From Talaromyces rugulosus (lineage: Eukaryota > Ascomycota > Eurotiomycetes > Eurotiales > Trichocomaceae): DNA of 64,000 bases. The notes below the pieces were generated by a model. That model did no database searches. It saw nothing but the letters and a program-made list of their open reading frames with translations, and had not been told where the DNA came from. Positions 1-64,000 of this stretch are shown here, piece by piece; position 1 is the first letter of the stretch; each line of letters begins with the position of its first letter. The stretch lies in contig NC_049561.1 in the NCBI RefSeq assembly GCF_013368755.1, positions 992,001 through 1,056,000 on the forward strand. The letters run 5' to 3'. A program made the translations under genes and the position numbers.

Positions 1-527
1 TCTAGACTCAGTTAACTCCTTTTGATAAACTACATGCAGAAGCTATTAGACATAAGAAATGAACTTGTATTGACAGGACATGAACTTACTATCCTTCTGG
101 ATCTGTAACTCGTTATCTATATAGACAAAAATATATATTACTGAACCAATCTCTATCTATTTACTGCTATTCTCTTTGTAGACTGGCTCTGTAATAAATA
201 GTACACAACATTTGAAGGTTAGAGGAAGTAGCTAACATCTACAGGCCACATTATCAATTATGTGTTTGTATTGTTTGCACTTGGCCAGGGCTGCCTTCTC
301 ATGCGATCTAGAGCCTCAATATGTGCTAACCTGCTTCGTCCAGCTTGACAATATATACAAGGAAAAACAAGTCAATTCCCCCACGTGCAGTCTTGCTAAG
401 ATGTACTGGTAAGTAGCCCTGCAGTGTTGCACTTGGATATTGACACATTCTCACCGTGACACACAACAGTCCAGCTTCCCCTCCTATCGAATATTCCATC
501 TCTAAACTAGGTGATAATGTGTACCAG
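1..527. other. AT-rich intergenic region, no gene seen
   Basis: I see no ORF with an ATG and family character here. The last 72 nt are open in frame with the downstream kinase-like gene but begin with GTG, so they may be 5' leader or the end of a spliced first exon. Confidence 0.5.
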
Positions 528-1469
528 ATGGGATCAAAATTTATTTGTGAAAAGACTGTTGGAGAAATTCCAGGAGATGCAATAGCTTCCTGGAAAGATT
601 GTGACGACACAACATACTATCTCCGCAAGGCCACGTCTAAAGAGTTGTCTTCGGCTGAGAAGCAGGAATTCAAAGATGTCATCTACCAAGCTGGAACGTC
701 TTCTTCTGTATGGTCAATCGGCACAAGCGTTATTTGCAAAGTCAAGACATGCTGTGACGAGATGGAATTGGAAAGCATCACTCTAGCCTTTGTTGCCGGC
801 AATCTCCCACACATGCCTATCCCCAAAGTTGTATTCTCATGGCGGGATACAGAGTGGAATCGCACTTTTCTCCTTCTGAAGCGGATCAAGGGGCAGACAT
901 TGCATTCTGCCTGGCCATCTCTTTCTTTGGAGCACAGAGATAAAATAGCAGCAACTATTTCTCGGTACTGCCGCGACATGGCGACATTACAAGCACCTGC
1001 ACTTCAAAGCGCTACAGGACTTGGAGTCCTTGAGCCATTCCTCAATGTGAATGCAGAAAACTCTCACCCGTCGTGGAAACCTCGGCTACTAGGACCGTTT
1101 CATCGTGGTGTCTTTGAGAAGTACATCCAAAGGATTTCAGAACAACCAGCGCCTCTGCTTGGAGATGTATTTCATTTCTATCACGCGGATCTAGGGCCAA
1201 CCAACATCATCGTCTCGGGAGATGGTGAAGTTACGGGCGTTTTGGATTGGGAATCTGCTGGCTTTTATCCAAAATATTGGATTTCCTTAAAGCCTTACAT
1301 GAGCGCAGGCTTTTCTCTTGGTTCCAAGGAGTCGCGCCGCGAATGGGTAGATCTCTTTGAAACAAAATTATCTGAAGTCGGCTTTGAACTTAATAGGGAG
1401 GATGTTAGGTGGTGTGAACAGTTACATATGGATTTCTTCGATGTGAACAAAGCGCTACTTGAAGATTGA
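528..1469 (+). CDS. Aminoglycoside phosphotransferase (APH)-like kinase
   Basis: Intronless frame of 313 codons from the first ATG. The open frame extends 24 codons further upstream, but that extension starts with GTG. The C-terminal half has the APH/choline-kinase catalytic loop H-A-D-L-G-P-T-N (HxDxxxxN), then V-L-D-W-E-S-A-G-F-Y-P, where the aspartate would bind metal. The N-terminal part has an IPIPK-like segment (P-H-M-P-I-P-K-V) and a hinge with L-L-L-K-R-I-K-G, both common in fungal APH proteins. The family phosphorylates small molecules or is catalytically uncharacterised, and the fungal members are greatly expanded. The substrate cannot be inferred. No operon-like partner is nearby. 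Confidence 0.75.
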   Translation: MGSKFICEKTVGEIPGDAIASWKDCDDTTYYLRKATSKELSSAEKQEFKDVIYQAGTSSSVWSIGTSVICKVKTCCDEMELESITLAFVAGNLPHMPIPKVVFSWRDTEWNRTFLLLKRIKGQTLHSAWPSLSLEHRDKIAATISRYCRDMATLQAPALQSATGLGVLEPFLNVNAENSHPSWKPRLLGPFHRGVFEKYIQRISEQPAPLLGDVFHFYHADLGPTNIIVSGDGEVTGVLDWESAGFYPKYWISLKPYMSAGFSLGSKESRREWVDLFETKLSEVGFELNREDVRWCEQLHMDFFDVNKALLED

Positions 1470-2466
1470 CGATTTTTCGACCCATTCTCGCAAGGCAATG
1501 CAGAAAGTCCATACAACTTGACCAATAGCTTGTCCTATGATGCCTATTTCTCTAGACTAACAGAAATACTATCGACGCTATAAGGATCAAAACTGGAATT
1601 CCGGATCTGAGTGCAATTTTCTATGCACCGTGCCCGCAGTTAAGAGTTCGTTTGCGGCGTTGAGAGGCGGAGTATTTGTTGCGGTGCCTAAAAACGCGAA
1701 GGGCAAGGAGATGTCTGCATCGACCTGGTCGTTGGAGACCTAGCAATCCTGGCTATTGGTGCTGCAGCAGAACGTGTTAATCGCGCCGCAACAATAGCTG
1801 CCGTAGCCGCATAGAGTGACGATAAGGACGGTTGCTGTCCTGTTGGCTGTGGCGTTGCCACTGTTCGTATTAATAGCCGGATGCCAACTGCACCACAAGA
1901 CATCAATTAATAGACACCTGTACTAGAAGTTATTTGTTCACTAGTGCTGCAAAAATAATAGCTCCCAAACATTTAAATCATAATAATAACGTTCGTATAG
2001 CCATGCGTCGTTAGTGGACCCCTATTTAGCGTTTTTTTAAAGTTGCCAAGCCCTAACCTTCAAAACATTGATGTGGACATTGACAGGATTCCCCTACATG
2101 GAGAGTTGAATAGTTTAAAAAGGCGCAAAGAACTATTTGACACGATGGATTTGTGGGGTGTGGTAGGGATGGTACTTTGCAAGGGATCTGTTTGCATCAT
2201 TCCGGAGAAATCTCCGACATACTACTATACTCTATCTAGCAGGATTAGACAGAGGAGAATTAGGGCTGGGAAACTAATGGCAGGATTTGCTGTGAACAAG
2301 TTGTCTTTTAGAGTGATGTGGCCTGGTTAGAAAGGATACATGTAATGAACTTGGTTCGATATATGTGAGGTCAATGGCTATTGTCTAAGAGGAAACCAAT
2401 AAATACACAAAGAAGCATAAGGAAGTATAAAATAAAACACCAAATATCAAGCAAATGTCAAAAAAA

Positions 2467-2505
<39 letters not shown>

Positions 2506-2521
2506 TCTCGTCCCTTCCAAA
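1470..2521. other. Intergenic region with short open frames and a poly-A tract
   Basis: A frame at 2043-2330 begins with TTG and has no recognisable domain. An Ala-rich open stretch near 1720-1815 is open on both strands. A 29-nt A run lies at 2470-2498, just beyond the stop of the next gene on the opposite strand. I call no gene here. Confidence 0.5.
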
Positions 2522-3181
2522 TCACTCAGGCCGATATTGGGCAATGACCTGGTTCGCATACTCCTCGGCCTCTTCCAGAGTTTGGTGTTCGGGAATCCCA
2601 TCCTCTATCTTTTGCCCAGCGTCTTCAAAAGCCTTGACGATACTCAACACATCTTTGCTAAGTTTCAGAGGTCGATGTTTCTGCTCCTCAAAGTCCTCCA
2701 GGATGTCCATTCCAAGGACGTGGCTCACCTTGTCTCTAATCCTCTCAATGGGCTCCTTCGGAAGCTGGCCGATATAGTAATGTTCGCGCAGATAAATTTC
2801 GTTCTCGCACTCCAGAAGCACCTGACCCAGGTAGGTTAGCAGCTTCATCAGTGTTAGCTCCTTCCCAGCCTCCTGGAGCCATTGGGCGATGGGGGGCTTT
2901 TCAACAAGAGCGGTCGGCTGGTTGTAGTCATCTGCGAATATGGTGTAGACACGGCGTCCGTAACTTCCTAGTGCACGCATATATTCGACATACTGGCAGG
3001 CTTGTATGACCCACTCTACCATGTCGAGTTCAGCATTCGGTAGAGATATCATCTTCCCCTCAGCAGTTACCTCGCTACTCATGACATTTATGAGCGTATC
3101 CATGGCTTTGCGGACATTTGGGGGAAAGTCAGCCGTCTCGTTGAAAGAACTCAACCAATAATTTTTCCTCGAAGCACTCAT
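2522..3181 (-). CDS. Hypothetical protein, paralogue A of a divergent pair (219 aa)
   Basis: Single-exon frame of 219 codons starting at the ATG at 3181-3179. I do not recognise the family. It is helical-looking and acidic, with the motif E-I-Y-L-R-E-H-Y-Y near residue 130 and an E-E-A-E-E-Y-A C-terminus. The divergent gene at 4326-4985 has exactly the same length and a matching layout: an F-x-P N-terminal region, a P-P-x-x-x-W-L block, the V/I-x-L-R-E-K/H-Y block and an acidic Ala-rich end. The frame stays open upstream through a C run and an (ATC)n repeat read as poly-Pro and poly-His, but without an ATG there. The homologous start in the paralogue supports 3181. Confidence 0.7.
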   Translation of the reverse strand: MSASRKNYWLSSFNETADFPPNVRKAMDTLINVMSSEVTAEGKMISLPNAELDMVEWVIQACQYVEYMRALGSYGRRVYTIFADDYNQPTALVEKPPIAQWLQEAGKELTLMKLLTYLGQVLLECENEIYLREHYYIGQLPKEPIERIRDKVSHVLGMDILEDFEEQKHRPLKLSKDVLSIVKAFEDAGQKIEDGIPEHQTLEEAEEYANQVIAQYRPE

Positions 3182-3193
3182 GTTGTCGTTTGG

Positions 3194-3202
<9 letters not shown>

Positions 3203-3227
<25 letters not shown>

Positions 3228-3229
3228 GG
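3203..3229. repeat. 27-nt homopolymeric G tract
   Basis: A run of about 27 G on the + strand, 22 nt upstream of the ATG of paralogue A, so the leader of that gene would carry a C run. The matching position in the inverted paralogue has no such tract. Length may be affected by assembly. Confidence 0.9.
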
Positions 3230-3296
3230 TTTGGTTGCGTTTGTGTCAGTGATTTGTTTCCTTGCGAGATGTGTATACCAGGTGGTCAATTGATAC

Positions 3297-3297
<1 letters not shown>

Positions 3298-3375
<78 letters not shown>
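3298..3375. repeat. (GAT)26 / (ATC)26 trinucleotide microsatellite
   Basis: Twenty-six uninterrupted GAT units on the + strand, that is ATC in the sense of paralogue A's leader. Next to it on the gene's strand is the sequence CAGTATC. The paralogue at 4326 has only a short imperfect ATC/TTC run at the equivalent place (about 4238-4262), so this copy looks expanded. Confidence 0.95.
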
Positions 3376-3471
3376 ATATAGAAGACAATGAGAAATGATT
3401 TATACCTACATTGTTGACCTTTTCGATGTATATTTTTCAAGGATCTTTCCGTCGAGCTTTTATATTAAAAT

Positions 3472-4130
3472 ACCCACTTTGTATATTTAGACGTAGAAGG
3501 GAAAGTCGAAATTGAATACTCTGAGAGAGATATCAGAAAGAATGCAAGCAAACATGAATGAAATACACAGTCATTCAAGTCTTTATGACTAGACAAAAAT
3601 CACATAGATATTAGTTCTGTAAACCATCCCGAATTGTTAAATAGTCCAATTATGACTAGGCGTCAAATGATTTGTATACCGCCTTACTAAAGGAAAATAC
3701 ATTCCTTGTAGCAAATAACTCAAGCTATTCTCTATGAATAGATGATGCAAGTCATTCTTTATGGCGGAACAGCCCAGTTAATATTTGCACCGCAGCCACT
3801 GTGTTTCATCTGAAGCCAACACCTATGTAATATTCTTGAAATGTTTTGAACCAACTCATATCTATACAAAAATGAGAAATATATATTGAATTTTTTTACT
3901 TGGCTTAATATGAGTCAAATTAAATGAGTTTTCTTTTACCATAGTGATGGATTTCTGAAATTTATACTAATATGACTCGACAAATGACTCGACAAAGATA
4001 TGACTTGATCGTTGTAAATTGCAAAGAAAAAGATGTAAAGCATATGGAACTTTCTTTCTTTCTGATATCTTTCTCAGAGCATTCAGTTTTGATCTTTAGT
4101 TTTATATCTAAATACATTGACAAAGTGAGT
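3472..4130. repeat. Inverted duplicate promoters of the divergent paralogue pair
   Basis: The segment 3472-3545 matches the reverse complement of 4050-4130. Shared blocks include CACTTTGT, TATTTAGA and an almost identical GAG..GATATCAGAAAGAA core. Similarity continues outward to both start codons (ATC-rich stretch, CAGTATC, GAAACARATCACT, AACATGARTGCT). The central part is AT-rich and diverged. The structure implies an ancestral inverted duplication that included gene and promoter. Confidence 0.75.
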
Positions 4131-4325
4131 ACTCTGTGATAATGAAATTCAAGGGAAACATCGCGAAAAGGCATAGCAAAAAAGGTTGTCAAGAGAGATA
4201 TAAATTTGACCTTGATAACACCCTGCTCTCTTTTCTATCATCATCTTCATCAGTATCATCTTGCAGCATAACACGAAACAGATCACTAACAATCAGAAAA
4301 ATAGCAAAGAAGATAACCGCCCAAC

Positions 4326-4985
4326 ATGAATGCTTTGGAAATCCCCACTGCATTTCTCCCCAGGGCAATCCGGACGTTAATGAAGAACCTCAAGCGCATC
4401 GAGGCTAGTATCAGACAGAATGGAGAGAGGTCTGCCGACGACCTTATCGAAGCCGGTAAACTCTACGAAGAGTTCCTACAGTTCGTCATAAAGCACGGCG
4501 AGACGACCGAAGCGTATCGGCGCAGTTCTCGTCCGAGCCGTATTAGAAACAAGGACATAGAAGTAGACGAAAATGAACCGCCTTCCACCACCGAGTGGCT
4601 GGCTTCTTTTGCGTCGCGTTCTGAGCCCGACAACCTTCCAAGCCCGGACGAGATGCAGGATTACATTAGGCAGATGATCTATATATTGGATGTGGAGGTC
4701 CGACTGCGTGAAAAATACAACGTGGAGAGGTTGAAAGCCAGGCCGGTTCAGCATCTGAGAGATGTGCTTGACATGTTTATTTCACAACTGAATATCCCGT
4801 CTAGAATCAAGTTGATCGGTGGGGGACCTGTGCGAATGACAGAGGCAATTGCCGGGATAACACAAATCATTAACTCCCTTGGGTCAAATATAGACGAGTT
4901 GCTTCCTTTGTACCCAGATGAGGATGCGGCTGCGGCGGATGCGGATAGGATGATTGCCGAAATGATGGCGGAGAATGGCGAGTGA
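4326..4985 (+). CDS. Hypothetical protein, paralogue B of a divergent pair (219 aa)
   Basis: Single-exon frame of 219 codons with an ATG in good context (CCAACATGAAT). It shares length and motif order with the protein encoded divergently at 2522-3181: an N-terminal L-P-R-A-I-R helix, a P-P-S-T-T-E-W-L block, the central V-E-V-R-L-R-E-K-Y motif and an Ala/Asp-rich C-terminus ending M-M-A-E-N-G-E. There is no signal peptide or membrane span. The function is unknown to me. Both copies keep open frames, which suggests both are or were recently under selection. Confidence 0.7.
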   Translation: MNALEIPTAFLPRAIRTLMKNLKRIEASIRQNGERSADDLIEAGKLYEEFLQFVIKHGETTEAYRRSSRPSRIRNKDIEVDENEPPSTTEWLASFASRSEPDNLPSPDEMQDYIRQMIYILDVEVRLREKYNVERLKARPVQHLRDVLDMFISQLNIPSRIKLIGGGPVRMTEAIAGITQIINSLGSNIDELLPLYPDEDAAAADADRMIAEMMAENGE

Positions 4986-5570
4986 TTTTTGATATTTTGA
5001 CATTTTGATATTTGTTTGATATTTGGTGTTTGTTAGCTTGTTGGATGGTTGTCTTTATCCTTATATTCCTTATTATTCTTTCTAGTATTAGCTCGCAATA
5101 ATCCACAAAAATCATCACTTCCACCTTCTTCTTTACTCTGACCATCCCCAAGCCAACACATATCCACCATTGTTCTCTGCCTTGAGCTTTGGAGAGAATG
5201 CGGCAAAAAGGTTCGGACTAGGCGCCATAGACAGGGCCCTTGAAGAGTAATTTCTATAGGGACTATTCCCACTCGAGCGGAAATTGCCATGTTCCGTTGC
5301 AGTTCAGTTCGCATCGGCCCTACTACATACGCCAGCTAGCATAATCAATCGGCGCAATTCTATGCAAGGGCAGTGATGTCGTTATCGTATTGCGTCGACA
5401 AAAATAATAGCTCCCAATAGTAGAACAATTTAAAACGGGATGTCATCCTAAAATTAAAGACATAAGATAATACTCAGATCCGAAAAAGTCCTCAAACTCC
5501 ATTCCGTTGGGTATATACATCAAAATAACAATCATCACGCGAAAGAGAGATAAAGAAAAGGCACACAGTA
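4986..5570. other. Convergent intergenic region
   Basis: Region between two convergent genes. It is AT-rich just after the paralogue B stop (TTTTGATATTTTGACATTTTGATATTTG-like direct repeats) and otherwise featureless. No gene supported. Confidence 0.5.
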
Positions 5571-6909
5571 CTATGAATTGGCCTTCATTGTTCCACATGC
5601 CGAGCATGTCCACCACTCGGTTTCCATGAATGCGCCGCAGACATGACACAGCCAGCCGAGAGGCCGCTTCGATTTGCTATTTTCCCAAGCAGCCATTTTT
5701 TCCGAGGTATCCTTCTTAAACGAAAGCACACGGCTACTAGACGAGTCAGAGGAAACGCTATGTTGCGACTTTGACAGCCTCCTTTTGGCAGTGTTTGGTG
5801 CGGAGTTTTGGACAAGTCGGGACTGGGTGGTCAGTAAAGCGGCAGGGCGTTCAGAGCCGCATGCATCACAGCAAAGATAAGTGGATGGATTGTTGAGGGT
5901 GCAGGTTGGACAAGACCATTGTGTCTTGTCCAGTTCATCATCATTGTTTTTTGCGGTATTGTTTGGCTCAGAGTCAGATAGCGTTCGTGTAGTTGAAATG
6001 AGCTGCCTGCGTGGCTTGGAATGCTCTGGAATCGGGGGTGCATTGGGATAAACACTGCCTCGAGGACCAGCTGGGTTTCTCTGGCTGGGAGGCACGTATA
6101 AGGAGCCCCATTTTGAGCGCTCATCCTCTTGGATCATCTCAATATAAGCCTCCATGATGGCCCGTTCGTTTGCATCATCTTCCTCGGCTTTGGTTCGGAA
6201 GCCGTTCCGAGATGCCTCTTCGGCGAGCTTTTCGCCTTCGCTCGAGCCCGAGGCGCATCCATTTGTGACATCTATCCGTCGCTGGGCAGCATCTGCAATG
6301 ACCCTTCGCACATCTGATCCTTTAAGAAGAGGTGCTCCTCCGAGCTTCTGTCCAGAGCCAGCTCCCAAGGTTCGCCTTCGCTCGGCCGCGGCACGGGCTA
6401 CTCGTCGAGCTTCGTCCACAGGCATTCTACGACCACCAAGACGTTTTCCTTCTGAAAGAAATCCTTCGCCGGTATATCCTTTAATGACAAGCTCTTCATG
6501 CTCATCACGAAGCTGGTTCCAGAGCGCATGGAAGTCTTTGTTGTGAGGACCATGGACAATATGACATAGCCTATCATCTATATCAGGAAAAGGAGCGCTA
6601 TGAAATCAGAATCATGGTAGCTTACTCATGCAGCATTGTATCAACGACCTGCTCAAGAGGCAAAAACTGTCGCTCATCACTAGGATAACGTAGTCTGAGA
6701 CAGATCTTTTGGCCGGCATTGACATTAAGACCGAGCAAGTTTCTCTGTCGTGGATAAAACTCAGACAAAGTTCCCACCTTCCAGCCGCGCTGTCGCATAA
6801 TCGGCTTGACTAGCGAGGCCACTTTGCGGAGCACAAGCAGGGCTTCTGCTTCCCTAGGCCGGTGTTTATCATGTTGATACTCAATAACTAAAGGGTCGAG
6901 TTCGTGCAT
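5571..6909 (-). CDS. wss1: Wss1/SPRTN-like metalloprotease (WLM domain, RanBP2 zinc fingers)
   Basis: Two exons, 6626-6909 and 5571-6570, giving 427 aa. The intron at 6571-6625 (GTAAGC..ATAG) splits the active site, and joining restores HELCHIVHGPH at residues 94-104, the WLM zinc-protease signature. The N-terminus starts directly with H-E-L-D-P-L-V and continues through a W-K-V-G-T-L block and N-L-L-G-L-N-V-N, both typical of the family. Near the C-terminus are two RanBP2-type Cys4 zinc fingers (W-S-C-P-T-C..C-C-D-A-C and L-C-H-V-C..C-S-A-C), the last at the extreme end. Wss1/SPRTN proteases clear DNA-protein crosslinks and bind SUMO or ubiquitin systems. The ATG at 6909 has a CACC context. 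An upstream in-frame GTG at 6966 is not used here. Confidence 0.9.
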
Positions 6910-7500
6910 GGTGAAATTTATTCGATAACTCGATATGGCAGGGCAGACGATTGTCTTGGTCTCCACTCAGAAGGAGAGATGAACTACATCTGTTTGTCGT
7001 GATACGGAGATCGAAGACTGAAAGAGTGGTAGATGGATCCAGAAACAGCTTTGTAATCTGGATGGGCTCAGTCAGAAATAGGCACCCGTACGTGACACGT
7101 CGCCCTGCAAAAAACAAATACAAACCGGCGATTGGATGCTGAACGCAACGGCACAATTTCCAGAAAATGCCGACAAAAAGTCGACGACCTCTAAGACTTG
7201 TACGGAACAAAAGAAAGAAACCGTTTGTTCGTAGCCCCCAGGTGGCGACTCCCGACGCGTGGTCACGTGCCGACCCTAAAAGGGTTATATGAGACTGCAA
7301 GCCCTAAGTTGGCCTTGAATCATGGTTTGTTCAACTAGTAGACAGGATAAGTTGGTGCATTTGAGGCAGTAGTTTTATATATATACTTACTTTAGTCATG
7401 TATCTATCTACAATTGAAAGGGTGAATTGTTTCCTGCTAAATGGAATATGCATTGATTGATATAAAAAAACATCGTAACTGCGTGATTGTCCACAATTGT
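6910..7500. other. Intergenic region, promoter of the WLM protease gene
   Basis: Lies between the protease start and the stop of a minus-strand regulator gene, so it holds the protease promoter and the regulator's 3' end. Short overlapping ORFs have no domain character. A TA-rich stretch is at 7375-7400. Confidence 0.5.
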
Positions 7501-9723
7501 TCAAGAAACAGGCCCAGAAGCAAAATCCAGCCCAATGGTCCCCCAGTCAAAAGCCTCATCCATGCCCCCGAGATCCATGACGGATAAATCACCAAATCCT
7601 GGGAAATATCTGTCACTAATTGGCAACTCAGGAAGGTCAAACAGTGGCGGGGTTTTCAGTTCAGTCTCTAGCGAGTTTTCAGTCGTACCGCTCAAATGGC
7701 CTGCCGATGTGTTTGCCGGTGATATCTCATGAGTCACGGTGTCTCCATCGAAGCTCGATAGTGGTCGACTTAGATGAGGTATTTTTTCTTGCACCGGCAG
7801 TGGGAGCTTTGTCACAAGTTTTGACAGAGTTCTGTAACATACCACGGCAGTTTTGGCAGAATACTGGGTCTGTTTCACCATGTCTAGTACTGAGCTGATG
7901 CTTTCAATGACTTCTTCCCGTCGAGAAAGCTTGAAATCAATGTCATACATCATTGCAGAGCAAAGAGTAGCGATTGTATCAAACATCACAAAGATGACCA
8001 AATGGAATTTCGAGTGGATAGGGTACGCCAGATCATAGAACTGATGCGAGATGTGGACAAGTGCCAAGGCGCAGTCAACCCCTGAATTCGCGAGCGTGGG
8101 ATCGGAATTGGCATTGCTTTCGTAGGGCTTTCCGATAAGATACGGCTTCAGTTGCTGAAACATTATCATGCGCCCTATAGTATGAAGTTGAAGTCTTTGT
8201 GAAAACACATAGGGATACTCTTCATCCCACTGTGTATCTGGGTTCGAGAGGCGGTATAACGGTGGAAAGGATTCAAACCAACTGTCGATTACTTGCTTGA
8301 TAATAAGTACTTGAGAAGAAGGAACGATATCCTGGTCAATGTTCGTTATCTTCGTCAAGTCTTGAATCAATTGACACTGGAAAATCATATGCGTGATCGG
8401 AGATGGCGGATTTTGACTATCCCCAAAAGTATTTTCTAGTCTTCCTGTTGGTAATTCAAATTTGCCACTGCTTATTATGAGCGGTCGGGAGAGAGATGCC
8501 GACATCTGCCTATATATTTATTTTAGCTATTACTTTTAAAGAAGTTAGAAGATAGATGTTTCATACCAGTCCCATATATAGAGAATGCACCAAACTCTCC
8601 TTCTCATCTCACATTCAAAATCCGAATAGCGTTTATTGAACGCATCTCTATGCATTCCTAGGCTATATTAGGCAAAGTCATAATTTATTATCGTTGAGGG
8701 AGTATCCACTCACCTAATTCCTGAGCTTTATGTATTGCAGATCCCAAAACCTGCCAGGACTCCGCAAACAATGCCTCTATCTTGAACCAGGAAGCTGTCA
8801 AGAACAATTGCTGAACAAGAGTTAAGCTTCCCTTCCCCGACGGTATTTTCGAGCTAAGCTGTTGGGCGGCTTCATGATACCGTTGGGATAGACTCTGTGT
8901 TTTCTCTCCCAGCTCGATTTCAAGCTTTTTGCGTAGCTCACCACCAACTGATTGCGTGGCGCATGCACAGACGCGAAGAAGTAGACTGGTAAAGGCAGCG
9001 TCTAGTTTCTGTCCATTGGTTCGTTTCGTCCACCATGCGGCATAGTCCTGAGAGAACTTTAGAGGGAAAAGAATGTAATATTGGTAATTAACCTCTTTTA
9101 AGAAGTGTTGCACCAGAGAATCTGCTACCAGTCAGAGATAGTCCGGGAGAAAGCAAGCCCAAGCCTTTCACCCACCTGCGTAAGGTTTTGGGGGTATAAA
9201 GCTCAGAAAGTTTGCCGTATCGGACGTGAAAAAGTCACAGTCAGCATCACTTTTGGAGGCCGGAGAAAGAATGAAGTTCTCTTCAAAAGGCATGTATCCT
9301 AGAGCCCGGAACCCCTCATCGTCTGGTAAAGTGGGTTCATCTGAGCGGACCAGAACATCATCTGTGATCACGGGAGCGTGAGGTTTTGGTGTTCCTGATA
9401 GTTTTCTAAACGTATCATTAGCTTCAGCATACAGCTATTACGCTATCCGAATACCTTTTGTGCCCATTTGAGGGTTTGCTAACCCTGTTGGGTTTCCTTC
9501 CAGCAACGACAAATTCACAAAGATGAGATATGTTTCTTGATTGGCAGTGATTACACGGCCATTCACGACTGCACTGTATGTATCTCAGCACACTGTTCCT
9601 TGTCAAACTAACGTTGACATTTCAACATATGAATGTTGTGGCGTTGATGCTTACTTTTTGTTTCCGGCGCTGACACTCTGTACACGATGTCGAGGCTTTT
9701 CCGATTCGGTTTCCCTCATTCAT
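7501..9723 (-). CDS. Zn2Cys6 fungal transcription factor (641 aa)
   Basis: Six exons by splice reading: 9655-9723, 9455-9573, 9176-9405, 8714-9121, 8567-8657 and 7501-8509. The frame is 1926 nt with all phases consistent. The zinc cluster spans the first intron: C-T-E-C-Q-R-R-K-Q-K then C-S-R-E-W-P-C-N-H-C, spacing C-x2-C-x6-C-x5-C-x2-C-x8-C. The middle has the fungal-specific transcription-factor domain, with the hallmark G-M-H-R-D joined across the fourth intron and E-C-E-M-R-R-R-V-W-C-I-L-Y-I-W-D-W in exon 5. This is a nuclear DNA-binding regulator whose target pathway is not evident. Neighbours are conserved housekeeping genes, so a local pathway role is not implied. Confidence 0.88.
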
Positions 9724-9946
9724 CACGCTACATTATTCAATGAACGCAACATTTGAAGAGAAAAAAAGCAAGCAACTGATGAAAAGGAGGAAAGAATTGT
9801 ATGGAAAGCGGATCAATGCGGAGTAGGGATCATGTGACGCTCCGGCGATATCGAAGAACGTATCGCCGAGTAGATTTTCCCGTCCACCCATTCTCAACTT
9901 TTTTTCTCTCTTTCTCCATGAGCGCGTTTATTACCATCAAAACGAA

Positions 9947-11513
9947 ATGACGAGCGATGATCAGTTCTTCTTCGATTTCGTGAGTATACACGGAAATCCC
10001 AACTAGACTAGACTGTCCTGTTTCTGACGATGCTTTCTTCTTCCAGCTTGCCTCGATACCCCATGACGTAAAGCGATACTCGGCGGACGTCGCTGATGCT
10101 ATCGATCGCCACGTCGACTATGCGGCCACCGCGGTCAAGGACACCTTGACTGTCTATCTACCTTCTATAATAAAACCCGGCACTCGAGATGTTAGTTTAT
10201 TGCATCCACCCAAACCGCTCTCAGTGCCCGAGCGCGTCTACAACTGGGTTTTGCGCAACAGGGCGTGGACGGCGGCGCTTATAGCCTTCTTTGGAACTGG
10301 CAGTGTCCTGCTCCTGGGCAGTAGGGTATTTGATCAACGCAAACGCAGGGCGAGGCGGGCTGGAAATGGGGCTCGAAAAGAGATTGTCGGTATGTGGTAG
10401 TCGGGGTTCTTGTGACAGTGGGCTTTGGATACTAACAAGTCGTCTGTCTAGTCATCGCGGGATCTCCTCATGAGCCCATGACGAGAGCAATCGCCGAAGA
10501 CCTTGAGCGCCGTGGCTTTATTGTTTATGTGGTTGTTCAATCCGCGGAGGAAGAGCATATAATTCAAACACAAAACCGATCAGATATCCGAGCCCTACAT
10601 CTCGACATAACGACTGTAAGAACTGGTGTTTTGGAGTTTGGATGACTATCATGGCTGACTAGAGATACAGACTCCTTCCACCCCATCGGAAATACACCCT
10701 GCACTTCACGGAATCTTCTCCCTCATATCACACGCGCAATCGCCGGCTCCTGGTATCCAGCCTCACACCTGCCAACTAAGCGGGCTGATCATCCTCCCTT
10801 CGCTGAATTATCCCACTGGTCCGTTACCGACGATCCCCGCATCAAGTTGGGCAGATACAGTCAACACTCGACTCCTTTCACCTATACTGATCACCCAAAT
10901 GTTCATGCCTCTCCTCACACATCGGAATCATAGCAGCTCCATCCTTTTCCTTTATCCATCCATCTCCTCCTCCCTATCGGCACCTTATGCTGGACCTGAG
11001 GTAGCCATCACGCGGGCTCTGTCCGGGTTTGCGACTTCATTGCGACAAGAGCTTCGCCTGTTACAATTCGCCAATGGCGCTTCGTGTAATATTGATGTGG
11101 TTGAAATGCGGCTCGGCAATCTTGACTTGGGCTCACAATATCGCGTGTCTCAGGTCACTGGCACCGAGATTCTTGCATGGAGCCCTCAACAGCGAGCCCT
11201 GTATGGACAGTCGTACATGTCGAGTATCGAGCAGCGGCCGATGGCAGCTCACGGACCCGGTGCGATCCGCGGCTCGTCTGCGCGCGTCCTCTACAATGCG
11301 GTGTTTGACAGCCTGGCGCCACCGCAAAAGTCCCTCTTTGGAAATAAGAAGAGGAGAAAGCCCGTTGTCTTTGTCGGACGCGGGTCTCGTTCATACGGCA
11401 TTATTGGCCAGTGGGTTCCTTCTGGTATTATTGGTTTCATGTTAGGATATGGAAATTCTCCCAGTACGGTTTCGAGCGGCGCAAGCAGCGAAACGGGATG
11501 GGAGAGGGTTTAA
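9947..11513 (+). CDS. DUF1776 family protein, SDR-like with membrane span (460 aa)
   Basis: Four exons: 9947-9979, 10047-10389, 10452-10615 and 10671-11513, all phases consistent. The N-terminal region is followed by a hydrophobic span near residues 77-97 (A-L-I-A-F-F-G-T-G-S-V-L-L-L) and a basic stretch. Next comes a Rossmann-like segment V-V-I-A-G-S-P-H-E-P-M-T-R-A-I-A-E-D-L-E-R-R-G with downstream S-D-I-R-A-L-H-L-D-I and Y-A-G-P-E-V-A-I-T-R-A-L-S. This fits short-chain-dehydrogenase-derived DUF1776 proteins of fungi. The C-terminus has a second hydrophobic patch. Function is uncharacterised; I recognise the family by pattern only. It is divergent from the Zn2Cys6 gene across 223 bp. Confidence 0.82.
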
Positions 11514-11767
11514 CATATGTTTCTCTTTCGAATTTATTGATTCTCCACTTTGGGTTACCTTTTTTTTTATTTTCCACTCTTCATGACATTTAATTAGCTA
11601 CCTTATAATATGACTGGAATGTTGCATAGGTGTAACTTTGACTATTCTTCAAATGTTGACCTAATGGAAAGTATTTCTAAAGTATGTACAGTGTTTTCCA
11701 AGAACTCCTTTTTTTTTTAACCTCTCTTTCATCCTAGAAAAGAAAGGAAGAGGAAATAGAAAAGTGA

Positions 11768-12684
11768 CTACTTCTCAACCCCGCGCGACGCCCTGAAAGC
11801 TCCACGTTCAGTAGTATACACCAACTCACGGTCACGCTTGGAGCGCTTGATCCGCCCACCCGTCCACCGACGACGCAACCAGATGAATAGCCAAGTCAGA
11901 GCAAAAGCGACAAGAACAATAGCGAGAATGGCGAAGCAGTATCCAGTCACTTTGCCGCTGTTTTTGCCATGGGGGCCCGGGTCGAGGAAGCTGTAACTAT
12001 AAAAGCCCTGTGTCTTGTGGGTAAGATAGGCCAGCGAGAGATAGAGGAGGAGAATCAGAATGAGAAAGGGGGCGTGGATGAGCGGATGCAGCGGGGTGGT
12101 GGTTAGGAAGATTTCGAGTAGAGCGTAGAGACCGATGATGCCGTGTTGGGAAATCTGCGGTGAGAAGAAGGGTCAGTTTCAATTTCATGATTAGATAGGT
12201 GTCCAACAGGCAAAAGTCATTCAGAAGAAAGGTTACTTACATTGCTCCAAGCGCCGAACCAGGTTGGATACCAAGGTCCTGAATACAGGATAGCCCAGAA
12301 AATGATCACGACCAAAAAGGGAAATGTGGTGATGCAAGTATAGAAGAGAGCATGAAGGCCGCGAAAGACGCGAGGCAGTCTATCGAAAATGGCCGATCGT
12401 CCGGTCGCCGCATACACAAAGGTATGGATCGATGCGACAATGAAATAAAAGCCCATGCCCCAGAAATTCAGCCAGGTGAAGTAGCTGAACGACCGGGCAA
12501 TGGCGGTGCTGGCGTCATGCGTCGCATCCCAGGCGAAGATGAGAACGATGCAGACAAAGATGTAAAAGCCGATGATGGCGCGCAACCCACCGAGAAAATA
12601 GGGAGGCAGAATCCACGAGGTTTCGTATGGATGCAGATGGTCCAGGCCTGGATCTGCGCCGAAGAGGCTGAGGAATGGGCGCAT
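11768..12684 (-). CDS. FAR-17a/AIG1-like integral membrane protein (276 aa)
   Basis: Two exons, 12241-12684 and 11768-12154, with a phase-0 intron (GTAAGT..CGCAG). The protein is strongly hydrophobic with about six membrane spans: I-I-G-F-Y-I-F-V-C-I-V-L-I-F near 35-50, a W-G-M-G-F-Y-F-I-V-A-S span, F-L-V-V-I-I-F-W-A-I-L, L-I-L-L-L-Y-L-S-L, and a final A-I-L-A-I-V-L-V-A-F-A-L-T-W-L-F-I-W followed by a basic tail. Conserved H-P-x-I-H-A-P between spans 4 and 5 and the layout match fungal FAR-17a/AIG1-like proteins (human relatives hydrolyse FAHFA lipids). The enzymatic role here is inferred, not shown. Confidence 0.75.
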
Positions 12685-13278
12685 CTTGGTTTTTTTTGGT
12701 CTTTTTAAGCTGTTTATGACCCTTCAGTTTCGGTGAGTTGAAGACTGTTGCATACACGAAATCAGCAGCAGATAGGCAGTGTCGATAGTCCACTCATATT
12801 TTCGCACTTGCTGCCACGGATGAAGTTTTTTTCCCTCCTCCACGCTTTCAGGACCGCGAAGATCAAACAAAGTCGCAGGAGAGGGGAGCGTAAGGCCTTA
12901 CGCGGCAGCCCCGTCTTATACGCGTTAGGCCGCATGCGGACGGCCCCACACGGGTTTGCCAACTTTAATCAAAGAGCTCGCATTGTGATTGGTTGTAATG
13001 AGAGATACACCCACTTTATCTGACAGGGATGCTTGCGGAAGCCAATAGGGGCCCGCATCTGAAACGGGGACTGTTTGACAATCAATTTCTATGCCTAATA
13101 TAATTAGATGTTTCTATATCAGCAGCCATTGATGACAATTGAGGTATTACACGCCAGAGTCTAGTTTACTGAGATGATAAAGCAGTGCTGTATCCCCAGT
13201 GACCCTGCGGGGACTAATTAAGAAGGGTTTGTTTGTTATGATGGCCTGTCGAGAAATAGCATCCCCTAAACAACAAAT
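12685..13278. other. Intergenic promoter region
   Basis: Upstream of the minus-strand membrane protein gene. A GC-rich patch at 12880-12960 is flanked by AT-rich DNA. Short ORFs here show no coding character. Confidence 0.45.
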
Positions 13279-14095
13279 ATGAAAGGCTCACCCTTCAAAA
13301 GACTAAGAATATTCGAAAGGACCTTACTGCAGTCCAACATATCGCACGAACATCGAGACCAACAGCAGCAGGATCGCGACTCCTGTACATCCACAAATTC
13401 GAGTTGCCGTGATATGGCAATTGACGACGTTACCAAGGCATCTATGCGCCATCACAACACCTTCAGAACAGCAAACATAGTTGGGAATAACGAAAGGCAC
13501 GAAATTCGAAAGGTTTGACCTGTCTCTCATCCTGATCAACCAGGAACACATTTTGACTCATTAAATATGAATTTAGGTTTCACTCGATGATCTCTCCTCC
13601 TTTTACAATGAAGCCTTTGCACTCAAGAGAGTCTCCCGGCTCCCTCTCCTCCGTGACCACGCGCCCAAAGTCATCAAAGCAGATCCCCTCTCCGGCATCC
13701 TTGTCCTCGGTTATCCTCGTCTCCATTGGGCGCCACTATTGCAGCGGGTCGAAGCTTCCGCATTTGGCCTCGAAACATTGCTGGAGCTGAAGCTGAAGCT
13801 ATGCTCGTACATTGGAGTTCTCTACAGGAATGGCGTGGTATACCGCGTCAAACAGGACTGCGTGTATCCCGTCAAGAGAGCATCGGGGAAATGGACGCTG
13901 TATTTGGGTGGCTGGCAAGATGTTGGGTTTTATCCTCAAAGTCAATGGAAGTCGGCTGCGTTGAAGGAACTGAAGACAGAGCAGTTGGACCGAATAGAGA
14001 GTTTCTTTGCGCTGCTGTGTACTCGTGCAACCGCTATAGCCGAGTCAGGTGCTATGAATGGTGCAAAAGATCAAGGGAAGGGCTGGAGTGGCTAG
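13279..14095 (+). CDS. Degenerate protein-kinase-like ORF (about 250 aa)
   Basis: Proposed exons 13279-13512 and 13577-14095, phase 0. The donor is the weak GTTTGA; the acceptor is TTTAG. Joining gives R-K-V-S-L-D-D-L-S-S-F-Y-N-E-A-F-A-L-K-R, like the N-lobe and alphaC region of small fungal kinase-like proteins. Next comes an I-L-V-L-G-Y hinge. R-N-G-V-V-Y-R-V-K-Q-D-C-V aligns with the catalytic loop but has lost the H-x-D, and W-T-L-Y-L-G-G-W-Q-D-V-G aligns with the DFG region but lacks DFG. It is therefore a pseudokinase or decaying gene. The first exon is poorly supported and a start within exon 2 is possible. Confidence 0.35.
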
Positions 14096-15748
14096 AGATG
14101 ACCAGGGCCAGGGATATCAATGTTGCGCTGACAATATCTTAAATAGCCTCGCCAACAAGAAACACATGATTTGGCGGAGCAGTAGGCTTCAAAAACATTT
14201 CAACATCATTCTGTCCACAGAGGGAGCCGCAGTGAGGTCAGAATGGAATGCACACTAGACCTTCACATCGCTATGCCAAGGGGAAGATGATATTCATCTC
14301 AATCATTCCTGTTGTTTTAGGTGTTTATATCCGCCATCACTCGAGAACCACCTATAAAAGCAGGAATTATCTATATCTTCAACATTGTCACTAATATTTA
14401 TACAGTCTAACCTTATTAGGAAGGGTATTAAAATATGTTCAAAGATGGTTTAGGGGTGATCTAGTAAGAACAAGTTACGTATAAGCTATAATAATAATAA
14501 TCCAGCAAAATCAACCATGGAAAAATCCGAAAAAGACGGAAATGACATCAAGGATCGCCGCGCATTGCTCGCCTTGATTGGGGCGAGACTCCATTGACTC
14601 AGCTGCGCCGTTGGGCGGCTGTCACCGATGGCTCAGATCTCTCATCTCCGCGCCCGTATTATTACTTTATTAGTAGTACTAATAATAATAATATTGATTT
14701 AATTGATTTCATATGTAGCAACACTAACTTCCCCGTTATAATCACGCCATCTCCTCTATGGAGCGCATGCCATTCTGTTTCAGATTCTTCGTCTATAGCT
14801 ATTGCGTGTCCTTGTATCGCCACCGACGTTCTTCCGAAGCTTCGTCACATTTCTGGGCTATTAATACTGTTGTATACTATGTATAGTGCACACGCGATCA
14901 AAACGTAAGAACCGAATTATTCTTTAATTAACGCGAAATCAAAACATGGTTCGAGGAGGCGCCAAGATCAGCAAGCATCCACTTGGTAATTACAGCTTTC
15001 TAGTGACAGTTGCCCCTGAATTATTATTTCGAAACCTCCTGACAGGGGAAGCAGACATAATGTGCGTAATTTACTCCGTATAACATAGCCGGCTCCAAGA
15101 CAAGACTATCCGCCATTAGTATTCCATCGAGAGGTGTATTGATTACTTGTACTCTGTACTCTGTGCAGCACGAGGGGTATAGCATACGGTAATACGCATA
15201 CGGTACCTGGCCAACGGGGCGGGCAGACAGTGGAGCCAAGCCGCCCTCTTTCCTTCCCCCAAACCGAAAGGTGTCAGTGTCACTCTACTCTGCTCCGTAC
15301 TCCCTTCAGTTATCTTCTTCAGCGCCTTGTCCTGTGCTGTGTATCCATGGTGCTACTACACCTACTACACGTCGCTCGGCTTGATCTCGCCTCCCACAGC
15401 CTTGCTCTCTCTGCTATGTCGCGTTGAGACCTGTCCGCTCCTTTCTCCTCTGGGCCTGTCACTCCTTATCGCATCCGCCCACGTCACCCCGATTCGTCTC
15501 CGATCGCCAGCTACTGTCTCAGTCCACACGCTTACTCACGCACTTCCTACTCGCCTACTCATACACCAATGCTGAGATCTGTGGCTAGTCACTGCAGACT
15601 TCTTCATCGACATCCATCGCTGTCAGTCGCCGACTCTCGTTGCGCAGGACCGTGCTGCCGTGCCGTTTTCGCAATCGCATAAATCCCCACACGAGACAAG
15701 ACAGGTCACATCAATTCTATATTCCCTGCGGCGCCCCTCATCGCGACC
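14096..15748. other. Long intergenic region, CT-rich leader of the downstream gene
   Basis: AT-rich at 14380-14520 and 14650-14720 (TAATAATAATAATA). From about 15240 to 15740 the + strand becomes pyrimidine-rich and is probably the long 5' leader or promoter of the SEL1-repeat gene. I see no convincing gene. Confidence 0.5.
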
Positions 15749-18066
15749 ATGAACTCACGTCCGGATTACCTCGACTTCCATGGCGATGGGACTCGGTCTG
15801 CGCGAGCGAGTCCGTCTCCTCGCATTGAGCACTTTGACGGCGAGATCCCTCCCGCTCTCTCTCCGCTCGACGCATTCGCTGCACAGGGTCGCTTGCTAGC
15901 AAGGCAACTCGACGAGTCGATGAGACGCGATCGCCGCATGAGCAGGCTTCCTCCTCAGAGTGTTGCCCGATCGCTATCCCAGCCTCGTCCAGGCTATTTC
16001 CGCTCCCCGGGCTCGGATAGTTCACAGAGAGTACACCGGCCAACCGAAAGCCCCGATTTGGTCGTGAACCATATATTCGAGGATCCGAAATATAGGCCCC
16101 AGTCACAGCACCCCCGCATCAGTGGTTTGTCGATTCTCCATAGCGAGACAGGCTTCGACGATGACTTTAGTCAACCTCCCATGCCGCAAGATGATGAATC
16201 TGAAAGAGTACTGCCGGCCACCTGTTATGAAGCACCGCGAGTCGAGTCACCCGAGCCAGTGGTAGCCCTGCAGCGAGATTACTCGGATTCAAGCAGCAAT
16301 CTGCCGACTCCTCAGTCCAACTCGCACAATTCGCCCTCTGTCTCTGCTGGATCTTCCATGGACTCAAACCATCCTCAGATCTCAACCACCCTTGCGCCGC
16401 CGGTTTCCCCCATGCCACAGTCCTTTTATAACCCAAAGTACATGCAGCCAGAAAACTCTGACGATGACTATACCAGCTCGAATACTGGTTCGACATTTTC
16501 CAAAGCGCGCCAGTTCTCTGCGGGTAGCGGCATTTCCATGCCGTATTCGCCCATGTCGCCCCATGTTCGTTCACATCCGCGGTCGCCATCGGTCAGCTCA
16601 GAAGCCTCTAATTATCTACCACGTCCGTCTTTCAACTTTTCGAGACCTTTGAGCCGGTCGAGCACAAGTTTGTCGGCGCCGTCGCCCGTGATGCCCCAGG
16701 AGGCCCCAACTTCCAACCAAACGCCCTCTACCGCGCATCCAACATCCGGTCGACAGTCTTCGACCGGAATTCACCGAGAAAACAAACCGGCGCCGATTGT
16801 ACTTGAAGAGGGAATAATGGCCTCGTTTGACGAGGAACCTCCGTCTTCGGCAGTGTCATCGTACGTATACGCCAAGTATTCGCTGCCCCGTGGGCGCTCA
16901 GTAATGAGAAACTCTATCGTATTTGCCGGCTTGCAAACGCCACATTTTGAATGGCAGGAACCTCTTTTCGAGAGCCCACCGTCCAAGACTGCTGGCGACC
17001 GAACACCGTCTCCCGGAGCTGCGCCAAAGGAGACCCCAGTCCAAGCACCGGAAGCGAAAAGCAAGCAGCTCAAGCCACCCAGCGGGGAAGCTATCCCTAC
17101 GATTGTTGATCCACTGGATACGGTCCCATCGACTCCGACGCGCCAGTCTTATGAGATTCCCAGAGAAACACGTCCTTCATTCGAGCTCCCTCCAAACCAC
17201 CTTCAGCGCTCTCGTAGTGAACACCACCTGGATGATTCAAAGTCCTCTTCTGCCGACTCCGCCAGCACCATCAGACCACTTACTGCCCGGACCACAGCCA
17301 CCCAGGCAACCGACTCTGAGCAGTCTACCGAGCAGTCTGTAGAGGAGCATGTCGACAAGGGTATTGAATGCCACGAGAAGGGGGCATTACAGGAATCAAC
17401 CTATCACCTTCGTATTGCTGCCAAGCAGAACCATCCCATTGGTATGCTGCTATACGCACTTGCTTGCAGGCATGGTTGGGGCATGCGTCCGAATCAACGT
17501 GAAGGAGTGCAGTGGCTTCGCAAAGCTGTCGATTCAGCTGGACTCGAAGTGGGCGAAGATGATGAAGCCGTCGGCGGCAAGGATGCGGCTGCTCGCAAAG
17601 CCCGCCGGGCGCAGTTTGCGCTGGGAATTTACGAGCTCGGTGTCAGCCATCTGAACGGGTGGGGCATAGAGCAAGACAAGGCTTTGGCTCTTCGATGCTT
17701 TGAAATTGCTGCACGATGGGGTGATGCTGATGCCCTTGCCGAAGCTGGTTTCTGCTACGCTCAGGGTGTTGGCTGTAAGAAGGATTTGAAAAAGGCAGCT
17801 CGATACTACCGACAGGCGGAAGCCAAGGGTATGAGCATGGTTGGGAATAGTTGGTATGTTTTTCTCCCACTTTTCCAGTAGTTAATTTTAATGATCGAGC
17901 ACTAACTTTCTGCAGGATCTACAAAGACAAATACATGGCGGACGACGATGATTCAAGGCAGTCAAGGCAGTCTCGCAGCCGCCAGGGTGGCGCATCGGAG
18001 AAGAAACCACGCAGCAAATCTCGAACCCGAAGCATCTTTGGACGGAAGAAATCGCTGGCTGCTTAG
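15749..18066 (+). CDS. nif1: Nif1/Dsf2-like protein with SEL1 repeats (751 aa)
   Basis: Exons 15749-17853 and 17916-18066 (intron GTATGT..CTGCAG; the joined codon is Trp). The N-terminal 500 residues are low-complexity Ser/Pro/Gln-rich. The C-terminal third has tandem SEL1/TPR-like repeats: G-M-L-L-Y-A-L-A-C-R-H-G-W-G-M-R, then G-V-S-H-L-N-G-W-G-I-E-Q-D and A-G-F-C-Y-A-Q-G-V-G-C-K-K-D, each followed by A-x-x-x-Y-x-x-A-A. It ends with a basic Ser/Arg tail. This architecture matches S. pombe Nif1 (inhibitor of the Wee1 kinase regulator Nim1) and S. cerevisiae Dsf2. A role at the cortex or in cell-cycle and morphogenesis signalling is inferred from those relatives. Confidence 0.8.
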
Positions 18067-20649
18067 GCCTTTTTCCGTCAAACAATATTTCTCTTCTTTG
18101 CATATCATACGGGGAAATGATGAGTTCCCCCGCCTAATTCGTCGTATATAATTGGTTTCGTCTTTGCATCTTTGATCTCTTCGATTATATCCGACATGCC
18201 TTGTTTTCTGTTCCAGCATCTTTTAACGACTGTTTCGACTTGCCCTGTCAGTCCGGGGCTATATCGGCAATTTTGACATTTCAAAAACTCTAATTTGCAC
18301 ACCACTTTGCATCATATTATGATCTTTTTACCTATCATTCTTTCATTTCTCTTTGTCTCTCTTCATGCTGAAGTGCAGCATAATTCTCTTCGCCATTGAT
18401 ACCCTAATTATCATATTATTCCGACCAGTCATTTTACTTGTTGCTATGTGTATGGCTCAGTATTGATTGTCTGGTTTACTTTTCTTCTCTTCCCTCTCGT
18501 TGTATACCTTTTTTTTTATTTTTTCCCTTTTTATTGTTGGTCATGCTCTTCTACGAATGATGCTTGCTTTTTTTTTTCAGCATTAATAATCACTCATTTC
18601 TCTCTTGACTTTTGTCTAAAAAGAAATCCTCGGTGAGATATTTACCGCCAGGATGAACACATTCTCTTCATTTATTTCATTTTATTTCATTTAATTTCAC
18701 TTCATTGCGCGAGTTTTTTTATTACTTTCTATTTCATTTGGATTTTTTTTGCACGCTGCTCTAAGCATAGGATGCTAGGGAGTGTGTTGTGGTCCGTGTA
18801 TTGTTTGAAATCGATCGATAGCGACATTGGAATATACAATTCGGGACAGTAACTGCCTCGAAAGTGCGCCTCACTAGTTTGGCTGTATTTGATTATCTTG
18901 TACCAGTAAGGTCAATTGATGTAGCTGACAGTGCCAATATTAATTGAACTGGTCTAGATTAAATCTACACCAGTCAAAACAAACCCCGCACGTACGTCCT
19001 CCCATGTTATTAAGATTAGGTTTTCTAGTTAGGGTTAAATTGGCCGAGGACACTGAAAGATGAAAAGGCATGCATGTGTCGATCAAGCATATATACATAA
19101 TATTTATATATGAACCTCGGTCCCAAACTTATGTGCCACAGCCCCAGGCCAAGACCAGGCCAAGACCAAAAGACCTCGAGAAAAACTCGAGGGAAACTGG
19201 CCGGGTCTGGTCAAGTGGCTGGCAGCCACTGCAAGCCCCAAAAAAGGTGTTGTAACCCAGACCGGGATGTCCGCAAACCAGTCTCACAAGGGAAACCCAC
19301 AGCCCCCCCTGGACATTGACAGTGCCACACACACCCCGGTAGGTTCGACTAACTAGCTTAGTACTGGAAGACTCGAGAGAAAGAAGAAAAAATCGCCACT
19401 TGTTTGGTTTTCTGTCTCAGTCGGAGATGAAGTTGCACCTGTACTACCTACCCTATCTTAGAGCCTAGGCATCTTTTTCAGTGGCGGCCAATCGGCGTGC
19501 TGGTAGCAAACCTGGAGTAAAGTTGTCTGGACTCTGGAGAATTGGATGCGGGGATTATTCAGCTAGCGTTCTTTTCTGGCGCCTTGGAAGTCCTCGGTTT
19601 TTAATCTGTGTCTGTGTCCATGCCTGTATTCTTTTGGGTTTGGTGGTTTGAGGCGGATAACTAGCCCGATAGCCAGACATAGGTCGTCGCGAACAAACCG
19701 ATCTAGACATATACTCGAGTCCTGTATACAGTCGACTAGTACAAAGTACGAAACCTAGTAATGAAATGCTGTTTCTAAAGGACGCCGTTTCTGGGTTGTC
19801 CTCCGGAGCGCGGCGGGCGCGCCCATAGCTCGCAACCACCACTAGTCAACGTATCTCGTAATTAGCTCAGAACAACACCAATCAGTACGCCTGATGGTTG
19901 CTGTCAAAAAGAGAGAGAGACTACTGTAGTGGGGAACCGTAACAAGTGGAAACCCCCCCGCAATCTACTACGTATCAATTGATGGTCCCCTGATCATCGT
20001 TTATGTTGATCGCCCAGATTGCTTTTCAATGTTCCAACTTGCTGCAGGAAAGTCGGAGATTGTTTGCCTATATCTCTATATCTATAGATCAGCAATGCAT
20101 ATCAAGCCTGTTTCATGTTGGACAGACTAGGGGGAAAGGCCATCAATGTAAATAGTAATATCTAACCAGTGCATGTGCATAGTTGGTCCTCGAGTCAGCC
20201 ATCAACCGCGGTTTGCAAGGGTACTTACTACTTATGCAAGAGAAGGCGTAATCCGAAGGCTAAGAACTGGTGTTTGTCGCCATGTGACAATGGACGCACG
20301 CCAGCGCCGATAGGATGCGAGAAAAGGAATAAAACCGATAAGCTTGTCGCTTGGTCGCAGTTTTGGCGATGAGGTCTTTCTTTCTTTTTTTTTTTTTTTT
20401 GTCGCTCTTTTCATTCTTCATTCTTCCTCCCCCTTACTCGATCCTTCCCCGCCCCCGACGCTTTGCCACTATCACAAATATATGTAGCCTGCGTCTTTCC
20501 ATCTTCTTTTTCATCTGGTCATCTGTGAGGGATACCTGCGATATTTCACGGTGGGTTATCTGTCAGCTTATTGATCAATCGATTGGGTTGGTTATGTACT
20601 GAGCTTGCCTGTCTCCCAACAGCATCTACACCATCCCCTCGCAATCGCC
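18067..20649. other. 2.6-kb gap without a supported gene
   Basis: 18090-18730 is T/CT-rich and could include a long 3' UTR of the preceding gene. 18900-20150 has only short non-conserved ORFs. 20370-20440 holds T runs and CT-rich DNA, probably the promoter and leader of the next gene. A non-coding RNA cannot be excluded. Confidence 0.45.
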
Positions 20650-21891
20650 ATGGCAGATGTAAAGGCCGAGTCGGTGTACCCCGAAGTGGTGTCCCAAGAC
20701 GCACCAGCAAAACGAGGATTCGTCGCCGGTACTATAGCTCACTTTAAGAAGTGGTGGTGGGTTCATCTGATCGTCCTGATCTGCGTGGTCCTGATCATCA
20801 TTTTCCCAATGTAAGGAAGAATCTTTTGCACATTTTATACACCGCACTTAGCTGCACATGTGCTAAGAAGGACAAAAAAAAATATATAGAATCTACGTCG
20901 CCTATCCCAAAATCGCCCAAACCGACGTCAACAACGCCACGCTGAATGTTACAAGCCTGGTGTTCTCAGACCCGACGCCGGACACTATCCATGTCAACCA
21001 GACCCAGGTGCTGGGCAACAAGGCCATATACCACCCAAAGATCTACTCGTTCAATGCGTCGCTGGGTTTAGCTGGTTCTCCGGTGCCCGTTTCGTACGCC
21101 ACAGTGCCCGAGACGGCGTCGAATGACGGGCAGGTTATTATTGTCGATGCTACGCTTCAGTTGCACAATATCGAGGCTACTACAAACTTTACAAAGGCTG
21201 TGCTAGCGTCGGAGACGTGGGAGTTGGGGGTCTATGGACGACCGCAGTTGAAGGAAATGGTTCTTCCAAAGTCGACGGTGACATTTAACAAGACTGTGGA
21301 AATGAAAGGTGGGTTTGTGTTTTGTTTTGTTTTCAGCCTTTAAAGATTATGTGTACTCACTTTGTGACAGGTCTCAATGGGCTTGAAGGCTTTGCTCTTT
21401 CAAACGTCACGATATCTGCAGCACCAGGAGCCGATGGCACCAACATGAACGGCACTGTGAGCATACCGAATCCGAGCGTCGTCACCGTACCCATGGTAAG
21501 AAAATACCCCTTGTCTACATTTTCTTTCCCTTTCATATCAAAACTAAAAACTCACAACATGTTATAGGGCAATATCACAATGGACATATCCGTCAACGGC
21601 ACGGCCGTCGGCCAAACCTTCCTAAACAATCTCAACCTCATCCCCGGCGCAAACATATACCCCGTCAAATCGCTAATCAACAATACCCTAATGCTGAGCT
21701 TTATCGGCAAAAGCGGCCCATATCCGTCTGGTGTTGTCCCACTGGATATTAGCGGTAACAAGAGTGTTTACAACGGCCAAGAGATTTCATACTTTTCCGA
21801 TGCCCTGCGTAGCACAAGTCTCCGCGCGACGTTGAATGTGACACAGGTGTTGATTGACTCTGGGTTGGGGTTATTGCTAGGGGCGCTTTGA
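20650..21891 (+). CDS. DUF3712 family membrane-anchored protein (342 aa)
   Basis: Four exons: 20650-20810, 20890-21308, 21371-21495 and 21568-21891, phases consistent. A cytosolic N-terminus with a K-K-W-W-W-V-H basic/aromatic edge precedes one strong membrane span (L-I-V-L-I-C-V-V-L-I-I-I-F-P). A lumenal domain follows with about ten N-x-S/T glycosylation sequons. The extracytoplasmic part has LEA/DUF3712-like beta repeats (V-F-S-D-P-T-P-D-T-I-H-V, L-S-N-V-T-I, M-D-I-S-V-N-G). Fungal DUF3712 proteins include Tag1-type vacuolar membrane proteins, and a vacuolar location is an inference. The C-terminus is short and hydrophobic. Confidence 0.75.
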
Positions 21892-22620
21892 GGATAATTT
21901 GTCTTTTCTTCCTTTCTTCTTGGGACTGCCTGCCGGTTTTGGTGAAATTGGGGGTAGTCTGATATTTATCCTTTTTTATACAATCTTGGCTGAATTTCAG
22001 TGTTTTTTGTGACGTTTACTTTGGTTGGTTTGGTTGGTTTGGATGGATACATGAGAAGGATGTATATACAAGTGTGCAATAATACTCTGTTCTGGTGACT
22101 CGACTCGTTGCATCTGGAGCCCCTAAACACTGACACTATTGTATGTAGCGATACATGCAGTGTGTTCGAAGGCCGTCCGTCATTCGATACAAATTTTTTG
22201 CCATGTTCAATATAAACAACTCTTTTCTGTATTTTAATTCTGTCTTTTATGACATCACACTATCCACTGATCAAGTCAAGTTACGTACATAATAAGTAAA
22301 CGTTAAAAACAAACAGCCGCCGAACTCCCATTTCACCATGAATGTGTAGAGGGACTTACTTTTTTTTTTTGCCCTATTTCCACCCTCTTCTACCGCCCTT
22401 TTTTCACTCATACTCGAAACGAATTTCTCTTCGTCGATGGTTATCACTAATGGATATTTCGTAGCTTTTTTTTTTCTTGAAAAAAAAAAAAAAAAAAAGA
22501 GTCCCACCCGCTTTGGCCGATTGTTGAATCTCATGCTACAAATCGAGAAAGAAAAAACCGTACTTATAATATACATGCTAAGGGGAAAGAAAGAAAGAAA
22601 GAGAATGGACAGACAGACAG
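21892..22620. other. Convergent intergenic region with homopolymer runs
   Basis: 3' regions of two convergent genes. GGTTGGTTT repeats lie at 22022-22043, a T run at 22360-22370, and a T run plus an A run at 22467-22498 that could form a hairpin. AAGA repeats are near 22585-22600. No gene supported. Confidence 0.5.
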
Positions 22621-23975
22621 CTACAATTCATGCAGCGTGTTATAGCCCGTCTCCAGCAGACTATCGCCGCCTCGCTTGTCGGCAGCAATATGCCAATAAA
22701 AGAGACCTCCCAGACCAAGATTCGTCACGAATTTTGCTTTTTGCTCGACTGTGCGTGTGTTGTCGTATGAGACGAAACCGCCGTCGTCGCCTCCAACACA
22801 GTATGTTGCGCCGACTGTTTTGTCGACGATTTCGCGGGCGCCGGGTCGCGGAAGCTCGCTGTAGTCAAAGGCGCCGTCTTCGCCGCCAGACTCTAAGTAG
22901 GGCTGGTTGAGGTCCTGGGCGCCAACAAAGGAACGGCCATAGGCTGGGATGCCCATGAGGATCTTTTTGGCGTGCACGCCTTGGGCCAGGAAATACGTGA
23001 CTGCGGACTGGCAGGAGATGGACGCGGCGTCGCTGTGCGGCTGCGCTGGCGTGTATAGCTGGGCCTGATGGCCGGAGCGGTCGACCCAGGGTCCGGAAAA
23101 GTCATAACACATGACCATGAACAGATCCACGTACTGCTGGGCGACGGCCAGGTTGATGTGTTTCAACGCCCATTCGCCGGCGGGCAGTGCACTCGTCAGG
23201 ACGTAGCGTGGAGCTGGTAAGACGGTTCTTAGTTGGGCCAGCAGGTAGATATAGTCGACACCTTGCTGGGTGGTTGAGGGATGCTCCCAGTCCACTGTGT
23301 TTTTGTTGTGAGCGTGCTGTTGATAGTATAAATAAAAACCTCATACCATCGATCCCGTCCAAGTCAAACTGATCCACCAGCGCCCTCGCGCTACTGGCAA
23401 ACTTTTCCACGGCCGGCGGACTGCGAGCCACTTTGGCAAAGTTTTCACTTCCTTTCCCGCCGCCTCCAACAGACAAAATAACTTTCATCTGCGGATACTG
23501 TCGTTTCAGCTGCGTAAAGGCGCGGAGGCAGCCTTCGGTGCCGTCGACGGGCATCTGCGAGTCGGCCCATTCATCGCTGAGCTGATTCTAGCGTGAGCCG
23601 GGCGGTTTTTTTTTTTTTTTTTGGTGAGCGGATGCTGTAGTACATACATAAACTTGGCCATCTTCCTTGACCCTGTTCCGCGTGTGTCAGTACTGTATAC
23701 ACACACACACACACACAAAAAAATGACGGTATATACCAGGCAAAGGCATAGAACACATGCGAGACAAAGCCCAGCCGCAAGGTCGACGGCGGCTGTTTCT
23801 TATAGATCCTCCAATTGGGATAGTAGGCGGCGTTGGCAAAGATGGGGATCTCTAAAGGCGTGGGAGCAAAGGCCGACGCAGTCAGAGACGACGCACCGGC
23901 CACAGGAGGAGCAGGATGAGGAAGGCTGGGCCATACATCCGGACCTGCAAAGGACGGGGTCATGAACGAATACAT
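22621..23975 (-). CDS. GH18 chitinase, no signal peptide (390 aa)
   Basis: Four exons: 23737-23975, 23648-23672, 23347-23581 and 22621-23294, 1173 nt in frame. The active site is assembled across intron 3: D-G-I-D-V-D-W-E, with the catalytic Glu at residue 170 (DxxDxDxE of GH18). Other conserved blocks are A-Y-Y-P-N-W near 50, V-I-L-S-V-G-G-G-G, M-V-M-C-Y-D-F-S-G-P-W, M-G-I-P-A-Y-G-R-S-F and L-G-G-L-F-Y-W-H. The family hydrolyses chitin by a substrate-assisted mechanism. The N-terminus lacks a secretory signal, suggesting an intracellular chitinase of the autolysis type. Exon 2 is only 25 nt, and introns 1 and 2 contain a (TG)n and a homopolymer run. Confidence 0.88.
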
Positions 23976-25424
23976 CTAGGAGAGACTACTGCTGCTGCCA
24001 AAGCCCGCTCTCGGATGCTCGCTGGTCCTTATACTCGTGCTCTCCGTCATCGATCGGCGCTTGACAAGTGCGGGGGACACGCTAGGTGAAAGAGGAAGAA
24101 TAGTAGTTGATACACGGAATACTGCTAAATGTCGATCCGAAGTTGTAGCGAATACTCAGTCAACAAGACGAGAGAAAGAGAGGGAGAAAGAAGAAGAGGA
24201 AGAAAACACTAGCGTTTGTTTCAGGAAAGAGCACCAGCACACACGGTGACATATCACTGCTGCTCGTAGAGGCCAGGCCAGGGCCAGCCAGGTAAGGCTA
24301 CGCTACGCAGCAGTTGCAAAATGGCAGTTGCAAGCGCCCACGAGCATCACGAGGGGGGCGGGCTAGCACGATGCAGCACGCATGATTTGCCTGCCACGAT
24401 GCAGCTAAGCCTCGACAGGCGCGTGCACCAATGCACCCCCCATTTTACTCCGCAAATTGGCCAAATGAGAGCGTGCCGATCCGGCGATGCGACGCTGACG
24501 ATATCCGGTGGCCGTCCGAGTCCCTTTTTACCCTCACTGATTGCTCCGTAGACAACAAACAAAAAGGGACAGGGAAAAAAAAAAAGTAGTGACCGGGAGA
24601 CTCGTACCCGTGCTTCAAGTGGATTCGGCGAGAACAAAACCGCGCGGCCAGTGAGCCTGCACCGGGTGGAGCCTCCGCGGGGGCGCCCACCGCCCAAGCG
24701 AGGGTCACGAGACTTGGTCCTGTATTTCATTACGAATAACAATAACAACTTGTGTACGTGTTCCTTCGTATTGTTTCTTAATAATAGGCAGGTTCTGCAG
24801 TGGCCTGTGCATCCCGGCATGCATCAATTGGCGGCAGTTGGCAAGGACCACCAGAAAGAAAAAACCTTGAAAAAGTTTTCAATGAATGAAAAAATTTTTC
24901 ATGCATGCAGTCTCACCGTGAGCTGTTTTGGCGGGGATGCCCATGACCTGCATTAGACTGTCCGTCTAGTGCGCCTCCAGCCAGCGAAGGCGATCTACAG
25001 CGACCACTCGTTTGGGCTGCAAGTAACTCTCTCAAAAATTTTCTATTTTAGTCATTGTAATACGTACCGACGTACTATACCTACAGGGGACGAACTATAC
25101 CTACAGAGTACGCACACTGTGGCTACTAGCGACTGACCAGTGGCAAGCAAGGAAGCCAGGTTGGTCTATAATAATATCCCAACGTGCAGATTTAGTATGG
25201 CTATAAACACAACGTATGAGTATTATTATTGTTTGATTATTACGAGGCATATAGTTACTCTGGAATCAATGGCCAATGGCATGCCGTACATCACGTGATC
25301 TTCGACGGCTTTCTTCCGCCGTCTTGGCATTAATGCTAAGCAGCATTGATATCTCGATAAGCATCCTGACTGACCTCACGCCAACACTCCCTTTACCAGA
25401 AGTAAAGACGACTACTCCCCTCCC
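23976..25424. other. Divergent intergenic region, no gene seen
   Basis: Promoters of the chitinase (minus) and yth1 (plus). A purine-rich stretch is at 24160-24240, a GC-richer patch at 24300-24720, and a two-copy repeat of ACTATACCTACAG at about 25073-25105. Short ORFs lack family features. Confidence 0.5.
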
Positions 25425-26189
25425 ATGGCCGCCGAAGTCCAGTCGGTCGCCGACCGATTGATCACCGGCGATCGCACGCATCCGCCAGACTACGATTTCT
25501 CGTTTACTCCTTTCCTGCGAAGAAACTTTGGATTCGGGCTTGCCACCGACATCCCCGTCTGCAAGGCGTTCAAAGAAGGCCACTGTCCCCTGGGCCCAAC
25601 ATGCCCCGACAGACACCCGACACCCTCGCGCGTGACGACCTCAACGACCAACGCGTCCGGCCTCGCGCCCTCGGTGACACACGGCTCGTTGGTCTGTAAG
25701 CATTTCCTCAAGGGCCTGTGCAAAAAGGGCTTCAAATGCGAGTACCTCCACGAATACAACCTGCGGCGCATGCCCGAGTGCCAGTCCTTTTCTCGCTCGG
25801 GATACTGCCCCAACGGCGAAGACTGTCTCTACCACCATGTCCGCGAGACGGCCCGACTGCCGCGATGCGAACACTACGATCGCGGCTTCTGCCCGCTGGG
25901 GCCCATCTGCGCCAAGCGCCATGTTCGACAGCGACTGTGCCCGTACTATGTAGTCGGGTTTTGTCCAGACGGCAGGGCGTGTGAGCACGGCGCGCACCCG
26001 CGCTGGTCGGATAATCTGCCTCGGCCGCAGATTCGCGTTGAGAAGACGGAAGAGGATCTCGAGCGGGAACGGCTTCTGATTCGCGAGGAGCAAGAAAAGG
26101 AGGAAGAACGGCAGCGAGAGTGGCGGAATGAGCGAGGTCGAGGAGGCTTCATGCGGTATAGAGGCAGGGGTCGCGGCCGAGGAATGTGA
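25425..26189 (+). CDS. yth1: mRNA 3'-end processing factor Yth1/CPSF30 (254 aa)
   Basis: Intronless frame with ATG in CCCATGGCC. Five CCCH zinc fingers run from about residue 45 to 190: [51 protein letters not shown] and [12 protein letters not shown] charged coiled-coil-like segment and an RG-rich tail (R-G-R-G-R-G-M) follow. Yth1/CPSF30 is the zinc-finger subunit of the cleavage and polyadenylation factor that contacts the poly(A) signal. Five fingers and length match the fungal family. It acts in the nucleus and is probably essential. Confidence 0.95.
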
Positions 26190-26764
26190 CAGCACAACAT
26201 TGTTTAGTATTATTACCTTAGTTACTATGTATTTGCATCTGCATCTGGCGAGGCGTTTTAATTATACCCTGGTTACATGGACATCATCGAGCATGTCCTT
26301 TATTTCTACTCGTGTCACTAGTTTAAAGCTTTTTGATATCATCAGGCTAGTGGTACTCTGTACCTGCAAAAAATAAAAAATAAAAAAGAGTCAAACAGTC
26401 CACAATTGCAAACACAATTGCAAACAAATTCATTACTAAAGCAAAGCTTATTCACCATGACAAAGACAAAGCGTATTTCCGGTGCCACAAGTATATCCGC
26501 TGGTTCGGCGTGACTGAGCGCTTGGTCAGGATTTGGTCATCGCTGCCAAAGAGCTCCAGTGGGGCAGCCGCCGCCAATCACGCCCAGATGCCCGGAAGCA
26601 TCACCTGGCGGGGTTTTGGCAATCCATCTGCTCGAGCCTGTTATAAATACCTCCTCCTCCCTTCAGCCCCGTCTGCTCGTTGCATCGTGCTACACCTGAC
26701 GACTCATCAATTCAATTGACCCCTTTTCACCCCCAAAGTCATATACCCATCCCCGTCATTCACA
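26190..26764. other. Intergenic region upstream of the flavodoxin-like gene
   Basis: Holds the 3' end of yth1 and the promoter of the next gene, with a TATAAATA-like box at about 26641-26648. No further gene seen. Confidence 0.5.
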
Positions 26765-27562
26765 ATGGCCAAGATCGCTATCGTCTTCGTATGTCCCACC
26801 TCTCATATGTGCAATTGCACCGTTGCAGCTTTGCTAATTCTCCCAAAGTACTCGATGTACGGCCACATCGTCAAGCTGGCCGAAGCTGAAAAGAAGGGCA
26901 TTGAGGCTGCTGGTGGCAAGGTCGATGTCTACCAGTACGTATATCTATAAACCAGTACTACTACTACTAGCTGGCCACCCGCTGACTGAAGGTCCTTTCT
27001 GCAGAATCGCCGAGACTCTCCCCCAGGAGGCCCTGTCAAAGATGCACGCTCCCCCCAAGACCGATTACCCAATTGCCGATCCCTCCACTCTGCTCGAGTA
27101 CGACGCCGTTCTCTTCGGTATCCCCACCCGTTACGGTAACTTTCCCGCCCAGTGGAAGGCTTTCTGGGACCACACTGGCGGCATCTGGGCCAGCGGTGGC
27201 TACTGGGGCAAGTATGCTGGCGTCTTCATCTCCACTGCCAGCCCTGGCGGCGGACAGGAGTCGACTGCCCTTTCCAGCATGAGCACCCTGGCTCACCACG
27301 GTTTCAACTATGTGCCTCTCGGCTACAAGCATACCTTTGCCCAGCTCACCAATCTCGACGAGGTCCACGGTGGCAGCCCATGGGGTGCCGGTACTTTTGT
27401 AAGCCATTCCAATTTTGTGTTCTTTTTTTGTCGCGAGACTGACGTCTATTTTAACAGGCTGCTGCCGATGGTAGCCGCCAACCCTCTGCTCTCGAGCTCG
27501 AAATCGCCGAGATCCAGGGCAAGACCTTTTACGAGCGCGTCTCCAAGGTCTCTTTCGCATGA
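26765..27562 (+). CDS. NAD(P)H:quinone oxidoreductase, WrbA/flavodoxin family (202 aa)
   Basis: Four exons: 26765-26788, 26849-26934, 27005-27398 and 27458-27562. The joined N-terminus reads M-A-K-I-A-I-V-F then Y-S-M-Y-G-H-I, the FMN phosphate-binding loop. Conserved [21 protein letters not shown] and S-P-W-G-A-G-T-F blocks identify the WrbA/Pst2 family, which includes fungal allergens of the Alt a 7/Cla h 7 type. It carries out two-electron reduction of quinones, protecting against oxidative stress. The TGA at 27560 ends the protein at the usual family length, but the frame stays open beyond it (see separate entry). Confidence 0.92.
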
Positions 27563-27697
27563 CTGCATGGCAGCAGCGAGGATGCTGCAGCACAGCCTTC
27601 TTCAGAGGCCAAGGAAGCCCCAAAGAAGGCGCCGCAACAGGACAAAAAGGACAAGGAGGGTCCATGTGGCTTGCCGGCAAAATGCAGCATTCTCTAA
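27560..27697 (+). other. Possible readthrough extension with CAAX box
   Basis: After the TGA at 27560-27562 the same frame continues for 44 sense codons to TAA at 27695-27697. It encodes an Ala/Lys/Glu-rich linker then [10 protein letters not shown], a C-terminal CAAX-like cysteine box. The stop context is TGA-C (TGACTG), the leakiest termination tetranucleotide. No intron of plausible size and frame that removes the TGA is visible. Either translational readthrough makes a lipid-anchored isoform, or an ancestral longer protein has gained a nonsense codon. Confidence 0.5.
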
Positions 27698-28128
27698 ACG
27701 CATCCATATACCCAGGAGATTTCGACGATTTTTGTTTTCTGATGTTATGACACCGATATTCGATAACCTATAAAGTTAATAAACAAACACATTGTAGCAG
27801 CCAAAATATGATTAGTATTGCACTGCAAGCTGGCCTTGTTAAAAAGTAGTTGTAGTTTGTTGTGGCTGCTGGAAACATCCACCAGAACTAGGCATCACCC
27901 GCTAGCCGCATCCAGCTAGCTCCCCCGCGGCGGGCTATGACGAATGGGCCTCCACCAGCTGCTCTCGCCTTCGGACATCTTCAGTTTGCTTCTCGTCTGA
28001 GCTGCCCATGAGATGAATCCTGCGCCGACGCGTCAGACTTTATCCAACTTCCTCTAATTTCCCATTTCTCTCCCTTCCTTGGTTTTACCTCCCTATCTCA
28101 CCGCCGCGACCCAGACACGCAGAACAAC
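27698..28128. other. Intergenic region, promoter of npl4
   Basis: 3' end of the flavodoxin gene followed by the npl4 leader (CT-rich at 28040-28090). No gene seen. Confidence 0.5.
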
Positions 28129-30321
28129 ATGGCCTCTCCCAGGCCGATAGTACTCCGATTTGAGAGTCGGAATGGCCAGTTTCGCGTAACTGTGCCGCCA
28201 TCCATGCTGTTCCCGGACCTGAGAGACAAGGTACATGCCTCACGAAGCTTTGGGTTTTTGCATAACATTGTGTCGCTGTGGTTTGTGGCTGACCGCTTCC
28301 TAGATTCTCGAGCACCTTCCCCCCTCCACCGATCCTACATCGATTATACTGTCAAATAAGCCCATCGGCGTGGGTGGCCAAGAAAGACCGCTTGCTAGCT
28401 TGGATGGAGTTGCGATCGAAAGAGTTGGGTTATCGTGAGTCTGATCCAGTTTGCCTTGGCGCCTGGCAAAAGTGGATGTAGCTCTGACATTTTTATAATT
28501 TGGAACAGGCATGGAGATAAACTGTTTCTTGGATATCAAGAAAAAGCGTCGCTTTCCAATGGCGACTCTCACCCCCAGCAAGCAGCGCCTAGTCAGAAAC
28601 CCGTCACGGAGTCACGACGGCTGAACGGGGCTGCTGTCCCTCAGCAAACGACCGTTGCCCTTCCGCCCCACCCGACGTCGCCATCGGCCATCCTCAAGAA
28701 CCCTTGGGAGGTGGTCGAGCAGTCTCCGCTTGACGACTTCTTGGATAAGAAAGATGGAAAGATCCCCCGACCGCGAGATACAAAGATGTGCCGGCACGGG
28801 CCAAAGGGCATGTGTGATTACTGCATGCCCCTCGAACCATATGCGCCTGAATACTTGGCCGACAAGAAGATCAAACATCTGTCCTTCCACTCATACCTCC
28901 GGAAAATCAACTCTTCGAAAAATAAACCAGAGCTCAAGAGCTCTTACATGCCGCCTTTGAGCGAGCCCTACTACCGCGTCAGGCGAGATTGTCCGTCTGG
29001 GCATCCACCGTGGCCGGAAGGAATCTGTACAAAATGCCAACCCAGCGCCATCACTCTTAAGCCTCAGGAATTCCGCATGGTCGACCACGTTGAATTTTCT
29101 TCCCCGAGCCTGATTAATGGACTTTTGGATTTTTGGCGAAAATCGGGTTCGCAACGTCTGGGATATCTATACGGGACATACGAGGAGTATACCGAAGTTC
29201 CACTCGGCATCAAGGCTGTTGTCCAGGCTATATACGAACCGCCTCAGGTGGATGAGGTGGACGGAATCAGTCTCAATGAATGGGAGACTGAAAAAGAGGT
29301 CGATGAAGTCGCTCGTCTTTGCGGTTTGCAAAAGGTTGGCGTTATAGTCACAGACCTCCTCGACGCTGGCAAAGGCGATGGCTCTGTTGTTTGCAAACGA
29401 CATGCTGATTCGTACTGGTTGTCCTCGCTTGAGATTGCCTTTGCATCGCGATACCAGGCACGATACCCCAAGGCAACGAAATGGAGTGAAACTGGCTCGT
29501 TCGGGTCCAACTTTGTCACATGTGTATTGAGCGGTGACGAAAACGGAGCAATTGCAGTCAGCGCGTATCAAGCTTCCAACTCGGCAGTGGAGATGGTGAG
29601 AGCAGATATCGTTGAGCCTTCTGCCGACCCCACTGTCATGCTTGTTCAGTCGGAAGACGATAACGATTCGGGCAGCGAGCTACGATACATCCCCGAGGTC
29701 TTTTACCGCAAGATCAACGAATACGGAGCCAACGTGCAGGAGAATGCCAAACCTAGCTTTCCCGTGGAATACTTGCTGGTGACGTTGACCCATGGATTCC
29801 CTACAGACGAAGCCCCTCTTTTCATCGACAGCACGTTCCCAATAGAAAACAGAGAAGTCATCGGCGAAAGCCAGGAGCTTCGTGTGGTTGCCAGGAAGCT
29901 CGTCACTCACGACGATACGAAAAAGGCAATCCGCGCTGTTTCCGACTTTCATCTTCTCGCTTTCCTTCACTCGCTGGGAACATTCAGCAAGGTAAGATTT
30001 GCAGTCACAGAGTATATATAAAGGGTACTAATGGAATGGCACATCGCCACCTAGGACGAAGAGGAACTGCTGGCCCGCGTGGCTACTACCCATGACCCTT
30101 CGGATGGCCTGCAACTTGTGAATACTAGTGGATGGGCCACCCTGGTAGCGATTCTTCAGGAGAGCGGTGAGCGACCCCCTAAGCGCCCCTTACCCATGGC
30201 TAGGGATACGCCTGTTGCATCTTTTGCCCAGAGACATGGACACCTCCAGTCGAGATCCGTGTCTCCGAAATCCGATAGTGAACGTCTTGCTAAGAGGTTT
30301 AAGGGGACTAGCCTAGAGTAA
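28129..30321 (+). CDS. npl4: Npl4, nuclear protein localisation protein 4 (660 aa)
   Basis: Four exons: 28129-28230, 28304-28434, 28509-29991 and 30055-30321, 1983 nt in frame. The N-terminus is a ubiquitin-like domain ([14 protein letters not shown]). Next is the zinc-binding NPL4 segment ([12 protein letters not shown] and C-P-S-G-H-P..C-T-K-C) and the MPN-like core with [16 protein letters not shown] and R-L-G-Y-L-Y-G-T-Y. The C-terminal exon carries a Ser/Arg/Pro tail with K-R-P and K-R-F motifs. Npl4 with Ufd1 recruits Cdc48/p97 to ubiquitylated substrates for ERAD and chromatin extraction. Very confident assignment. Confidence 0.95.
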
Positions 30322-30831
30322 CAGATTATACCTACCTACTACCTTTGGCTACTTTAGTCTCTCCAACGAAAAAAAAACCCAGGTTAGGTCCGTCTACGAA
30401 ATACCGTGCGCCCCTAGCCGGGTGTCGCTTGGTATATACATGTACTCGGAACGATAGCGATTTTCCTTTTCCCTTGCATTATGCTCGGCATTTGCATTAC
30501 CCGGCGATTCCTCGAGTCTTACTTTCTTTTTTTTTTCCGGTTGTGGGGTGATTAGATGGCTATCCTGGATAGATCGGGGTGAATGGGATGAATTTATGGC
30601 CAATTTAGTATTATAACCGTGGTGTAATAGAAACAACCGTATTTATTCCGTATATTAATGTTCTTTTAGATTAAATTCATAACAAATACAAACACATCAA
30701 TTGATCAATTGATCCATGACCCAACCGTGACCCAACGCCAACCAAGCCCATTCATTACATATTACCGTATTTCATATTCCATGCCCGTATACAAAAAAAG
30801 CACTTTTTTTTTTTTTTCATAGCAGACCTAC
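30322..30831. other. Convergent intergenic region
   Basis: 3' ends of two convergent genes. T/A homopolymers lie at 30527-30537 and 30807-30820. Contains TTGATCAATTGATC-like short direct repeats at about 30699-30713. No gene seen. Confidence 0.5.
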
Positions 30832-32508
30832 TTACTGCTTGACGAGCTTCTTGAGCCTCTTCTCCAACACCGTCCGTCCCTCAAACGTCTGCCAAACCTC
30901 ATGAGGCGCGCCCTTGACAATATCCCACGAGACCAGATGATCCGTGATCCCCGTCAGACTCTGCTGCTGCTTTGCCCACGACTCGCTGCGGCCAACCTCC
31001 ACACCAGAACTAACCACAACCAGAGGCGTTTCGGGCGTCTGGATGTTCTTCGCGCTCGCGATTTCGCTAGCCGTTATGCTTGCCGCAACTAGGTTTTCCT
31101 GTAGCTTGGCCTTGATGAAGCGCCCGCCCTGGTACGCTACTTGGCCGTACGTGCGGTCTTCGCGGGTACGGCCCTTGAAGATCACGCCGGCCAGACGGTC
31201 GAGACCCAGCGGCGAGATGATTCCGCGACCCCAGAGCGCGAATCCGTGTCCGGGGTTGCCAATGTCGCCGTGCAGCCGGTCCTCGTGGGTTGGGTCGATT
31301 AGCAATAGCCCAGTCACGTCGTGCATGTGGCGGCTCGCAAAGATGCGGCTGTAGATGCTGCCTATGCCGGCCGTGACGATGATCCAGGGCCCCTCCTCGC
31401 CGGCTAGCGCGAGCACTTCGGAGAGAACATCGGCGGACATGCCGGCGGAGTGTGGCGAGGGCGCGTTGTCGGACCAGGCGATGCCGGGCCGGTCCCAGTA
31501 GCAGTAGCGAGGGATGGTTCCGTTGGCGTAGGCGTTGTGAATAAAAGGCTGCAGACTGTGTTCTGAGGGACGCTCGCCGGCTTCGACGAGGATTGTCGGT
31601 GGCTTCTTTTCGTTGATGCTGGTGGTCGTCGTCTCGTTGCCGATGCAGGCCAAGTGAACCTCGTATTTCTCATTGTTGACTAGATATTTCCGGCCGGGGG
31701 CTTGCAGGCTGGCATCTCTGGCGCGCAGGATCAGGGTGGCCGTGAGCAGGATGGCCACAAGGGCAATGATACCGAGCACCACGGTCTCGGCCAGCACAGC
31801 AAGCCACTGTAGCAGCGTGCGTCTGGTTTCCACGCGGCCCGTCAGCCGTTCCTCTTCCTGCTCCTTGCCCTTCTCCACAGAATAAACTTGGGCCATGTTA
31901 TACAGCGCGATGAAAGCCGCCCAGACCACGGATGCGATGCCGACCCATCCTTCTTCCAGTCGGAGACGCGGCACCGCAAGAACCAAGATCATGTCCGAGA
32001 CGAGCAGGACCGCGAGAACGCCGTTCCAGATTAGCATGGGCTGCGACGGTAGCGCGAAGAAGAGCAGGCCAATGATGAGATTGCCCACGGTTAGCGTGGT
32101 GTATGAGAAGTCGGTAAAGCCCGAACCACGGTTGTGCATCCCCGGCGGACTGACGAAGATCGAGACGAACAGCAGCACCCACCAGACGAAGCTGATGGCG
32201 AGGAAGAGAGTTGAGAAGAAGCGTAGGGCGCGGACGTTCCAGAGGTTGTATGGGGATACCTTTTTTTGGGGGGGGATTTTTTGTTAATATTGTTCAAGTG
32301 CCAGGAAAGGATGTTCTGTAAAGCTTACAGCTGGGTCGTCCGGACTCAGGTAGCCATCACCGTTGCTTCGTGGCAGTAGACGCGTATGCTCATCGGCCTC
32401 TCGCGATTCTCGCGCGACAGAAGAATCCTCTTGCTCGTCACTTCGTCTGTCGCCTTCCTCAGCGCGAGACTGGTTATTTGGAGCTCTTGAGCCCCACACC
32501 GAGACCAT
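30832..32508 (-). CDS. Multi-pass membrane protein with hydrolase-like domain (535 aa)
   Basis: Two exons, 32329-32508 and 30832-32259; the acceptor follows a C/A-rich tract (AAAAAAAG). A 60-residue Ser/Glu/Arg-rich N-terminus is followed by V-S-P-Y-N-L-W-N-V-R-A-L-R-F and at least five membrane spans up to about residue 235. The C-terminal half resembles an alpha/beta-hydrolase fold: R-Y-C-Y-W-D-R-P-G, W-I-I-V-T-A-G-I-G-S-I-Y-S in the nucleophile-elbow position (G-I-G-S-I), L-L-L-I-D-P-T-H-E-D and a late H-E-V-W. The usual catalytic Ser motif G-x-S-x-G is changed. Fungal relatives are annotated as mitochondrial integral membrane proteins, but location is unproven from this sequence. Confidence 0.7.
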
Positions 32509-32822
32509 GCTAGGAGAGTATAAAAGTATATCAATGGTTTGAGGTAGTAGTAATCCGACTCAGACAGCAGCAATCGTTGATTGATTCAAAAAGATAATTT
32601 TGTAAAGCTGGAACTGGGGAAGAGCTAATAATTAAAGTGAATCACGTAAACCACATAAATCTTGGTTCTGCATTCTCGATCGACGAATAAGGGTTGTGAC
32701 GTCACCACCTGCGAGCCCCACGTGATCCTCTTCCAGGGTTTCATACTTTAATTATACAAGTATAGTTGAATCCGGTTGATTTTGACAATAGAATGCATCT
32801 CTTTGGACCTAGATTGAACATA
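32509..32822. other. Intergenic region
   Basis: Promoter of the membrane protein gene and 3' end of the BPL-N gene. A CACGTGA box lies at 32719-32725 and GTGACGTCAC, a CRE-like palindrome, at 32696-32705. No gene seen. Confidence 0.55.
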
Positions 32823-33739
32823 TTACTGGTCTTTCCTCTGAGCCATGATGCTTTCTACAAAATCATGGCCGATATCAAAGTTGACTCCGTCCGGGTTGGT
32901 CACATTGACCAACTGATCTGTAGACCAATAATTAGAAATGCCAAAAAAATAAAACCAAAAGGGTTATACTTACACCAACTCTCATCGGCCTCAGGATGGG
33001 GGCCCACGAGGCCAACCCATCCTTTCTCAAAAGAAGTCACAGAAGCAGCAATATCTCCGTTACTTGAGAACCTACCAAGAACAAGTGCGTCCGCTTTTGC
33101 TGATTCTGACAGTTTTACAACAGCCCCGTCTTGGAAATATAACCACCGGCCATCCTGCTTTTGACCCTTCTTTGTGCCTGTCTGGAAATTCCAATCGACC
33201 TGGATGACAGTGTCCGTGGTATTCTTCACCTGCGCACCGGGCTGGTCCATCTCGTCAGCGATAGATGAGCCTGGAGGGAGAAGATCGTATCCAAGATGGG
33301 GACCAGCTAGGTACGCTCCAAGGCAAAAACCGGCGTATCTCCCGCCCTGAGCGACGTATTCGCGGATGGCCTTTTTGTACTTTTTTGTATGCTTCCAGCC
33401 TGGCTCGAGATCTATGGAAATCGGTTAGCAATGATATCACTGCCAACGTTGACAATAGATACATGTATATAGAAAGGGAAGATAGAACTAACCGCCGCCT
33501 CCTGGCTGAACGAAGAGATCAACTTTACTCAAAGAATCTGCGTTGATATCAATTTTCTCATTGGGCCCGGCATACTCGATGGCGAATTTAGACGCAGAAG
33601 ACTGGAGGAGTGCAGCAACTGATTCTGGACATCCGTCGCAGGCTGCAGGTCCACGATAAATCAATGCCTTGGGACCCGAATGAGAGTCTGGAATGGCCAT
33701 CACGGTGCCAAAGAGAAGAAAGAGACCTGCCGATCGCAT
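32823..33739 (-). CDS. Secreted BPL-N (glutamine-amidotransferase-like) protein (259 aa)
   Basis: Three exons: 33493-33739, 32974-33411 and 32823-32917, 780 nt in frame. The N-terminus is a signal peptide (M-R-S-A-G-L-F-L-L-F-G-T-V-M-A). The domain matches the N-terminal class-I-amidotransferase-like domain of biotin-protein ligases: Y-R-G-P-A-A-C, V-D-L-F-V-Q-P-G-G-G, Y-V-A-Q-G-G-R-Y-A-G-F-C-L-G-A-Y-L-A-G with a Cys at the nucleophile elbow, and L-G-R-F-S-S-N-G-D-I-A-A. In cytosolic biotin ligases this domain is fused to the ligase, but here it stands alone and looks secreted or vacuolar. The biochemical activity is unknown. Confidence 0.82.
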
Positions 33740-34524
33740 TGTGTTTGTGTGTAGAACTGAACAAAACGTGTGTGCTTTGCGGATTCAGATCTGAATACAG
33801 AATTCATTCAGCATATAATAAATCTACCATAATCAAAGGATTCAATAATAGGCAGACAAATTATCACTATCTAGTCAGCTCGTATTGCTAGGATCTGCAC
33901 AAAGCTCTTCCCCGATGCTGGATGCAGCTAGATGAGCCGCTGCGCATCTCAGCCGCGAGCGGGCGTTAGTAGATCATTTCCGCTGCATTCCCATGGGACG
34001 AGGCCGTGTTAGAGTTAATTTAGATTTGTTTTTTGGATCCTTCTTTTCAAGTTTCCCTAGCCTAGAGCCCATTTCTTAAAGTTGGCTAAATTGGTATACA
34101 AATAGTTGATAAATTATCAAGTATATCACTTGAAGATTTGAATATTGATAGCAACTTTGAAACACTATTCAACCCCGACGATGCATGTGAGTGCGGAATC
34201 CCTCGGACAGCGATTCCTATATGTTCAGGGTTGAAACTAGGGTCTGTTTCAAGTGCTACCCCTACCTTACATAGCGTTTAGAGTCAGCACCGTTTGCTAG
34301 TGACGAAAATCCCAAGAGAATATTTGGATATTTGAAAATTTGCCGCAACATTTAACATATCAATGAACGTGCCCTGACGGTGGTATAAAAATCTTTTCAC
34401 ATATGTACGTATGCATGCTATATATACACAACAAAGCCTCAAATATATACATAACCCACCCAGCGTCCTTCGTTGTCATTTCCGCTGAGTAGTCGAATCA
34501 AACATCAGTAAACGGGCAATACGT
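33740..34524. other. Intergenic region, possible core/accessory boundary
   Basis: Promoter of the BPL-N gene and 3' flank of the next gene. AT-rich from 34040 on with TA-rich stretches at 34385-34450. No gene seen. Confidence 0.5.
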
Positions 34525-34989
34525 TTACTGGGAGACCTTCCATTGGACCTGGATGTTGGTGCCGTCACCGTTGACGCTTCCGAAAGCCTCCCAGAGGCCA
34601 GCGCACATGTCGATGATGTCGGCACCAGCACGGTCAGCAACGACAGCCTGCTTGGTGACACCGTTGGGGCCGGTGATGTCAATAGTCTTTCCGCAGAGCT
34701 CGTCGTTCTGGGCAGCGCCGAACTGGTCCATGTCCGCGGCGGACAGGGCGATGAACTCCTGGCCGGCGGAGCTGGGGAACTGCGAGGTGAAGTACGTGGA
34801 AAAGCCGCAGCTTCCAGACTGGTAGAAGATCTCGTTGCAAGAGGCGTCGTCGGAGAAGGAGAAGATGGAGCCGGTGATGGGCATGTTAGAGTAGAAGGAG
34901 CTTGGGATGTCGCGCTTCTGCATAGGAGAAGCGGCAACCTGGGAGGCGAGGGCGATGGCCGAGACGGCGACAGCAGAGGTGAACTTCAT
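34525..34989 (-). CDS. Small secreted double-psi beta-barrel (RlpA-like) protein (154 aa)
   Basis: Single-exon frame. Signal peptide (K-F-T-S-A-V-A-V-S-A-I-A-L-A) is followed by a Kex2-type K-R-D site near residue 26, predicting a mature protein of about 128 aa. Four cysteines and the motifs A-S-C-N-E-I-F-Y, F-I-A-L-S-A-A-D-M-D, C-G-K-T-I-D-I-T-G and V-V-A-D-R-A fit the RlpA-like / barwin-like fold found in expansin-related and small secreted fungal proteins. It ends I-Q-V-Q-W-K-V-S-Q. It probably acts in the cell wall or at interfaces with other organisms. GC content is higher than in the flanking DNA. Confidence 0.8.
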   Translation of the reverse strand: MKFTSAVAVSAIALASQVAASPMQKRDIPSSFYSNMPITGSIFSFSDDASCNEIFYQSGSCGFSTYFTSQFPSSAGQEFIALSAADMDQFGAAQNDELCGKTIDITGPNGVTKQAVVADRAGADIIDMCAGLWEAFGSVNGDGTNIQVQWKVSQ

Positions 34990-36588
34990 TTTGGCTGGTT
35001 GTTTGGTTTTGGTAAGGAGTGAAATCTTGACAAGGAATGAGCAAGAGGTTTGTAGATGTTTTGGTGTGATACTAATTAAAAGGAAAGAAAGATCGCCAGA
35101 AGCCTGGGGACAAAGTCCCTTTTATCCTCTGATGCCTCATATTAGCATGGGATATGCCTAGAAGCTTGAGTGTAGCTTTCTGCCAGGCTGACATATGGTT
35201 ACATCTGGCCCCCAGATACGGTAGTTTGCTGACTGCCGGAAATGAACGGATCCATCAAAACACCCAACGTGGGGTTCTAAAAGGAGTTAAAATGGGTTTG
35301 TAGGATTTTAGCCACAGCTTAAAAATTATAAATATATTGAACTCAGTACCAGTCACCAAGTCGCTGGAAAACGGTGTTGTTGGTTTAGGTCTTTTGAAGG
35401 TGGAAGTCGGGTCGGGAACCGGCAACCCGATTATTGTTGTTGCACCACGCAGTTGCTCCTCTTGCTGATGTTGCTCCGTGGGAATCAATAGTCATCAGCC
35501 TAGCGTGTGATCGACAACGATAAATGCTGATTCCCGTGGCTTTTCTGATCCAACGTGGCGGTTGACGTAAAAGCGCAAAAGGCAAAACGTAAAATGACCT
35601 AGCGGTTTCAACAGTAAGTCTCTACGGAGTAGGTTACGTGCATACAAGCTTACGGACGCCTTTGGGTTATTCGTACTATCAATGCTTTAGGTAAAATTTG
35701 CTTGTAGTTGCGCACATGCGTTGATGCAACGCAACTGTCATCTATTGTTATGCTTGTTGGTCTAAAAGGCCGCGATGTCCATGCATGTGACTTGGCGTCC
35801 TGCTGCTTTTCTCCCTTCATAGGCTTACTGGTTTCTATCATACTCCTGTCAGCACTCCTTTAAATCCCACAAGCTCATTCTGTGCTTCTTGGGATTTATG
35901 GGGAGTTGTTTGAGCGCCGGTACTTGATATCGCTCGGCAATCCATTGATGACTGTACCGACGAAATTTATCGTGATCATGACTTACAACACGCGCACATT
36001 TGTTTGGTTCTAAGAAAGGGCCCAAACAATCAGGCCATTTTGAACACTTCTGTGACATAAAGGAAGGGTTAGAGACCGCCGTTTTTGCGTGGTGGCTCAG
36101 TGACACCAATTTTCTCCTGGAATACTAACGCTATACGGAATGGATCTGCGAACTGGAAGATCGCATGGAAGAATAATAGATAGAATATGGTGTAGATAGA
36201 TGTCTGAGATGATATGCTTCTTTGTGTGTGTGGATTCTGATTCTCGGAGATATGGTGAACTTAAGCGGCATGCACCAGAGCAGAAATCGGACTCGCTGGT
36301 ACAAAATTAGGTTTATAAGGTGAAATTCTGCATATGAAGCTCTTTAAATTGAATTTACTACAAATATTTAGCTGTTTTAGCATTGATACTTGACTGTAAC
36401 TATCATATTTTGTAGGTCAGACCGGTTTAGAGAAAAAAAACTTGCTCGGGGTTATCTCGAATGGACGTACCTTTAAATAATCGTATATTACAGGCAGATT
36501 CGAAACTAGCTTCACATAGAAATAATCTTCTTAACTGATTTTAAACTGATCATTATAATTTGGATACTATAATCTATCTATTGACTTA
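34990..36588. other. 1.6-kb gene-poor AT-rich region
   Basis: The first 200 bp are the promoter of the secreted protein. A minus-strand frame at 35849-36109 starts with TTG and contains C-S-K-W-P-D-C and a H-D-H-D stretch; it may be a fragment of a spliced or decayed gene. 36330-36560 is very AT-rich. No gene is called. Confidence 0.4.
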
Positions 36589-37281
36589 TTACACCAAAGT
36601 GAAGTCTCCAATCTTCCCAGTAGCAAGATTAACCCCAACGCCGTTCTTTTTGCTATTCCACATGCAGATCCTGATACGATCCCCAGATTTTATGTCCAGA
36701 CGGCCGCCGGACCATCGTATGGGACAATTAGGTTCGTCCGCTATAAAGGATTCGAATTTATCCTTTGAATTTGGTACCTTATCTCCAAGGAAGTTCGAAG
36801 AAATACGCCCAGCTGAAAAGTTTCGTTCATTGAAACCCACCGCATCTTTTCCGTCTACCCATGCGTGAACGACAACCCTGTCTCCAGGTTCCGCCAAAAG
36901 AAAGTCATGGTTTTTGCCAACATATTCCCGGTTGGCTATGAATGTTTGGGGAGTATGTAAAACCTCGATTTTTGGAGTATTGGATTTCTTCGGGGCTTGT
37001 ACGGATTGTCCTTGTGGAACATTCTTCGAAGAATTTTCGCTTAAGAGGGGCAATAAGCGTTGAAGTTCTGGATCGTTGATTGCAGTATCCGTAGCTTTTA
37101 GATATCCTAGTTGCTATAGCCAAGGACATAGCTTTAGCTGGAAATTATGCAAGTTTGGGGTGACTTGAACACGTACCGCAAGCAGTATCTGTAAATGCAT
37201 TTTGGCACTGCTTAAGACTGCATCATGGTCTTCAACGTTGACTGATTTCTCACTGTTCATATTTGTAGAGGGTGACTTCAT
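36589..37281 (-). CDS. Tandem SH3-like domain protein (209 aa)
   Basis: Two exons, 37177-37281 and 36589-37113 (intron GTACGT..CTATAG, phase 0). After an N-terminal helical region, two similar units follow: F-I-A-N-R..L-A-E-P-G-D-R-V-V-V-H-A-W..G-V/A-G-F-N..G-R-I, and F-I-A-D-E..L-D-I-K-S-G-D-R-I-R-I-C-M-W..G-V-G-V-N..G-K-I-G-D-F. The (L/I)-x-x-G-D-R-(V/I) core, the Trp and the final G-x-I-x-x-F resemble SH3 folds. No signal or membrane span. Function is unknown. It is adjacent to another small lineage-specific gene on the same strand. A second ATG at 37260 is a possible start. Confidence 0.55.
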
Positions 37282-37970
37282 TATTCCAAATATGATTGAG
37301 TGAATTATTGATATAACCAGCAATTAAGCAATTGGTAAATTTGCTCTTACCCACGCTAAAAATTACAAGCAAGACTAGCTAGACCCTCAGTTTTATTAAT
37401 TAACCACCCCCCTTAATACATTTCCTATACGCCAAACTTTTGCCAGAAAATTAACTAACTTAAAGCAACAAGTAAAAAACACGTTCTCCATGATCCATGT
37501 CTGCATTTTTTTCAAATCAATAGCGTCTATATTTTACAGTCAAAAATGTTGGTTTATAATTACCAGTTGACATCATGAGGCCCTGTAAGCCAAAATATGT
37601 ACCTAATACATTCTTTTCCCAAGGAATGCATTTGAAAACCAATGCTGTTACTAAAATTGATAACTTCGATCATAACTTCATATTTATCACCATTCCTTGA
37701 CAGCAAGGTTTCTAACCAGTACTGGACAACGCTCATCGATTTACAGGGAACGTGCCTCAATCAAGAATAACCAATCGTGTTGGTCTGGAATCTTGCTGCC
37801 AAGTGTTTCTTTTAATAGGCTAATTGAAAATTACGTTATAAACAAGATGAAATAACTGAATATTTCAGAGTATACATAAGCAGCTTGGCAGTAGGAGGAA
37901 TAAACATGAGAGTGTAAAAACAGTGAAGGCGGTTTCGAATCTGTCTGTAGCAAGAAATACCAAACAAGAT
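37282..37970. other. AT-rich intergenic region with ORF fragment
   Basis: A minus-strand open frame at about 37560-37760 begins with TTG and ends G-P-H-D-V-N-W; no domain is recognised. The rest is AT-rich without coding character. Confidence 0.4.
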
Positions 37971-38521
37971 CTAGTCTTGAAGCCTTCTTTGTACTGGCAC
38001 CTTACTAAGCCTTTGTTCCATTTGCCGTCCTGTTTCGATAGACAAATTCTTTAAAGTACTAAAACTTTTCTCCTGAAGCATCATGCTCAGTCCATCCCAC
38101 CTGAATGCTTCACTCAATATTTCTAATGGCACCTCTTCGACTTTGTCGATTCTTATGAATGATGGTGGAGGTAAGCGTGTTTGCTCTTCGAAACTTCCGC
38201 ACAGTTTCAATTGTACACCATCCTTCCGGAATTTTCCTGTAGGGTGTATAGGAAGGTAGTGATTCGGGTCAAAAGTGGGATGTGGTAAGGTCGACGTAAC
38301 CTGATCAAATTAGAAAGCCATGAAAAGTATATGAAAAGAATAGACACAACCGTAACAATCCTGACCCACCTAGGTGGTCTGTTTAATGCTTTCCCTAGGA
38401 CAACCACCTTCTGAGATCGGTATTCTGATGATAACTGCACCTGCTGAGCAATTTCAACCCTCCATTCTGACTTGTCTTTGAAATGGAAGACTTTGCCTTG
38501 CGGCGCATTCTTATTCCTCAT
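37971..38521 (-). CDS. Small hypothetical protein, tentative two-exon model (147 aa)
   Basis: Model 38408-38521 plus 37971-38300, phase 0, using donor GTGGTT and acceptor GATCAG. An alternative stronger donor GTGGGT at 38396-38391 leads to an early stop. The second exon is the larger open frame and has natural-looking composition (P-T-G-K-F-R-K-D-G-V-Q-L-K-L-C-G). The N-terminus N-A-P-Q-G-K recalls N-V-P-Q-G-Q in the neighbouring SH3-like protein, perhaps by chance. I do not recognise a family. The gene could be decayed. Confidence 0.35.
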
Positions 38522-39336
38522 AGTGAATGTAATGGACAATGCTTTTGAATGCAGTACTTAAAAGGAAAACAGGAAGCGGAGGAGACAATTTAAAGCGAGG
38601 GTTGGTAACTTGATTAGGTGACACGTCATGGAGCTGAAGTATGCAAGAGTGCCCAAGCTGCTTCTTTGATGTACACTGTGTAACCTCTCGAGTTGATGAT
38701 GGCGTGCGGGGTCACATGGACGGTGATTGATTGAAAGGATCAGAATCCTGTTATCAGTCAGTCACTCTGTCTGGGCAATATTTCAATTCATTTTACGAGG
38801 GAGCATTTTCTTACATCGAACATCTTGTGATAGATTTCGTATAGATGGAGTTTGATCCAAAGGTGTGAGTAGCAGCTCGCTTTAGCTCTCCTAGATAACC
38901 ATGGAGGGTATTCTAGTAACCACCTTTTAGAAAATATGCTGTCCCCTTGAAAACCCCATGTTGCTCTGGTATGGAAACCAGAAACGATATAAGTTACCTA
39001 TAAGTGAAACTTTCATGGAATAGCAGTTGACAGTGCACTTGCGACGTTATTGTTATCTTTGCAAATTCGAACCATGGACCGAAGGCAGGGGTATCAATGC
39101 TATATTTTTAATAACCATTAACTTGTATATGATTTTTTATTAATTTGTAAAAGGGTTTTAAAATTTTTATAGTATCTCTAATATATAATAGAGTAAAGTG
39201 ATAATGTCCCTATCTCACTCTTATCTCAAGATGGAAGCGGTGGTTGCTGCGCTGCATTCTCGCCACACATATTAGAGGTTGTTGTTGTTAATGTTGCCAC
39301 TGCTTATTATTATTCTGAGCATAACGGGTCTAGAAT
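38522..39336. other. Intergenic region
   Basis: Promoter of the small gene and 3' flank of the decarboxylase. Strongly AT-rich at 39100-39190. GTTGTTGTTAATGTTG repeats near 39280. No gene seen. Confidence 0.5.
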
Positions 39337-41370
39337 CTATTTTGCTTGCGCTGCTGCAGCTGCCCTCTTGCGCGCCACGTCAAGCTGGCCACTGAGGCGC
39401 CAAGGGTAGTCGAACTGATCCATAAACACCTCGCATAGCTACAGGATGGTCAGCAAAGGTATCTCTCAAAAGACCATAATTCAGGTTGGTACTTACTTGG
39501 ATGTGATTGGCTTCGATAAACTCTTGATCCGACAGAACCTTCTCCATGTCCTCGACAGTCTTGCACGTAAAGCTCCGGCTTTTTTTGCCAGTCTCCTCGC
39601 GGGCGCCAAAGAATTCCAACATCTTTTGATGATCCCACAGCATGCTTACGTCGTTGTATAGTTGGTTTGGTCCGTGGATGGCACGCTCAATCGAGTATCC
39701 GTTGTTATTGATTACGAAGATGAGTGGCGTGTATCCATACCGAATATAGGTTCCGATTTCCTGAACTGTCATTTGCAACGAGCCCTCGCCGACGAGAAGA
39801 AGCACTCGTTTCTTTTGTGCGCCTTCAATTTCTCGCGCGGCGGTCAGAGCCCCGAGACATGCTCCCACGGTGAAGCCAATGGACGACCAATAAATCTGCG
39901 TGATGAAGCTCACGTCTTTGGAAAATACTGCATCTGGGACACCATACTGGGCTGTGCCTGCTTCGGCGAGCACGACATCTCCAGGGCGCGTGAACCTGCC
40001 GATCCGTTGCCATATATAGGACTGCGTGATGGGGCCTGACTTTGAATCGTTCAAGAGAGGTGCCTGGGATTTGTAAGTATTGTCGAATACAATAAGGTAA
40101 TTTACTGCTTACCTCGATTCGCGGCCCCTTTTGTGGCCGTGGAAGCTTGTATTGAGAGGCTTTGGTTTCCAATTCCTGAACGATGCGTTTGAGAACAGGC
40201 AGGAAATGCACTCCTTCAAATCGCTCTTGCTTCACGGCGCAGTGATCATGCCCCAGCATTACGAGATTCTCGTCCAGTAGATTTCTCGTGAAACCGCCAG
40301 TGTTGGAATCGGAAAGGAGTGGGCCGATATTCAAAACCAGGTCTGATGCTTCGATTGCGGCTTGGGTTTCGGGGAACGAGACTGAATTTTTCATTAGTCA
40401 CTGTTACTCCTTAACCCAAAAAAAATGAGAGTACTCACCTTGTCCATTGTAAAGACCATTGTAGTATTCACTATCCTCATGAATGATTCCCTTGGACAAA
40501 GGCGTTGAATAACTCGGGAAACGCGTCAACTCAGCCAGTCGCCTCGTTTCGGCCTGTGCATTGTGGCGAATCGCCAAAACATCAGCCAGAATAGCTGGGT
40601 TGGAAGCCTTCTCAATCTCCTCGAGAACGCGTGCCACGACCTTGTCCTCAACCTGAGGGCTATTCTTAATCTCAAGATCTAGCGGAACTTGCAGACGCTT
40701 TGCATCCAACAGTACCGAGACAGAGTCCATGGGCACGTAAATGGTGACGGGAAGTCTGGTCTTGACGGCCTCGATGATGACGCGGTCGATCTCTTCGGCC
40801 ATGGTTGCGTCGTCTAGCAGGATGGCTTGCGTCTTGTTGATCGGCTGGCCCATTTGCGTGTATATTAGGTGATCCTGGTTGGCTTTGAAAGTATGATGAA
40901 TCATGATCTTTGCATTTTGCTCTATCAAAGCATGTTAGCAGTCAGTTTCGTCACTATAAAGTCTCTTGGTGAAGCCCTACGGGGTCGGGAAGTCATTCCA
41001 ACAATGTGAATCATGCCCGTATGTTCTGCATACGCGCCGGCCACGCCATTCATGGCAGAGAGCTCTCCGACACCGTACGTAGTCACCAGACATCCTGGCA
41101 AGTCGCGGACACGCGCAAACCCGTCGGCCGCATAGGCTGCATTCAGTTCGTTGCATGTGCCTTGCCATGTAAGCTGGGGGACTTTGAGCAGCTCATCGAG
41201 CAGGAACACTAAAATTGCGTTAGAAATACTCGAATCACTAGAATCACTGAATGTGTGGTGTGGTGTTTGAACTCACAGTTGAAATCTCCAGGAACTCCAA
41301 ACACATGGCGAATCCCCAACTGTGCAACACGCTCGAAAATGTACTTCCCCGCAGCGATAGATTCGGCCAT
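39337..41370 (-). CDS. Thiamine-diphosphate 2-oxo-acid decarboxylase, PDC family (580 aa)
   Basis: Six exons: 41277-41370, 40981-41208, 40439-40921, 40113-40381, 39497-40063 and 39337-39438, 1743 nt in frame. It has all hallmarks of pyruvate/indolepyruvate decarboxylases: G-V-P-G-D-F-N with Asp29, C-N-E-L-N-A-A-Y with the cofactor-activating Glu52, the I-H-H-T His pair, Y-G-V-G-E-L-S-A, and the ThDP/Mg motif [20 protein letters not shown] (GEG instead of GDG). It converts 2-oxo acids to aldehydes plus CO2 in the cytosol. Its place next to amino-acid catabolic genes and its difference from the housekeeping enzyme suggest a branched or aromatic 2-oxo-acid substrate. That substrate is an inference. 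Confidence 0.9.
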
Positions 41371-41777
41371 GATTGAGTCTTTAAATGATACAGTACTAGG
41401 TAAGCCAGTGCTGCGCTGAGTCAGTATCTGCAGTGAGAAAATAGAAGAAGAAGAAGAAGAAAAAGGAAAAGAAAAAGAAGCAAGCTACGTGTTGCTCATG
41501 TAGCAAGCGACGATAACCGTTATCGCGGTGGATCCGTCTAAACAAAGGCGCAAACCCCCGCTTCACGCGGAGTCATTTTTTGCGATAATGGAGTTGGCCG
41601 GCGACAATACGACATGGGGCGACCTACATTGAAAGCTTGCAAAGTAATAGGTGATTGGTATTGGTTCTTTGTTTGTTTGTTTGCTTGCGGTCCTGGTCTA
41701 TACTAATTAATAACTACGTGGTTGTCCCGAGGCTATCCGCAATCTTATCTCATATGATCGATCTGACGTAGGCGGGA
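41371..41777. other. Promoter region of the decarboxylase gene
   Basis: Contains a GAA/AAG-rich purine stretch (41445-41480), TTGGCCGGCGACAA at about 41594-41607, which resembles the CGG-type motif seen upstream of the permease, and TTTG repeats at 41669-41684. No gene. Confidence 0.5.
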
Positions 41778-42153
41778 CACCAAGCCGGCCGGGATAGTTG
41801 TAGCTCATGTAAAAATGGTCATTTTCTTAACATTTTACGAGATAACTATGGTTCGAAATTTAGTATATTGTCAAATATATTTATATAAAGTTATATACTA
41901 AGTCTCAAATTATAGAATTTCTTTTTAGGAAAAATTATGTATTTTATTGTATTGTATGAATACAGGTGTAATTTTTTTTTTAAATTAATATCTTCTTATA
42001 TAATTTATTACGTTGAGAATCAGCCGGCTATATTATAATTTGTATAACTTTAAATATATATAGTTACCTAGTAAAATGTTGAGATATCACAGGGTTCAAA
42101 ATGGCCATTTTCTATACATATGTAGGTTTACAGCTGTCCCGGTTGGCTTGGTG
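41778..42153. mobile_element. MITE-like non-autonomous DNA element (376 bp)
   Basis: The ends are imperfect inverted repeats. 41778-41852 starts CACCAAGCCGGCCGGGA and has AAAATGGTCATTTT, AACATTTTAC and GATAACTAT. The reverse complement of 42065-42153 starts CACCAAGCCAACCGGGA and has AAAATGGCCATTTT, AACATTTTAC and GTAACTAT in the same order. The interior is very AT-rich with no ORF. Size, terminal inverted repeats and lack of coding capacity fit a miniature inverted-repeat transposable element. I could not define a clear target-site duplication. Confidence 0.65.
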
Positions 42154-42381
42154 GGCTGTGGAATATGTTATGTATAATATCGTCAATATTTCTTGGCAGT
42201 TATTAACACACAAGTGAGGCTGGGCGTTTGGATTTGGATATATTTCCTATCTCGTCCCCTGAAACTCCACCGAAGCTGCTTCTACAGACTCAGCTATGTC
42301 GTAATATCATCTTATAATCTGACTATAGGTTTTGCTCATTCATTATATACAAAAATCCTGTGTCACAAGCTAGAATTGAAA

Positions 42382-45227
42382 TCAAAACCCCGAGTCTCGT
42401 AAAAGATCCTCCAAAAGCTGGGATTCAGGGTGCAGAGATCCAGAGGTTGCTGGATTAATATGTCTTTCGCTGAACAAATCCAAGTCGATACCGGAATACA
42501 TAGAGCTGAAAGGGTCAACGGTCTCTATCTCGCTATGATTCGGGATCGGAACTTGGCTATCTGGAAGGTTGTTCTCATTATCGGCGTATATCGAGCTTGT
42601 AGGCAGACTTTGGTCGAGGTGAGAAGGGAAGTGTGCTGGGGTCAATGATTGCCCTGGTGGACGAAAAGCGGCCGGGCCTGAGTCGACCATGTTATAGTGG
42701 CTCTCACAGGAAGTTGTAGTATTGTTATTGCTGTTGTTGTTCATCTGCCACATAGACTCCCAAGTTTTAAACGAGTCATATCGTCTATGTGAGGCTGCTG
42801 CTGTATTGTGATTCGACGTCTGCAGGTCTACCGGTTGCAGATGCGACAGTGCACGTTCGAGAGATTCTATAAGAGACACTTCAGATCGGGCGGAGTCTCC
42901 CGCTGCCGACATCTCACAGATCATATCCAAGCCATCTTGTAGCAAGTCATAAAACTGGCAAGTTTCATCTTGAATAGAGCATGCAATCAGCACTAATAAA
43001 GATGCCCGGCAAGAACTGTATTCAATGTAGGATGCTCGCGCTAGTCCTGGGGTATTCTCTCTCAGCGACCGACAGATATCAAGAGCTTCTTGCGCGGCCG
43101 AAACGCAATCGTTCACTAACTCCAGCCGCCGGGATGTCGGTTTCTTTCTAGGTTCTAATGGCCCGTCTGTACAGTTCATCTCTTCGCTTTCTGGAGATGC
43201 TTCTGAATGAGGCTGAGAGCAGGAGCCATGTAAGAGAAATGGACGTCCTACAAACAGCCGTACTAGACAGTATTCTAGGCGAACGTACATCGCAGCGCGC
43301 CAGGACGAGAAACCGTGAGATATATCAGGGCGTATAATCGCCTTGGGAAGAGATTGCCACCATGTTGCTAGTGCCCGTTTAGTGTCTATTAAATGAGATA
43401 GAGTGCTGGGTATTTTCTGTTTAGTCGAGGTGCGAAGCAATGTCCTATATCAATTATTGGATTAGCCAAAGTTAAAACAGGCAACCCATAAAATTAGCAC
43501 GGTTGTATGTATTTGAGTAAAAGAACATACATATGTTGTAGAAGCTCTTCCAGATAATGAACAAGCCTAATAGACGTGACCATGTGTACAGTATTTGAAA
43601 AACTGAGGTTTTCTCCATGGTTCTCTGACACGGTTGGAAGATTTGTCTCGACGTCGCTACGAGAGAGAGATAGTGGTCGGCCATGAAAGATGTTGATTTT
43701 TCTACCTCATTGAATTCGTATCAGAATAAACTATCACAACTTAGAATGTATACTTACCTGTCAAGAGTATACGCGCTCCACCAAACGCGATTTCTAGTCT
43801 CAATCATAGTAGCACTAAGGACATTTCCGGTGTACCTTCGATGCATCCCATTTTGCATTGCCAGTCGAATCGCAAGGTTCAAATAGACGTATCCAAGACC
43901 GGAAGCATCTAAAGGGAGTGTATATACTCCGAATAGCAAGCATGCTTGGACACTTTCGAGTGACGACAGCTCGATGATTTCTGGAAGGAGCTTAATCGCT
44001 TGTTGGTAGAACGCTTTGCCCACTTCATCTTCGGAAAATGTGAGGCTGCCTTTCGGTCGGTGGTTCCGTCGAGTCGAATCCAAGTACACGTATTGGGTGC
44101 CGATAGCAAAGATGGTAAGCACAATGCTGATCGCCGGGGCATCTTTTGTCGATAGTTTCTCTGGCTCCAAATAAAAAATATTGAGTTTCCCACGTGACCA
44201 GCTCTGGTTAACGAGGAAGTAGTTCGTTTGAGCATATTTGAAAAAAATATCGGTGAGAAAATCAGCGATATGCCTAGGCGGAAAGCAGGAGATGATGGCA
44301 GAGAGGTTGCTCAGACCAGACTGTACTTTTTCTGCTCTCCAATACCCCGAGATTTCTTCTGATCCCTGCGAAGGCTTTGGCCGAATTAACACGTGCGAAT
44401 CAGGAACGTGCCCGATTGCAATTTTCACGTACCTGGAACATCCTTTCATCAATGTATCGTTTTAGTCGCATCGAGAAATTCCAATAGGAGAACTCTCCAG
44501 AATAATCTAGCTAAGAATATCAGTGAAAAGATACAAGCAATATCCGAAGAAGGATCCTAACGTGTAACGTTTTCCTGGACCGGGTCAATTGTGCAAACTT
44601 CCTCGTTAAGGGAGATCAGATCATCATCGTCATCATCTTCTTCTAGCTCCGGTTCTCTGGGATCAACCAAGGTTGCTTCATTTTTACGGAGAACCTCATA
44701 CGTCTGCTGGAGACTTTCTGTGTCAAGACTCAAATCCGGACACCTGACTTTCAAAATCTGCTCCATATAAAAGCAGCGGTGCGATAATTTACCAACATGG
44801 GATTTTGAAATTCGAGGTCTAGATATTATATCACCTTGATTAACCTACCGGGCTGCGAGAACCCGCTTCAAATATAGTCGGCGACTCACCTTATAGCACG
44901 CGGTGAATCATCCTGTTCTTGTGGACCAGCACGGTTAAATTCGCAAGTATTTGAATAGTATAGACATCGTCGACAGGGTACGCCTCCCTCGCACTTTTCT
45001 TTCAGCTTTCGACATCGATCGCATCTGCTCAGGGTCAGTACCTGTAACGGATATGCACGGAGATTACGAAGGGATACCCACGCGCGAGCCGCACGTTTCC
45101 TTTCTTCTGCGAGCACTCTCCGTGGTTTGTTTTTGCGTGGTCTTTCTAGAAGTGTAGCGCCGTTATTGTTCAATGGAGCGCTCTCCGGGCTACAATTTTC
45201 TGGATTGATTGGCGGGTCGGAGTTCAT
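42382..45227 (-). CDS. Zn2Cys6 fungal transcription factor (817 aa)
   Basis: Seven exons: 45082-45227, 44890-45024, 44562-44818, 44433-44506, 43758-44365, 43531-43701 and 42382-43444, 2454 nt in frame. Zinc cluster C-D-R-C-R-K-L-K-E-K-C-E-G-G-V-P-C-R-R-C..C-E-F begins right after intron 1. A linker has an acidic run (E-E-D-D-D-D-D-D-L). H-Y-S-G-E-F-S-Y-W-N-F-S-M-R-L-K leads to the fungal-specific regulatory domain (F-K-Y-A-Q-T-N-Y-F; M-H-R-R-Y; R-N-R-V-W-W-S-A-Y-T-L-D-R; H-G-R-P-L-S). The C-terminus is Ser/Asn-rich. It sits between the decarboxylase and the FAD oxidoreductase/permease pair, which makes it a candidate pathway regulator. Confidence 0.9.
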
Positions 45228-45677
45228 CGTTTATCGGTTCCTCCAATTTTCCTGTGTATTTGACCGTCGCTCAAAGGACAAGTGATAATATACGGGATAC
45301 GTCTTGTTGGGTTATTAATGGAGGGTTTTGAGGTGAGATAAACTTGTCATATTGATTGGATTGACTCTTAAACTCTCCTGTGCTTATCAGTAGCGTAGTC
45401 CACATTGGGATATAGTGGCTTCTTGCGCCCCTGTACCATTGATTATTGCCACTTGAGAGGGGTAACTGAAAGTAAAGGGAGCGAGTGATTGTCCGATATT
45501 TATAACATTGAAAAATTCGAAAGACATCTGGAACATCCACGGATACTTTATAATCGATATGAAGATGAGAGAGTAGAAATAGTTCAAGGACCGTTGTTTT
45601 TAGTTGTTAATGCTAAACAGTATACCCCTGTTCCCCCAAAAGCCGGTATTGAACTATACAGACGATGTCATCTAGTT
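45228..45677. other. Intergenic region between regulator start and FAD-enzyme stop
   Basis: Promoter of the Zn2Cys6 gene, which is minus strand. Short ORFs overlap without domain features. Confidence 0.5.
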
Positions 45678-47194
45678 TCATTGCTTGGTTGCCCCAAACG
45701 ATGCAGTGCCTAAGATATCTCCTTTCCCTTCAGTGCCATTCTGTGCCCGATCAATTCGAAGCTGCGACGTTTGAAACAGCCGTGGTATACCACACTTCTC
45801 AAACGGTGCACCATGCGCAATCATCTTCGCCAATCCTTTCGCAGAAAGCCAAATAACAGGCATTCCATGTCCATTGAAACCGGCATTGATATATTGGCCA
45901 GGCTTATTTGGCACAGATCCGATATGTGGGTGCGAATCATACGAATATCCCATGACGCCGCTCCAAATCTGACGCACTGCTGCGCCGCTGTTATCCCATC
46001 CGTGGTAAGTTCGTTGCATATAGTCATTGTAATAATCTTTCGCAGCGTCAATGAGAATGCTGTCGTCGACATTATTGTACCATTGATATTTGAACGGTTT
46101 GAATTTCGCAGCAGCACCGCCGACAACAATGCCCCCGTCGTTTCGTCCGATCAAGTATGAAAGTGTGTTATCCTCGGTGCGGTTGATGTATGAATTATTT
46201 AGGAGAGGGGCTTTCGTGCCGTCCGGAACAGCAATGTGGCATGCTATGCCTTTGCAGGGGATGATGTTCTTTTCGTATTCTGGGAGAAGCCCCGAGACGT
46301 ATGCATTATTGGCATGTATGATTGTGTCGGCATGGATTTTACCACGAGAAGTATCGACTGTATACCCGCCTGATGGATCCGGCAGAATTGATACCGCCGG
46401 TGTATGTGTTTGCAAATTTACTTGCTCACTGGCGAGAATTAACTTGGTCAAATGTATAATAAACTTGTATGGTGACATGGAGGCCGCCGTGTATGATGCG
46501 CAGGCCTTTGCACCTTTGACGCCAGATATCTATAGCATTCAATCAGTGTATTTTTTAAAAAAAAAAATGTAATGATAAAGAAGACACATACACCTTCTGC
46601 TTCCTTCCCAGTATAAAAAACCACGTCCTCCATATAACTCAATCCATGAGCAACCATCTGACCATACACAGTCTTTGCATTCTGCGCCGATTGCTCGTTA
46701 CACCAAACATCAATAGATCTGCAAAGATTAAAGTCGCAATCAATGCCTTGCTCTCGGATAAACTTCTTCATAGCAGGGACATGCGCGATTTCAAACTCGG
46801 CGATTTCCACTGCCGCCTCTAGACCAGCCCGTTCAATGTATGTTGGGATATGGCCGTACAGATCTGGTCGCAAATGGCCGCCATTTCGACCTGTCGCGCC
46901 GGAGCAGACTCCTCGTGCCTCAAGTATGGTTATAGAATTCTTCGTGCCTTCGGCGAGGAGATGATATGCCGTGCTTGTACCTGCGTATCCAGCTCCGATG
47001 ATCAGAATGTCTGTCTGCTCTGGAAGGGTCTCTGTCGAACGATAGTCGCTGAATTCAATGTTCCCATCTTGTTGCCAGAAGGTTTGCCCGGGGTTTGGCG
47101 CCGGAATGCATCCGGGTGCTTTTGAAACACCGTTCGTAGCAGTCATTGGGGTCATGAACGATAAAAAAGCTTTACACCAGAATATTTCTGCCAT
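45678..47194 (-). CDS. FAD-dependent oxidoreductase, OrdL/PuuB-like DAO superfamily (484 aa)
   Basis: Exons 46592-47194 and 45678-46529. The phase-0 donor GTATGT gives E-G joined to I-S-G-V-K-G; a GTGTAT donor three bases earlier breaks the frame. The dinucleotide-binding motif D-I-L-I-I-G-A-G-Y-A-G-T-S-T-A-Y-H-L is near residue 63, followed by E-A-R and S-G-A-T-G-R-N-G-G-H, the flavin-proximal block typical of gamma-glutamylputrescine oxidase/OrdL-like enzymes. The C-terminal W-S-G-V-M-G-Y-S-Y-D..I-G-S-V-P..A-G-F-N-G-H-G-M matches the family. It oxidises an amine or amino acid at C-N, presumably with O2 as acceptor. It diverges from an amino-acid permease across 469 bp, suggesting co-regulation. 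Confidence 0.88.
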
Positions 47195-47663
47195 TGAAGC
47201 GATAGAATACTCTTGATTAAATCTATTTCGGCTTCAGGCGACTCCAACTCGACATTGTATTGGCTGTGGGGAATTGGAGAGCAGCAATTTGGCCGGCCCG
47301 GTCAAGCCCCGTCCCCCCTTATCTAACGCCAATCAGTGGACAATATTCTAGAATTAAACATGCTTAAGCTTTTCATCAACCTGGAGTACGACCTCTGGAA
47401 GATGCAGGTATCCGGTCCTTGGTTTTCCGGCTGCCAGACGCAATGGCTTTCACTTCGAAGAAGGAGACGGGATACCCAGAGGTGGGATTACAGGAATTCA
47501 TCTGCTAGCAGGGTTGGTAATCGAAAAAATTTGATTAGCTGCAGCTCTAGCTCGACAAGAAAGATAATGAACCGAGCACAAAAATGTATTAAATAGCGTC
47601 GAAACATGCTTACGATTGAAGCGAAGGCTACTTTATTCTCCAAGGTACCCTCCCGGAAAAAAA
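47195..47663. promoter_or_regulatory. Divergent promoter of FAD oxidoreductase and permease
   Basis: Shared intergenic region between two divergent genes. It contains TGGCCGGCCCGGTCAA at 47290-47305, a CGG-N-CCG palindrome typical of Zn2Cys6 dimer sites, repeated with one mismatch upstream of the gene at 49658. A regulator site is inferred. Confidence 0.5.
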
Positions 47664-49331
47664 ATGAACGCTTTGTCAAGCCACGACTCACACCACCCCA
47701 CCGAGATGGTCTCTCAAGACCGTAAGGATGAAGAGAAAGCTATGTCCACGGAGGTCCCTGGCGGATCCGACGCAATCGCCAATGGATACTACGAAGAACG
47801 CCAGGCCTTCAAACAGGGCCTCCGGGAGCGTCATATTCAAATGATCGCCTTGGCGGGAACCATAGGAACCGGTCTTTTCCTCAGCTCTGGTCGTGCTGTT
47901 GCCCATTCAGGGCCTCTAGGCGCGTTTCTAGGATACACGATTATCGGGTTGTCTGTCTCCAGCATCATGTTTGTTGTGGGAGAATTGGGGGCTCTGGTAC
48001 CGCTCAATGGAGGCATTGTGCGTTATAGCGAGTACTTTTTCGATCCTGCTCTGTCATTCGCGAATGGTTGGAACCTAGTTTATTCGTATCTCGTTTCCAT
48101 TCCAGCAGAGATCACCGCTGCTGCGGTTCTTATTGAGTTTTGGGTTACCATCAACAATGCAGTCTGGATTACAATTTTCGGAATCTTGATGGTGGCCACT
48201 GCAATCTTCCTTGTGCGGGTATATGGAGAGTTGGAATTCGCCTTCTCGATGTTGAAGATTATGCTTGTTATTGGAATCAACATTATGGCTCTCGTCATCA
48301 CTTGCGGAGGAGGCCCTGACCATCGGACAATAGGGTTCCAATACTGGAGAAACCCGGGTCCATTCGTGCAGTATTTGGGCATCAGTGGTTCTCTGGGCCG
48401 CTTCCTCGGGCTCTGGTCGACAATGAACAACGCCATTTATTCGTACTCTGGCATTGAGGTCATCACCACCGCTGCCGCGGAGACAAGGAACCCAAGACGC
48501 GCAATTCCCCAAGCTGCCCGACGTATCTTCATCCGTGTGTTACTGTTTTACATCCTGACTATTTTCATGATCGGCCTTGTCGTACCTTCAAACGACCCGG
48601 ATCTCGTCCATTCCACGGGCACTGCCTCACAGTCCCCTTTTGTCATTGCTGCAACCCGGGCAGGTATCAAGGTTGTCCCATCTATTATCAACGCGGTCAT
48701 CCTCACTTCTGCATGGTCATCTGGAAACTCCAATATGCTCAGCGGGTCCCGAATCCTTTATGGTATGGCAGTCCATGGACACGCACCTGCGGTCTTCCGT
48801 CGCTTGAACCGATTCGGCGTGCCTTATGCAGCGGTAGCGTTGTTCGGCCTGTTTATTTGCTTGGGCTACATGACTGTTTCCAGCACTGCTAGTACTGTGT
48901 TTACCTGGCTGCAGGATCTAGTTTCAATCTCGACGCTTATCAACTGGATGAGCATCTGCATCGTCTATCTCCGCTTCTACTACGGATGCAAAAAACAGAG
49001 TATCGACCGCCACAGGGATCTTCCATTCGCGGCGCCCTGGCAACCGTATACAACCTGGGCGACGTTGATTCTATTTACTGTGCTACTTATCACTGGCGGG
49101 TACAGCACTTTTATTCATGGGGAGTGGAGTGATGAGACGTTTGTTTCTTCTTATATCAATATCCCTATCATTTTGTTGCTCTATTTCGGGTATAAACTGT
49201 GGAACAAGAGCAAGATTATTCCCCTCGACGAACTGCCCATCAAGGCTTTCATCGAAATCTATCAGAGGAACCCAGAACCGGCACCGAAGCCAAAACGGGG
49301 GCTCCACAAGTTGAACATCTTATGGGCTTGA
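47664..49331 (+). CDS. Amino-acid permease, AAT/YAT family (555 aa)
   Basis: Intronless frame starting at the ATG at 47664; the frame is open further upstream only from a TTG. About twelve membrane spans. Signature blocks are R-H-I-Q-M-I-A-L-A-G-T-I-G-T-G-L-F-L-S-S-G near residue 57, the Y-S-Y-S-G-I-E-V segment with an adjacent A-A-E-T-R-N-P-R-R-A-I-P, and N-S-N-M-L-S-G-S-R-I-L-Y-G-M-A near 365. This is the fungal yeast-amino-acid-transporter family (PF00324 type), a plasma-membrane proton symporter. Substrate unknown. The divergent FAD oxidoreductase suggests uptake of the amino acid or amine it oxidises. Absence of introns contrasts with neighbours but is not rare in this family. Confidence 0.93.
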   Translation: MNALSSHDSHHPTEMVSQDRKDEEKAMSTEVPGGSDAIANGYYEERQAFKQGLRERHIQMIALAGTIGTGLFLSSGRAVAHSGPLGAFLGYTIIGLSVSSIMFVVGELGALVPLNGGIVRYSEYFFDPALSFANGWNLVYSYLVSIPAEITAAAVLIEFWVTINNAVWITIFGILMVATAIFLVRVYGELEFAFSMLKIMLVIGINIMALVITCGGGPDHRTIGFQYWRNPGPFVQYLGISGSLGRFLGLWSTMNNAIYSYSGIEVITTAAAETRNPRRAIPQAARRIFIRVLLFYILTIFMIGLVVPSNDPDLVHSTGTASQSPFVIAATRAGIKVVPSIINAVILTSAWSSGNSNMLSGSRILYGMAVHGHAPAVFRRLNRFGVPYAAVALFGLFICLGYMTVSSTASTVFTWLQDLVSISTLINWMSICIVYLRFYYGCKKQSIDRHRDLPFAAPWQPYTTWATLILFTVLLITGGYSTFIHGEWSDETFVSSYINIPIILLLYFGYKLWNKSKIIPLDELPIKAFIEIYQRNPEPAPKPKRGLHKLNILWA

Positions 49332-49657
49332 CATCTAGAGTTTAATTTAGTTACTATATTTATCGGCTCTTTATGTCTTTGTAATTTCATTCACCGGGGT
49401 CAATTGGTGTATTGTCTTAACCTGAGTAGTAAAATGGCCGGACCGGTCAACATCTGTGGAGAAACTAGCCTTCATTCCCCTCATTTCTACACAGCGCTAT
49501 CTATTCAGCTTTATTATAGAGATTGCTAATTAAATACTACTCATTCGAGTTCGCAATCTGTTATTTCAAGCCATAAATTGTTTGTTCTGCATCTTCACCA
49601 TTCTTTTTCATAATATCGTATACTCTCGTCGTACAAAACTAAAAATCTTTTGTCAAG
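49332..49657. promoter_or_regulatory. Promoter region with CGG-N-CCG element
   Basis: Contains TGGCCGGACCGGTCAA at 49435-49450, matching 15 of 16 positions of the site at 47290-47305. The rest is AT-rich leader of the dehalogenase-like gene. Confidence 0.5.
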
Positions 49658-50377
49658 ATGCCCAAACACGTCGTCTTCGACGTCGTCGGCACCTGCGTCT
49701 CCTTCGACGCCTACTTCGCGCGCATTGAGAATGTCATCGGCACCAAATTACACCAACACGCCATAACCGCTCGTCACTTTGGGTATACATGGATGGAAGC
49801 CGCCGAGCTCGAATTCACATTCCTCTCCATCTCCGAGCGCTACAAACCGTACAAGGAGGTGATGAAAGCTGTGTTTTATCGCACTCTCTGGATGGCCGGC
49901 ATTGATGACCCACGCAGTTTCGCAACAGATAGCGAGCGGGATCAATGTATCGCGGGATATTCCGAATTGAAGCTTCGGGATGGTGCAAAGGAATGTCTTG
50001 AGAAATTACGGGCGGCTGGATTTACAGTGTGGTGTTTCACAACGGGGGATATAGCCCGCGTAAGAGGGTATTTTGAGAAAGCAGGGCTGGATATGCCACT
50101 GGCGAATTTTGTCAGTTGTGACGACCAAAAAATTGCAAAGCCCGCGTTGGCGGCGTATAGATCTGTCTTGAACAAGTTTTCGGCGGATGATGAGAAGTGG
50201 TTCGCGGCGGCACATATGTGGGATGTGTCGGCGGCGAAAAGTGTTGGTTTCAAGGGAGCTTATTGTACGGTTTATGAAAAGGAGCCATGCTTGGAGATTT
50301 TTGATACAGAGATAGATGTTATGGCTGATGGTCTGGTGACGATGGCGGAAGGAATCTGTCAGGCATCTATAGCATAA
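49658..50377 (+). CDS. Haloacid dehalogenase-like hydrolase, type II (239 aa)
   Basis: Intronless frame with ATG in AAGATGCCC. HAD motifs: V-F-D-V-V-G-T with the nucleophilic Asp at residue 8, C-F-T-T-G-D as motif II, K-I-A-K-P-A-L-A-A-Y with the motif III lysine, and M-W-D-V-S-A-A-K-S-V-G-F as motif IV. Order and length match 2-haloacid dehalogenases, which displace halide from 2-halo acids to make 2-hydroxy acids, but close relatives have other substrates. Placed beside amino-acid and 2-oxo-acid enzymes and sharing a promoter motif with the permease/oxidase pair. The true substrate is unknown. Confidence 0.85.
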   Translation: MPKHVVFDVVGTCVSFDAYFARIENVIGTKLHQHAITARHFGYTWMEAAELEFTFLSISERYKPYKEVMKAVFYRTLWMAGIDDPRSFATDSERDQCIAGYSELKLRDGAKECLEKLRAAGFTVWCFTTGDIARVRGYFEKAGLDMPLANFVSCDDQKIAKPALAAYRSVLNKFSADDEKWFAAAHMWDVSAAKSVGFKGAYCTVYEKEPCLEIFDTEIDVMADGLVTMAEGICQASIA

Positions 50378-50710
50378 TGTAATCAATATTTGTAGATTCC
50401 TTAAAATTAATTACTATCCGTAGTAATATATTAGTAATTAGGTGTTTGGTAACTATAGGCCACCTGAAATTTTACCAAATTTGACAAAAAATCGTGTCAG
50501 GTGGCACAAGTCAGGTCAGACTGACTAGTTAAAAAGAGCCCCTTCGGTCTTCTGGCCTTTGAGTGGACTCGATGAATGGTCATTGATAGTCAAATATGGA
50601 CATGGCATTTAACCGTCTGTGCGGTTGACTGTAATTCAAAATTTTATGAAGTTTCATCCCACGGCTACAGAGGGGTATGTCGTAAGTATATAAGTAAAAG
50701 CTATCGCCAC
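50378..50710. other. Convergent intergenic region
   Basis: Between the dehalogenase-like gene and the minus-strand regulator. Contains TTACTATCCGTAGTAA, an inverted repeat at 50411-50426 that could form a hairpin near the 3' end. No gene. Confidence 0.45.
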
Positions 50711-53215
50711 TCATTCCGTCATATCAAAATCGAGATCATTCTCGAGCAAATCGGCGTAAGTCCGAAGAGAGTCACAAAACACATGCATCATTTCAAAAAC
50801 GTGGGCCCCCTTTAGTATCTGCGACAATAATCGCACCAGCGTCGCACCCATCCGCCGTAATTGCTCGGGTCCAAATTCACCCACCCGGTCACCTGGCGGT
50901 CCCAGATCTGCTTCCCGCAGTACGCTGGTAATAATTCTTAGAAGGCGCCGTGTATCTCGATGAATATCTGACGGGTCCGACGCGAGCGTCTCGAGCCATT
51001 TGCATAAGAACACGGCGCATTCGAGGTTACAGAGGGAATGGATCGTGCTCCATGTCAAAGTCTGTGTCCTCGCAACGTATTCCACGCCGAGCCGAACGGG
51101 AATGGATAGAGCGTGGATGGATTGGAGGACGGCGTGGTAGATCTGAGGGGTTTGTGCGGGCCTTGGGGCGTTGCAGAAGGCTGATGCGATGGCTTCTGGA
51201 TTCCCCGTTCCTAAGCTGCGGTGTGGGCCAAGATTGAAGTGTAGTCTGATGCATGCAATTCGGAATATCGCTGTCGCGTTGAAACCGAGGGGTCCTTTCG
51301 GAGATGAAGGGGTGATGGACGACGGGTCGGAGCTTGTCTCCCAGCTTTTTTGCCATCGTCGGAGCGCTGTGTGGAATCTTGTGAAGAACTCAACGGGTAG
51401 TGAGGTAGGTCGGTCCTCGGATGTTACTGGGATGCAGAATGATGCCTCCCATGCTAGATATATGTGTTGGAAGAGGCCGTGCATTAGGACCAGGTTTCCA
51501 AAGGAAGATAAGCTGAAGTTATCCCGACGAATTGGCTTATTGTGAAATAACTGGCCGTAGCCATCGCCGAAGGAGACGCTGTGTGGCCACTTCGAGCGGA
51601 GAGATTTCCATTCTGAGGCACTTGAAGCTCTCCAGAGATCCTCGGGCCAAGGAAGATAGAGTGAACTAACTTCACTATTCAGGATCTTTGGAGGCATATT
51701 GTAAAGAATGGTTTGATTATTGCAGATCATGTAGGCAATGAATTTGGTGCGCCGTTGCCCCTCTTGCTGAATCCAGGTGCTCCACGATCCATCGTTGGAA
51801 TGACGATCGTGTAGGAGAAGGCCGCTATCCCGGAGATAGAGCGACATTTGACTAGCAATTCCAAGTGAATCGTGGAGTAGATCATGATTACCCCATGTGC
51901 CCAAAGTGGTAAGGATGATCTGAGCTTGCAGCACCTCAAAATGAGTCTTCTCAGTGCAGTCCATAGTCTCAACGTGGGAACGTGGGGTATAAAGCGAATT
52001 TGACTGGGTGTAGAGGCTGATGTGGCGGTTAATCAATGATCGTGACGCCTTGTAGAACCTCACTGCTCGTTCTCGCTCGAAGCGATATTGTGCCCCCATG
52101 GCCATAATTGCCAAGATTAAGGGCGGAGACAGATTCGCAATCGACACAGTGGATAGGTGCAAAAAAGGCAAATGCCCATGGCTTCCTGTGAAAAACCCTT
52201 CAATGTATCTGCAGAAGACATATTTCGAGGGCACACTAAAGGAGCTCGGGAGGTTTGGACGGATATGATCGATTTTCGTCAAAACATACTGGTAGTCCTC
52301 ATTGCTAATTCGCCACGGATAATTGGGTTCATGTTCACCGGAAGAGTTAGGACGTGAGTAGAAGTGTTGCGAAGTATTTTCCACATCCTGAGAATTGGAT
52401 TTGTCGTTTTGTGGTAAAGATGGGAGTTGGAAATGGGAAAGCGAGGCATCGTCATCAGATGGCGGGCTATCTGGCACGGCCTGATAGGGTGTTTCGTCGA
52501 TAGACTGCCCTGAGTTCCCTGAGGGTGTTGACCCAGATATATCGAGCCCTGGAAGAGAGATGAGATAATTTGGGAGACCAAATCCTAGTCCTTCCAAGGG
52601 AAAGTCGGTATCAACGCTTCCCCATAACACGTTAAGATCTTCTAAATCTTCTTCTAGGAAGCTGTGAGAGGTATCTGGTGGAAGTAACAGGGATCCGGAG
52701 ACGTTGGTGTCCTCGGAGCCCTGTACTTGACCTACGGCATTCGCCGGCAAAATAGAAGGTACGGCAGCAGGTTGGTTATTTAGATCTCCTTGTGGCAGAG
52801 GATGGGTTGCCTCGCGAACTTCCAAGCGGGAATTTGTGGAGCTATCAAGCTCCGATTCAAGATGCGTGGCTTGAGTGGTATTATTCTCGAATAGCAATAA
52901 TCCACTGTAATTTTCAACCTCTCCATGACCAGGGGAATCGCTCTTGAGTTTCAAGTGACGCGACAACAGGTCACTATTGTTACTCAGTTTCTGATCCGAG
53001 AGTCCCTTGGTAAGGCTTGCACTTACCGTCTAGTGAAGTTCTTGCCACAGCGGCAGTGAAATGGCTTCTCGCGTGTATCTGTGCATGTCAGACGTGCCCA
53101 CCCTAGTAGTGGAACAGGGGAACGCACGAGTCCGCTCGTGGCGGAGTAGGTGTTCTCGTCTGGCGAACCGCCTCCGACAAAATCTACATGGTGCGACTTC
53201 AATACGAGGCCGCAT
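50711..53215 (-). CDS. C2H2 zinc-finger plus fungal-specific domain transcription factor (800 aa)
   Basis: Three exons: 53128-53215, 53027-53078 and 50711-52973, 2403 nt in frame. The joined N-terminus has finger 1 C-R-F-C..H-L-L-R-H-E-R-T-H (Cx2Cx12Hx3H), linker T-R-E-K-P-F and finger 2 H-C-R-C-G-K-N-F-T-R-R-D-L-L-S-R-H, where the first pair is C-x1-C rather than C-x2-C. A long Ser/Asp-rich linker precedes the fungal_trans domain (Y-I-E-G-F-F-T-G-S-H-G-H-L-P-F-L-H; A-I-M-A-M-G-A-Q-Y). This C2H2 plus fungal_trans class often regulates catabolic or secondary-metabolite clusters. It is the regulator nearest to the hydantoin-type genes. Confidence 0.87.
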
Positions 53216-54430
53216 GGCTTCAACTGGGAGGAGGGGGTGCTCGTCTGTACTTCGACATCATCTATGTTCGACCGCAGTTGCTTATCAGTCGAAGTGGAGA
53301 CGGTGACGGCATTCGAACTCCTGTGATATTACATAATCAGATAACGGCCTCTGAAAATGCACATTTTTGGGCTAGTTCGAATATTGTTGAATTATAATGG
53401 AGGTTAAGGTGTCGTGCTTGATGGATGATATTTTGATTATGAAGTACGAGTCGTCTGCATGTATATCCACGCATACTCCGTATTCCGTGGAACCTTCCTA
53501 ATTGGGAAATAATATGTTTGTTCAAATGGTTGGAACAGGCCACTTCAATTCCTGTTGTCTGCAAATCGAATTCGTGCAATATAAATTGATAGAATTAGGG
53601 ATTTTATCAATTCCAAGCTCACTATTTGCGACCGCTGTAAACTCGAATGCCTTCCACTGGGAACAGTATCCTTCGCTTTTCTGACCACATTCTGATCAAG
53701 GATGTCTTGTGATTTAGACAGACGTTCACAACAGCAATGTAAATAGCGCTTCATCTCTCCATCTACCAACAGGAATCCGAATCAAATCGACTGTGGACAC
53801 AAGTCGAGTACACGCAACTTGCCTGGTATAGTATATCCGAGTTGCACCAATTCTCTCTTCCCCCCCTTCTTCCTTCCCCGAACGGCGGTCCCATTATTAT
53901 GCTAGCTGATCTAAAAATTAATGCAAGCAACACATCTTGAATTGCAGTTATGTGACTATCTGTGCTAGATGTGGTGGGGTCGAATCCCCTGTGTCTTGCC
54001 ATACTTCCAAAGCTCTAAGTCGACTATATTTACTGGGCGGAACAATTCCAAAGATGAGGGTCTGCAGCCATCCAAGCCCATAAAGAATAATAACTATAAT
54101 CTTAGTGAGCTTCTAGGGTACAAATATCTTGGATTAATTATTACTTCCGATGACTCTAATCAGAAGGGATCAAAACGGTGACTTCCCCATTGAAAGTCAG
54201 AAGCACACGATTAGACTGCTGTTAGGTGTAGAGAAGTACCCCCCTGAGCAAACAAGTTGTGTCAAGAACTACGGTGTTGGGGAATAAGGGAAAGATTCGG
54301 AGTCTAAAGTCACCTAAGGTCCTGTCTGCCATGCCTCTCATTTCCGCCACCTGCGAGGCCCCAGCTTAATAGACAAAATTGGGGAAAGTTCAATTGCCAC
54401 GCGTGAGGTATCAATGTTGATTACTTATGC
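53216..54430. other. Intergenic region with possible retroelement relic
   Basis: Promoter of the C2H2 regulator, then AT-rich DNA. A short + strand frame at 53969-54181 (non-ATG context) contains S-K-S-T-I-F-T-G-R and Y-K-Y-L-G-L-I-I-T, which resemble the reverse-transcriptase thumb of LINE elements; it may be a decayed fragment. No intact gene. Confidence 0.4.
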
Positions 54431-55234
54431 TCATAACCAGTCTTGCAGTCGTTTCACTCTGTCTACTGATGAATCTCTGAAAATACCATTCTTGGAAGTT
54501 TTCAGACCCTCCCTCACAAGACCGACCAAGAATTGTACCCCCAGTCCAACTCCATCCAACACTCTCGCGCCACTTCCTTCGGTCGAAGCCGCGCAGATAG
54601 CTCGCATCTCTGCCATTCCAGCACAGCCCAACAGCACGCAATCAGCACCTTTCTCGTGAACCAGACGGTTGATCTTTTGTGTGATGATGGCTTGCACCTC
54701 GGCTCTTGGCTCAGAGTCAAGCTCGAGAACACCCAGCTTAGCTGCTTCGCATCCTGCAAAATAGTCCGAGAACCCATATTCAGAGACTGTACGACCGTGG
54801 GCTGCTGCAGATCGTTCCGATGTGCATATTATCCCCATATTGCCGCCGAGCATACGTGCTGCATACATGCCTGCCTCCATGATTCCAAGCACCGGCTGGG
54901 TAAATTCTTCCTTGAGCACACCGATCAAAGGATGAGCTCGGAAGCATGCGACAAGAAAAGCATCATAATTGTCTGCGATGGGTTTAATTGCCCTGATACA
55001 AGCCTCGGTGGAGAGCACGGCATCAGTTTGGGATTCGATCGCTGTGGGAGCAGGATAGGGTGCAGTGAATCCATGGACTATCACATCTGGGGGTAAACTG
55101 GGTCCCAAGGCTGTCAAACAGTCCTTGGTCATATATTCACTCGAGTTTGGGTTCACCAGGAGAATGTTGATTGGTCGAGAATTGGATGATCCAGACACCC
55201 GAGGTAAGATGACATCGGCGCGATCGGTGGCCAT
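54431..55234 (-). CDS. Asp/Glu/hydantoin racemase family protein (267 aa)
   Basis: Intronless frame from the ATG at 55234; further upstream the frame begins only with TTG. Family motifs: I-L-L-V-N-P-N-S-S near residue 23, F-T-A-P-Y-P-A-P-T-A-I-E-S near 56, catalytic-type cysteines in V-A-C-F-R-A-H-P-L-I-G (Cys97) and L-L-G-C-A-G-M-A (Cys204). This is the Dcg1/HyuE-like racemase fold with two-cysteine proton transfer. HyuE-type enzymes racemise 5-substituted hydantoins so that both enantiomers can be used. In a cluster with a hydantoinase and a D-carbamoylase this role is strongly favoured. It is divergent from the D-2-hydroxyacid dehydrogenase across a GATA-rich promoter. Confidence 0.88.
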   Translation of the reverse strand: MATDRADVILPRVSGSSNSRPINILLVNPNSSEYMTKDCLTALGPSLPPDVIVHGFTAPYPAPTAIESQTDAVLSTEACIRAIKPIADNYDAFLVACFRAHPLIGVLKEEFTQPVLGIMEAGMYAARMLGGNMGIICTSERSAAAHGRTVSEYGFSDYFAGCEAAKLGVLELDSEPRAEVQAIITQKINRLVHEKGADCVLLGCAGMAEMRAICAASTEGSGARVLDGVGLGVQFLVGLVREGLKTSKNGIFRDSSVDRVKRLQDWL

Positions 55235-55600
55235 TGTCGTTCTCAGAGGGACAGACTCTCCGAATAAGAATCTCAAGTCAAGCGGTCGTTCGTATTACTT
55301 CTACCTCAATTCAATAGAAGTGAGCTAGCTGGGCCCTTATCCGTAACGGGGTTTACCTAGGCTTCGATACTTGTGACTCTTATCGGTGGACCCAACTAGA
55401 ATCGAACCCCGAGGAAGTGTTGGGGTTTTTACCCCGAATTCAGCAGTACAACTCGTATCAACTGATAAGATTATTATTCTTCAAGTCTGACCACCAGTAA
55501 ATGAAATCCACCTTATCACATACATTCCAGACCATAATTGGCTAGTTTTGACGCAAAACAAGGAAAATTTCATTTGAGACCTTGAGGTTTGGATTATACA
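55235..55600. promoter_or_regulatory. Divergent promoter with clustered GATA sites
   Basis: Four GATAAG cores in 366 bp: 55336-55341 (minus strand, preceded by G), 55379-55384 (minus, CGATAAG), 55464-55469 (plus, TGATAAG) and 55512-55517 (minus, TGATAAG). Three fit the HGATAR consensus of AreA-type nitrogen regulators. It also contains CGGGGTAAAAACCCC, a short palindrome near 55417-55434. Nitrogen-catabolite control is inferred. Confidence 0.55.
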
Positions 55601-56638
55601 ATGGGAGAAAAAGCGGACATCCTTTTCATTGAATCACCTGTGCAGGCTGTCGACACCGCACGTCGAGAAGCTCTAGCAAAAAGGTTCAATCTTCTTTACT
55701 ATGATTGCGACTCGACTACCGATTTTATTGAACGACTGAAGCCAGGAGGCCAGTATTCCGGGGTGGTGGCTATCGTCCGCAATGGGTGGCATAAAGTGGG
55801 CAAATTGGCATCGCAACATCTCTTCGCCCCGGAGGTGGTACCACATTTCCCCGGCTGTCTACGCATCATCTGCTGTAGCGGGCATGGATATGATGCATCA
55901 GATGTTAAAGGTATCTCAGCCAGGGGTATATGGTTCTGTAATACACCAGGTGCATGCACCGAGGCTGTGGCCAACACCGCATGGTTTCTGGTTCTCGACA
56001 CATTTCGTTACCTATCTTACTCACACTGGTGTGCGCGATATGACTGGAATGCAAGCAGGGAACTTGGGCTCATTGCTAGTGACCCTTGTGGCCAGTCGTT
56101 AGGAATCGTAGGGCTGGGTGATATTGGGCTTGCAATTGCGCAAAAGTGTGAATCAGCGTGGGGCATGAAGATCCATTACCAAGGTCCACGCCAAAATATC
56201 TGTGCAGAAAGAGTCCTGCAAAATGGGGCGATCTACCATTGTCGAATCAGTGACATGATTCCTGAATTGGATTGCATTGTCCTTGCAGCTCCTTATTCGG
56301 ACGAAACACACCACTTGTTGTCAACAAAGGAATTTGCTCTAGCGAAGAAGACGGGACTGAGAGTAGTCAACATTGCAAGGGGGAAAATGATTGACGAAGA
56401 AGCCTTGATAGAAGCTCTTGATCAAGGGAAAGTTGTTGGAGCAGGTCTCGATGTCCACGAAATAGAACCGGGTGTTAACTCCAAACTAAAAGACAATTGG
56501 AAAGTTACCCTTCTCCCTCACATTGGAGTTTGCTCGTCTACTAGCTGGCAAAACTTTGAAAAGATCAACTTGGACAACCTTGAAGCCTTTCTTACCACAG
56601 GACGACCGATAAACTATGTGATAGATATAGGTTTGTGA
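55601..56638 (+). CDS. D-2-hydroxyacid dehydrogenase / 2-oxo-acid reductase (345 aa)
   Basis: Intronless frame starting at the ATG at 55601; a TTG four codons earlier is ignored. The NAD(P)-binding motif L-G-I-V-G-L-G-D-I-G-L-A is near residue 170. Catalytic triad blocks: N-I-A-R-G-K-M-I-D (Arg), G-L-D-V-H-E-I-E-P (Glu) and L-L-P-H-I-G (His). N-terminal C-S-G-H-G-Y-D is the substrate-loop block. Family members reduce 2-oxo acids to D-2-hydroxy acids or reduce glyoxylate/hydroxypyruvate. After D-amino-acid oxidation the product is a 2-oxo acid, so reduction to the D-hydroxy acid is the likely cluster role. The following intergenic region is 341 bp to RidA on the same strand. Confidence 0.92.
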   Translation: MGEKADILFIESPVQAVDTARREALAKRFNLLYYDCDSTTDFIERLKPGGQYSGVVAIVRNGWHKVGKLASQHLFAPEVVPHFPGCLRIICCSGHGYDASDVKGISARGIWFCNTPGACTEAVANTAWFLVLDTFRYLSYSHWCARYDWNASRELGLIASDPCGQSLGIVGLGDIGLAIAQKCESAWGMKIHYQGPRQNICAERVLQNGAIYHCRISDMIPELDCIVLAAPYSDETHHLLSTKEFALAKKTGLRVVNIARGKMIDEEALIEALDQGKVVGAGLDVHEIEPGVNSKLKDNWKVTLLPHIGVCSSTSWQNFEKINLDNLEAFLTTGRPINYVIDIGL

Positions 56639-56979
56639 ATACCAGTTGACTGTATAGTATTAGAAATAAATTCTATGCTAGAAATTATAATCACAAAATT
56701 GGTTACACATCGTAGAGCGAATGAAGATATATTCAAGGTGCTCAAACGAAATTCAAATTACCCCAAGAAACCTCATGTGAGATGCTCTGATCTCTCAGTT
56801 GCGATTGTACATTATTTTTACTCCAAAACGTCTAAAAGTCAGTTCCCAGTCAGACCAAGGCTTTTTGAGATTGATGTCAATTTTGGAGTTCCTGGATTAG
56901 ACCCAAGAGAGAGAAATTAGTATAACACTGTGTGTTTCGTAGCATTTTAGCAGCTCCTATATCTCAAAAGATAACTGGC
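56639..56979. other. Intergenic region between dehydrogenase and RidA genes
   Basis: AT-rich. It holds the end of one gene and the promoter of the next. The frame of RidA is open upstream to a GTG at 56932 but no upstream ATG is present. Confidence 0.5.
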
Positions 56980-57620
56980 ATGGCACCCTCTTTATCAAAA
57001 GTTTTCACCACCAGAGCTCCGGCTCCTCGAGCTATTATATCCCAAGCAATAATCTGCAATGGGATAATATACTGCTCGGGTGCGGTCGGCACAAATCCCC
57101 AGACAAACAAACTTGTTCCTGGAACAGTCAAAGACAGAACGGCAAGATTCTCTACTTAGATTTGTCGGTTTATTATTTTATGTTTCTGACAATTGATAGA
57201 AACAAGCTCTCAAAAACCTTATTGCCGTCATTGAAGCTGCCGGATCAAGCATTCAGCATGTGATTAAAGTCAATGTCTATCTTACGTCCATGGATGACTT
57301 CGGTCAAATGAACGCCGCCTATGAAGAAATTTTCAATACTGACCCCAGACCGGTATGAGCTGCAGGTTGTTGTATTCTGGTGTTTTCACTGCATATCTAA
57401 CTTTGGGACTGTTATTGAAGGCTCGAACATGTGTGGCTGTGAATGCGTTTCCAGCCAAGACTGACGTAGAGATTGATCTAATTGCTGCTCTGTGAGTTTC
57501 TGTCATCTATGTTATTGCGCAGGGGCATATATATAGACCTTGTCCTTCTTTCAACTGTCACTGATCTGTGGTTCCTCAATCAATAGTGACCACGATGGCC
57601 CGAGAGCCTCTAGACTCTAG
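56980..57620 (+). CDS. RidA/YjgF imine deaminase with PTS1-like SRL end (139 aa)
   Basis: Four exons: 56980-57141, 57200-57352, 57421-57491 and 57587-57620, 420 nt in frame. The first intron uses a GC donor (ACG|GCAAGA..ATAG); no GT site restores the frame. The joined protein has I-Y-C-S-G-A-V-G, D-R-T-K-Q-A-L-K-N-L-I-A-V-I-E-A-A-G-S-S, V-I-K-V-N-V-Y-L-T-S-M-D-D-F, A-R-T-C-V-A-V (the conserved active-site Arg) and D-V-E-I-D-L-I-A-A-L, all diagnostic. RidA hydrolyses reactive 2-imino acids and enamines to 2-oxo acids plus ammonia. The C-terminus A-S-R-L ends in SRL, a canonical peroxisomal signal, placing it with the next gene's oxidase. Confidence 0.9.
57142..57199 (+). other. GC-AG intron in the RidA gene
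   Basis: 58-nt intron with GCAAGA donor and GATAG acceptor. Removal gives uninterrupted family sequence across the joint (R-T-K-Q-A-L-K-N). Retention introduces an in-frame TAG after four codons. Confidence 0.7.
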
Positions 57621-57981
57621 TTCAAGATGAAGAAAAGAGTTCGCGACTACTTGATAATAACATCAATATAATTGCATTATGCAATAATTTGTGTTCTCAT
57701 TTTCATGATACCGTAATACTCGCAATTTAACTGTAGTTGTGTCGTGAGGTGAAACTGGGTTTCTACTCCAACTCTGTGCTTCATTTTTTTTGGGGCGGCG
57801 TGAGTGGAGCCCAGATGAACCGGCAAGATCAACAACACATTCCGATAGATGAAATAGAGAAGTAACCTCGGGGAGTTTGGTGTTAGTCAAAAGCTGCTGC
57901 CTTTTTCAAAGACCCGACTCCATCTCAAAGTGTTATCACCTCAGACGAGCTGCTCCGGGAACACGGAAATTCCACCACGCA
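57621..57981. other. Intergenic region, promoter of the D-amino-acid oxidase gene
   Basis: No ORF with coding character. A CTCCGGGA motif lies near 57953. It contains the transcription start area for the oxidase. Confidence 0.5.
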
Positions 57982-59309
57982 ATGTGTAAGAAACGATACT
58001 CCCTCATCAATGAAAGATATTTTTAATGACGATATTAATGCACTAGCGTCCTATGTTGTCGTCGGTGCTGGCGTCGTAGGGCTTACCACTGCGCTGGAAC
58101 TAAAAGACCGCTACCCGAGTGCAAATGTTACAATCGCAGCCAAGTATCTACCGGGCGATTCATTTTCAGACTACACGTCTAACTGGGGGGGTGCAAATTG
58201 GTTTCCTGCTTCAGCAGACAATGGCCGTCAAGAGAAATGGGACTCTATCACCTACAAGAAGTTTAAACAGCTTTCTAGGGTGAGACCAGACTCCGGTGTC
58301 AAGACCATGAATATTCGCTTCCATTATGACCGACCGATCGATGAGGTTGGGATAATTACACCTGCTACAGGAAAAATCTGGTTTGAGGATCTTGTTGGGG
58401 GGTTAAAGCCAATTGAAAAAGATGAACTTCCAGACGGCGCAGCTTTTGGGTTTGAAATGGCTTCATTTGTTCTTGATGTTCAGCGATATCTTCCCTGGTA
58501 GGACTTGTTTCCCCAACTGGCAATCAAGCTTATGGCTGATGGTTGTAGGTTACAGATGGAAGCTCACTCTCGTGGAGTTGAAATCCATCGAAAAATATTC
58601 ACCGACATTCGTGAGGTCTTCAATCTGTATCCTGAGGCATCGGCGGTGTTCAATTGCACTGGATTAGGGTCCCTTACACTTGGTGGTGTTGAGGACAAAA
58701 TGCTGTATCCTGCGAGAGTATGTCTCCCCTACTAGGTCAGTATGACACGTCTCACAGCCGGCTTAGGGTCAAATTCTGCTCGTTGAAGGTCCAAAAGAAC
58801 CAATTCCCACGATGTACTTCCGATCTCCACATCGAGATGCAGATGCAACCCATATATTTCCACGGGGCAAAGATGGAATGGGCGGTGTGATCTTGGGCGG
58901 GTGTCGGGAAAAGAACAACTGGAATGGAGAAGTCGATTTGGAATTTGCAGAGGTCATTAAACGAAAATGCTGCGCCCTAGTTCCCCAGCTTGGAAAGCCC
59001 GAAAACCTCAAGGTCATCAAGCACGGCGTCGGGCTTCGTCGTACGTATCCTGCATTCTTGACACGTCGCCCGAAATTCCCCATTTCTAATTCTATACAGC
59101 CAGCCGAAAAGGTGGTGCGAGGGTCGAACGTGAGTATATTGATGGCAAGCTTGTCATCCATAATTACGGAGCGGGTGGTACTGGGTTTCAATCATCTTGG
59201 TAAGGATTCCAATTAATATTAAAGAGAATATACGAATATACCCCTGACAAAAAACAGGGGTCTGGCCATGGAAGCCGTCGATTTGATTCCCGAACGAGCT
59301 CGGCTATAA
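57982..59309 (+). CDS. D-amino-acid oxidase, peroxisomal type (349 aa)
   Basis: Six exons: 57982-57985, 58047-58497, 58549-58717, 58767-59040, 59100-59199 and 59258-59309, 1050 nt in frame. The 4-nt first exon gives the compact start M-S-S-Y-V-V-V-G-A-G-V-V-G-L typical of these enzymes; an ATG at 58010 would give an unusual longer N-terminus. Family blocks: N-W-G-G-A-N-W-F-P, Y-L-P-W joined to L-Q-M-E, F-N-C-T-G-L-G-S-L-T-L-G-G-V, Y-P-A-R joined to G-Q-I-L-L-V, the R-x-G-x-R-like R-K-G-G-A-R, and N-Y-G-A-G-G-T-G-F-Q-S-S-W-G. FAD oxidation of D-amino acids yields imino acid plus H2O2. The C-terminal ARL is a PTS1 variant. Confidence 0.92.
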
Positions 59310-59874
59310 ATCTTTTCATGGTTTATGCAAATAAAAGCTGCTTTATTCTAGGGGGGGGTTGGCTAGAAGATCTAATTCTGGTGGTATTATTTAAGATTAT
59401 ATGATAACGAAACAATTTGATCTACATCGCAAAACCTTGTTATACACGAAAAGATTTCATCCATACAGTTGTCCATGTACGTTACCTTACGCCTTGGGAG
59501 TTGAAACATTCCTTCTCTCCTTCTAGTTTCAGAGACCTTCCAAGGCCATGTCTATCATGTCTACGGATCATGTTGTATTAGTTTTTTTTGGGTCTGAGTA
59601 TTCACTTTCCCGCACTAGTAGCGAAATATGATTTCTCGCTTGCCCCGAAAAGCTTTGTGACCAATGCGTAGAATGTCATTGTTGAATTTCATAACAAATA
59701 TAAGTGAGAATATATTACGGAGAGACTATTGCAACCATCAATCGGTCAATCTAGGGTTTTCCCGTGCTAGTAATAGGGCTGCTCTGTATAGCTTTCAAAA
59801 TCCTGATCTTCTAAAGTCTCTTAAGGGCATCAATGATCACTCCGTTATTATATTCATGCTTGAGCATCGCGTAA
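59310..59874. other. Convergent intergenic region
   Basis: 3' ends of the oxidase and hydantoinase genes. It contains a G8 run at 59352-59359. Short ORFs are antisense shadows. No gene. Confidence 0.5.
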
Positions 59875-61505
59875 TCATGCCACAGGCCTGGGCCGCCACA
59901 AATCTCGCTCTCCCTCGATCATCCCGGCGGGCAGTTGACCAAGCTTTCCAACCAGAAGGCGACCATTTTCTCTCTTTAAGAAATTTCCAAATCCCTTCAC
60001 TCCAGTCACACTATCCTTGTCCGCATCCCATACAATCTCACCCCGCAACATCGTAAGGCGAGGCCAATTCCGAACACGCATCCCTTCAAATGGCGTATAA
60101 TCAACCCCGTGGTGGAGTTTCTCCTGTGCAATCGTTTTCTCGCCTTGGTTGTGTGGATGCCAGACAACTAGATCTGCATCAAATCCTGGCATAATGGATC
60201 CCTTCCGCGTTAGCCCATACAGCCTAGCCGGATTGCCCGATGTGAGTTGCACAAAACGAGCCAGGCTCAGACGGGCTCGCTCCTTCGGAAGACATCCTTC
60301 TGTTTCACTGAAAAGAAGAGATAGGCGGGTCTCAATTCCTGGGATTCCTTTCGGAATTTTACTAAATTTGGGGATTCCGTCGATTATTCCAGCTTTTTTC
60401 CCTTGAGGATGGTCGTATTTGGTGGGCGCGTGGTCCGACGAGAATATCGTGAATGTGTCGTTTGAAATTCCGCGCCAGAGAGCTTCGAGGTCTTCTGGGT
60501 TGTGGCGAAGTGGAGGGGAGCACACCCCCTTGGCACCATGGAAGGCATCGTGCTCGTGGTTTGCCAGTTTATCAGACAATAGGAACAGATAATGGGGGCA
60601 TGTCTCTGCATGGATCGGGAGTAATCTCGTCTGCGCTTCCCTGATATGCTTCATGGCTCCATCGGAAGAAACGTGAACTAGTAGCACCGGAGCATCAACC
60701 AATTCTGCAAGTCGAATGGCACGGTATGACGCTTCGTCTTCAGCAATTTTTGGTGCCGAGATCGCGTGGAAGAAAGGGGCCGTGTTCTCATTTCTCTCAA
60801 GGCCCTGGATCAGGAAATTGATCATGTCGCTGTTCTCAGCATGAATCATAGTCGTCAGTCCCAGCGACCGGCATGCAAGCATAGTATCGAGGAGTTGACG
60901 GTCGGACAGTTTGTACAACTCGTAAGTCATGTAAAGTTTGACACTTGTTATGCCTTCTTCTTTGGCAATACGAGGCAATTCCTGCCAAAGGATTGTCTCG
61001 CTGGGATTCGTGAGAATAAAGTGAAACCCGTAATCACAGTAGCTTTGGCCACGAGATTTTTCGTGATACTCTTCGAGGACGGGGAACAAGGATGTCATCT
61101 CCTTCGTTTGCGATGCAAATGCAAGTACGGTCGTAGTACCTCCGGCGACTGCACTGCGCGTGCCAGTCTCCCAGGTGTCTCCAGTCGGTGCATTTCTTTG
61201 CGCCAGATGCACATGTGAATCGACACCGCCAGGTGTGATATATGCGCCTTGCGCATCAATGATCTTGGTCTCGGGGCCTTCAGGCAGGCCAAATCCTATG
61301 AGAGATATTTTCCCGTTGGAGATTCCAATTTCTTGCCCGGCAGGAAGCACGCCGCTTTCCGTGACCTGATCAAAAATATCAGTCCTATGCTGAAACAATC
61401 GACCTCCTTGTGAAATAGCATATCTAAAGACGCTGACATATGGGACGAGGTCATCGAGGGATCACTCACAATGAGACCGTTTCTCACGATAGTATCCAGC
61501 CCCAT
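59875..61505 (-). CDS. Hydantoinase / dihydropyrimidinase-type cyclic amidohydrolase (508 aa)
   Basis: Two exons, 61470-61505 (12 codons, M-G-L-D-T-I-V-R-N-G-L-I) and 59875-61365. Metal ligands of the amidohydrolase fold are visible: D-S-H-V-H-L (His63, His65), S-V-K-L-Y-M-T-Y-E with the carbamylated Lys155, I-H-A-E-N (His187), V-H-V-S-S (His243) and S-S-D-H-A-P-T (Asp323). A bimetallic hydrolytic cyclic amidase that opens hydantoins or dihydropyrimidines to N-carbamoyl amino acids. Allantoinase is a related alternative, but a D-carbamoylase, a hydantoin racemase and a D-amino-acid oxidase next to it favour D-hydantoinase. Length is close to that of bacterial and fungal hydantoinases. Confidence 0.9.
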
Positions 61506-62293
61506 GGTGGCTATGGTATGTTCGGTTCAGTGAAGGTTGCCACTCTAACTAGAGGAGCGATCCATATCCTTTGTATCGTTCTAGGTGAGTCTCAAATTTC
61601 TCATCTCTTCCTCTAACCTGCTTGGCTTATCATGGGGTTCTCGCTATCTGTGGTGCTGGGTGGGGGGGAACTTTGTTCCCAGAGTTTCGACCCCAACAAC
61701 CCCAATTTGAAGCCTATCGATGAAATACATCATACCATTCTGGTCCCTGACAGGATTTCGTCCAGTATGCTTTACTATAGTCTCATTTACAAGCAGACAT
61801 TCCCTACTTTAGGTTTGGCTTCTAATAGCGGTGGAGAGTACCTACTCCATACACGCTCTGCCTTTCTGAGGGCAGGAGTGACAACACGCTTCTTGGGCCG
61901 GTTGACGTCAGGTTTATTCTGCCGAACTTTCTGTTCTGTAGATGCAGGCATGATAGCTATTATGGCCTTGATCTCACGCTGGCTTACGCCATCGGCGTCT
62001 TGACGGGATTCGTGGAAGATGAAGAAGCGGCGAGACAAGCAAAGCCCGTCTAAAGTCCAGCCCAATAGAGGGCCTTCATTTGTTGTCCTATAAGATTTTG
62101 ACTAGAGAGAGGAACAAACAGCGTACAGTATGTATATAGGTCTCGTTGCACGAAAACTATTCATCTAGGGGGTTTACGAATATACAAGTCGACTGATTCA
62201 ATGTGTGGAATATATCCTGCAAATGAAATATTTAAAACACGCTCAAACTCAAATGTACATGTTAAGGGTCTACCTAATTTTATCGTCGCCAGA
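61506..62293. other. Intergenic region, promoter of the hydantoinase gene
   Basis: Contains the hydantoinase promoter and the 3' flank of the carbamoylase. A + strand frame at 61632-62003 has an ATG but no domain character, and I do not call it. 62090-62280 is AT-rich. Confidence 0.5.
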
Positions 62294-63376
62294 TCATAGC
62301 AAGTCTGGCTCAATAACCCCAGTACGATCCAGAATAGGATGGTAGTGTTCAGGTCGACGATGCTTCTCAAACGCGAAGACAGTGCTCTTAGGTCGGTGGC
62401 AGTCTGCTAAGTCAATTGTTGCCAGAACCAACTCGTCCTCCTTCGTTTGAGCTTCCTTGATAATGTGCCCAAGCGGATGCACAATGATAGTTCCACCCAC
62501 CAACGGGTTCCCATCTTCAGCGCCCGTCTTTGCAACATTGATGCTAAAACAGGCGTTCATATAACTGTTTCCCTGGCATGAAAGTTTATGATGCAACATT
62601 ACCATCTCCTCCGCCGCTTCGGGAGTTAGATCCAGTTGGTGGCCAGCGGCAGTGGTCGGGAATGCAGTGGTATTATATCCACAACATAAAATCTCCATTC
62701 CTTGGAGGCCGTACACGCGCCAGGCCTCGGCCCAACGTCGATCATTGCAGATGAGCATTCCAATGATCGGATCGCCTTTACCAGTTGATTGTGTAACGTT
62801 ATCCAGGTCGGTCGACTTCTTTAGTGCGCCCTCAACAAGCCCGGGGGCTCTGAATGCCGGGAATCCAAGATCTCCCGGGCGGAAATAGCGCTTCTCTAAC
62901 TGCTGAACAGCGCCAGGCTCGGTACGAGGCTCCACGGTGCCTGGAAGATGGACTTTGCGGTATTTCCCGACAATTTTATTTGCATCCGCGGAGTAGTAAA
63001 CACTGGAGTTGTAGTCGATATGGGTTCCGTCTTTTTGAATGCTGCGTTCCGCATAGCCCACATACACATCAATACCCAGTGCACTTGCACGGTCAAAAAG
63101 AGGCTTGACGTTTGGAGATTGCTCAATTCCACCTTTACTTGGATCTTCTACGTCAAAATATTGATCCAAGTCTATTCCCTCGAAAAGATATCGTGGGAAG
63201 AACGTGGTGAAAGCAAGCTCTGGGAAGACTGCAAGTTTTGCTCCTTGCTGCGCGGCCTGTTCCAAAAGCGACAGCATGCGCTTCAACACATCTCGCCGAG
63301 AATCTGCGAGATGAACGGGACCAAGCTGACAGGCAGCGACTGTCACCAACCTGGACGCCGAAGTCGTGGAACTCAT
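62294..63376 (-). CDS. N-carbamoyl-D-amino-acid hydrolase (D-carbamoylase, 360 aa)
   Basis: Intronless frame from the ATG at 63376; upstream in-frame codons start with TTG only. Nitrilase-superfamily (CN hydrolase) catalytic residues: F-P-E-L-A-F-T-T-F-F-P-R (Glu53), G-K-Y-R-K-V-H-L-P-G (Lys141) and M-L-I-C-N-D-R-R-W (Cys210). The blocks T-T-F-F-P-R, L-E-K-R-Y-F-R-P-G-D-L-G-F-P, N-D-R-R-W-A-E-A-W-R-V and G-Y-N-T are the specific signature of bacterial N-carbamoyl-D-amino-acid amidohydrolases rather than of eukaryotic beta-ureidopropionases. An insertion of about 20 residues lies around 177-203. It releases the D-amino acid plus CO2 and ammonia. Divergent from the permease gene. Confidence 0.92.
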   Translation of the reverse strand: MSSTTSASRLVTVAACQLGPVHLADSRRDVLKRMLSLLEQAAQQGAKLAVFPELAFTTFFPRYLFEGIDLDQYFDVEDPSKGGIEQSPNVKPLFDRASALGIDVYVGYAERSIQKDGTHIDYNSSVYYSADANKIVGKYRKVHLPGTVEPRTEPGAVQQLEKRYFRPGDLGFPAFRAPGLVEGALKKSTDLDNVTQSTGKGDPIIGMLICNDRRWAEAWRVYGLQGMEILCCGYNTTAFPTTAAGHQLDLTPEAAEEMVMLHHKLSCQGNSYMNACFSINVAKTGAEDGNPLVGGTIIVHPLGHIIKEAQTKEDELVLATIDLADCHRPKSTVFAFEKHRRPEHYHPILDRTGVIEPDLL

Positions 63377-63832
63377 GGTGATTGTCGTAGTTGCACGTGG
63401 GCTTGGATGAAGATTGTTTTCTGAATATGCCAACGATACGCTAGGCAGAATGGTAAATTATAAATGGACTATTAACTATCAAACTCAGCAAATCTACGAG
63501 ATACAAATTCGGGGTCGAAACACACCCCACATATCAGTTATCAGTGAATTCACCCCGAGGACTTTCCACCCAACGGAGTCGGTTACGCTTATCTTTCCGA
63601 CTCCAATCTCAAAACTATCTATCGTCCCGTCCACTCTTTGGCCAATTTTCGTAAACTCTACTGGTACGCTGGTTATCAATAGGTTTCGTAAGAATAGCCC
63701 CGCAAGGGGTTACACGTTTTGCTTTTGAAGAAGTTAAAGCTCGTGGTCCCAGAAAGCTTGCACAAAGAAACAAAGTGTAGACTACATACATCCTCTTCGA
63801 TTTACTATATTTGGTCATATCATAGAACAAAC
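63377..63832. promoter_or_regulatory. Divergent promoter with GATA sites
   Basis: GATA cores at 63538-63542 (minus strand, TGATAA), 63588-63593 (minus, AGATAAG) and 63672-63677 (minus, TTGATAAC) within a 456-bp intergenic region between carbamoylase and permease. Same site type as in the racemase/dehydrogenase promoter. AreA-type control is inferred. Confidence 0.5.
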
Positions 63833-64000
63833 ATGGGACTTCGAAATCGACTACAAGTAAATCAAGGGGACTCCTCGCTAGCGCACTCCAATAAAGACCT
63901 CGAGCCTATACCCCGGGACTCCCCAAAACGAACATGGACATGGCCGTCTCTTCTCGGCTTCTGGATCGCCGAGGCATTCAGTATTAGCATGTACCAAGGT
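63833..64000 (+). CDS. NCS1-family permease, N-terminal fragment (cut by window end)
   Basis: Fifty-six codons from ATG at 63833 to the window end, still open. The motif N-K-D-L-E-P-I-P followed by R-T-W-T-W and F-W-I-A-E-A-F-S-I-S-M-Y-Q is the start of the first membrane helix of NCS1 nucleobase/allantoin/hydantoin transporters. The bacterial hydantoin permease Mhp1 belongs to this family. Next to a D-carbamoylase and a hydantoinase, uptake of hydantoins is the likely function; uracil or allantoin transport is the alternative. The remainder of the gene lies outside. Confidence 0.85.
   Translation, partial: MGLRNRLQVNQGDSSLAHSNKDLEPIPRDSPKRTWTWPSLLGFWIAEAFSISMYQG

Follow-up and report, generated by a model that had tools for sequence, protein, structure and literature searches.

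The right end of a 64,000-nucleotide stretch of Talaromyces rugulosus DNA (the window) carries seven adjacent, intact genes that probably constitute a conserved fungal catabolic cluster for 5-substituted hydantoins, which would be degraded via D-amino acids, with an acidic compound as the likeliest substrate. The chemistry of hydantoinases and carbamoylases matters to industry and has mainly been described in bacteria. The hyu-type pathway itself is known; what appears to be new here is its eukaryotic, oxidatively extended form.

Gene content and intactness

After intron placement, all seven genes are present and intact in the order that the initial annotation had implied. Its proposal of one contiguous set is borne out by the spliced gene models, and each of its family assignments is backed by a Pfam match above the Pfam cut-off. 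Introns of the gene models are of the GT-AG type, except for the first RidA intron, which is GC-AG. The genes, their intactness, families and catalytic-type residues, as well as the linkage of part of the set in relatives, can be read from the sequences themselves. The left neighbor of the cluster is a gene with a fungal transcription-factor domain (50711..53029, minus strand; PF04082, 45 bits). Its upstream exon, ORF 53023-53328, looks C2H2-like by eye and matched none of the Pfam families.

Racemase and permease

The leftmost cluster gene (54431..55234, minus strand, one exon, 267 aa) encodes a member of the Asp/Glu/hydantoin racemase family (PF01177, Asp_Glu_race, 165 bits). The three solved sequences that it matched are all hydantoin or allantoin racemases (3qvj, 5lfd, 3qvk), and both of its cysteine motifs, VACF and LGCAGM, align with 3qvj. 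These alignments leave hydantoin racemase and allantoin racemase unseparated. In the available part of the published work, Asn12, Met17, Thr118 and Thr119 of KpAllR are reported as residues of the hydantoin/allantoin group; three of the four (Asn12, Met17, Thr119; numbered by our own count) are retained in our alignment, with Cys in place of Thr118. Fungi were the acceptors in 15 of 17 transfers inferred for this family in one study, as far as its accessible part goes.

The only well-characterized fungal member of the family is, according to the accessible part of one paper, OpaE of oxepinamide biosynthesis, and the genes could by analogy serve secondary metabolism as a module for tailoring or detoxification, in which an OpaE-like racemase acts on a peptide product. 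We regard this as very unlikely, given the three retained residues of the hydantoin/allantoin group and the outcome of a visual inspection, which revealed no synthase-type gene among the ORFs beyond window position 49.6k or in the following 20 kb to the right.

At the other end of the cluster, the NCS1 permease gene (plus strand; PF02133, Transp_cyt_pur, 327 bits) had been called partial. It is indeed truncated at the window edge (window part 63833..64000, first exon 63833-63998), but the gene itself is complete just outside: the full model comprises 524 aa in seven exons, six of them beyond the window, and ends at position 1057781 of contig C1, 1781 bases past the window. Both solved sequences that it matched are the hydantoin transporter Mhp1. 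Equivalents of Mhp1 Trp117, Gln121 and Asn318, described in the available portion of the Mhp1 literature as touching the hydantoin ring, are kept in the alignment and Trp220 is not; as the three kept residues are common to NCS1 transporters of other substrates, they do not prove that this permease carries hydantoins.

Hydantoinase and carbamoylase

The nitrilase-fold gene (62294..63376, minus strand, one exon, 360 aa; PF00795, CN_hydrolase, 147 bits) encodes a putative N-carbamoyl-D-amino-acid hydrolase, and all 11 of its best solved matches belong to this enzyme class. It carries Glu53, Lys141 and Cys210, which we take to be the catalytic set. A search of the T. rugulosus genome for a second carbamoylase match found none.

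The hydantoinase/dihydropyrimidinase gene (59875..61505, minus strand; exons 61470-61505 and 59875-61365; Amidohydro_1, 85 bits) encodes 508 aa, and its spliced product is 100% identical to T. rugulosus TRUGW13939_00348 (P0121). It scores 407.9 bits against a cut-off of 393.25 for NCBIfam TIGR02033, a D-hydantoinase/dihydropyrimidinase model that also covers dihydropyrimidinases. All six ligands of the binuclear metal center are kept, as they are, depending on the position, in 116 to 119 of the 119 hydantoinase matches listed. The enzyme shares these ligands and the equivalents of Tyr155 and Ser289 with the dihydropyrimidinase/D-hydantoinase structures 2fty, 1k1d and 1nfg, but differs from them by Lys351 in place of Asn337; Lys occupies this position in the nine closest of the 119 listed matches and Asn in the other 110. 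A structure prediction for the hydantoinase was too poor for use (mean pLDDT 62.9) and was discarded.

In reductive pyrimidine catabolism, the hydantoinase would act as a dihydropyrimidinase, and the nitrilase-fold enzyme would be a hydrolase resembling beta-ureidopropionase. Among solved structures, the hydantoinase indeed matches the dihydropyrimidinase 2fty best, and its top-scoring NCBIfam model represents a dihydropyrimidinase subfamily, albeit with a score under that model's cut-off. We nevertheless consider this reading unlikely: the nitrilase-fold enzyme resembles D-carbamoylases in every one of its best solved matches, and the pyrimidine route, as established, makes no use of a D-amino-acid oxidase, RidA or a 2-hydroxyacid dehydrogenase. 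A better dihydropyrimidinase candidate may be found elsewhere in the same genome, in a locus at about 310-318 kb on C6. Like the cluster, it combines a hydantoinase paralog with an NCS1 permease, but the paralog retains Asn337 where the cluster enzyme has Lys. A PF01177-like protein of this locus stays below the cut-off (28.9 versus 31 bits), and in the 30 kb searched (E ≤ 0.01) no match to the cluster carbamoylase, oxidase, RidA, racemase or dehydrogenase was found. By eye, the C6 locus also contains a Zn2Cys6-type regulator.

ErtD, the hydantoin-5-propionate amidohydrolase of ergothioneine use, is similar in concept, as it acts on the type of substrate proposed here, an acidic hydantoin; the cluster hydantoinase, however, stays far under the ErtD cut-offs (203.7 versus 650 and 156.8 versus 600).

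Oxidase

The oxidase gene (57982..59309, plus strand, 349 aa) has six exons (57982-57985, 58047-58497, 58549-58717, 58767-59040, 59100-59199 and 59258-59309), and its spliced model matches PF01266 (DAO) with 121.5 bits. An in-frame TAG at 58499-58501 lies inside a 51-nt GT-AG intron. We rejected a broken gene as its explanation, as the intron restores the family sequence and homologs read across in the same way. The protein ends with ARL, which we take to be PTS1-like, a type of end also seen in D-aspartate oxidases.

The initial annotation of a D-amino-acid oxidase holds at the family level and can be refined, since the arginines resemble those of D-aspartate oxidase (DDO). In HMMER alignments, Arg227, Arg255 and Arg299 pair with Arg216, Arg237 and Arg278 of human DDO (hDDO, also DASPO; 6rkf). 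The pairing of Arg255 with Arg237, a residue of the side-chain pocket, is found by HMMER and MAFFT alike; that of Arg227 with Arg216 appears in both HMMER alignments but not in the MAFFT alignment. Arg fills the Arg227 column in 113 and the Arg255 column in 117 of the 120 oxidase homologs listed, including all ten cluster-linked ones. According to the part of the literature available to us, Arg216 and Arg237 of hDDO bind and attract the side-chain carboxylate of the substrate. The pair for the alpha-carboxylate is incomplete: Arg299 is the equivalent of Arg278, but the Tyr223 position is taken by His237, as in 30 of the 120 listed homologs, and we therefore call the enzyme DDO-like and do not class it as a DDO. 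The Cryptococcus humicola enzyme 9vpf differs in turn, with Met where the cluster oxidase has Arg255 and the human enzyme Arg237.

The same pathway could also serve general or hydrophobic substrates, with many hydantoins and N-carbamoyl-D-amino acids entering, a broad D-amino-acid oxidase (DAAO) and reduction of aromatic or branched 2-oxo acids. We regard this as the less likely version, yet a real possibility. The broad Rasamsonia DAAO is the best sequence match of the oxidase and the best fold match of its Talaromyces pinophilus homolog P0242, for which, in place of the window protein, the structure prediction was made (mean pLDDT 90.7). This model fits DAAO and DDO chains about equally, so that the fold is not decisive, and the Rasamsonia enzyme accepts D-Glu as well, in the available part of its description. 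Mhp1 prefers aromatic hydantoins, as far as the accessible text on the transporter states, and the closest solved relative of the cluster dehydrogenase is the D-mandelate dehydrogenase 2w2k. Against the general version, ReDAAO, RgDAAO and the pig enzyme have Arg at neither of the positions of Arg227 and Arg255 in the MAFFT alignment. The residue, substrate and racemase comparisons in this and the preceding sections draw on partly available papers (PMC8260693, PMC8860565, PMC6697736, PMC5169069, PMC12661438, PMC5640708, PMC4195764, PMC10788122).

RidA and dehydrogenase

The RidA/YjgF imine deaminase gene (56980..57495, plus strand; exons 56980-57141, 57200-57352 and 57421-57495; 129 aa) matches Ribonuc_L-PSP (PF01042) with 124 bits as a spliced model and TIGR00004 with 123.3 bits (cut-off 106.25). 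Its product shares 75% identity with the RidA portion of P0243 from Penicillium hispanicum. The conserved arginine of the family is present as Arg107 in ARTCVAV.

The D-2-hydroxyacid dehydrogenase gene (55601..56638, plus strand, one exon, 345 aa) contains both family domains, 2-Hacid_dh_C (PF02826, 127 bits) and 2-Hacid_dh (PF00389, 42 bits). The motifs NIARG, DVHEIEP and PHIG supply an Arg/Glu/His set that is presumably catalytic. The protein shares 66% identity with the N-terminal portion of P0257, a Curvularia clavata gene model joined with the oxidase.

Linkage in other fungi

Other fungi, some of them distant, also have the core of the cluster as neighboring genes. Among 360 listed homologs of the carbamoylase, hydantoinase and oxidase, at least two of the three genes share a contig in 15 further cases, where sharing was judged from equal contig size across the lists instead of true coordinates, with contig sizes unique within each of the three lists. 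On seven of the 15 contigs, locus tags are available for two or three genes and lie at most four apart: Penicillium hispanicum 163/167, P. taxi 6999/7000, P. macrosclerotiorum 10327/10329, P. chermesinum 9705/9707, Cladophialophora immunda 1224/1226/1227, Pestalotiopsis fici 3890/3892 and Phialemonium 9903/9902. In P. macrosclerotiorum, P. chermesinum and C. immunda, the tag numbers leave room for one further gene between the hydantoinase and carbamoylase genes. Mis-joined gene models show RidA (P0243) as well as the dehydrogenase (P0257, P0266) to be neighbors of the oxidase. The conserved synteny that had been suggested as a check is thus observed for these five genes. A chance neighborhood of carbamoylase, hydantoinase and oxidase is already disfavored by this linkage; for the set as a whole, neighbors without joint function are extremely improbable, with the linkage seen in relatives covering five of the seven genes.

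Comparison with bacterial hyu loci

As in the fungal cluster, racemase, hydantoinase and D-carbamoylase are adjacent in bacterial hyu clusters, which can also include an NCS1 permease (Mhp1). The fungal cluster differs in being eukaryotic and intron-bearing and in having an oxidase, RidA and a D-2-hydroxyacid dehydrogenase. We searched the loci of the best 80 of at least 569 confirmed bacterial D-carbamoylase relatives (seven of the 80 loci shorter than 6 kb) with the fungal queries. The four functions previously ascribed to hyu operons were recovered in part: racemase at 36 loci and hydantoinase at 31, but the permease query matched at none of the 80. RidA was found at two. Neither oxidase nor dehydrogenase homologs were detected at any of these 80 loci at E ≤ 1e-5, with fungal queries that divergent D-amino-acid dehydrogenases would escape. 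In line with the extension initially proposed, the cluster thus appears as the hyu pathway plus oxidation and reduction steps that have no homolog in this bacterial sample.

In a tree of the window carbamoylase, 58 of its 120 listed matches and 77 of the 80 bacterial loci, the fungal-type sequences form one clan separate from the bacterial ones; midpoint-rooted without an outgroup, it displays two clans and no direction of transfer. Every second listed match was sampled, two of these 60 were dropped for length, some metagenome proteins were taken as fungal-type, and three bacterial loci were omitted for strand or internal stops. The view that a eukaryotic extended version is undescribed met no counterexample: judged by titles and abstract openings, full-text searches that reach few subscription papers yielded no published account of such a fungal cluster.

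Proposed pathway

The bacterial loci and the fungal linkage support the class of the pathway and its extension. Its reactions and their order, the acidity of the substrate, the peroxisomal location and the purpose of nitrogen scavenging are what we infer from the gene set. The permease would import a 5-substituted hydantoin, which the racemase would racemize and the hydantoinase open to an N-carbamoyl-D-amino acid; the carbamoylase would convert this to the D-amino acid, CO2 and ammonia. The oxidase, with its PTS1-like end, would form the imino acid in the peroxisome, RidA would hydrolyze it to a 2-oxo acid and ammonia, and the dehydrogenase could reduce the 2-oxo acid to a D-2-hydroxy acid for disposal or storage.

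Since the oxidase arginines are DDO-like, the flux may be acidic (D-Asp or D-Glu), and together with the Lys of the hydantoinase, where 110 of the 119 listed relatives have Asn, they point to acidic hydantoins. Hydantoin-5-acetate or -propionate would then yield D-Asp or D-Glu and further oxaloacetate or 2-oxoglutarate, which would be reduced to D-malate or D-2-hydroxyglutarate. Only tentatively do we suggest a first eukaryotic, Pezizomycotina-wide hydantoin-catabolic cluster that takes acidic hydantoins, for example hydantoin-5-propionate from histidine or ergothioneine breakdown, through D-Glu or D-Asp to D-2-hydroxyglutarate or D-malate, with a DDO-like oxidase of the peroxisome, RidA and a reductase as the later enzymes. 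Such a conserved pathway in fungi would yield new eukaryotic enzymes, give a natural role to fungal D-aspartate-oxidase-like proteins and some fungal Asp/Glu/hydantoin racemases, and suggest that molds scavenge nitrogen from hydantoins.

Intergenic regions

Between the hydantoinase and carbamoylase genes, a 54-aa ORF (61787-61951, minus strand) was considered as a bZIP regulator but gave no Pfam match at E ≤ 5; a longer 104-aa frame at this site gave a below-threshold cohesin match and nothing else in Pfam. The motif CCCCGAGG occurs once in the divergent racemase/dehydrogenase promoter (55235..55600; 55407-55414) and once in the divergent carbamoylase/permease promoter (63377..63832; 63553-63560); its total of three compares with 0.04 in shuffles (reached in 0 of 1000), a value that is no test because the motif was chosen after inspection. 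AreA-type HGATAR sites number three and six in these two promoters and five in the hydantoinase-carbamoylase stretch (61506..62293). Over the five cluster promoters they amount to 18, against 9.0 in shuffles and reached in 5 of 1000, which favors the catabolic-cluster reading; a neighboring intergenic stretch of 831 bases that is not part of the cluster (53600-54430) contains two.

Gene content and borders of the cluster

The cluster runs from position 54431 to 1781 bases beyond the window end (C1:992001-1056000 of the six-contig, 35.76 Mb source genome) and comprises, in order, genes for a racemase (minus strand), 2-hydroxyacid dehydrogenase, RidA and oxidase (all plus), hydantoinase and carbamoylase (both minus) and an NCS1 permease (plus). 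All seven genes reported in the initial annotation are present with intact reading frames, and the hydantoinase sequence matches TRUGW13939_00348 of Talaromyces rugulosus at 100% identity. Introns are GT-AG, with the sole exception of the first RidA intron (GC-AG, 57142-57199), which was placed from family sequence only. To the right of the permease, we recognized by eye genes for an alpha/beta hydrolase, a WD-repeat protein and a helicase; as these look unrelated to the cluster, its border was set at the permease. A short coding-like fragment in this stretch (L009:1990-2115), with no continuing frame by eye, is possibly a gene remnant. The left neighbour encodes a fungal transcription-factor domain, and left of this regulator-type gene lies a HAD-family gene (PF00702, 49643-50377, plus strand).

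Conserved linkage in other fungi

We searched with the carbamoylase, hydantoinase and oxidase, and homologues from contigs of equal size were taken to share a contig; no size occurs twice within one list. Among the best 120 homologues of each, at least two of the three genes lie on 15 contigs besides the window's own. Locus tags for at least two genes are visible in seven of these, and they differ by no more than four: Penicillium hispanicum, P. taxi, P. macrosclerotiorum, P. chermesinum, Cladophialophora immunda, Pestalotiopsis fici and Phialemonium thermophilum. The remaining eight show co-location on a contig only (Thozetella, with all three genes, Clonostachys rosea, Phialocephala, Periconia digitata, Pleurostoma, Geosmithia, Curvularia clavata and one more). 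These fungi span several classes of Pezizomycotina. Separately, tags in P. macrosclerotiorum, P. chermesinum and C. immunda leave a one-gene gap between hydantoinase and carbamoylase; in the matching gap of the window sits a 54-aa ORF (61787-61951, minus strand) that by eye begins with a bZIP-like basic stretch and has no match in a Pfam search.

Some listed homologues speak against linkage: the hydantoinase of Pleurostoma, the oxidase of C. rosea, and the pairs of Mollisia, Coleophoma, Exophiala mesophila, Ilyonectria destructans and Claussenomyces lie on separate contigs, some of these proteins being distant paralogues. Contigs also differ in Parastagonospora, Fusarium proliferatum and Aureobasidium pullulans, where the entries may come from different strains.

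Three oxidase homologues are fused gene models, probably neighbouring genes mis-joined by annotation. P0243 (P. hispanicum) joins the oxidase to RidA (75% identical to the window's), and P0257 and P0266 (two Curvularia species) join it to the dehydrogenase (66% and 59%), with order and strand as in the window; they are evidence of RidA-oxidase and dehydrogenase-oxidase adjacency. The proposed hydantoin-type pathway is plausible, and conserved linkage in relatives supports it for five of the seven genes (carbamoylase, hydantoinase, oxidase, RidA and dehydrogenase). At 87% identity, the carbamoylase is closer to its P. hispanicum counterpart than to the Talaromyces atroroseus one (63%), and the window's oxidase shares 92% with an oxidase named Aspergillus sergii. 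This pattern could reflect cluster transfer between genera or paralogy.

Comparison with bacterial loci

Among the best 80 of 569 bacterial carbamoylase-relative loci, queried with the seven cluster proteins (E up to 1e-5), the racemase was found in 36, the hydantoinase in 31 and RidA in two, and oxidase, dehydrogenase and permease in none, although seven loci are shorter than 6 kb and fungal queries likely missed divergent dehydrogenases. In a carbamoylase tree, the 59 fungal-type sequences separate completely from the 77 bacterial ones (support 1.0 and 0.99). In a full-text literature search that covered a minority of subscription papers, no published account was found that contradicts the proposal that the extended eukaryotic version is undescribed.

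Proposed pathway and substrate

From the protein families, we infer a route for each step. Uptake would be mediated by the permease, whose sole solved-chain match is Mhp1 (Trp117, Gln121 and Asn318 kept, Trp220 not), and racemisation by the racemase, which retains its two cysteines as well as three of the four residues reported for hydantoin/allantoin racemases. The putative ring-opening hydantoinase keeps all six metal ligands and scores above the TIGR02033 cut-off; its top NCBIfam model is a dihydropyrimidinase subfamily, with a score under that model's cut-off. The carbamoylase would release a D-amino acid for oxidation by the DAO-family enzyme, whose terminal ARL we take to be PTS1-like; such ends occur in 21/30 His-type and 52/89 Tyr-type homologues among the best 120 (His or Tyr at the human Tyr223 position). 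RidA may then hydrolyse the imine, and the dehydrogenase, whose nearest, distant relative is D-mandelate dehydrogenase, may perform the reduction.

Hydantoin-5-propionate is a product of histidine or ergothioneine breakdown, an origin to which an NCBIfam model name also points. Human D-aspartate oxidase is reported to bind the side-chain carboxylate by Arg216, with Arg237 attracting and holding it, and the alpha-carboxylate by Arg278 and Tyr223. In the cluster oxidase, the three arginine positions are occupied by Arg227, Arg255 and Arg299, and that of Tyr223 by His237. Arg227 is likely, not certainly, the counterpart of Arg216, because both HMMER alignments pair them whereas MAFFT with all homologues places the loop differently. 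Arg227 and Arg255 occur in 113 and 117 of the best 120 homologues and in all ten cluster-linked oxidases, five with His and five with Tyr at the Tyr223 position; the D-aspartate oxidase of Cryptococcus humicola, in contrast, has Met at the Arg237 position. In the hydantoinase, Lys351 replaces Asn337 of dihydropyrimidinases, as in the nine closest of 119 listed matches (Asn in the other 110) and three of nine cluster-linked hydantoinases. This is a hint only, since it is with its main chain that Asn337 is reported to contact ligands. Taken together, the oxidase arginines and Lys351 favour an acidic hydantoin as substrate.

Promoters

HGATAR sites are associated with AreA and nitrogen control. 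Five promoters contain 18, versus 9.0 in dinucleotide shuffles (reached in 5/1000), an excess consistent with such control. Post hoc, we noticed CCCCGAGG, with one copy in each of three promoters.

Paralogues in the same genome

No second carbamoylase match was found in the genome. The hydantoinase has a paralogue on contig C6 (52% identity over the matched part), which keeps Asn337, and the oxidase has eight further matching loci; the cluster copies are thus distinct from the others. The C6 neighbourhood (310001-318300) combines the hydantoinase paralogue with an NCS1 permease and a PF01177-like protein, whose 28.9 bits fall short of the Pfam cut-off. By eye, this protein resembles maleate isomerase/arylmalonate decarboxylase, and a regulator of Zn2Cys6 type is also recognizable there.
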